From contig CAMPCZ010000003.1 of assembly GCA_946648015.1 (NCBI GenBank), positions 1 to 39,397 of the forward strand: a DNA stretch of 39,397 nt. Reading direction: 5' to 3'. The position numbers and the translations under genes were made by a program. The notes beneath the pieces were generated by a model, which saw nothing but the letters and a program-made list of their open reading frames with translations, made no database searches and was not told where the DNA came from. How positions within the stretch are numbered: position 1 is the first letter of the stretch; the number at the start of each line of letters is the position of its first letter. This DNA comes from an uncultured Clostridia bacterium (GTDB lineage: Bacteria; Bacillota; Clostridia; Christensenellales; CAG-1252). This document shows positions 1 to 39,397 of this stretch, in pieces.

Positions 1-59
1 TTGACAACCCTACAACAAGTCTTGCACCTCTTTCTACAAAACGGGGTTGTTTTGAGGGT

Positions 60-78
60 ATGATTATGGTATAATCAT
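60..78 (+). promoter_or_regulatory. Extended -10 promoter (TGGTATAAT) embedded in a perfect 8-bp inverted repeat, upstream of the NRPS
   Basis: ATGATTAT-GGT-ATAATCAT at 60-78; TATAAT at 70-75 preceded by TGG; weak -35 (TTGTTT, 47-52, 17-nt spacer); AAGGAG before ATG at 108. Confidence 0.6.
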
Positions 79-107
79 ATTTGACCAACCGCCAAAGGAG
101 ATAAACA

Positions 108-3100
108 ATGAAAGATTACTACCCGCTATCCAAGACAGAAGAGGGCATATATGCGTCTTGTCTACGCCCGACCGACGCGTACAATTTGGCTCACGTCGTG
201 TGTTTGGGCCAATCCGTCGACGCCGAGGCGTTTGCCAACGCGGTATCCGCCGTGTTTGATAAGCACCCCTACTTGTTTAGCGTTCTCTTTGAGGGCGAGG
301 ACGGCACGATCTACAAAAAGATACGCACCAAAGAGATAGTTCTCCCCGTGATAGAGGCCGCTTCGCTCGACGTTCAGTCGCCGCCATACGAGATGTTGGA
401 GCACCATTTGTTCCGGGTGGCATTGTACCACGTCAAGGGCGAATATTGGTTCTATTTCGATTTTCATCATATTTTGTGCGACGGCACTTCCATCAAATTA
501 TTTGCGGACGAGGTCATGCGCGCCTACGAGGGCCAACTGCCGGACAAAGAAGCCTATGGCGCCAACGAATTTGCGCTGGAGGAGCGGCGCCGCTTGCAGA
601 CCAAAGCCTATCGGCAAGCCAAGGCCTTTTTTGACAAGGCGGTGGCCGAGCCCGAGACGGACAGCAACTTGGTGTATGACAAAAACGACGGCGCCGAGGC
701 CTACGCCCAAATGCGCTGTGAACTGACGGTAGCCGACGCCGACGTGAAGGCGTTGACCAAGCGCATAGGCGCCAAAACGTCCTCTTACTTTTTGGCGGCG
801 TTCGCGTTTTTGCTGTCCAAAATCAACAACGACGACAAAGCGCTGTTTCTCACCGTGCACAACGGTCGTACCCCCGCCGTGGCGGCGAGTATGGGAATGT
901 ACGTCAAGACGTTTCCGTTCTACCTACAACATTGCGAGCCGGTAGAGGACTATATCAAAGCGGCCAGCGATTATCTTGCGGGCAGCGCGCAAAACCTGCT
1001 GTATCCCTTCGTGGATATGAACAAAGATATGGGCTTGTCGGCGGGCGTCATGTTTGCCTACCAAGGCGACTATTTCTACAAAACCACGCTACGCGGCAAA
1101 ACGCTCTATATCAAGCAACTGCCGCGCAAAGACGGCAAGGGGCTGTTGAGCGTAGAGTTGCACCGCGACGAAGGGCGCTATTTTGCGGAGGTGGAGTACC
1201 GCAGCGACCTATACCACGAGCATACCATACGCCATCTGATGGGATTGTACGACGTGGCGTTGGGCGAGTTTTTGCGCCGCGAGCGTCTTGCCGACGTGGA
1301 CTTGGTCAACTCGCAGGAAAAAGATTTGTTGGACGGGTTTAACCGCACCGATTTGTCCTATATCGACCCCAATCGCACGGTGCTTTCGGCTTTTGCCGAT
1401 GCGGTGCGCCGTTGGCCCGACCACGACGCCGTGGTGTTTGGGGACAAGCACTACACCTATCGAGAGGTGGATTTACTATCCAATCGCATAGCCAACGAAT
1501 TGCACCGGTTGGGCGTGGGCCGAGAGGACAAAGTGTCGGTGCTCATCAACAAGTCCGAATACATTGTGATAGCCAGCCTCGGCGTGCTCAAGTCGGGCGC
1601 GGCCTATCAACCCCTCGACCCTACCTATCCCAAAGAGCGCCTGTCCTTTATGATAGCCGACGCCGCCGCCAAAGCGCTTATCAAAGATAGAGATCTGTCC
1701 GATCTGTTGGGCGACTACCAAGGCCCCGTGCTGTATACCGACGAGCTTGCTACGCTTCCCGACGTCTCCGCGCCGCAGGATGCGCCTCGGCCCGAAGATC
1801 TGTTTGTTATGCTCTACACCTCGGGCTCGACGGGTCTGCCCAAAGGCGTTATGCTGGAGCACCGCAACGTGTATGCCTTTGCTTGCTTCCACGCGCGTGC
1901 TTGCGGGGTGGACCATACGGCCAAGGTGTCGGCGTACGCATCCTATGGCTTCGACGCCGATATGCTCGATCTCTATCCCACCCTCATTGGGGGCGGAACG
2001 GTGTACGTTATCCCCAACGAGTTGCGGCTGGATCTGCTCAAATTGGGCGCGTACTTCGACCAAAACGGCATTACGCATGCCATGCTCACCACGCAAGTGG
2101 GGCGCCAATTCGCCGAAATGATAGAGCCCAAAACCTTGCGGATGCTAATGGTTGGCGGCGAAAAGCTGGTGCCGATAGACAAGCCCAAAACCTACGATCT
2201 GTACAATGCCTACGGCCCCACCGAGGGCACGGTCTATTGCACCATGCAGTTGGTGGATCGCCTATACTACCGTGTGCCCATAGGCAAAGCGTTGCCCACC
2301 TACAAAACCTACGTGCTGGACAAAAACGGCCGCCGCTTGCCATGCTTGGCCGAGGGCGAACTGTATATAGCCGGGCCCCAAGTGTCGCGCGGGTATCTCA
2401 ATAGGGACGAGGAAAACCGCAAGGCGTTTTTAGTTAATCCCTTCGACGACGACCCCGCTTTCGGCCGCCTATATCGCACGGGCGACGTAGTACGCTACCT
2501 TGCCGACGGCACCATAGACTTCATCGGGCGCAAGGACGGTCAGGTAAAAATCAGAGGATTTCGCGTGGAGTTGGCCGAGGTGGAGCAGGTCATACGCGAG
2601 TACGACGGCATCAAAGACGCCACCGTCAAGGACTTCACCGACCCCAACGGCGTCAAATACATCTGCGCCTACGTGGTGGCCGACCACGACGTGGACGTCG
2701 CCGCGCTCAACGCCTATGTGGGTGCCAAAAAGCCCCCCTATATGGTGCCCGCCTACACCATGCAAATAGACAAGATACCCCTCAACCAAAACCAAAAAGT
2801 CAACAAGAGGGCCTTGCCGCAACCCAAACTCAAAACGCAGGAAAAAGTGGCGCCCGCCACCCCCGCCGAGCAGCAAGTGTACGACGTGCTCAAAGGTATT
2901 TTGGGCAACGATTCTTTCGGCGTGACCACAGACCTTTACGAGGCGGGCCTCACCAGCGTGTCCTCCATACGGTTTGCCATATTGCTGTCCAAATTGTTTG
3001 GCAAAGACGTGGACAATGCCGATCTCAAACAAAACGCCACGGTGCGCGCTTTGGCCGAGCGCTTGTCGCAAAAAGAGGAGGCCAAAACCTACCAAATACA

Positions 3101-6100
3101 AGAGGAATACCCCATATCCAAAACACAAGAGGGCATCTTTGTGGAGTGCGCCGCACACCCCGGCACCACCAACTACAACATACCTATTTTGTTCAAAATG
3201 CCCGCCGATACCGACGTGGACAAGTTGCAGCGTGCGCTGGGTGAGGTGATAGACGCGCACTACTACCTCAAAACCACCCTCTATATGAATGCCGACGGCG
3301 ACATTCGTGCGCGCCGCCCGCATATGCCCGCCCAAGTGGACGTGCGGTCGGTGGCGGCTCTGCCTACCTTGGTGCGCCCCTTCGTGCTGCTGGATGCGCC
3401 CCTCTATCGCGCCGAGATCTATCGCACACCCCACGAGGTGTACTTATTTCTCGATTTTCACCATATCGTGTGCGACGGCACCAGCGAGGCCGTCATCCTC
3501 ACCGATTTGGGGCGAGCCTATATGGGCGAGCCTGTCCAAGCCGAAACCATATCGGGCTTTGAGGTGGCTCTTGCCGAGCGCGACGCGTTGCAGACCGATA
3601 GATTGGACAAGGCCAAGGCTTTCTATCAAGCCCTGCTACAAGACATCGACGGCGAGTACGTCATCAAAAAAGACCTCAAGGTACAGCCCCTATCCCGATT
3701 GCGTTCGGTGGACTATACGCTCGATCTGGACGCCGAAGCCCTATTCGCCTTTGCCGAGGCCAACAAGTTGACGTTGAACGGATACTTCAACTTTGCTTTT
3801 GCCTTTACGTTGTCCAAATTTCTCTACAAAAACGATAGCTTGTACACCACCATTTACAACGGCCGCAATTCTTCCAAATTGGCCGCGACCGTATCTATGT
3901 TGGTCAAGACGTTGCCCGTCTACATTCGCTACGAGGATAGCGACGCCGTGCTGGACAAATTGCACCAAACCAACGATTTGTTGCGCGATTTGCAGGCCAA
4001 CGATCTATATTCGTTTGCCGACGTGGCGCAAGCCTACGACGTTACGGCCGATATTATGTTTGCCTACCAAGGCGACGCGTTTGCGTTCGACCGCATTGGC
4101 GACGTGCCCGTGGAGTCGGTCCTTATCGAGTCGGAAACGCCCAAGAGCGCGTTTTCCATAGACGTCTTCCTCGAAAAAGGCCGTTTCCGCGCGCACTTCG
4201 AGTATGACGAGTCGATGTACAATGCCTCGACGGTGGCCTCGTTCTACCGCTTGTTCGGGCAAGTTTTGCGGGAACTGATGCACCGCCGCCTCGTGGGTGA
4301 TATCGATCTTTTGCCTGCCGAAGACAGGGCGATGTACGCCGCGTTTAACGATACGGCCGTCCAATTCGAGGACGTATCCTTCAACAAATTGATAGAAAAA
4401 CAAGCCCGTCTCAACCCCGACAAACTCGCCGTGGTGGGCGCGGATAGCCGCTATACCTATCGCCAATTCAACGCCGCCGCCAACCGCGTGGCGCACTCGC
4501 TATTGGCGGCCTCGGTATCGCTTGCCGACAAGGTGTTGATGATGATGCCCCGCGTGGCCGAGGCCTACGTCGTGCGGCAAGGCATCGTCAAATCGGGCGG
4601 CGCATTCGTACCCGTAGACCCCAAATATCCCGATGACCGCATAGAGTACATCGTGGCGGATTCGGGCGCAAAAGTGGTGCTGACCACAAGCCGGTTGGCG
4701 CAAGAAAAGCGCGCCCTTCTCGAGCGCGCCGACCTAAGGGTACTTACGGTAGAGGAATGCTTGGCTTGCCACAACGACGCCGACCTCGACTTGGATATAC
4801 CCACCTCGTCGCTGTGCTATATCATCTATACGTCCGGCTCCACCGGCAAGCCCAAGGGCGTGATGATCTCGCATCGCAACTTGGTCAACTATTGTGCGGA
4901 CGGCACCAACATAGGCACCAAGGTCTATCGTGATATAGCGGGCGGCGCCGTGTCCTGTTCGTTCGCTTCCTTCTCCTTCGACGCGTCCTTGCAGGAGGAA
5001 TGCGTGCCTTTGTCGCATGGTTACACCGCCGTTATCGCCACCGAGCAGGAGATAGAAAATCCGCTATTGCTTGCCGACACCTTGCGCCGCGAAAAGGTGA
5101 ACGTCATGTTTATGACGCCCTCGTTCGTATCCAACTTTATAGACGTCGCGCCCTTTGTGGACGCACTCAAGAATTTGCAAGCGTTGGATATGGGCGCCGA
5201 GGCAGTGCCCCAAGCGCTATGCCGAAAACTGCGCGATTTGGGCGTGACCGCCGCCATTTACAACGGCTATGGGCCCACCGAGACCACCATCACTTGCACC
5301 TACCACAAAGTGGAGGACGAATACGTTACCATAGGCAAGCCCTTTGCCAATACCGAGGCCTACATATTGGATAAGGCGGGGCATATATTGCCCATCAACG
5401 CCATAGGCGACCTGACCATAGCGGGCGAGGGCGTAGGCATAGGCTACTTGGGCCAAGCGGACAAGACCCGTGAAAGGTTTATTACCCTCAACGGCCGTCG
5501 CGCTTATCGCACGGGCGATTTGGCGCGCTACAACGGCGAGGGAAATATCGAATTTTTCGGCCGATTAGACAACCAAGTCAAGTTGCGCGGGTTGCGCGTG
5601 GAGTTGGACGAGATCGAAAACGTGTTGTCCACCTATCCCAACCTGTCGCGTTGCATAGTGTTGGTCAAGACCAATCGCACCGACGGCGACTTTTTGGCGG
5701 CCTACTACACCGCCCCCTACGAGATAGACCGCGAGGATCTTACCCGCCATTTGGCCAAGTCGCTCACCCCCTATATGATACCCAAAGTGCTGGTGCAGTT
5801 GGACAAAATGCCCCTCACCGCCAGCGGCAAGATAGACAAAAAGGCATTGCCCGACGTAGAGGTGGAGAAAGAGGCCAAACGGCATACCGCCGCCAAAAAC
5901 GAGTTGCAGCGCAAGCTGTGCGCCATCTTTGCCAAAGCGTTGGGGCTTGACGAAGTGGGCATAGACGAGGATTTCTTCGACTTGGGCGGCACGTCCTTGT
6001 CGGCGTCGAAGATAGCGATGTTGGCGTTGCAAGACAATTTGCCCATCGCCTACAAGGACGTATTCGACTATTCTACGGTGGCAGCCCTCGAGCGCCACGT

Positions 6101-7313
6101 CAAAGAGCAGTCGTCCACCGCCGCACCCGCGGAGCAGGAGGCAGTGGTGGTCAATTCGCTCGACTACAACACCGTGCGCTACGTGGACGGTGTGGAAGCG
6201 TCGCGCCCCCTCGGCCGCGTGTTGGTAACGGGTGCCAACGGCTTTTTGGGCATACACGTTTTGCGCGAGTTGCTCCGCCAAGGGCGGCAGGTCATCGCGC
6301 TGGTGCGTTCCTCTGCGGTGGATGCCACCACCCGACTCAAGAGTTTGCTCACCTACTATTTCGATTCGCCATTAGACGAGGAGGTGGCGCGATACGTTAC
6401 CGTGGTGGACTCGGATATCACCGACGTGCACCTGCCCGAAAAATTGGCGCCTCATGCCTTCGATACCATCATCAACTGCGCGGCGTTGGTCAAGCACTTT
6501 GCCGTGGACGACAGCATAGAGCGCGTCAACGTGGGCGGCGTCAAAAACCTGATAGCCATCGCCAAGGAGCGCGGCGTGCGCTTGGTGCAAATATCCACCT
6601 TGTCCGTAGCCGGCGAGAACGTGGACGGCAAGTTTGACGCTTCCTTCCGTATGAAGGAGAATATGCTCGACTTTGGGCAGGACATCTCCAACAAATACGT
6701 CCATTCCAAATTCAATGCCGAAAAGGCCGTGCTCTCGGCTGTGGACGAGGGGTTGGATGGCAAGGTGATACGCGTCGGCAACCTGATGAGCCGCGCCAGC
6801 GACGGCGAGTTTCAGGCCATCTCCATCACCAACGGCTTTTTGCGCGACCTCAAGGGCTATGCCACGCTGCATTGCTTCCCCGTCAATTCTATGGACGTGG
6901 CCATTGACTTTTCGCCCATCGACGAGGTGGCCAAGGCCGTGTTGTTGCTGTCCAGCACCCCGCGTCGCTACACGGTGTTTCATTGCGCCAACTCGCACCA
7001 GGTGCAAATGGGTGACATTGTGGCGGTGCTCAACGATATGGGCTATGGCATCGAGGTGGTGTCGGACGCGGCGTTTGCGCAGGCTATGCGCGCTATGATG
7101 GCGGACGAAACCAAAAATATGTTGGTGTCTTCGCTCATCAACTACGCCTCCAGCGACAACCACACCTATGCGTTTATTCTCACCGACAACGAGTTTAGCA
7201 ACAAGGCGCTGTATCACTTGGGGTACAAGTGGCCCATAACGGACGACGCCTATCTCAGGCAGGCCATCGAGTCGCTCGAGGGGCTCAACTTCTTCGTTAG
7301 GAGTGATATTTGA
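108..7313 (+). CDS. Dimodular non-ribosomal peptide synthetase, C-A-PCP-C-A-PCP-thioester reductase
   Basis: 2401 aa ORF. Condensation motifs HHILCDG and HHIVCDG; adenylation motifs LYTSGSTGLPKG and IYTSGSTGKPKG, NAYGPTE/NGYGPTE, YRTGD; PCP motifs GLTSVSS and DLGGTSLSASK; C-terminal NAD(P)-binding reductase TGANGFLG with YVHSK (YxxxK). Confidence 0.95.
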   Translation: MKDYYPLSKTEEGIYASCLRPTDAYNLAHVVCLGQSVDAEAFANAVSAVFDKHPYLFSVLFEGEDGTIYKKIRTKEIVLPVIEAASLDVQSPPYEMLEHHLFRVALYHVKGEYWFYFDFHHILCDGTSIKLFADEVMRAYEGQLPDKEAYGANEFALEERRRLQTKAYRQAKAFFDKAVAEPETDSNLVYDKNDGAEAYAQMRCELTVADADVKALTKRIGAKTSSYFLAAFAFLLSKINNDDKALFLTVHNGRTPAVAASMGMYVKTFPFYLQHCEPVEDYIKAASDYLAGSAQNLLYPFVDMNKDMGLSAGVMFAYQGDYFYKTTLRGKTLYIKQLPRKDGKGLLSVELHRDEGRYFAEVEYRSDLYHEHTIRHLMGLYDVALGEFLRRERLADVDLVNSQEKDLLDGFNRTDLSYIDPNRTVLSAFADAVRRWPDHDAVVFGDKHYTYREVDLLSNRIANELHRLGVGREDKVSVLINKSEYIVIASLGVLKSGAAYQPLDPTYPKERLSFMIADAAAKALIKDRDLSDLLGDYQGPVLYTDELATLPDVSAPQDAPRPEDLFVMLYTSGSTGLPKGVMLEHRNVYAFACFHARACGVDHTAKVSAYASYGFDADMLDLYPTLIGGGTVYVIPNELRLDLLKLGAYFDQNGITHAMLTTQVGRQFAEMIEPKTLRMLMVGGEKLVPIDKPKTYDLYNAYGPTEGTVYCTMQLVDRLYYRVPIGKALPTYKTYVLDKNGRRLPCLAEGELYIAGPQVSRGYLNRDEENRKAFLVNPFDDDPAFGRLYRTGDVVRYLADGTIDFIGRKDGQVKIRGFRVELAEVEQVIREYDGIKDATVKDFTDPNGVKYICAYVVADHDVDVAALNAYVGAKKPPYMVPAYTMQIDKIPLNQNQKVNKRALPQPKLKTQEKVAPATPAEQQVYDVLKGILGNDSFGVTTDLYEAGLTSVSSIRFAILLSKLFGKDVDNADLKQNATVRALAERLSQKEEAKTYQIQEEYPISKTQEGIFVECAAHPGTTNYNIPILFKMPADTDVDKLQRALGEVIDAHYYLKTTLYMNADGDIRARRPHMPAQVDVRSVAALPTLVRPFVLLDAPLYRAEIYRTPHEVYLFLDFHHIVCDGTSEAVILTDLGRAYMGEPVQAETISGFEVALAERDALQTDRLDKAKAFYQALLQDIDGEYVIKKDLKVQPLSRLRSVDYTLDLDAEALFAFAEANKLTLNGYFNFAFAFTLSKFLYKNDSLYTTIYNGRNSSKLAATVSMLVKTLPVYIRYEDSDAVLDKLHQTNDLLRDLQANDLYSFADVAQAYDVTADIMFAYQGDAFAFDRIGDVPVESVLIESETPKSAFSIDVFLEKGRFRAHFEYDESMYNASTVASFYRLFGQVLRELMHRRLVGDIDLLPAEDRAMYAAFNDTAVQFEDVSFNKLIEKQARLNPDKLAVVGADSRYTYRQFNAAANRVAHSLLAASVSLADKVLMMMPRVAEAYVVRQGIVKSGGAFVPVDPKYPDDRIEYIVADSGAKVVLTTSRLAQEKRALLERADLRVLTVEECLACHNDADLDLDIPTSSLCYIIYTSGSTGKPKGVMISHRNLVNYCADGTNIGTKVYRDIAGGAVSCSFASFSFDASLQEECVPLSHGYTAVIATEQEIENPLLLADTLRREKVNVMFMTPSFVSNFIDVAPFVDALKNLQALDMGAEAVPQALCRKLRDLGVTAAIYNGYGPTETTITCTYHKVEDEYVTIGKPFANTEAYILDKAGHILPINAIGDLTIAGEGVGIGYLGQADKTRERFITLNGRRAYRTGDLARYNGEGNIEFFGRLDNQVKLRGLRVELDEIENVLSTYPNLSRCIVLVKTNRTDGDFLAAYYTAPYEIDREDLTRHLAKSLTPYMIPKVLVQLDKMPLTASGKIDKKALPDVEVEKEAKRHTAAKNELQRKLCAIFAKALGLDEVGIDEDFFDLGGTSLSASKIAMLALQDNLPIAYKDVFDYSTVAALERHVKEQSSTAAPAEQEAVVVNSLDYNTVRYVDGVEASRPLGRVLVTGANGFLGIHVLRELLRQGRQVIALVRSSAVDATTRLKSLLTYYFDSPLDEEVARYVTVVDSDITDVHLPEKLAPHAFDTIINCAALVKHFAVDDSIERVNVGGVKNLIAIAKERGVRLVQISTLSVAGENVDGKFDASFRMKENMLDFGQDISNKYVHSKFNAEKAVLSAVDEGLDGKVIRVGNLMSRASDGEFQAISITNGFLRDLKGYATLHCFPVNSMDVAIDFSPIDEVAKAVLLLSSTPRRYTVFHCANSHQVQMGDIVAVLNDMGYGIEVVSDAAFAQAMRAMMADETKNMLVSSLINYASSDNHTYAFILTDNEFSNKALYHLGYKWPITDDAYLRQAIESLEGLNFFVRSDI

Positions 7314-9073
7314 TGAAACGCAATAGCAAACTGATCGACAAAAAGTTTTACCAATATCTATTGCCGTCGGTGCTGATGATATTCGCCATGCAATTCGGCT
7401 CGCTCATCGACGGCATATTGGTGGGCAATTTGTTGGGGCCGGACGCTTTGAGCGCGTCGTCTTTGGTGATGCCCGTACTCTACGTCATACAGTGCCCCGG
7501 CTTTGCCTTGAGCGTGGGCGGCTCCATTGCCATTGCCAATTTGTTGGGGCGCCGCAACGTAGAGCAGGCCAACAAGGTGTTTTCGCTCAGTTTGCTGGTT
7601 ACCTTGGGCGCGTCGGCGCTGTTTGCCGTGGCGGCGCCCTTTACGTCGGGGCCGCTTGCGCGCTTGTTTGCTCCCTCGCTATATGAGTATTCCTACCAAT
7701 ACATATTGGTGTATATGTTGCAAAATCCCGTGATGATGCTCGCTTTGGTTTTGGCGACGTTTATCTCCACCGACAACAACCCCAAACTGTCGGCCGCCTT
7801 TTACATCGTGGCCAATTTGGTCAAGATAGGGGTGGAAGTGCTGTTTATTCGTGTGTGCGGTATGGGTATGGTCGGCGCGGCGCTCTCCTCGGGCGTAGGC
7901 TATGCCGTGGGGCTTGTTACCGTGGTGTTTTATGCCCGTTCCAAAAAGAGAATGTTGCGCTACACCTGGCGCCTTCGCGGGGCGTGGGCCGACTTTAAGG
8001 ACGCCCTCAAGGCCTCGGTATCCACCGCGCTTACCTTGCTGCTTACCGCGGTGCAGACCCTTGTCATCAACGTGGTGCTGAGCCGTATGATCACGGCCGA
8101 GTTGGAGTTGGTCATATTTGGTTTGGTCAGCAACCTCATCTTCGTGTTCGACCTCTTTTCGGGCGGCATATTGGGGCTTATCCCCACTATATGCGGCGTG
8201 CTGTACGGCGAACGCGACGTATATTCGTTGCGCGCGGTAAGCAGCAAGATATACCTATTTAACCTCATCGTTACCGCCCTCATCACCGCCGTCATTATGG
8301 CGTGGCCAGAGGGGTATTCGGCGCTTTTTGGCTATGCGGGCGAAGATATGCGGCAGGTGGCGTACGTCTTGCGCATTTACCTGTTGTCCGCCATACCCCT
8401 CGAAGTCAACAAGTTTTCTACCAATTACTACCCCGCGGTCAACAAAAACTTGCCCGCCGTCGTCACCGTGTTGTTGCGCGAGGCCGTGTTTATCATACCC
8501 CTCACGTTGCTGTTGATGCGTGCGCAGGGCATTTTGGGCTATTCGCTTGCTCGCGTCATCACCGAGTACGCCACCGTGGTGGTGGTGTACGCACTGGTGT
8601 TTGTCTACGAGCGCCGCCACCGTGAGGTGCACGGCTTGTTTATGCTGGAGCGACCCGATATGAATACGTTTGACGTTTCGGTGGCCAACAAAGAGGAGGA
8701 GGCCGCCCAAGCGGCGAGGGAAGTGACGGAATTCGCCAAGGCGCACGACGTATCCAACCGCGATGCGCAGGTGTTGGGGTTTGCGTGCGAGGAGATGATC
8801 ACCAATATCATACGCTACGGCTACAAACGCCAATGCCCCAAGTCGATAGACGTCAACGTCAAGGTGGACGAGTCGCAGGTGCTGATGCGCATACGCGACG
8901 ACGGTATGCCCTTTGACCCCACCGAATACAAGTACGAAGAGAGCGAGCAATACCTTACCGGTGGCATTGCCATGATGTTGGGGTTGGTCGACGAAACGAG
9001 TTATATGCGGGTGCTCAATATGAACAACACCGTTTTCAAAATCAATATAGGAGAAAAAGTTTATGGAGATTAA
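7313..9073 (+). CDS. MATE-family efflux transporter with C-terminal RsbW/SpoIIAB-like HATPase domain
   Basis: ORF track starts at a TTG at 7310; the ATG at 7313 overlaps the NRPS stop (TGATG). N-terminal multi-TM MATE (FYQYLLPSVLMIFAMQFGSLIDGILVGNLLG...). C-terminal HATPase motifs: N-box EEMITNIIRYGY, G1 DDGMPFDP, G2 GGIAMMLGLVD. Confidence 0.9.
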   Translation: MKRNSKLIDKKFYQYLLPSVLMIFAMQFGSLIDGILVGNLLGPDALSASSLVMPVLYVIQCPGFALSVGGSIAIANLLGRRNVEQANKVFSLSLLVTLGASALFAVAAPFTSGPLARLFAPSLYEYSYQYILVYMLQNPVMMLALVLATFISTDNNPKLSAAFYIVANLVKIGVEVLFIRVCGMGMVGAALSSGVGYAVGLVTVVFYARSKKRMLRYTWRLRGAWADFKDALKASVSTALTLLLTAVQTLVINVVLSRMITAELELVIFGLVSNLIFVFDLFSGGILGLIPTICGVLYGERDVYSLRAVSSKIYLFNLIVTALITAVIMAWPEGYSALFGYAGEDMRQVAYVLRIYLLSAIPLEVNKFSTNYYPAVNKNLPAVVTVLLREAVFIIPLTLLLMRAQGILGYSLARVITEYATVVVVYALVFVYERRHREVHGLFMLERPDMNTFDVSVANKEEEAAQAAREVTEFAKAHDVSNRDAQVLGFACEEMITNIIRYGYKRQCPKSIDVNVKVDESQVLMRIRDDGMPFDPTEYKYEESEQYLTGGIAMMLGLVDETSYMRVLNMNNTVFKINIGEKVYGD

Positions 9074-9359
9074 CGTACAACACAACCAAGCAATGATCGT
9101 TACCGTCAAAGGTCGTCTGGATACCGTTACCTCGCGTGAGTTGGAGCCCGTGGTGCTGGGTCAAACCATTGCCGAGCCCACCGTCATCATCGACTTTGCC
9201 GAGGTGGAGTACATCTCGTCGGCGGGTCTACGCGTTTTGCTCAACCTCAAGCGTGAGTTGGACTCGGCGGGCAAGACCTTGGAGATACACAACATCAACG
9301 CCGTCGTGCGCGAAATATTCAGCGTAACAGGCTTCATCAACGCCCTCACCATCAAGTAG
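9063..9359 (+). CDS. STAS-domain anti-sigma-factor antagonist (SpoIIAA/RsbV-like)
   Basis: 98 aa; GRLDTVTSRELE and YISSAGLRVLL phospho-serine motif; start overlaps the end of the MATE-HATPase ORF. Confidence 0.93.
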   Translation: MEINVQHNQAMIVTVKGRLDTVTSRELEPVVLGQTIAEPTVIIDFAEVEYISSAGLRVLLNLKRELDSAGKTLEIHNINAVVREIFSVTGFINALTIK

Positions 9360-9368
9360 CGGCAGGCT

Positions 9369-11513
9369 ATGAAAATCAGTCTTCGCGTCAAAGTCGTATT
9401 GATGACTTTGGTTTTGGCGCTGACGCTCATCGGGTCGTCGGTGCTTATCTCTTCGCTCATCTTTTCGGCGCGATCCGAGGCCGACGAGTTGGACGATTGC
9501 CGCAGTGCCGCCGCCAATATGACCGAGCGCATCGAGGAATATAGCACCTACTACGAGTTTATCGGCGAATACGTGGCGGAAATACAGTCGATATATGCCG
9601 AAAATTACGACGACCTGGTGTACCATTCGCAAAACGAATTCGATTCCCCCGAGCAAGAGGCAGCCTACTACGGCGGCTTGACGCGGCACTTGTTTCCGGC
9701 GAGCAACGGCGGCTTGGGCATGAGCCTCGTTCAGCTCAACTTCAAAATGCACTACTACGACGTTTTCAACGAGTTGTTGCTGGTGTCCAACGTCTTCGAT
9801 ACCGAGGGCGGATACATTTTTTGGTACGACAGCGAGCACGACTACGTGGTATATTTGATGGACGCCACCGACGAGAGTTCGCCCCTGTACGCCTATCCGG
9901 CCAGCATAGAGCACCCCTCGCAACAATGGAAAGATGCCGCGCTTGCGCGCGCCGAAGTGGCGGCGTACGTCAAAAAGAACGACTACGGCAAGTATTGCTA
10001 TAGTTCGTGCCCCGTGGTGGACAAAGAAACGGGGGAGACCATCGCCTACGTCGGGTTCAATTACGATATGGGCAAGTTGCAAAAGACGCAGCGAGACTAC
10101 ATCACCACCATCACCCTCATTATGTTGGTCGCTATGGTGGTGATAGCCGTCGTCTATCTGTTGTTGGCCGAAGTGTTTTTGGTCAAAAACATTCGCACGC
10201 TGTCCCATTCTACCGCCGAATTTACCCAAATGCTCGCGGGTGGCAAGGCGCTCAGGCCCGTGGTCAGCCACGTCAAATCGCACGATGAGATAGGCGCGCT
10301 GTCCCGCCAATTCGACGTGATGCAAGAAAAGTTGGTGCAGTACGTGGACGCATTGGAGCAAAAGAAAGAGGAAGAGCATCGCCGCGGCGCCGAGTTGGCC
10401 ATCGCCGCCAATATACAAAACGAAGAATTGCCCGCCGGTGCCTACGAAGACGGCGCTGTCAAGGTGTCGGCCGACATCACTTCCGCCAAAGAGGTGGGCG
10501 GCGATTTTTACGACTACTTTTACATCGACGCGGGTCGTTTGGCTGTGGTGATAGCCGACGTTTCGGGCAAGGGCGTGCCCGCGGCGCTGTTTATGATGAA
10601 GGCAAAGAGCCTTATCAAGACCAAATTGCAGGCAACGGGCGATCTTTTGGCAACTATGTACGAGGTCAACAACACGCTGTTGGACAACAACAAGCAGGGG
10701 TTGTTCGTAACGGCTTTCGTCGGCGTCATCGACTTGGCCGAGCGCCGTATGGAATGCGTCAGCGCAGGCCACGAAAAACCCTATCTCGTAGGGGACGGCA
10801 AGGTTTGCCGCCTATCGGTCAATTCCAACTTTGTGCTGGCAGGGCTCAAAAACTTTGCCTACACCAAGGACGTGGTGGATTTGCGCGGCAAGCGCCTATT
10901 CCTCTTTACCGACGGGCTCAACGAGTCTATCAACGCCGCCGGCGAGGAGTTCGGATATGCTCGCATAGAGCAGTCGCTGTCGCAATGCCTTGCCGACACC
11001 CAAGAGCAGACCTTTGCACGAGTCAAAGGCGATCTGCGGGACTTTGTGGGCGAAGCGGAGCCCTTCGACGACGTTACCTTGCTTGCGGTCGAGCTCAAGG
11101 AGGGCGGTCGTTTCGAAGTCACCTACACCAACCCCGACTACGACGTGATAGAGGACGCTACCGATCGGTGCAACGCCGCTTTTGCCCATATAGGCAAAGA
11201 ACGACTGTCGTTGTTGGACGTGGTCATCGACGAGGTGATCAACAACGTGGTCAGCTACGAAAAACACGACGGTTTGCTACTCAAAGTGGAGGGCAAACTG
11301 GAAGAGGACTGCGCGGTGTTGACCTTTTCATCCAACGGCCCCCCGTTCAACCCCATCGGCGTGCAGGACAAATACCTGGATAGCATCGACGCCGATACCG
11401 CTGCGGGCGGCTTCGGCATGACCATTACGCGCCGCATAAGCGACGACATCGACTATCGGCGTGCCGACGGCTTCAACGTGCTGGTGGTCAAAAAGAGTTT
11501 GAAAGACAATTAG
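9369..11513 (+). CDS. Membrane SpoIIE/RsbU-type PP2C phosphatase with extracytoplasmic sensor, HAMP-like linker and C-terminal HATPase-like domain
   Basis: 714 aa; N-terminal TM, about 190 aa loop, second TM; PP2C motifs EVGGDFYD, ADVSGKGVPAALFMM, SAGHEKP, LFTDGLNE, PFDDVTLL; C-terminal DEVINNVVSYE and GGFGMTITRR. Confidence 0.92.
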   Translation: MKISLRVKVVLMTLVLALTLIGSSVLISSLIFSARSEADELDDCRSAAANMTERIEEYSTYYEFIGEYVAEIQSIYAENYDDLVYHSQNEFDSPEQEAAYYGGLTRHLFPASNGGLGMSLVQLNFKMHYYDVFNELLLVSNVFDTEGGYIFWYDSEHDYVVYLMDATDESSPLYAYPASIEHPSQQWKDAALARAEVAAYVKKNDYGKYCYSSCPVVDKETGETIAYVGFNYDMGKLQKTQRDYITTITLIMLVAMVVIAVVYLLLAEVFLVKNIRTLSHSTAEFTQMLAGGKALRPVVSHVKSHDEIGALSRQFDVMQEKLVQYVDALEQKKEEEHRRGAELAIAANIQNEELPAGAYEDGAVKVSADITSAKEVGGDFYDYFYIDAGRLAVVIADVSGKGVPAALFMMKAKSLIKTKLQATGDLLATMYEVNNTLLDNNKQGLFVTAFVGVIDLAERRMECVSAGHEKPYLVGDGKVCRLSVNSNFVLAGLKNFAYTKDVVDLRGKRLFLFTDGLNESINAAGEEFGYARIEQSLSQCLADTQEQTFARVKGDLRDFVGEAEPFDDVTLLAVELKEGGRFEVTYTNPDYDVIEDATDRCNAAFAHIGKERLSLLDVVIDEVINNVVSYEKHDGLLLKVEGKLEEDCAVLTFSSNGPPFNPIGVQDKYLDSIDADTAAGGFGMTITRRISDDIDYRRADGFNVLVVKKSLKDN

Positions 11514-11537
11514 CAAGCCGTATGGTATGATCGAACC

Positions 11538-12140
11538 ATGAAAGAGTACGTCCAAGACATAGTGCACGTCTACTATACATCTGTCGGCGCCGATTTTGCG
11601 GCGGACGGGTTGGGCTATATTACCCCCGAGGATATAGCGAGTGCCGCCCGCTATGTGCAAGCGTCCGATCGGGCGTTGCACTTGGTATCGGCATACCTCA
11701 AACGCAAGTACGTAGGGCGCTGGACGGTGGACGAGAGGGGCAAACCGCAAAGCGAGCGCGCGTATTTTAACGTGTCGCATACCGATGGGCTGGTATGCTT
11801 GGCCTTGGCCGACCAAGCGGTGGGTGTAGACGTCGAGGTTGTCCGCCCGGTAGAGGACGACTTGGCGCGCTATGCGCTGTCGGAGCCCGAGTACGCAACG
11901 TGGCTGGCGGGCACGCCTTTTGCCACCTTGTGGACCGCCAAAGAGAGTTTGGTCAAAGCGCACGGCACGGGGTTGTGTTGCCACCCCGGCAAGATAGACG
12001 CTTTGCCCGTCGAGGGTGCCAAGATCTATTTGGGCGAGGTATACTATTCGCGTTCGGTGCAGCTCAACGGCTGCGTCCTGTGCGTTACGCGCCGCGGCGC
12101 CGCGCCTTTTTCTATAGACTTGGTTTGCGATGTGCTGTGA
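11538..12140 (+). CDS. 4'-phosphopantetheinyl transferase, Sfp type
   Basis: 200 aa; FNVSHTDGLVCLAL, VGVDVEVV and WTAKESLVKAHGTGL signature motifs. Confidence 0.92.
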   Translation: MKEYVQDIVHVYYTSVGADFAADGLGYITPEDIASAARYVQASDRALHLVSAYLKRKYVGRWTVDERGKPQSERAYFNVSHTDGLVCLALADQAVGVDVEVVRPVEDDLARYALSEPEYATWLAGTPFATLWTAKESLVKAHGTGLCCHPGKIDALPVEGAKIYLGEVYYSRSVQLNGCVLCVTRRGAAPFSIDLVCDVL

Positions 12141-12195
12141 GGTGCCGGCAACGCGCGACGGTTTTCGTCGTACACCTTGCCGAGCAAGGGCACGC

Positions 12196-12224
12196 TTGAC
12201 AAGGCGCGCCGCAATTGGTACAAT
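12196..12224 (+). promoter_or_regulatory. Sigma-A-type promoter for the two-component system
   Basis: TTGACA (12196-12201), 17-nt spacer, TACAAT (12219-12224). Confidence 0.75.
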
Positions 12225-12253
12225 AATAAAAAACTACGTTATGGAGGCCCCCC

Positions 12254-12958
12254 GTGATACGCATTGCCATTTGCGAAGACAAAGACGAGCCGGCGCGCAC
12301 CTTATTTGCGCACTTGGCGCGCTACCAAAAGGAGCGCGACGTTTCGCTGGAGTACGTGCATTTTTGCAACGGATTGGCATTTTTGGATAAGTACCGCCAA
12401 GGCTTCGACGTGGTGTTTATGGATATCGAAATGCCCGTTTTGGACGGGATGGAAACGGCCAAACGCTTGCGCCAAATAGACCCTTACGTCCCCTTGGTGT
12501 TTATCACCGACCTCAAACAATTTGCCCTCAAAGGGTATGAGGTAGAGGCGCTGGATTTTTTGGTCAAGCCCGTGGTTTGGCCCGCCTTTGCTTCTATGAT
12601 GGATCGTGTGCGCAAAAACCTTTCGAAGCGCGGCGACGATACCGTCGCGTTGCAAACGGCCGAAGGCACCGTCAAGGTGTCGCTCGCCGACGTTTACTAC
12701 GTAGAAGTGGTGCAGCACTACGTCGTCTACCACACGTTGGGCGGCGAGTTTCGCTTTTGGGGCAGCCTTGCCGAGGAAGAGAAACGCTTGCCTGCCGATC
12801 GCTTCGTACGTTCGTCGTCGGCTTATTTGGTCAATTTGGGGCACGTAACTCGCGTCGATGGCGTCGACGTCTACGTGGGCGGGGCGTGCTTGCCCCTCTC
12901 GCGCGGCAAAAAAGCCGCCTTTTTGGAGGCATTGCTTGCCTTCGTCAACAGGAGATAG
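12254..12958 (+). CDS. LytTR-family response regulator
   Basis: GTG start after GGAGG; receiver domain (IAICEDKDEP, VVFMDIEMPVLDGME, LDFLVKPV) and LytTR-type C-terminus (YYVEVVQHYVVYHT..., FVRSSSAYLVNLGHV). Confidence 0.9.
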   Translation: MIRIAICEDKDEPARTLFAHLARYQKERDVSLEYVHFCNGLAFLDKYRQGFDVVFMDIEMPVLDGMETAKRLRQIDPYVPLVFITDLKQFALKGYEVEALDFLVKPVVWPAFASMMDRVRKNLSKRGDDTVALQTAEGTVKVSLADVYYVEVVQHYVVYHTLGGEFRFWGSLAEEEKRLPADRFVRSSSAYLVNLGHVTRVDGVDVYVGGACLPLSRGKKAAFLEALLAFVNRR

Positions 12959-12959
12959 T

Positions 12960-14321
12960 ATGCGCGACTATTTGGTTTTCTATCTTGCCATGCACTTATC
13001 TACGGCGTTTGGCATCGTGGTGTACGAGGCCATGTTCGCCTATTCTTTCCGTCGGCGCAAGCACTTCGTTTTGCGCGTGATATTGGGGCTGTTGGCGTTG
13101 GGCGGTTTTGCCACCGTCGCGTCCTTTTGGGTGTATCAGGCGCACGTCGCGGGGTTTGAATTTACGTTGCTAAACGTAGAAATATTGCGCGTCGTTGCCA
13201 ATTTACTCTTTTTTGCCGCCGGCACCGGACTGTTCTTTCTGTTTTTCAAAGAAAGCCCCGTCGTCATATTGTTTGCCAGCGTCGCGGCAGCCGCCGCAAG
13301 GATGGCGGCCTCCGGCATTTACGAGGCAACCATCGCTTCGTTGGGGATTCGATCCCCCTTTTATTCCATGTTTACGGGCTACAACGTATGGAGTTTCGTG
13401 CTCTATTACGCATTCCACCTCTTGGTGATGGCCATCGTATTCTTTGTCTTTGCGCGGCCGTTTGCCGGCGCTATCAAATCCTTCGATCGAACGGGTAGCC
13501 GGGCGATGGTAGGCCTTTTCGTTATTTTTTCTTACGTCTTCGTGGGCATACAGGGCACCAACGTTTTCAACAACGACTTCAACGGAAGCGAACTCAACAC
13601 CATACCCGTGTTATTCAATGCTTTTTTGGGCGTGTTCGGCGTGTTCGTGTTGTTCGTACAGCGGTTTTCGTTGGAATGGGTCAAAAGCACGCAGGAAAAA
13701 GAGGCCGAGCGGCAGTCGCACGAGGGTTTTCGCCGTCAGATGGAGACGCAACAGCAAAATATGCAGCTCATCAACCTCAAGTGCCACGACCTCAAACACC
13801 AGGTGCGCACCCTTTTGGCCGGGCGCAATATGGATGAATTCTTTGTGGAAGAGGTGCAACGCACAATCTCTATATACGACGCGCGCGTACGCACGGGCAA
13901 CGAGGCCTTGGACGTGCTACTCACCGAAAAATCGCTGTTGTGCGACGTCAACCATATACAAATCACCGCTATGATAGAGGGCGAAGCGCTGGGGTTTATG
14001 AGCGTAGCCGATATCAATAGTTTTTTTGGCAACGCCATCGACAACGCCGTAGAGTATCTGTTGGGAGTGGAGGAGGACTGTCGCTTTATACGCCTCTCGT
14101 CCCAGCGCAAAGGCGCGGTGTATGCGGTGCGCATCGAAAACTATTGCGTGGCCGATCTGGACTTTGACAAACGCGGCTTGCCTCGCACCACCAAGGGGGA
14201 TGCCGACTACCACGGCTTTGGCACCCAAAGTATCAAAGCGGTGGCCACCAAGTATGGCGGCACAGCCGCTTTCGGGCGCGAGGACGACCTCTTTGTGGTG
14301 AGTGCTATGTTTATGCTATAG
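12960..14321 (+). CDS. AgrC/NatK-like GHKL sensor histidine kinase
   Basis: ORF track starts at 12858, but ATG at 12960 (MRDYLVFYLAM) just after the RR stop is preferred; polytopic N-terminus; H-box HDLKHQVRTL; N-box NSFFGNAIDNAVEYL; GFGTQSIKAV. Confidence 0.85.
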   Translation: MRDYLVFYLAMHLSTAFGIVVYEAMFAYSFRRRKHFVLRVILGLLALGGFATVASFWVYQAHVAGFEFTLLNVEILRVVANLLFFAAGTGLFFLFFKESPVVILFASVAAAAARMAASGIYEATIASLGIRSPFYSMFTGYNVWSFVLYYAFHLLVMAIVFFVFARPFAGAIKSFDRTGSRAMVGLFVIFSYVFVGIQGTNVFNNDFNGSELNTIPVLFNAFLGVFGVFVLFVQRFSLEWVKSTQEKEAERQSHEGFRRQMETQQQNMQLINLKCHDLKHQVRTLLAGRNMDEFFVEEVQRTISIYDARVRTGNEALDVLLTEKSLLCDVNHIQITAMIEGEALGFMSVADINSFFGNAIDNAVEYLLGVEEDCRFIRLSSQRKGAVYAVRIENYCVADLDFDKRGLPRTTKGDADYHGFGTQSIKAVATKYGGTAAFGREDDLFVVSAMFML

Positions 14322-14349
14322 TCAAAAGTATTATATTAGAGGAGTTTAT

Positions 14350-15606
14350 ATGAAGAATCTCAACAAAATTATGAATATGGACTCGGTGTATCTAAAACGC
14401 CTTTACAACACGTCGTGCTTGGCGTTTCGCACCGAAAACAGATTTGCCAAAAAGGGCGGCGTGGTTTTTGTGGGTGACAGCATCACCGACTTCTGCAACC
14501 TTGATACCTACTATCCCGAGCTTAAGGCATTCAACCGCGGCATATCGGGCGATACTATCGAGGGCATTCGCGGCAGGTTGGAAGAAAGCGTCTTCGGCTT
14601 GGCGCCCACGCTAGTGGTGTTGCACGGCGGTGCCAACAACTTCGCGGAGGGCTACGAGGACGTGGAGACCTTCGTCATCGACACCTACCGCGATATCCTG
14701 TCGCAGATCAAGGCTCGCCTGCCGTATGCCAAAGTGCTGGTGCAATCGGTCTATCCCGTATCCGACGTATCTTTCCACAACCGCTATAAGTATGGCCACG
14801 GGCATATCCGCTCCATCAACGCCAAACTCAAAGAACTCACGCTGTCCTTTGGCTACGTCTATGCCGACGTGTATTCGGTCATTGCCGCGGAGGACGAAGA
14901 GTTCGACCGCCGCTACACCGACGACGGCTTGCACCCCAACCAAGCGGGCTACAAGGTCATCAGCGAATACCTCCGGCCCATCATCGACGATATGATGGGG
15001 GTCAAGGGTTTGGCCGCCGTGGCAGCCGACGTCGTGGAGCAGGAGGAAGGCAGGGGCACCTTGACGATACTCGGCAAGGAGATCGTGACGTCTTATATCG
15101 AGCGGATACTGGTTGCCATACTTGCCTTGGCCATGGGCATTCTGTTCTGCGTGAACGTCAGCGCTGCGGTCAGCATCACCGTGGGCGAGATACTCTGTGT
15201 ATACGGCACCATCAATATCATCATCATAGGCGTGAGCCGCAGACCCCTTTTCAGCGTGATGGGCGTTTTGAACGCCGCCATCATCGCCGTGGGATGCGCC
15301 TTCTGCACGCACGACCTCGCCACCGTGGTCGCTTTGACGGTCCCCTTCCTTCTGACCTTTATAGGCGCATTGGTGTTTATCGATAGTTTCGTGAGCCGTT
15401 TTCTATTCCATCACGGGGGCGTGGTGCGTGTGGTCGTGTTGGCTATCTTTGGCTCGGCTATGTTCTCGTTGGGATTGAGCCTTTTGACTGTGGAGGATTT
15501 CCGCTTGGGCTATACCAACCTTGTCTTCGGCATTATCCTTTGCTTGGCGAGCGTCGGCCTACTTGCCTTTACCGTGTCGGATATGGTAAAAAATAGAGAA
15601 AAATAA
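14350..15606 (+). CDS. SGNH/GDSL-type hydrolase domain fused to a C-terminal multi-TM domain
   Basis: ORF extended to 14302 in the track; ATG at 14350 has an SD (AGAGGAG). GDSITDFCNL, GGANNFAEG, DGLHPNQAGY; last ~180 aa are strongly hydrophobic with several TM-like segments. Confidence 0.82.
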   Translation: MKNLNKIMNMDSVYLKRLYNTSCLAFRTENRFAKKGGVVFVGDSITDFCNLDTYYPELKAFNRGISGDTIEGIRGRLEESVFGLAPTLVVLHGGANNFAEGYEDVETFVIDTYRDILSQIKARLPYAKVLVQSVYPVSDVSFHNRYKYGHGHIRSINAKLKELTLSFGYVYADVYSVIAAEDEEFDRRYTDDGLHPNQAGYKVISEYLRPIIDDMMGVKGLAAVAADVVEQEEGRGTLTILGKEIVTSYIERILVAILALAMGILFCVNVSAAVSITVGEILCVYGTINIIIIGVSRRPLFSVMGVLNAAIIAVGCAFCTHDLATVVALTVPFLLTFIGALVFIDSFVSRFLFHHGGVVRVVVLAIFGSAMFSLGLSLLTVEDFRLGYTNLVFGIILCLASVGLLAFTVSDMVKNREK

Positions 15607-15644
15607 TCGTTAAATTGCAAGTTAAGAGATGATTGTGACCGATT

Positions 15645-15675
15645 AAGAGATGGGCATTGGCGTCCATCTCTTTTT
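15645..15675 (+). terminator. Rho-independent terminator
   Basis: AAGAGATGG ... CCATCTCTT followed by a T tract. Confidence 0.65.
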
Positions 15676-15730
15676 GACATATAGTGTATACGTGCTTTTG
15701 CGAAGCATAATAACTATATGAGGAAAGATT

Positions 15731-16915
15731 ATGAAAATTACGGTAGTATGTGATATATACGGCAAGGAAAACAACGGTAGCGCCATCGTGGCGTACAACT
15801 TGATCCGCTTTCTCGAAAGCCAAGGCCACGACGTGCGCATTTTGTGCGCCGACCAAGCCCAAAAGGGCAAAAAGAACGTGTACGTGGTACCCAACCTCAA
15901 TTTCGGCAAGGCACTCAACGCCTACGTCGCCAAGGTGGGCGTGTCCCTTGCCAAGCCCCAAAAACGCATTATCAAAGCGGCATTGGAAGGCGTGGACGCG
16001 GTGCATATCATGATGCCTCTCACTTTGGGGTTGGCCACCGTCAAGGTGGCGCACGCTATGGGGTTGCCCATCACGGCGGGCTTCCATATGCAGGCCGAAA
16101 ACCTCACTTCCTACTTCAAACTCAACAAGTCGCGTTTGGCCAACAAGTTGGCCAACCACTTTATGTACGACCACTTCTACCGCTACGTGGATTGCATTCA
16201 CTATCCCACCCGGTTTATCCGCGATACATTCGAGAGCGCCGTCAAGCGCAAAACGCCGGGCTACGTCATTTCCAACGGCGTGCACAGCTACGTGCGTCCT
16301 CGCAAGGTGGACAAACCCGCCGAGTTGCAGGACAAGATCGTGTTGCTCACCACGGGCCGCTATTCTACCGAAAAGAGTCAGGACGTGCTCATCAAAGCGG
16401 TGGCGCGCTCCAAATATAAGGATAAGATCCAACTCATCTTGGGCGGCGAGGGCATCAAAGAGGAATACTATCGTCGCTTGGCGGCCGACTTGCCCATTCA
16501 ACCCGTGTTCAAATTCTATTCGCGCACCGAGATCATCGACGTGCTCAACTACGCCGATATGTACGTGCACCCCGCACAAATCGAGCTGGAGGGTATCTCG
16601 TGCATAGAGGCCATAGCGTGCGGCAAAATGACCATCGTCAGCGATTCCCGCTTGTCCGCCACGCACAACTTTGCGGTGGACGACAAGTGCGTCTTCCGCG
16701 CGCAGGACGACCAAGACCTGGCACGCGTCATCGACTTTTGGATAGAAAACCCCGACCTGCGGCACCAATACGAGGAGCGCTATTTGCACTCGGCCGTTGC
16801 CTATGATCAAACCGAATGTATGCACCGCATGGAATCTATGATTTTCGACGCCATAGACAAAGTGGGGCGCAACGCCTTGCCCGAGGGCAGATATCACTAC
16901 GTGGCCATTCGCTAA
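15731..16915 (+). CDS. Glycosyltransferase family 4-type (GT-B) glycosyltransferase
   Basis: 394 aa; NGSAIVAYNLIRFLESQGHDV, TTGRYSTEKSQDVLIKAV, ADMYVHPAQIELEGISCIEAIACGK. Confidence 0.88.
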   Translation: MKITVVCDIYGKENNGSAIVAYNLIRFLESQGHDVRILCADQAQKGKKNVYVVPNLNFGKALNAYVAKVGVSLAKPQKRIIKAALEGVDAVHIMMPLTLGLATVKVAHAMGLPITAGFHMQAENLTSYFKLNKSRLANKLANHFMYDHFYRYVDCIHYPTRFIRDTFESAVKRKTPGYVISNGVHSYVRPRKVDKPAELQDKIVLLTTGRYSTEKSQDVLIKAVARSKYKDKIQLILGGEGIKEEYYRRLAADLPIQPVFKFYSRTEIIDVLNYADMYVHPAQIELEGISCIEAIACGKMTIVSDSRLSATHNFAVDDKCVFRAQDDQDLARVIDFWIENPDLRHQYEERYLHSAVAYDQTECMHRMESMIFDAIDKVGRNALPEGRYHYVAIR

Positions 16916-16928
16916 GCGGAGATAAAAT

Positions 16929-17921
16929 ATGACGAAAGAAAGCACGCTATCGGCGGTAGAACAAGTCCCCGAAGAGGAGAATGAGGAACAAATGAAACAG
17001 GATCGTAGCCCCAAAACCATGACAAAACGGCTGTTTTTGATGGTAGACAAGTTGTTCTACAAAGCGCAAAACCCGCCCGACAAAGTGGCCGAAGCCGTGC
17101 GCGGCGTGGTGCAATTGCGTGATATTCCCTTTAGCGAGCGCTTCGACTGCAAACTCGACTTGCTGTACGTGCCTCGCCGCGACGGCACCAAATATCCTGT
17201 GGTATTCGAGATACACGGCGGCGGTTTTTCGGCGGGAGACAAAGCGTTTCGCATTTACCATTGTCTCAACATTGCCAAGCGTTCGGGCGCTATGGTCGTC
17301 AACGTCAATCACCCGTTGGGCCCCGAGGCCACTTGTCCGCAGCCAATGCAATGCTTGGTGGATGCCTTCAACTGGGTGATGGCCAATGCCGACCGCTACC
17401 GTCTGGATACCGACCGCATGATGGTTACGGGCGACAGTTCGGGCGCTTACTATGCGGCGATGTTGGCCATGCTGCCCGACAACCCCGCCTTGCAAAAAGC
17501 CTACGGCGAAATGCACGGGCGCTTCGGGTCGGCGGTGTATATTTGCGGCGTTTTCGACGTGGCCGATTCGCTCAAACATCGCTTGCCTTTCGGCATCACC
17601 ACGGGGGTATGTATAGATATATCGGGGCGCAAACCCAAGGACTTGGCTACTTGGGATTATATGCCCTATATGTCGCCCGTCGATTTCGTTACGCCCGCTC
17701 ACCCCAAGGCGATGGTGGTGTATGCCGCCAAGGATTTCTTTTGCAAGGGGCAGGCCGAAACGTTGCTGGCCAAACTGCGTGCGGCAGGCGTCGAATGTGC
17801 CGAGTACGGCAGCAAGCGGTTTGCCGACAACCACGCCTTTGCCATCAATACCAATAGCCGCGCGGCGAGACAAGCCCGCGAGCAAATATATGCCTATATG
17901 GAGACCTTTTGCCGAGGCTGA
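16929..17921 (+). CDS. Alpha/beta-hydrolase (esterase/lipase-like)
   Basis: 330 aa; oxyanion motif EIHGGGFSAGD, nucleophile elbow VTGDSSGAYYA. Confidence 0.85.
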   Translation: MTKESTLSAVEQVPEEENEEQMKQDRSPKTMTKRLFLMVDKLFYKAQNPPDKVAEAVRGVVQLRDIPFSERFDCKLDLLYVPRRDGTKYPVVFEIHGGGFSAGDKAFRIYHCLNIAKRSGAMVVNVNHPLGPEATCPQPMQCLVDAFNWVMANADRYRLDTDRMMVTGDSSGAYYAAMLAMLPDNPALQKAYGEMHGRFGSAVYICGVFDVADSLKHRLPFGITTGVCIDISGRKPKDLATWDYMPYMSPVDFVTPAHPKAMVVYAAKDFFCKGQAETLLAKLRAAGVECAEYGSKRFADNHAFAINTNSRAARQAREQIYAYMETFCRG

Positions 17922-17930
17922 ACCCATCAT

Positions 17931-17961
17931 AAAATCGCCGTCCTTCGTGGGCGGCGATTTT
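17931..17961. terminator. Bidirectional terminator between convergent genes
   Basis: AAAATCGCCG...CGGCGATTTT hairpin. Confidence 0.7.
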
Positions 17962-17982
17962 GCGTTGTGTTGTTGCTGTGGC

Positions 17983-18561
17983 TTAGTCCAGCACTTTGAT
18001 CACTTTTGCCGGCACGCCCGCTACCAAGGTGCCCGCGGGCACGTCCTTGGTTACCACGGCGCCTGCCGCCACTACGGCGCGGTCGCCTATGGTTACGCCC
18101 GGCAAGATGGTGGCGGCCGAGGCGATCCACACGTCGTTGCCAATGGTAACGCCCAAATTGCGCTGGTTTGCCTTGGACTTGCGTTGGTCGGCGTCCAAGG
18201 GATGCAGCGGGGTGGCGATGGTAACGTTTGGCCCTATCAGCACGTTGTTGCCAATGACGATTTTGCCGTCGTCTACCAAGGTAAGGTTAAAATTGGCATA
18301 AAAGTTGTCGCCGATATATACGTTTTTGCCTCCGAAATTGGCGTGAATGGGCGGCTCGACATAGGGATTTTTGCCCACTTCGGCAAACAACGCAGACAAG
18401 ATCTTGGCGCGTTTTTTCAGCCCCGAGGGGGTGGCTTTGGTGCGGTTGTAGGCGTTCATTTGCTCTATGCAGCGTTGCTGGTATTGCAAAAGCACGCTGT
18501 CGCCGCAATCGTAGTATTCGCCTCCGAATAGCATTTGGTCGTATTGTGGATCTCGTTTCAT
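17983..18561 (-). CDS. Sugar O-acetyltransferase, left-handed beta-helix hexapeptide family (LacA/Maa-like)
   Basis: [21 protein letters not shown] start; [78 protein letters not shown]. Confidence 0.92.
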
Positions 18562-18568
18562 ATATTCC

Positions 18569-19267
18569 TCACTTTTTGTGGTTGATGGCAAATTGGCGAC
18601 TGGCGTCCAACAGTTCCATTATCAATTCGTCCGCCACGGTGTCGTCCAGTAAAATGCTTATCCAGCTGTCGCGGTTCATGTGATAGCACGGGTATATGCC
18701 GTCTATCGCCAGCAACGCTTCTTTTCGGGCGGGGTCTATTTTCAGATTGAGTACGTCTACCATGGGCGCTTCGTTACAGTCTTTTGTAGGCTCTTTTGTG
18801 ATGCGAAACCGCTTGACGTCCATCACCAATCCGTACCATTTGCGGTTTTTGGGGTAGCGAAATACCCCGTAGGTAGGTGCAGTGGCAAAAGGAAAATCGG
18901 GCGACTCGCCGTAGCGGCGCAGCACCAAGTCGGCAATGCGGTTGGATTGGGGGGCGCTGAAATATTCGCGCCTGCAACAAGCCTCCGCCACGCGCACGAG
19001 CACCGCGCGATAGGCTTCGCGCACCGCTCCTACAAAGGCGCCTTGGCTCCACTCTACGTTGACGGGCGCATAGGGCTCGTCGGTGGCCGCGTCTATCACC
19101 GTCGAGGTAGCGTTGCCCACGTCGTCCACTTTTATTTCCACCCGCATTTGCCCGTCCATGATCTCTTGGCTATATATCAAATCCCGGCCCTTCGGCACAA
19201 AACCGAACGCCTTCAGCCGCTCGGGCAAAAGCGTGTGTTTGTCAAATACTTCTTGATGAATATTCAC
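18569..19267 (-). CDS. MmcQ/YjbR-family protein
   Basis: 232 aa, GTG start; C-terminal YGLVMDVKR...[40 protein letters not shown] typical of MmcQ/YjbR. Confidence 0.8.
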
Positions 19268-19294
19268 TGTTCCTCGTCCTTTTGGTATGCACCA

Positions 19295-19323
19295 AGTATA
19301 CCACTATAACGCCCCATAGGCAA
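19295..19323 (-). promoter_or_regulatory. Promoter for the MmcQ/YjbR gene
   Basis: Reverse strand TTGCCT, 17-nt spacer, TATACT (extended -10 TGG). Confidence 0.6.
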
Positions 19324-19338
19324 CACCTTCCGCGCATA

Positions 19339-19388
19339 GCAATGTCAAAATAATGGTACGCAACGGAAACCATCGTACCCGACATTGC
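19339..19388. repeat. Nested inverted repeat in a divergent intergenic region
   Basis: Outer GCAATGTC (19339-19346)/GACATTGC (19381-19388); inner GGTACG (19355-19360)/CGTACC (19374-19379). Confidence 0.7.
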
Positions 19389-19432
19389 CAAGAAGTCGGC
19401 GGGGTATTTGACGGCACTGTGGCAAAAAGGCG

Positions 19433-19461
19433 TTGTCTTGCAAGCCAAAACGTGGTATCAT
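19433..19461 (+). promoter_or_regulatory. Promoter for the TMEM175-like gene
   Basis: TTGTCT, 17-nt spacer, TATCAT with extended TGG. Confidence 0.5.
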
Positions 19462-19506
19462 TATGCCGTAACCCAACCGCAACGCAGCAAACAAGGAGTG
19501 TGCAAA

Positions 19507-20106
19507 ATGAGCAAAGATAGATTCGTCGCCTTTTTCGACGCCATCATGGCCATCATTATGACCATCGTCGTTCTAGAGTTCGTCATACCCGACGGCACCA
19601 AATGGTCGGATTTGGGCACCCTCGGCTATCAAATCATCGCCTACGCCATATCCTTCTTTTGGCTGGGCGGTATGTGGATCAACATCCACAATCTTTGGCA
19701 CGGCGTAGACGTCGTAGACCGCGGCGTATTGTGGACGAACATCGCCATGCTGTTCTTTTCGTCCATGATACCCTTTTTGGTCGTATACGTCGGCCGCAAT
19801 ATGAACGAGCTCGTGCCGCAACTGCTATATGGCGCCGACGTTATGCTCGTCACCGTGTGCAACTGGCTCAGCATAGAGCTGTTGGCTCGCCATCACCAAT
19901 GCGTCAAGCGGCAGTTGCCCTCGTTCCGCCTATCTATGGGCATCGACATTCTCATCAAAGCGGTGGGCGTCGTCGTAGGCGTTACGGTGTACCCCTTGGC
20001 CATCATGATATCGGTAATGGTCGCTATGGTGTTTTCGGTGGCGTGGCGCCGCGTCTACGAGCGCAAACACAAAACCGCCCTCGATACGGGCGCAGACGAA
20101 GAATAG
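19507..20106 (+). CDS. TMEM175/DUF1211-family putative potassium channel
   Basis: Preferred ATG 19507 (MSKDRFVAFFDAIMAIIMTIVVLEFVIPDG); RxxAFxDAIxAI(I/M)MTIxVLEF signature. Confidence 0.85.
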   Translation: MSKDRFVAFFDAIMAIIMTIVVLEFVIPDGTKWSDLGTLGYQIIAYAISFFWLGGMWINIHNLWHGVDVVDRGVLWTNIAMLFFSSMIPFLVVYVGRNMNELVPQLLYGADVMLVTVCNWLSIELLARHHQCVKRQLPSFRLSMGIDILIKAVGVVVGVTVYPLAIMISVMVAMVFSVAWRRVYERKHKTALDTGADEE

Positions 20107-20184
20107 GCCGCCGCATCAGCCGCAAGCAAATAGCAAGAAACCCCTCGGTGTTCGTCGGCATTCTTGCCGAGTAGGAGGAAATAT

Positions 20185-20592
20185 ATGAAAAAAGAACTAT
20201 CCGCTTTTCCTGTCGGAAACAAAAACGACGCATACGCCCGCTACTTTGTGGGACAAAGCTATCTGGCGCCGCTATGCGCGTCGCCCATTCCTACGTTCAA
20301 CGTTACGTTCGAGCCCGCTTGCCGCAACAACTGGCACGTGCACCACGCCGGTGCGGGTGGCGGCCAACTACTCATCGTCATTGCCGGCGAGGGGTGGTAT
20401 CAAGAGGAAGGCAAGGCCGCAAGACGCCTATCGGTAGGCGACGTGGTGTGTATACCCGCCAACGTCAAGCATTGGCACGGCGCGGCCAAGGATTGCTGGT
20501 TTCAGCACCTTGCGCAGGAAATACCCGGTGAGGATACCTATACCGAGTGGTGCGAGCCTGTCTCCGACGAGCAATACGACGCGTTGCAATAG
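20185..20592 (+). CDS. Cupin-domain protein
   Basis: NNWHVHHAGAGGGQLLIVIAGEGWYQEEGK ... GDVVCIPANVKHWHGA metal-binding cupin motifs; ATG 20185 after AGGAGG. Confidence 0.88.
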   Translation: MKKELSAFPVGNKNDAYARYFVGQSYLAPLCASPIPTFNVTFEPACRNNWHVHHAGAGGGQLLIVIAGEGWYQEEGKAARRLSVGDVVCIPANVKHWHGAAKDCWFQHLAQEIPGEDTYTEWCEPVSDEQYDALQ

Positions 20593-20628
20593 CCACCTTT
20601 CCGGCCGCTGTTCGCCGTGACTTTATAT

Positions 20629-20660
20629 GCAAAGCCCTTGCCGTACGGCAAGGGCTTTGC
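20629..20660. terminator. Bidirectional terminator
   Basis: Perfect 15-bp stem GCAAAGCCCTTGCCG-TA-CGGCAAGGGCTTTGC between convergent genes. Confidence 0.8.
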
Positions 20661-20688
20661 GTTTGTAGTTGCTTGGATTGTTTGTCGG

Positions 20689-21801
20689 CTACTTGTTATC
20701 CTTTTTGCTTTGTTTATATTCCTCTTGCAGTCCGGGGCTGTTGCGTAGCAATTTGCGCATGGTCAAATCGTCGGCCTTGTTGTTGGCCAATTCCAATTGC
20801 CGTTGCGAGGAGAGCAGTGCTTCTTTGGTTTTGTTGAGGGCGGCTATCGCTTTGTCTATGTCGTCTATGGCGTCTTGATACTTCTTTTTGGCCGCTTCCA
20901 CGTTGCGCCCAAAGGCCTCCTGAAAGGCCGCTAAATTGTCTTCCAGCGCTTGTAGGTCGGCGTTGCGCTCGGCCGCTATCTTCAATTCGCGTTTTTGGGC
21001 TATGTTTTGCTCGGCGGCGTTGCGCAAAAGGGTGATGATGGCAATAAAGCTTTGGGGCCGCACCACGAACATTTTGGGGTAGCGGTAAGATACGTCTACG
21101 ATGCCGCCGTTATAAAAGTCGTTGTCGGACTCCAAGGTGGAGACCAGCACCGCGTATTCTATCTTTTTGTTGCGCCTGTCCTTGTCCAACTCGGCCAAAA
21201 AATGTTCGTTCTTGTGCTTGGTTTTGGTTTCGTCCGCCTCGTGTTTCATCTCGAAGATGATGCTGATATATTCTACGCCGTCGTCGGTGTAGTCGCGGTA
21301 GATAAAGTCGGCTTTGCTATGATCCACCACCTCGTTGTCTTTCTCGAACACGGCGTTGCGAAAGGCGGTGGGACGCATCTCGTTGAATTTGTTGAGGCAA
21401 TATTGCTCCAAAGATTCGCCCACCATTTTGGTGGAAAGGCGGCTCTTATATTCCTTGTACACCAGCACGTCGTGGCGCAACTCGGCCACCTCTTTGTCGT
21501 AGGCCGCCTTTAACGCCTGCATTTCTTCGTCCTTTTTTTGTTGCGCCTGCAATACGGCCAGCGCTTGCTCCGATTGGTGTTTTTCGGCCTGCTTCTCCAG
21601 GTCGCTTATGCGCCGCTCCCACACGCTTTGGTCGTTTTTGCGCTTGATTTCGTCGGCTTGTCGTTGCAGTTGCAGTTGCGTGTCCACCGCCGCCTGCACC
21701 TCTTTCACAAACTCGGCGCTCTTCACTTGGTTGGCTATCTCCAGATATTCTTGTCCGTCGATGCTGAATTTTTCGCCGCAGTTGGGGCATCTGATCTCCA
21801 T
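20689..21801 (-). CDS. DUF2130-family protein
   Basis: Start set at MEIRCPNCGEKFSIDGQEY (SD AAGGAGG); N-terminal CPNC, coiled coil, then GESLEQYCLNKFNEMRPTAF...NKKIEYAVLVSTLESDNDFYN. Confidence 0.85.
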   Translation of the reverse strand: MEIRCPNCGEKFSIDGQEYLEIANQVKSAEFVKEVQAAVDTQLQLQRQADEIKRKNDQSVWERRISDLEKQAEKHQSEQALAVLQAQQKKDEEMQALKAAYDKEVAELRHDVLVYKEYKSRLSTKMVGESLEQYCLNKFNEMRPTAFRNAVFEKDNEVVDHSKADFIYRDYTDDGVEYISIIFEMKHEADETKTKHKNEHFLAELDKDRRNKKIEYAVLVSTLESDNDFYNGGIVDVSYRYPKMFVVRPQSFIAIITLLRNAAEQNIAQKRELKIAAERNADLQALEDNLAAFQEAFGRNVEAAKKKYQDAIDDIDKAIAALNKTKEALLSSQRQLELANNKADDLTMRKLLRNSPGLQEEYKQSKKDNK

Positions 21802-21844
21802 CGTTTCCTCCTTCGTAGCAACCGCTCGTTGCGTTTGCTCTATC

Positions 21845-21873
21845 ATTATAGCGTTTTTTTCGTCGAGGCGCAA
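21845..21873 (-). promoter_or_regulatory. Promoter for the DUF2130 gene
   Basis: Reverse strand TTGCGC, 17-nt spacer, TATAAT. Confidence 0.65.
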
Positions 21874-22112
21874 CCCCCTATGGCACCTTGTCGCCGCGCC
21901 TACGCTTTGTATTATCCCTACTACGCGGGTTTTTCGGCGGCCGCTTTCCTGGCGAATTGGCTCAAATTGGTGTGTTTCAACTTCCCCTTTGCATTCTTTA
22001 CCCAACTGTTCTTCATTCAGCCGGCGGTACGTCTTATTTTCAAGTTGTTGTTTCGCCGCGACATCAAAGCGCGAGTAGCCCTTGGCGAATCAGGATAGGG
22101 TAGTTGTTGCCG

Positions 22113-22141
22113 TTGACATTTGCGTGGATATGTAGTATTAT
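22113..22141 (+). promoter_or_regulatory. Promoter for the DUF1015 gene
   Basis: TTGACA (22113-22118), 17-nt spacer, TATTAT (22136-22141). Confidence 0.75.
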
Positions 22142-22183
22142 GATTGCGCGCTTCTGCGCGTAATCTGTTTTGGAGTACATAGT

Positions 22184-23389
22184 ATGTCTACCATTCTCAT
22201 ACCGCATCTTTTGTTGCCCCGCAAGGGCTGCGACTTCAACAAGTGGGCCGTCATCGCCTGCGATCAATTTACGTCCCAACGTGACTATTGGCAACGGTTG
22301 GATGCTACTTGCGGGGACGTATCGACCCTTCGTCTCATCTTTCCCGAATACTATCTCGGCGGCGCCGACGAGGCGGCGATAGACGGTCGCGTAGCGGCTA
22401 TCCACGCCCGTATGGAGGACTATCTGGCCGCGGATCTTTTTGAGCAAGTGGACGATTTTGTGTTGGTGGAGCGCACTTTGCCCACGGGCGGTGTGCGTGT
22501 GGGGTTGGTGGTGGCCATAGATCTGGAAGAGTACGACTATCGCCCCTCGCGCGCTGCCAAAATTCGTGCTACCGAGGCCACGGTGGAGTCGCGCTTGCCC
22601 ATTCGGGTGCGCATTCGTCGAGGTGCGGCTTTGGAACTGTCGCACGCGTTGGCGTTGGTAGACGACAGCCCCGAGGGCGTGCTGGAGCGCTTGTACCAAA
22701 AGCGCGCCGAATTGCCCCTTCTCTACGATTTCGAACTCAATATGGGCGGCGGCCACGTGCGCGGATACCGCGTTACCGATTCGCCCGCCGTTTTGGCGGC
22801 GTTGGACAATTTGGTGGCGGGCAAAGAGTTTCAGTATGCGGTAGGCGACGGCAATCATTCCATCGCCGCCGCCAAGACCTATTGGGATGAGTTGCGCCAA
22901 GATCTCGATCCCGTTGCCGCGGCGCATCACCCCGCACGCTATTGCACTTGCGAGTTGGTCAACCTCAATGCCGAGGGACTCACGTTCCACCCCATACACC
23001 GCGTAGTGTACGACGTGGATTTCGATGCGTTTTTGGCGGCTTTGTCGCAACGTTTTGCGGGCGAAGGTAGGCTGGACGTGCGCTACGAGGGGCGCACCTA
23101 TACGGTGCCCGCCCCGTCGGATCCGACCCGCACCATAGAGCAAATGGCCGCCTTTTTGGGCGACTTTTGCCGCTCGCACCCCCAAGCCAAGGTGGACTAT
23201 ATTCACGGCGAGGCGCATCTGGAAAGTGTGCTGCAGGCCACGCACGGCATAGGGGTGTTGATGCCCTCTATGCCCAAAAACGCGCTGTTTCCCTACGTGG
23301 CGGCGCACGGCATTTTGCCCAAAAAAGCGTTCAGTTTGGGCGAAGCGGAAGAAAAACGCTATTATATCGAGGCCAAACTCATTCGATAG
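22184..23389 (+). CDS. DUF1015-family protein
   Basis: 401 aa; FTSQRDYW near the N-terminus, YAVGDGNHSIAAAKTYWDEL, NLNAEGLTFHPIHRVV. Confidence 0.85.
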   Translation: MSTILIPHLLLPRKGCDFNKWAVIACDQFTSQRDYWQRLDATCGDVSTLRLIFPEYYLGGADEAAIDGRVAAIHARMEDYLAADLFEQVDDFVLVERTLPTGGVRVGLVVAIDLEEYDYRPSRAAKIRATEATVESRLPIRVRIRRGAALELSHALALVDDSPEGVLERLYQKRAELPLLYDFELNMGGGHVRGYRVTDSPAVLAALDNLVAGKEFQYAVGDGNHSIAAAKTYWDELRQDLDPVAAAHHPARYCTCELVNLNAEGLTFHPIHRVVYDVDFDAFLAALSQRFAGEGRLDVRYEGRTYTVPAPSDPTRTIEQMAAFLGDFCRSHPQAKVDYIHGEAHLESVLQATHGIGVLMPSMPKNALFPYVAAHGILPKKAFSLGEAEEKRYYIEAKLIR

Positions 23390-23434
23390 GCTCAAGGTAG
23401 GGCTACAAGATCGCTCCAAAGCGTTGCAATGTCC

Positions 23435-23463
23435 TTGCCAACCGCGCGGCGCTGTGTTATCAT
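23435..23463 (+). promoter_or_regulatory. Promoter for the DUF3737 gene
   Basis: TTGCCA, 17-nt spacer, TATCAT. Confidence 0.55.
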
Positions 23464-23500
23464 TCGATTGGCGGGCTGATGCCCGTCTAAGAGGTATCTT

Positions 23501-24340
23501 ATGGAAAAATTGCAAAATCAAGTGTTTACGGGGGAGCGCGCCTTGTTTTTCGGCGAGGGGCTCGACATCGAGCACTGTACGTTCGAGGACGGCGAGTCGC
23601 CGCTGAAGGAGAGCCGCAACATTCGCCTCAGCCATTGCACGTTTGGGTGGAAATATCCCTTGTGGTATGCCGCCGATATCGAGGTGCGCCATAGCATTCT
23701 ACGCGAAATGGCACGCTCGGGCATATGGTATACTCGCCGCATATCCATCACCGACACCCTCATCGAAGCGCCCAAGACCTTTCGCCGCGCCGAGGACGTG
23801 CGGCTGGAGCGCGTGCGTATGCCCCACGCCGCCGAGACTTTTTGGCAATGCAAGGGGGTGCGCCTTTCCGACGTAGAGGCGGTGGGCGACTATTTCGGCA
23901 TGAATTGCGAGGACGTGTCGGTGGACGGCTTGCGGCTGGACGGTAACTATTGCTTTGACGGCGCCAAGGGCGTGCACGTCAAAAACAGCGTACTCAATTC
24001 CAAGGATAGTTTTTGGAATACCACCGACGTTTTGGTGGAAGACAGCGTCATCGTGGGCGAGTATTTGGGGTGGAACTCGCGCAACCTCACCCTCGTCAAC
24101 TGCACCATAGAGAGCTTGCAGGGTATGTGTTATATCGAGAATTTGCGCTTGGTCAACTGCCGCCTCAACAACACCACGTTGGCATTTGAGTATTGTTCGG
24201 TCGACGCCGATATCGATGGTGGGGTGGACAGCGTGCTCAACCCCACCTCGGGTATTATCCGCGCCCAACGCATAGGCGAGTTGATTTTAGAGCCCGATCG
24301 CATAGATCCCACCAAGACCAAGATCGTGTACAAGGAGTAG
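23501..24340 (+). CDS. DUF3737-family right-handed beta-helix-like protein
   Basis: 279 aa; FTGERALFFGEGLDIEHCTFEDGESPLKES, repeated beta-strand rungs throughout. Confidence 0.85.
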   Translation: MEKLQNQVFTGERALFFGEGLDIEHCTFEDGESPLKESRNIRLSHCTFGWKYPLWYAADIEVRHSILREMARSGIWYTRRISITDTLIEAPKTFRRAEDVRLERVRMPHAAETFWQCKGVRLSDVEAVGDYFGMNCEDVSVDGLRLDGNYCFDGAKGVHVKNSVLNSKDSFWNTTDVLVEDSVIVGEYLGWNSRNLTLVNCTIESLQGMCYIENLRLVNCRLNNTTLAFEYCSVDADIDGGVDSVLNPTSGIIRAQRIGELILEPDRIDPTKTKIVYKE

Positions 24341-24342
24341 TT

Positions 24343-25506
24343 ATGTACGATTTCGATACGCCTATTGATCGCGTGGGCACCCATTCCCTCAAGTGGGACG
24401 TAGCCGAGGGCGAGCTGCCAATGTGGGTGGCCGATATGGACTTTGCCGTGTGCCCCGAGGTACAGGCGGCTTTGCAAGCCAAACTCGATACGCGCGTGTA
24501 CGGTTACCAAACGGTACCCGCCGCCTTTGGCGAGGCGGTGGCCGAGTGGTGGCGCACCCGCCACGATTGGCGTTTTGCGGCAGAGGACGTCATTTTTTGC
24601 ACGGGCGTAGTGCCCGCTTTGACGCACCTGGTGTGCTGCCTTAGCAACGTGGGCGACAACGTGGTGGTGTTCACACCCGTCTACAACATTTTTTTTAGCA
24701 GCATAGAGAATATGGGGCGGCACGTCTACGAGTCGCCGCTTGCCTACGACGGCGCCTACCACATAGATTGGGCGGATCTCGAAGGCAAATTGGCGCACCC
24801 CAACACGACCCTTATGATATTGTGCAACCCGCATAACCCCACCGGGCAGGTGTGGGACAAGGGGGAGTTGGAGCGCATTGGGCAACTGTGCCGCCAACAC
24901 GGCGTGCAACTGGTATCGGACGAGATCCATTGCGACCTCACCTTGCCCGACGTGCGCTATTGCCCCTATGGCTCTACCGCCTACGGCGGTGAGGCTGTGG
25001 TGTGCGTGGCCGCAAGCAAGGCGTTCAATTTGGCGGCTTTGCAGGGCGCGGCCGTCGTTGTGACGGAGCCTCGTCTGCGCGAAAAAGTCTCGCGCGCGCT
25101 CAATGCGCACGAGGTGGCCGAGCCCAATCTGCTGGCGGTAGAGGGCACGGTGGCCGCCTTGCGATACGGCGGGCGGTGGCTGGATGAGTTGCGCCGCTAT
25201 TTGGCGGACAACCGCCGCTTTGTAGAGGACTATTTGTCCGAGCGCCTGCCCGCGGTGCGGGTGGTAGCGCAGCGCGCCACCTATTTGATGTGGTTGGACG
25301 TGGCCGCAGTCGCCGAGGATAGCGCCGCTTTGTGCGACTTTTTGCGCCGCACTACGGGGCTATGGATTACGGCGGGCACCCAATATAGGGGCAATGGCAG
25401 CCATTTTGTGCGCGTCAATATCGCTACGCAACGCGCCAACGTTGCCGATGGTATGGAACGGTTCGTGCGCGGCGTGTCGGCATATTTGGCCGAGCAAGGT
25501 CGCTAA
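24343..25506 (+). CDS. MalY/PatB-type PLP-dependent aminotransferase (putative cystathionine beta-lyase)
   Basis: ATG 24343 (MYDFDTPIDRVGTHSLKWD); LPMWVADMDF, LCNPHNPTGQVW, VSDEIHCDLT, AASKAFNLAALQGA. Confidence 0.93.
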   Translation: MYDFDTPIDRVGTHSLKWDVAEGELPMWVADMDFAVCPEVQAALQAKLDTRVYGYQTVPAAFGEAVAEWWRTRHDWRFAAEDVIFCTGVVPALTHLVCCLSNVGDNVVVFTPVYNIFFSSIENMGRHVYESPLAYDGAYHIDWADLEGKLAHPNTTLMILCNPHNPTGQVWDKGELERIGQLCRQHGVQLVSDEIHCDLTLPDVRYCPYGSTAYGGEAVVCVAASKAFNLAALQGAAVVVTEPRLREKVSRALNAHEVAEPNLLAVEGTVAALRYGGRWLDELRRYLADNRRFVEDYLSERLPAVRVVAQRATYLMWLDVAAVAEDSAALCDFLRRTTGLWITAGTQYRGNGSHFVRVNIATQRANVADGMERFVRGVSAYLAEQGR

Positions 25507-25616
25507 GCGCTTGGCCTATCCCGAGGCGCAAAGGAACGTTGGATCGTTGGCGCCGCACAAACAGAATTGGGTAAGAATCAAGCACGCAAAGCGTTACCCC
25601 GCGGCAACGGGCAAAC

Positions 25617-25651
25617 AAAAACGCACGGCGCCAAGGGAGCCGTGCGTTTTT
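25617..25651. terminator. Bidirectional terminator
   Basis: AAAAACGCACGGC...GCCGTGCGTTTTT hairpin. Confidence 0.75.
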
Positions 25652-25661
25652 GTATTGAGTA

Positions 25662-25877
25662 CTACGCCAAAAAAGTGAGATCGTTTTTGGTGATGATGGT
25701 AACGATATCCACGATCCAAAACAGCGGGAAAATGATGAGGTTGAGCAAAGCGCCCAAAATCTTGCCGCGCGTCAACCGCGTGATGATACCCAAAATAAAG
25801 CTGGTGACGGGAATGATCGCCAAAATGATGCTGACGAGATGGCTCAAGCCGAAATAGCCTTTGGATTTTTTTGCCAT
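25662..25877 (-). CDS. Small hydrophobic membrane protein, function unknown
   Basis: MAKKSKGYFGLSHLVSIILAIIPVTSFILGIITRLTRGKILGALLNLIIFPLFWIVDIVTIITKNDLTFLA; GGAGG SD and a good promoter upstream. Confidence 0.75.
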   Translation of the reverse strand: MAKKSKGYFGLSHLVSIILAIIPVTSFILGIITRLTRGKILGALLNLIIFPLFWIVDIVTIITKNDLTFLA

Positions 25878-25907
25878 AAATAGCCTCCATAAACGTTTGA
25901 TAAGCAT

Positions 25908-25936
25908 AGTATACCACGAAAAACGCCAAATTGCAA
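25908..25936 (-). promoter_or_regulatory. Promoter for the small membrane protein
   Basis: Reverse strand TTGCAA, 17-nt spacer, TATACT (extended TGG). Confidence 0.7.
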
Positions 25937-25995
25937 GGAACTTCTTTTTGTTTGGAAAATTCGGTGCGCAGGCGGCAAAAAAACGGAAATGCGTC

Positions 25996-26042
25996 TTGCA
26001 AGAGGGGGCGTCCTATGCTATACTTTTGTTGTGAACAACAAA
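25996..26042 (+). promoter_or_regulatory. Promoter plus overlapping palindromic operator for the mannoside operon
   Basis: TTGCAA (25996-26001), 17-nt spacer, TATACT (26019-26024), immediately followed by perfect inverted repeat TTTGTTGT-GA-ACAACAAA (26025-26042). Confidence 0.7.
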
Positions 26043-26055
26043 CAGGAGGCCCTAT

Positions 26056-27129
26056 ATGGATTATAGTGCGATTTTGTCCCGTCCCGTTTTCTTCAAGCCC
26101 AACCGCGTGTATCGCGTCTATTTGGGCGGCCAAGGCATCGCCGATTTTTGCGATCTTCCCCCCGAAAAGGACGATTTCTTTCCCGAGGAATGGATAGCGT
26201 CCGCCGTCAAAGCCATCAATCCCCGCTACTTTGGCGAGCGCGACGGCGTGGCGGTGGTGGAGGGCACCGATCTCTTTTTTGACGACGCACTCAAGGCGTA
26301 TCCGCAATTGTTGCTTGGCCGGCGCAAATACGATTGTTTGGTCAAATACCTCGACAGCGCCATACGCTTGCCTATGCAGGTGCACCCCACGCGCGCCTTT
26401 GCTCGCGAGCATTTCGGCTCGCCCTATGGCAAGACGGAGGCATGGTTGGTGCTGGCCACTCGCCCCAACGCCAAGATCTTTTTCGGGTTTAACCGCCCCA
26501 TTACCAAAGAGGAACTGTCCGACTTGGAGGAGCGCAGCGAAACCGAGCGCGACGTGATGAGCGGCATTTTGGCCTCGGTGGACGCCAAGGTGGGCGACGT
26601 GTACATCATCAACGCCGGCCTTATTCACGCCATTGGCGCGGGTTGCACCATTCTCGAGGTGCAGGAACCCACCGACTTTACCATACAGCCCGAGCGTTGG
26701 TGCGGCGACTATCATATCAGTTATGAAGAGGAGTATATCGGCTTGGACAAATCCACCGCGCTCGATTGCTTCGACTATTCGCTGGTGGGCGACAAAGCCC
26801 TCATGGGTGCGCGCCTTATGCCACGCGTGCAGCGAGACGACGGCTTGGTAAAGGTAGAAACGCTTATCGGCTACCAAGACACGCCGTGCTTTGCCGAAAA
26901 CCGCATCACTTTGCAAAAAGGCGGCCTATACAGCCCCTCGTTCGGTCCCGCCGTATGGATCGTGCTGGAGGGCGAGGGCAGCATAGTGGGCGAGGGCTAT
27001 CGGCGCGACCTCAAAAAGGGCGACTACTTCTTTTTGCCCTTCGTTGCCCAAAATAAATATACGCTGGGCACCGATAGCAGTATCGTGTTGGCCGAGTGCT
27101 TGCCCGGAGAGGAGAACTTGCATCTATGA
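26056..27129 (+). CDS. manA: Class I mannose-6-phosphate isomerase-like protein
   Basis: 357 aa; MQVHPTRAFAREHFGSPYGKTEAWLVL, NAGLIHAIGAGCTILEVQEPTDFT. Confidence 0.85.
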   Translation: MDYSAILSRPVFFKPNRVYRVYLGGQGIADFCDLPPEKDDFFPEEWIASAVKAINPRYFGERDGVAVVEGTDLFFDDALKAYPQLLLGRRKYDCLVKYLDSAIRLPMQVHPTRAFAREHFGSPYGKTEAWLVLATRPNAKIFFGFNRPITKEELSDLEERSETERDVMSGILASVDAKVGDVYIINAGLIHAIGAGCTILEVQEPTDFTIQPERWCGDYHISYEEEYIGLDKSTALDCFDYSLVGDKALMGARLMPRVQRDDGLVKVETLIGYQDTPCFAENRITLQKGGLYSPSFGPAVWIVLEGEGSIVGEGYRRDLKKGDYFFLPFVAQNKYTLGTDSSIVLAECLPGEENLHL

Positions 27130-27995
27130 TCACTTCTATCGGCGAAATATTGGTGGACAAGTTGGTCAAGCAAGACCAAACGGTTTGCCACGTGGGCGGC
27201 GCGCCCTTCAACGTGGCGGTAGGCGCCGCTCGGTGCGGCAGTACGGTACGCTTTGTGGGTAAAGTGGGCGCCGACGAGATGGGCGATTTTTTGTTGCGCG
27301 AAGTGCCTCGCTACGGCGTGGACGCCCGCATAGCGGTCGACCCAGTCCGCCCCACCACGGTGGCGTTGGTCACCCTCGAGGATGGCGAGCGATCCTTTCG
27401 CTTTTTGCGCGACAATGCGGCCGACTATCACCTGGAGGAGGCGGATATGCGGGTGGCCGAGGGTAGCACCATCGTACACTTGGGCACGTTGATGCTGTCC
27501 AAGCCCGAGGGGCGTTTGGCCGCGGGCATAGCGGTGCGTTTGGCGCGCCAGAGCGGCGCAATGCTGTCGGTGGACGCCAATTTCCGCGACGATCTGTTTG
27601 CCACCAAAGCCTTGCGAAACGAGATCATGCGGCCCTATCTGATGGCCGCCGACATACTCAAGATGAGCGCCGATGAGTTGGTGGATTTCACGGGTGTGGA
27701 CGACCTCGACTTGGCGGTGAACGCGCTGGGCTACGACGGCTTGCTGTTCGTTACGGCGGGCAAAGAGCCTTCGCGCGCCTACTGGCATGGCTACAAGGTA
27801 GAGGAGGCGCCCCCCGTTTTGCCGAGCGTCGTAGATACGACCGGGGCGGGCGACGCTTTTTTCGGCGCGGTGCTGTCCCAGCTTGACGCAATATATCTTA
27901 GGGGGCAACAACCCACGCCCTCGGCTTTACAGCGCATATTGAACGTTGCCAATCGCTACGGCGCCGAGGCGACGCAAAGGGAGGGAGCGGTATGA
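27126..27995 (+). CDS. PfkB-family carbohydrate kinase (fructokinase-like)
   Basis: ATG 27126 overlapping the manA stop (ATGA); VGGAPFNVAVGAARCG, SVDANFRDDLF, VVDTTGAGDAFFGAVLSQL. Confidence 0.9.
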   Translation: MITSIGEILVDKLVKQDQTVCHVGGAPFNVAVGAARCGSTVRFVGKVGADEMGDFLLREVPRYGVDARIAVDPVRPTTVALVTLEDGERSFRFLRDNAADYHLEEADMRVAEGSTIVHLGTLMLSKPEGRLAAGIAVRLARQSGAMLSVDANFRDDLFATKALRNEIMRPYLMAADILKMSADELVDFTGVDDLDLAVNALGYDGLLFVTAGKEPSRAYWHGYKVEEAPPVLPSVVDTTGAGDAFFGAVLSQLDAIYLRGQQPTPSALQRILNVANRYGAEATQREGAV

Positions 27996-30907
27996 TCACC
28001 ATTATCAAGATGTTGGCGGCGGGGCTGATGAAACACCCCAACATAGCGCGCCACGCGCTCAAAGTGAAAAAGAAAGTGTTTCGTCCCGTTGCCGAGTTGA
28101 CGGTAGACGCCTACCCCACGGCCGAGCCTATAGCGCTGTCGGCGGTGGACAACGTCGAGGCCGTTCGCATGAAAAAAGGCAAACTGTGGGCACGGGAGCA
28201 CTTCGGTTCGTGCTGGTTCCACCTGATGGGAACGGTGCCCGCCGAGGCCGCGGGCGCTCATTTGGTCATATTGATGAAGGTGCAGGGCGAGGGTTTGTCG
28301 TACGACGGCGACGAAACGGGCGACCTTATCACCTCTATTTTGTCGGTACCCGACGTGTTGCAACCCCCCACCGTCGGCAAGTGCGTCATAGACCTTGGCG
28401 AGGGCGCCGCGGCAGGCACCGCTGTCGACAAATGGGTGGATGCGGGCTACAACGGCATCAACGGCAATTTCCTTTTCAAAGCCAAGTTTTGCTATGCCAC
28501 TTTGGCCGTGCGCGACGAGGCATTGTGGGACTACTACTACGACTATATGACGTTGGCGTTGCTGTTGGCGACCGACGGCCGCAATCCGCGCTTGACGCCC
28601 GCGCTCAAAGAGAAATTGCTGTCTACCCTTGCCGAAGCCAACGTATTGTACGACAATCACCGGCTGGAGGCCGCGCATAAGGTGCTGCGCCGCTACTACG
28701 ATCTGCCCAATACCCAAGAGGGCGTGCGCTACACGCTGGTGGGGCACGCGCACCTCGACTTAGCCTGGATGTGGCCCAAGCGCGAAAGTATGCGCAAGGC
28801 CGTGCGTTCGCTTACCAATGCGGTGCGTCAAGCCGAGCGTTGCCCCGACTACGTGTTTGGCGTTAGCCAAGCCCAAATGCTCGATTGGGTGCGCCAAAGC
28901 ACCCCCACGTTGTTTGAAAAGTTGCGCCAACTGGTGGACAAAGGCAACGTGGAATTGCAGGGCGGTATGTGGGTAGAGTGCGATTGCAATTTGCCTTCGG
29001 GCGAGAGTTTGGTGCGCCAATTCGTCTATGGCGACGAATTCTTTTTGCGCTACTTCGGGCGCACTTCGTCTACGGTGTGGCTGCCCGACGCGTTCGGTTT
29101 TCCCTACACGTTGCCGCAAATCATCAAAGGTGTGGGCAAGGCTTATTTCGCCACCACCAAAATCAACTGGAACAGAGTCAACAAATTCCCCTACCAAAGT
29201 TTTCGCTGGATAGGGCCCGACGGTAGCGCGGTGCTCGCGCATATATCGCCCGAAGGCACCTATTGCAACGATGGCACCCCGCTGGCGGTGGCCAAGGCCG
29301 AGGCGCGCAACGTGCAAAAAGAAACGGGCACGGCGCTCCTCATCTACGGCGTAGGCGACGGTGGCGGCGGCCCCGGCGAGGGACACGTGCAGTTGGCGCG
29401 TCGCTCGGTAGGGTTGGAGGGCATGGCGCGCACACGGCTTGGCAGTGCCCAAAGCTTTTTTGAAGAGTTGGCCGAGGTAAAGGGCTTGCCCGACTACGAC
29501 GGCGAATTGTACCTCGAATACCACCGCGGCACCTATACCTCGCAGGCCGCCAACAAGCGGTGTAATCGCATAGCCGAGCGCGAGTTGCATACACTCGAGT
29601 GGTTGTTGGCACAAAAGGGATTGGACGACCATTGCACGCACGAGCTGTGGAAAACGGTGCTTTTCAACCAATTTCACGATATTTTGCCGGGGTCGGGCAT
29701 AGAGCGCGTTCATCGCGAGAGCGTGGACGAATTGCAGTCCGCCATAGACAGGATGCGGCGCGAAATAGCCGCCTTGCTGCCTGCGAAAGAAGGCGTGGGC
29801 TGGCTCAATCCCTCCCCCTTCGGTCGCGCCGAGTACCAAACCCACCAAGGCGCCGTCTATCTCGTGCGGGCGGATGGCTACAGTTCGGCCACCTACACGC
29901 CCGTTGCCACAGATAGCCGCGTAGGGGACGATTGTATCGAAAACGATTTGGTAAAAGTGGTCTTTGACAAAGGCGTCATCGTATCCTATCGGGACAAAAC
30001 CACCGGGATCGAGCACGCCAAAGGCGGGCTGAACCGCTTGCGCCTCTACTACGACAAGGACAAGCGCTACGACGCATGGAACCTCGGGCCGGACTACCAA
30101 AACCACCCACGCGCCATACGCTATCTGGGCGCCGAGGCCTATATGGATGGCGGGGACGCCGTGATGGCATTGCGCTTTGGATTGCCCCACGGCGAGGTGC
30201 GGCAACAAGTGCGTTTGGGGTACGGCAAAGCGGTGCGCTTCGACACCGTGGTGGATTGGTATGAGGAGCACCTTGACTTGCGCGCCGACTTTGTGCCCAC
30301 CATCTATGCGCCCAAGGCGACTTGCGATATCCAATTCGGTTCCATCGAGCGCGACACCACCAACGATACCTCGATAGCGCGCGCTCAAATCGAAGTTTGC
30401 GCGCACAAATACGTCTCCGTCGCCGACGAAAGGGGCATATTTGCGCTGTACAACGATTGCAAGTACGGCCACCGCCTCAAAGAGGGAGTGCTGAGCCTCA
30501 ACCTGCTGCGCAGTCCCAAAAAGCCCGACCCGCAATGCGATATGGGCACGCATCATTTTTCCTATGCGATGGATATACCCGCCGACCCCATGGCGGCGGT
30601 CGCAGCCGCATACAATTTCAATATGCCTATGCTCAAGACCGAGGGAGACGCCGCCATACGGCCGATGGTGTCGGCGGATAGCTCCAACGTGGTGATAGAG
30701 ACAATCAAACCGCGCCGCGACGGCAAAGGCTTTGCGGTGCGCCTCTACGAGCGATCGGGCGTTGCCACCGAGTGCAAATTGTCGTTTGCCGCGCCCTACA
30801 AGAGTTTGGCAGTTGCCGATTTGTTGGAGCAAAACGCCCGCCCCGCCGAAGAAGTGCTACGCTTTGCGCCGCACGAGATCAAGACTTTGTTGGTCGAAAG
30901 GGAGTAG
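27992..30907 (+). CDS. GH38-family alpha-mannosidase
   Basis: 971 aa; GHAHLDLAWMWPKRE, WLPDAFGFPYTLPQI, EYHRGTYTSQAANKRCNRIAEREL; no signal peptide; ATGA overlap with the upstream kinase. Confidence 0.92.
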   Translation: MITIIKMLAAGLMKHPNIARHALKVKKKVFRPVAELTVDAYPTAEPIALSAVDNVEAVRMKKGKLWAREHFGSCWFHLMGTVPAEAAGAHLVILMKVQGEGLSYDGDETGDLITSILSVPDVLQPPTVGKCVIDLGEGAAAGTAVDKWVDAGYNGINGNFLFKAKFCYATLAVRDEALWDYYYDYMTLALLLATDGRNPRLTPALKEKLLSTLAEANVLYDNHRLEAAHKVLRRYYDLPNTQEGVRYTLVGHAHLDLAWMWPKRESMRKAVRSLTNAVRQAERCPDYVFGVSQAQMLDWVRQSTPTLFEKLRQLVDKGNVELQGGMWVECDCNLPSGESLVRQFVYGDEFFLRYFGRTSSTVWLPDAFGFPYTLPQIIKGVGKAYFATTKINWNRVNKFPYQSFRWIGPDGSAVLAHISPEGTYCNDGTPLAVAKAEARNVQKETGTALLIYGVGDGGGGPGEGHVQLARRSVGLEGMARTRLGSAQSFFEELAEVKGLPDYDGELYLEYHRGTYTSQAANKRCNRIAERELHTLEWLLAQKGLDDHCTHELWKTVLFNQFHDILPGSGIERVHRESVDELQSAIDRMRREIAALLPAKEGVGWLNPSPFGRAEYQTHQGAVYLVRADGYSSATYTPVATDSRVGDDCIENDLVKVVFDKGVIVSYRDKTTGIEHAKGGLNRLRLYYDKDKRYDAWNLGPDYQNHPRAIRYLGAEAYMDGGDAVMALRFGLPHGEVRQQVRLGYGKAVRFDTVVDWYEEHLDLRADFVPTIYAPKATCDIQFGSIERDTTNDTSIARAQIEVCAHKYVSVADERGIFALYNDCKYGHRLKEGVLSLNLLRSPKKPDPQCDMGTHHFSYAMDIPADPMAAVAAAYNFNMPMLKTEGDAAIRPMVSADSSNVVIETIKPRRDGKGFAVRLYERSGVATECKLSFAAPYKSLAVADLLEQNARPAEEVLRFAPHEIKTLLVERE

Positions 30908-30918
30908 AAACGAAACCC

Positions 30919-30955
30919 AAAAGGTCGATATGCCGGCGTGGCATATCGACCTTTT
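30919..30955. terminator. Bidirectional terminator
   Basis: AAAAGGTCGATATGCC...GGCATATCGACCTTTTT. Confidence 0.8.
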
Positions 30956-30970
30956 TGTCGGTATAGCGCG

Positions 30971-31576
30971 CTATACCGGCACGCAGTCCTGCTCGTTGAG
31001 GATCAATTTGACCGAGCCCTGTTTCTCCTGACACAGCGGGCAGGTCTCAAAGGCCTCTTTGCCTTCGGCTTGGTAGCCGCAGGAAGGGCATTCCCACACC
31101 ACCGATTTTTCCTTGCAATATTGGGTGTCGTCTTTGAATTGGCGATACAGGTCGGTGAGTATGCGATGGTGGCGTTGTTCCACTTTGGCCACGTTGTCAA
31201 AAAGGCCCGCTATGTCGTCGAAGCCCTCGTCGCGGGCGGTTTTGGCAAAAGAGGGGTAGATAGTATAGCCCTCGTCCTCTTCGTCCATCGCCGCAAGGCG
31301 CAGGTTTTCCACCAAATCCCATTTTTCGCGGAAGGGGTAGCCCGAGCTGATGTCTATGTTGTTGATGGTCTTGTTAGTAGCCGATTGAATGAAGCTATAA
31401 AACATACGCGCATGGTTAAATTCGTTGTAGGCCAACTTGTCTATCTCGGCCGCCAACGCCTTGTAGCCCTGCTGTCTTGCGCCGTATTCCAAGTATTCGT
31501 AGCGCGCCCGCGCCATACATTCTCCCGCAAACGCTTTGGCCAAATTGAAATAGGTTTTGCTTTTTACTAATTCCAT
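30971..31576 (-). CDS. Rubrerythrin
   Basis: N-terminal ferritin-like diiron domain (FAGECMARARYEYLEYGARQQG, EFNHARMFY) and C-terminal rubredoxin-like WECPSCGYQAEGKEAFETCPLCQEKQG. Confidence 0.94.
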   Translation of the reverse strand: MELVKSKTYFNLAKAFAGECMARARYEYLEYGARQQGYKALAAEIDKLAYNEFNHARMFYSFIQSATNKTINNIDISSGYPFREKWDLVENLRLAAMDEEDEGYTIYPSFAKTARDEGFDDIAGLFDNVAKVEQRHHRILTDLYRQFKDDTQYCKEKSVVWECPSCGYQAEGKEAFETCPLCQEKQGSVKLILNEQDCVPV

Positions 31577-31674
31577 AATACCTCCTTATGCGACATTGTC
31601 GTACAGAAGGATAATGCCCCAAAACGCACTTTCCTATTCGTCGATATGCGCCCTATGGGGCAATTTGGCGCCTT

Positions 31675-32361
31675 TTAGGCCAAAAGTTCCCGCAAAACCC
31701 TCAAATATCGCTCGCAATCCACCTTGCCCGACGCCAAAATGTCCACCGAAATGCCTCGCCCTGCGGGGGCTTTGCTTAGGCTTGCCGCCAAGGCTTCGTT
31801 GGCGTCGAAAGTGCGTGTGGCTTGCGTCAACGCTGCCAAAAGCGAGCGTACCAACAGGTAATGGGTACACCCTATCACGAGGTTGTCGTACGGCCCCGCG
31901 GGCAATGCGCGCCGACAGTAATCCTCTATGGGCGCAAGGTGCGGATAATGTGCGTCGATCAGTTGCGCCAGTCGGGGCAGCGCCACCACGTCCAGTAGGG
32001 CGTCGCTCTTGTAGTGCGCGGCGGTATATGCGGTGGCTATCAAGAGGGTTTTGCCGCCGCTCCGCTGCGCGTCGTATAGGGCAGGCGTCACGCCGTATAT
32101 GGGTACCGCCAAAGCGGCGGCAAGATGCTCTTTGGCGGCAATGGTAGCCGTGTTGCACGCCAGCACGATGCGATCGGCGCCCCTTGCTACGAGCGATTCG
32201 GCCGCCTCTTGCGCCGCCTCTATGATGGCATGGGCGGGTAGATTGCCGTAGGGCGCGTGGCGCGTGTCGGCATAGTAGCAATAGGCGTGGTCTACCTTTG
32301 CTTTGCACAAAGCGGACAGAGTAGTCAGGCCGCCCATACCGCTGTCTATAATTCCAACCAT
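31675..32361 (-). CDS. murI: Glutamate racemase
   Basis: MVGIIDSGMGGLTTLSAL, ADTRHAPYGNL, VLACNTATIAA, VIGCTHYLL. Confidence 0.93.
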   Translation of the reverse strand: MVGIIDSGMGGLTTLSALCKAKVDHAYCYYADTRHAPYGNLPAHAIIEAAQEAAESLVARGADRIVLACNTATIAAKEHLAAALAVPIYGVTPALYDAQRSGGKTLLIATAYTAAHYKSDALLDVVALPRLAQLIDAHYPHLAPIEDYCRRALPAGPYDNLVIGCTHYLLVRSLLAALTQATRTFDANEALAASLSKAPAGRGISVDILASGKVDCERYLRVLRELLA

Positions 32362-32479
32362 AGTATATTATATAATTTTTTTTGCTAACTGTGTTAGAAA
32401 TTGCTTGCAAAATCGCTCGTTGTATAGTAGTATAATTAAAGTCTATACTTTGACAAATTTACCATAAAAGGGGTACAAT

Positions 32480-34498
32480 ATGAAAGTTTTTGAAACAAAT
32501 GCAATCCGTAACGTAGCGCTCATCGGGCACGGCGGCGAAGGTAAAACTTCTTTGGCCGAGGCGATGCTGTTCAACGCCAAGTCTATAGACCGCTTGGGTC
32601 GTGTGGACGACGGCAACTCCACTATGGACTACGATCCCGAAGAGATCGCCCGCAAGATCTCCATCGGTTTGTCCGCCGGCTACGCGGTGTGGAAAGACGT
32701 CAAGATCAACGTACTCGACACGCCCGGATTTTTCGACTTTGAGGGCGAAGTCATCGCCGCGTTGCACGTCTGCGAGGCCGCCGTTATCGTTACCAGCGCT
32801 TCGGGCAATATGACCGTAGGCACCGAAAAGGCGTTGGAGATGGTAGGCGAACGCAAAAAACCCGCCATTCTTTTCGTCAACGGCGTCACCAAAGAGAACG
32901 CCAACTATGTGGAGACCATCAACGCCATTCGCGCATCTTACTCCAAGGTCGTTATGGCCGAGATCCCCATCGTCGAGGCTCTCACCATGAAGGGTTACGT
33001 CAACGTGTTGGAAGGCAAGGCCTTCGACATGAACGGCAACGAGATCGCCATTCCCGCCGCTCTGCAATCGGCATACGAAGAGGCTCGCCTCGAGATCGTT
33101 GAGTTGGCCGCCGAGACCGACGACGCCTTGATGGAGAAGTATTTTGAAGAGGGCGACTTGTCGCACGACGAGGTCATCTCGGGCATCAAAGCCGCTATCG
33201 CGCAAGACAGCGCCATTCTCGCATACGGCGGCTCCGCCACCCAAAACGTGGGCGTCACCAACTTGATGGACGCCATTATCAAATTCGTTCCCGCTCCCGT
33301 CGCCAAGACCGAGGGCACCTGCCTGCAAGTCTTCAAGAGCGTGGTAGACCCCTTCGTGGGCAAATTGTTGCTCTTCAAGGTAGAGGGCGGCTCGGTTGCT
33401 TCGGGCATGAGCCTCAACAACGTCAATGCCGACAAGCAAGAGCGCATCAGCAGCCTCTATTGTCTCAAGGGCAAAAAGCAAGAGGGCGTGGACAAATTGA
33501 ACGCGGGCGACATCGGTGCCGTGGCCAAATTGAGCTACACCAAGACGGGCGACACCTTGGGTGACGACAGCGTTACCGAGCCCTTCGACGCCATTCCCTT
33601 CCCCGCTCCCGTCATTGCGTTGGCTATCAACGCCGCCAAAGTGGACGATCAAGAGAAAGTCATCGCCAGCATCTACAAGATGTTGGAGGAAGAGAGCACC
33701 GTATCCATCGAGCAAAACGCCGAGACCAACGAGACCCTGTTGTGCGGTATGGGCGAAATGCAGTTGGACATCATCTGCAAAAAGGTTAAGAATAAATACA
33801 ACGTGGACGCATTGTTGCGCGAACCCCGCGTAAGCTATCGCGAAGCCATTCACCATTCGGCCGAGGCCGTCGGTCGCCACAAGAAGCAAACGGGCGGCGC
33901 CGGTCAATTCGGTCAATGCTCGGTGCGCTTTGAGCCGGGTGCCGCGGATGGCGTGTTCGAGTTTGTAGACGCCGTCGTTGGCGGTGCCATTCCCCGTCAA
34001 TTTATCCCCGCGGTCGAAAAGGGCTTGCGCGAGGCATTCAAAACCGGTGTGTTGGCCGGCTACCCCATGATCGACCTCAAATGCACCGTATTCGACGGCA
34101 AATATCACCCCGTCGACAGCAAGGAGATCGCCTTTATCTCGGCTGCCAAATTGGCGTATGAGGAGGGTATCAACAAGGCCGGTCCCTACTTCCTCGAGCC
34201 TGTCAACGACGTCAAGATCATCGTGCCCGAGAGTTATCTCGGCGACGTTATGGGTGACGTAAGCAAACGCCGTGGCGCCATCAAGTTCACCGAGCAAGAG
34301 AATGGCAAGCAAATCATTTCCGCCTCCATTCCCCAAGCCGAGATGCTCAAGTACGCCACCGACCTGCGCTCTATGACCCAAGGTCGCGGCCGCTTCGTCA
34401 GCACTTTTGCCGAGTATCAGGAAGTGCCCGCCAGCGCCAACGCCAAGATCATCGAAGACGCCAAAAAGCGCAAAGCCGAATTGGACGCTCGCAAGTAA
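32480..34498 (+). CDS. Elongation factor G paralog (EF-G2-like translational GTPase)
   Basis: 672 aa; GHGGEGKTSLAEAMLFN, NVLDTPGFFDFEGEV, GGAGQFGQCSVRFEPG; SD AAAGGGG before ATG. Confidence 0.92.
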   Translation: MKVFETNAIRNVALIGHGGEGKTSLAEAMLFNAKSIDRLGRVDDGNSTMDYDPEEIARKISIGLSAGYAVWKDVKINVLDTPGFFDFEGEVIAALHVCEAAVIVTSASGNMTVGTEKALEMVGERKKPAILFVNGVTKENANYVETINAIRASYSKVVMAEIPIVEALTMKGYVNVLEGKAFDMNGNEIAIPAALQSAYEEARLEIVELAAETDDALMEKYFEEGDLSHDEVISGIKAAIAQDSAILAYGGSATQNVGVTNLMDAIIKFVPAPVAKTEGTCLQVFKSVVDPFVGKLLLFKVEGGSVASGMSLNNVNADKQERISSLYCLKGKKQEGVDKLNAGDIGAVAKLSYTKTGDTLGDDSVTEPFDAIPFPAPVIALAINAAKVDDQEKVIASIYKMLEEESTVSIEQNAETNETLLCGMGEMQLDIICKKVKNKYNVDALLREPRVSYREAIHHSAEAVGRHKKQTGGAGQFGQCSVRFEPGAADGVFEFVDAVVGGAIPRQFIPAVEKGLREAFKTGVLAGYPMIDLKCTVFDGKYHPVDSKEIAFISAAKLAYEEGINKAGPYFLEPVNDVKIIVPESYLGDVMGDVSKRRGAIKFTEQENGKQIISASIPQAEMLKYATDLRSMTQGRGRFVSTFAEYQEVPASANAKIIEDAKKRKAELDARK

Positions 34499-34512
34499 TT
34501 TGTTTCAAATGT

Positions 34513-34541
34513 AAACCCTCGGCCTCGGCCGAGGGTTTTTT
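34513..34541 (+). terminator. Rho-independent terminator
   Basis: AAACCCTCGGCC-TC-GGCCGAGGGTTT + T tract. Confidence 0.9.
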
Positions 34542-34590
34542 CGTGCAATCTTGCATTTTGTAAGCGTTGGTCTGCCTGATTTTGGAAGAT

Positions 34591-34619
34591 TTGACAGAAT
34601 GTTGCATTGGTGATATACT
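34591..34619 (+). promoter_or_regulatory. Strong sigma-A-type promoter for the lipoprotein
   Basis: TTGACA, 17-nt spacer, TATACT. Confidence 0.8.
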
Positions 34620-34652
34620 ATCTATATAAGCGCATATGCGCGGGAGGCAGTT

Positions 34653-35651
34653 ATGAAAAGATTTAGCATAGTCATTGCTGTATTGATGGTGGCGGTTTTG
34701 TGCCTTGCGGGGCTAACGGCTTGTTATCCGTCCAAACCCGCCAAACTCGACAAAGTGGTCGGTACGTACGAATTGATCGACTTTACGCGCACCTATAGCT
34801 CTGTCAACGCCGAAACGGGCGAGAGCGAATCGCAGGTGACCGACTATATTGCCGACAAGGGCGTCAAGGCCTATTTGGTTGTGCGCGCCGACGGTACGGG
34901 TTATTACGTCTACCAAGACAACGACACGCCGCTTTCGGCAAGGATAGTCAAAATCACCTATTCCTACGATGAAGAAGACCCCACTTTGGTGGAAAGCATC
35001 GTCTACGACAACGGCACCGCCTCTACGGGCGACGGCTACCCCGGCAAAGGGCGCGAACCGCTGGGCGTCTATTTCAAGGGACGCACCAAGGTGCTGTCCT
35101 ATTCATTGCCGGCGCTGTCGGGCAAGATACTCAAACGCGCCTATAGCCAGTCTGTCAAATACAGCCGCGTGGACAACGCCACCGACCTCAGCTACGTGCA
35201 AAAGCAGTTGGGCAAGACGCTTGCCGTGGCCGACTACGAGGTAGCCGGCTTGTCGGGCGTATTCTATTACCAAAGCCCCTACACGCCCGAGTATCCCTAC
35301 GTTTACTATATGATAGACTTGCGCGCCGCCGACAAAAAAGCGGACGTGTACTATATGTTCAAAGAGGACGAAGTTCCGCAAGAGCGTCGTGATTTGACCG
35401 TCAGTTTCGACGTGCCCGCCGACGCGCAGGAATACGGCGAGTATTATATTAAAGTGACGGTAGGCGACGACGTACTCTATGCGCCCTACAACAGCGGTAA
35501 GCCCGCTACTGCGTTGTGTCGGCTCGCCGAGGATAATGTAATAACGGAATGGTTCGACTACTATCGTGCGGGCGTCGATATAGCCTCGCTGCAGCAGCAG
35601 GGCCAAAGTGCATATGCCGAGTATAAGGCCTCCGTTGCCGAGGTCGAATAA
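34653..35651 (+). CDS. Predicted lipoprotein of unknown function
   Basis: Signal peptide with lipobox LTAC (MKRFSIVIAVLMVAVLCLAGLTACYPSKP); no recognised domain. Confidence 0.8.
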   Translation: MKRFSIVIAVLMVAVLCLAGLTACYPSKPAKLDKVVGTYELIDFTRTYSSVNAETGESESQVTDYIADKGVKAYLVVRADGTGYYVYQDNDTPLSARIVKITYSYDEEDPTLVESIVYDNGTASTGDGYPGKGREPLGVYFKGRTKVLSYSLPALSGKILKRAYSQSVKYSRVDNATDLSYVQKQLGKTLAVADYEVAGLSGVFYYQSPYTPEYPYVYYMIDLRAADKKADVYYMFKEDEVPQERRDLTVSFDVPADAQEYGEYYIKVTVGDDVLYAPYNSGKPATALCRLAEDNVITEWFDYYRAGVDIASLQQQGQSAYAEYKASVAEVE

Positions 35652-35667
35652 GAGGTATCGTTTTGCC

Positions 35668-35698
35668 GCAAAAACCCCGCCGTGGGCGGGGTTTTTGC
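35668..35698 (+). terminator. Rho-independent terminator
   Basis: GCAAAAACCCCGCC-GTG-GGCGGGGTTTTTGC. Confidence 0.85.
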
Positions 35699-35819
35699 TC
35701 GTTTTGGCGCCGAAAAGACAAATCATGGGGTATTGAGGTAAAAAATATTGCTTAATGGGTTAAAAATAAAATATTATATGTTATAATTGTATAGTATCAC
35801 AATGATATGGAGGTAGATT

Positions 35820-37883
35820 ATGCCCACCAAAAGCATACGCGAGATGAGCAAGTTCGAGTTGATGCACTACTCGTTGCGCGCAAGGACGTTTCACGCCATA
35901 TTGGTATTGTCGCTGGTGCTTTGCTCTTTTGCGCTCGGCTTCGGCATTTTTTTCTATGTGCGCGACGCGGTTACCCAAGTGGAGCATAGCGTATCGTCTT
36001 TGTCCGAGATGTGTGCCGACGTTATAGACGGCGACCAACTACGATCCTATCGCGATAGGGTTTTTGCGGACGACGAAACGGTACTGGAAGATACCGGGTA
36101 TCGCACTTTGTCATCCGTGTTGGCGTCGGTCGCTCAGCACAACGATCTCAGTTCCATTTTTATCGGTATGCCCACGCCGGACGCATTGCAATTCCGCTTT
36201 ATTCTCAATCCCGACGAGTCCAACAGCACGCAGAAAGCGGGTGTAACCATAGATATGGACGAGGGGCGCACCAGGACCTACCAAGGTATTGGCGACATCA
36301 ACAACGCCATTGTGCTCAAACTCACCGACGGCACCTATGCTTGCTCGGCGGGCGCGCCCGTTTTTGCCTCGGACGGCACCATAGCGGGCTACGTCGTTTG
36401 CAACGTGGCGCTGACGCATATCGTCGAGATGTCGCGCACGTTTGTGTGGCAATTCGTCGTGGTGTTGGCCATCATTACCTTCATAGTGGCATTTTTCGTT
36501 ACCTGGCACATCAAGCGCACCGTTGCCGCTCCCATCAATCGCTTGGCCACGGCCGCCGCGCAATACGTGCAGGACAAGCGCGAAGGTAAAGATACCACCG
36601 ATCATTTCGCTTCTCTCAACATCAAGACGGGCGATGAGATCGAAAACCTTTCCCTGATTATGAGCGATATGGAGCAGGACTTGAGCGAATACGAAAAGAA
36701 CCTGACTGCCACTACGGCCGAAAAGGAGCGCATTGGCGCCGAGCTCGACATTGCCAGCCAGATCCAAGAGGGAATGCTGCCCAACATCTTCCCGCCTTTC
36801 CCCGATAGGCACGAATTCGATATATACGCCACTATGCACCCCGCCAAAGAGGTGGGCGGCGATTTTTACGATTTCTTCCTTATCGATGACGACCACTTGG
36901 CGTTGGTGATAGCGGACGTATCGGGCAAGGGCGTGCCCGCCGCTATGTTTATGATGGCCAGCAAGATACTCATCTACAACTATGCCGTCATAGACGGTAC
37001 CTCGCCCGCACGCATTCTCGAAAAGGTCAATCACACCATTTGTCTCAACAACAAGGCCGATATGTTCGTAACGGTTTGGCTGGGCATTTTGGAGTTGTCC
37101 ACCGGTCGCCTCAGGGCCGCCAACGCCGGCCACGAGTTCCCTGTTGTCGAGCGAGTGGGCGCGGGTTACGAACTTTTGCGCGATAAGCACGGGGTCGTCA
37201 TCGGTGCAATGGACGGCGTGCGCTATTGTGATTACGACGTCGAATTGTCGGCCGGAGATAGCATTTTCGTGTATACGGACGGTGTGCCCGAGGCCACCGA
37301 CCGCGACAATAGTCAGTATGGCGTCGAGCGTATGCTTGCGGCGCTCAATCGCGTAAAAGGTGCCGAATGCCGCACCATTCTCGAGGCAGTCAAGGGCGAT
37401 ATAGACGCCTTTGTGGGTGAAGCGCCGCAATTTGATGACGTTACCATGCTTGGCGTGCGCTACAACGGCGCGGGTATGGCTCGCAAGACTTTATTGGCGC
37501 GCCCCGAGGCCTTGCCCGAAGTGCTGGCCTTTGTGGACGCAGCGTTGGAGGCTGCGGAGTGCGCGCCCAAGGCGCAAATGCAAATCGACGTTGCCGTAGA
37601 GGAACTATTCGTCAATATCGCCAGCTATGCCTACGGTGCCGAAAGAGGTACGGCTGTGGTGGGCGTTGGCATAGATCTGCCCACGCGTATGGCCACTATA
37701 ACCTTTGCCGACAGCGGCACACCCTACGATCCGTTTGCCAAGGCCGACCCCGACATCACGTTGTCGGCCGAAGAGCGATCGGTGGGCGGACTGGGCGTAT
37801 TTATGGTCAAAAAGACGATGGACGAAGTGGCATACGAGTACAAAAACGGCCAAAACGTTACCACAATCCGCAAAAAGATATAG
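35820..37883 (+). CDS. Membrane SpoIIE/RsbU-type PP2C phosphatase with C-terminal HATPase kinase domain
   Basis: 687 aa; two TMs flanking a sensor loop, HAMP-like region; EVGGDFYDFF, ADVSGKGVPAAMFMM, NAGHEFP, VYTDGVPEA, QFDDVTML; C-terminal VEELFVNIASYAYG, DSGTPYDP, GGLGVFMVKKTMD. Confidence 0.93.
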   Translation: MPTKSIREMSKFELMHYSLRARTFHAILVLSLVLCSFALGFGIFFYVRDAVTQVEHSVSSLSEMCADVIDGDQLRSYRDRVFADDETVLEDTGYRTLSSVLASVAQHNDLSSIFIGMPTPDALQFRFILNPDESNSTQKAGVTIDMDEGRTRTYQGIGDINNAIVLKLTDGTYACSAGAPVFASDGTIAGYVVCNVALTHIVEMSRTFVWQFVVVLAIITFIVAFFVTWHIKRTVAAPINRLATAAAQYVQDKREGKDTTDHFASLNIKTGDEIENLSLIMSDMEQDLSEYEKNLTATTAEKERIGAELDIASQIQEGMLPNIFPPFPDRHEFDIYATMHPAKEVGGDFYDFFLIDDDHLALVIADVSGKGVPAAMFMMASKILIYNYAVIDGTSPARILEKVNHTICLNNKADMFVTVWLGILELSTGRLRAANAGHEFPVVERVGAGYELLRDKHGVVIGAMDGVRYCDYDVELSAGDSIFVYTDGVPEATDRDNSQYGVERMLAALNRVKGAECRTILEAVKGDIDAFVGEAPQFDDVTMLGVRYNGAGMARKTLLARPEALPEVLAFVDAALEAAECAPKAQMQIDVAVEELFVNIASYAYGAERGTAVVGVGIDLPTRMATITFADSGTPYDPFAKADPDITLSAEERSVGGLGVFMVKKTMDEVAYEYKNGQNVTTIRKKI

Positions 37884-37914
37884 CGATAAGCGAGCAAATT
37901 GTCGCCAAAAGCAC

Positions 37915-37942
37915 TTGCGCCATTGTGGATATATGATATAAT
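37915..37942 (+). promoter_or_regulatory. Promoter for the HATPase-like/STAS pair
   Basis: TTGCGC, 16-nt spacer, TATAAT. Confidence 0.5.
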
Positions 37943-38020
37943 ATAAATAGGCGACGTGCGGGGAAGTATCCGTGCGACTTGCCTATAGTATGCCTTGGGT
38001 ATAAAAAGAGGAGAATAGCA

Positions 38021-38620
38021 ATGAAATCGGATATTGTTCACGTTACAAACGGCGGCGTCGGTGTCCAAGACGCCTTTGCGCAGACCGAAAAAGTGGCCGA
38101 ATATAGGGGTTTAGACAAAAAAAGCACCCTGCATTTGCGCCTTTTTGCGGAAGAAATGATGGGTATGATGCAGGCTATCACCGGCGAGCATGAGGCCGAC
38201 TTTTGGTTGGAATCCGACGGGAGCGAAGTCTCCTTGCATCTAAGGGCCGAAACCATGATGAATACCGAGTTGCGCAAGAATTTGCTGGCTGCCTCCACCT
38301 CGGGCAAAAATGCCGCTGCCAAGGGCGTGATGGGCAAGATCAAGGATATTTTCGAGCGCTTTTTGGAGCCTGTGGACAACAGACCGTTGCCTGCGTCCGT
38401 CTACGTGGCCGGCACCACCTATATGGGCACGGATATGTTTGCCACTACAGGCATGTGTTTGTGGTCGCTCAATCAATATAAAGCTTCAATCCACGAGGAA
38501 AACGCACCCCAAGAAAGTTGGGACGAACTCGAAAAGTCGATAGTGTCCAAGTTGGCTGACGAAGTGAAGATCGCCATAGCCGACAACACCGTCGAAATGA
38601 TCATTTACAAGAAATTCTAA
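38021..38620 (+). CDS. Divergent HATPase-like (anti-sigma kinase-related) protein
   Basis: ATG 38021 after AGAGGAG; LHLRLFAEEMMGMMQAITGEHEADFWLESDGSEVSLHLRAETMMN resembles a HATPase N-box region but lacks the Asn; located between a PP2C and a STAS gene. Confidence 0.6.
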   Translation: MKSDIVHVTNGGVGVQDAFAQTEKVAEYRGLDKKSTLHLRLFAEEMMGMMQAITGEHEADFWLESDGSEVSLHLRAETMMNTELRKNLLAASTSGKNAAAKGVMGKIKDIFERFLEPVDNRPLPASVYVAGTTYMGTDMFATTGMCLWSLNQYKASIHEENAPQESWDELEKSIVSKLADEVKIAIADNTVEMIIYKKF

Positions 38621-38630
38621 GGAGGCGAAT

Positions 38631-38927
38631 ATGACTATCAATCAATCCCTGAATGGCACCGAACTTACCATTGCTTTGGCGGGCAGACTGGATACGACCA
38701 CATCGCCCGAGTTGGAGACCGCACTGCGCACTTCGCTCGAAGGCGTCACGTCCCTCATCTTTGATATGAAAGAGCTCGAATACATCTCTTCGGCAGGATT
38801 GCGCGTGTTGTTGAGCGCCCAAAAGACGATGAATCGCCAAGGCAAAATGAAGGTCGTCAACGTATGCGAGTTGGTCAACGAAGTGTTTGAGATCACGGGT
38901 TTCACCGACATTTTGACCATTGAATAA
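38631..38927 (+). CDS. STAS-domain anti-sigma-factor antagonist
   Basis: 98 aa; GRLDTTTSPELE, YISSAGLRVLL; paralogous to 9063-9359. Confidence 0.93.
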   Translation: MTINQSLNGTELTIALAGRLDTTTSPELETALRTSLEGVTSLIFDMKELEYISSAGLRVLLSAQKTMNRQGKMKVVNVCELVNEVFEITGFTDILTIE

Positions 38928-38946
38928 TATTTTATAAAACCCATTT

Positions 38947-38969
38947 GCTTCCCGCATGGGAAGCTTTTT
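38947..38969 (+). terminator. Rho-independent terminator
   Basis: GCTTCCC-GCAT-GGGAAGC + TTTTT. Confidence 0.8.
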
Positions 38970-38995
38970 GTTTGATAAACGACGACAAGGCCAAG

Positions 38996-39397
38996 ATGAG
39001 TACCGAAGAACAAAAACAAGACGTCATAGAGGATAATGGCGCAGGCGAGGCCGCACCGGTCGACGCGGACGCGTCTATATTGCCGATCGCCCCGGCGACA
39101 GATATGCAGTCGGGCCCAAGCGCCGCCGACGCCGCGGTAGCCGAGGCGGGGCTTTCCTCTTCGACAGAGACGACGGTCGAGCCTGTGTCCGATTTGGCTG
39201 CCGATACGGTGGTAGGCGTCGCCGATACTTCGGCTCTATGCACCGACCAAATCGAGTCTGCCGACGTGCCTTGTACCAAAACTGTCGACGTCGTGTCGCA
39301 AAAGCGCAAAAAGCTACGTTTGCACGAGATAACTGCCGAGCACGATATCCGTTTTCGCGGGCCGTTGTCCTATCGCCATTTGCGTATGTTCGCCTGG
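38996..39397 (+). CDS. N-terminal part of an unknown protein truncated by the window edge
   Basis: Open reading frame with no stop from ATG 38996 to the end: MSTEEQKQDVIEDNGAGEAAPVDADAS...RKKLRLHEITAEHDIRFRGPLSYRHLRMFAW; acidic low-complexity N-terminus. Confidence 0.6.
   Translation, partial: MSTEEQKQDVIEDNGAGEAAPVDADASILPIAPATDMQSGPSAADAAVAEAGLSSSTETTVEPVSDLAADTVVGVADTSALCTDQIESADVPCTKTVDVVSQKRKKLRLHEITAEHDIRFRGPLSYRHLRMFAW

Follow-up and report, generated by a model that had tools for sequence, protein, structure and literature searches.

Gene content of the locus

The window spans contig C3 completely (39.4 kb); the genome comprises 1.74 Mb in 161 contigs. Module 2 consists of three + strand genes flanked by two terminator-like hairpins. 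A sequence-only reading of this DNA had described these genes as a PP2C-HATPase, a HATPase-like protein and a STAS protein, and all three were confirmed at the coordinates given. The first gene (35820-37883, +) encodes a 687-aa membrane sensor PP2C with a C-terminal HATPase, as assigned by Pfam, hydropathy and motif positions. The second (38021-38620, +) encodes a 199-aa protein of no named family, labeled X198 (queries used residues 2-199), to which AlphaFold2 and Foldseek assign a SpoIIAB/RsbW-like fold and a 39-sequence alignment a degenerate ATP site; with synteny also considered, it is a proposed partner or adaptor of the STAS protein. The third (38631-38927, +) encodes a 98-aa STAS protein with an ISSAG motif, identified by Pfam/TIGR00377 and by the motif. 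A hairpin with a 14-pair stem and a T tail (35668-35698, +) closes the upstream unit and a second, seen in the sequence at 38947-38964 (+), closes module 2. The region has no more terminator-like sites than shuffled sequences do, though the 35668-35698 stem is strong. A promoter-like site (35760-35787, +; TTAAAA-16-TATAAT, TG extended) lies 5' of the phosphatase gene and is a consensus match only. A GH38 alpha-mannosidase-type protein is encoded at 27992-30907, 4.9 kb before module 2, and one is also found directly 3' of X198-STAS at L006:6938-9867.

Module 1 lies at the other end of the contig. Its neighbor is a 2401-aa NRPS (108-7313, +) with the order C-A-T-C-A-T-reductase. It contains a 587-aa MATE transporter with a C-terminal HATPase (7310-9073, +; Pfam and relatives), a 98-aa STAS protein (9063-9359, +; Pfam) and a 714-aa PP2C with a weaker HATPase that has lost the G1 Asp (9369-11513, +; Pfam and motifs). 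The module ends at 11513, so the gap to module 2 is 24.3 kb, in line with the 24 kb proposed earlier. The window has three Pfam-level HATPase domains (the MATE and the two PP2C proteins); the 199-aa protein would therefore be a fourth. Genome-wide, SpoIIE domains occur in three proteins, namely the two module phosphatases and SpoIIE itself, which is encoded on C4. STAS domains occur in four: one protein in each module, SpoIIAA on C91, and a 530-aa STAS-APH-HATPase fusion on C1. Five HATPase_c_2 domains score above the cut-off.

Sensor phosphatase and STAS protein

The module-2 phosphatase matches Pfam SpoIIE at residues 356-548 (E 4.8e-45) and HATPase_c_2 at residues 560-685 (E 3e-20). Hydropathy places transmembrane (TM) segments at about residues 25-47 and 205-231 with an extracytoplasmic part at about 50-204, which suggests that the sensor lies outside the cytoplasm and is about 155 residues long. 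This region gave a poor structure model (pLDDT 54). No receiver domain was matched in the N-terminus, which carries the two-TM sensor instead. The PPM metal motifs are intact (GGDFYD 346, ADVSGKG 365, YTDG 485, FDD 538). The HATPase retains the N-box E/N (VEELFVN, 593), G1 (ADSGTPYDP, 630) and G2 (GGLGVFM, 656), which bears out the earlier view that this domain is intact and that the phosphatase chain carries a putative kinase. The module-1 HATPase, in which the G1 Asp is lost, reads SSNGPPFNP at this box and still scores above the Pfam cut-off (34.6 vs 27.4 bits). Nearly all sampled genomes of the family have the sporulation-type SpoIIE; module phosphatases with strong scores are accessory there and occur in the genus of the window alone.

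The module-2 STAS protein matches the STAS family with an E-value of 3e-15. The ISSAG serines are residues 53-54, and in a manual alignment Ser 54 matches the SpoIIAA phosphoserine, so the protein carries a predicted phosphorylatable Ser. Three motifs had been listed as common to the two STAS proteins. GRLDTxTSxEL and YISSAGLRVLL do occur in both; the third differs slightly, module 2 having ITGF..ILTI and module 1 VTGF..ALTI. The module-2 STAS is 42% identical to the module-1 STAS and up to 71% identical to STAS proteins of other families.

The 199-aa protein

The 199-aa protein has no Pfam or NCBIfam family match, nor do 16 of its relatives, and a PDB sequence search returned chance matches only. 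AlphaFold2 was run on 16 sequences. The core of the 199-aa protein (residues 1-80 and about 170-198) has a pLDDT of about 85-93 and GHKL topology; residues 91-166 were modeled with low confidence. Foldseek matched the core to SpoIIAB, RsbW, UsfX-RsfB and SiaB (6kko) with probabilities of 0.93-1.0 (0.96-1.0 for SpoIIAB, RsbW and SiaB), TM-scores of 0.5-0.7 by target length and E-values of 0.01-0.2. Given these E-values, the models are a strong hint, short of proof, that the core folds like SpoIIAB, RsbW and SiaB. The earlier label of this protein as HATPase-like thus holds at the level of the fold and does not extend to a sequence family. Membership in the SiaB family was rejected on the same profile searches; only the fold resembles SiaB. 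Tandem fusions of two X198 copies, about 400 aa long, occur at L085:5965-7164 and L088:5822-7045.

When the X198 profile was compared with those of canonical HATPases, the alignment covered no more than part of the N-box helix, with a probability of 1.4%. The N-box Asn (position 48) is absent in 39/39 X198 sequences, where it is replaced by Met (33), Leu (5) or Ile (1), and none of the 39 has the DxG adenine motif. The invariant residues are E43 and E44 (the N-box Glu pair), N96, E170, S172 and A178, and GxxG is retained in most of the sequences. The Asn is required for Mg-ATP in active GHKL kinases. Its loss makes it the likelier reading of the alignment that the 199-aa protein has lost catalysis. 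The conserved stretch STSGxNxAAKGxxG may represent a nucleotide site in altered form, so ATP may still be bound.

The 199-aa protein may instead be an active, atypical STAS kinase, acting as SiaB does on SiaC, with the HATPase of the phosphatase being regulatory or redundant. SiaB, itself among the fold matches, is described as an unusual kinase that accompanies a STAS-like protein and a PP2C (PMC7278518). The best NCBIfam match of the module-2 phosphatase is SiaA, at a score far under the cut-off, and at L016 an X198-STAS-PP2C set has a PP2C without a HATPase. However, the missing Asn and DxG motif, the failure of all 16 X198 members to match the Pfam family of SiaB, and the canonical HATPase found beside X198 in L075, L171, L010 and the window all count against an active kinase, which is considered rather unlikely. 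Since canonical HATPase domains coexist with it in many loci, the 199-aa protein is not simply a missing kinase.

Distribution and gene neighborhoods

The closest named records for the 199-aa gene are Clostridia MAGs, many of them from the rumen. Full-strength X198 matches occur in 24/291 genomes of the class (25 at threshold) and in 15/181 genera. In the family, X198 was found in 2/20 genomes, both of the genus of the window, and it is patchy within that genus. Phylum-wide it was found in 4/399 genomes, two of them outside the class.

A STAS gene lies within 150 bp of X198 in 27/38 loci and within 6 kb in 33/38. PP2C genes lie within 6 kb in 15/38 loci. At least one of STAS, PP2C, STAS-APH or MATE-HATPase is within 6 kb in 34/38 loci, with none in the other 4/38. 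The L075 locus of another family has the order X198-STAS-PP2C-MATE-HATPase-STAS-APH-HATPase-PHP in one operon. The operon of L086 is MATE-X198-STAS-PP2C; a HATPase-like frame stands apart from the MATE gene, whose tail scores below the Pfam threshold. That of L083 reads PP2C-STAS-X198-STAS-HD-STAS-APH. In L010, an A-T-C NRPS protein comes after X198-STAS-PP2C-STAS. Further operons with STAS-APH-HATPase are L142 (STAS-PP2C-STAS-APH-HATPase-HD_4-like-...-MATE) and both L144 and L145 (STAS-PP2C-STAS-APH-HATPase). Switch genes are linked to NRPS genes in L165 (same genus), L010, L170/L171 and L138.

X198 (24 genomes) and STAS-APH (18 genomes) share 12 of the 291 class genomes, where 1.5 would be expected (Fisher 6e-11, relatedness ignored). 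Counted by genus, the only correction for relatedness that was applied, 9 genera are shared (14 and 14 of 181; 1.1 expected). X198 is also present in 9/13 genomes with a strict MATE-HATPase (1.1 expected, relatedness ignored).

Several other features were seen in these neighborhoods. At L170:3282-5186 and L171:3106-4974, both outside the class, a condensation-domain protein with a weak cNMP-binding match is encoded directly 5' of STAS-X198; in L171 a HATPase gene lies between them. Genes judged by eye to be HD hydrolase-like and RelA-like adjoin STAS-PP2C-X198 at L079:6031-7619, which suggests alarmone metabolism near the switch at that locus. The 530-aa STAS-APH-like kinase-HATPase fusion (L039:1480-3072, the same as C1:18228-19814 of the window genome) is about 58-63% identical in distant clostridial families, and its APH part matches TIGR02172 under the cut-off. 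STAS-APH-HATPase often adjoins an HD_4 (SpoT/MESH1-like) protein, and in L167 HD_4 and STAS-APH are fused. The MATE-HATPase (7310-9073) has counterparts beside NRPSs in five other genomes of the class; elsewhere it occurs beside PP2C or STAS-APH without an NRPS.

Sigma factors

Module 2 had been described as lacking a sigma factor, and no sigma-70 region 2 was found on the 39.4-kb contig. The genome has 8 sigma-70 region 2 genes elsewhere, so module 2 could be an ordinary switch that controls one of them. PP2C/HATPase/STAS sets usually serve sigma factors (PMC8256260), and RpoS can be bound by HsbR-type kinase domains (PMC6482189). The only sigma factor linked to STAS/HATPase genes is SigF; however, it has its own SpoIIAB and its own SpoIIAA, which is 26% identical to the module-2 STAS. 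Likewise, no sigma gene was recognized in the X198 neighborhoods, where the neighbors were read by eye and domain-scanned in part. A sigma-directed switch is thus judged unlikely. In other gut Clostridia, the neighbors of the related genes include peptide synthetases, a transporter and a STAS-kinase fusion and not sigma factors, which suggests a different kind of output.

Relationship of the two modules

The two modules had been called paralogous, with a phylogeny proposed to date the duplication. In the PP2C tree, a 12-row clade (99/94) unites the module-2 PP2C with sequences from other families, and the module-1 PP2C falls in a separate NRPS-linked clade (100/100). Sisterhood of the two is rejected (AU p 1.2e-25). 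An earlier tree without the same-genus NRPS-linked rows gave an AU p of 0.007 only, with a long branch. The STAS tree (99 columns) does not decide the matter (AU p 0.35). Paralogy therefore stands, but the PP2C tree rejects a recent local duplication of module 1: the two phosphatases come from old clades that are distinct, which leaves no local event to be dated.

Another family (L138) repeats the module-1 order NRPS-MATE-HATPase-STAS-PP2C, and four further genomes have NRPS-MATE-HATPase. In the same-genus genome G307, one strand (L165) carries a module-2-type PP2C, STAS-APH, NRPS, MATE-HATPase, module-1 STAS and module-1 PP2C, with the MATE-HATPase 66% identical over 589 columns; this genome has no X198 match. 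G304, also of this genus, has PP2C-X198-STAS in the order of the window at L149; at a separate locus, L168, it has NRPS-STAS-PP2C but no MATE match. In the window genome itself, modules 1 and 2 are 24 kb apart and STAS-APH is encoded on a different contig.

Cross-talk between modules 1 and 2 is a credible prediction, and the linkage of both module types in one cluster at L165 raises its odds. Counting against it is the selectivity of SpoIIE and RsbU, which distinguish paralogous STAS substrates by factors of about 4000 and 400, respectively (PMC11418112). Such substrate preference of PPM phosphatases, together with the old separate PP2C clades, would fit a module 2 that is fully insulated from module 1, functionally unrelated to it and serving its own adaptor only. 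However, the L165 cluster and the joint operons with MATE-HATPase elsewhere speak against insulation, which is held to be possible and on balance doubtful.

Proposed mechanism

Partner switching is best known for freeing sigma factors. The domains, motifs, fold, synteny and co-occurrence described here tentatively favor, with somewhat less than an even chance, a partner switch with a non-sigma output in which the 199-aa protein is a non-catalytic partner of the STAS protein. The two-TM sensor protein would phosphorylate the STAS at the ISSAG serine through its HATPase and dephosphorylate it through its PP2C domain. The 199-aa protein, without the residues that hold Mg-ATP, would most likely bind one phospho-form of the STAS without phosphorylating it, and may thus serve as an adaptor or as the partner that is switched. 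Once released or captured, the STAS may then act on the STAS-APH-HATPase protein and on the MATE-HATPase/NRPS module 1, so that export or synthesis would be tuned post-translationally. A more specific version is speculative and, taken as a whole, improbable though not remote: the sensor phosphatase/kinase, the STAS and a pseudo-anti-sigma adaptor would directly gate the MATE-HATPase exporter, the STAS-APH-HATPase fusion and the accompanying NRPS, controlling peptide synthesis or export post-translationally without a sigma factor.

Among the papers searched for the parts in combination, none describes the MATE-HATPase/STAS-APH/NRPS set. As far as that literature goes, two things are new: the unnamed 199-aa family, and the repeated association of the switch genes with MATE-HATPase, STAS-APH and NRPS. 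The same switch parts are repeatedly accompanied by NRPSs, a transporter and a kinase fusion, with no sigma factor linked to them, and one of the recurrent parts belongs to the unnamed family. If the adaptor is a dead relative of anti-sigma factors, it would show how such switches can be rewired to other outputs and would offer an entry point to the regulation of NRPS products in gut and rumen Clostridia.

Comparison with known systems

Kinase and phosphatase in one chain are already known from HsbR (PMC6482189), and non-sigma outputs are known from SiaABCD (PMC7278518) and from BtrUVW and others (PMC8256260). HsbR-HsbA of Pseudomonas and CrsR-CrsA of Shewanella resemble module 2 in having a PP2C and an anti-sigma-type kinase in one chain with one STAS protein, and the module-2 phosphatase has the PP2C-HATPase order of HsbR. 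HsbA also has a non-sigma target, HsbD, similar to the output proposed here. However, HsbR is a response regulator, whereas module 2 has a two-TM sensor and the extra 199-aa protein.

The SiaA-SiaB-SiaC-SiaD system of Pseudomonas shares a membrane PP2C, a HATPase-fold protein and a STAS-like substrate with module 2, and its output is an enzyme instead of a sigma factor, as would suit the proposed non-sigma output. It differs in that the module-2 substrate is a canonical STAS (PF01740) and the module-2 HATPase-fold protein is outside the SiaB family by sequence. No SiaD-type diguanylate cyclase was seen in module 2 itself, and the contig ends 470 bases downstream of it.

MlaFB and SLC26/SulP provide precedent for a STAS domain acting on a transporter. 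In contrast, the transporter here is a MATE protein that itself carries a HATPase, and its regulation is only inferred. RsbU-RsbV-RsbW and SpoIIE-SpoIIAA-SpoIIAB share the domain types and the likely phosphoserine switch with module 2, which differs from both in having no linked sigma factor, a kinase fused to the phosphatase and an additional degenerate HATPase-fold protein.
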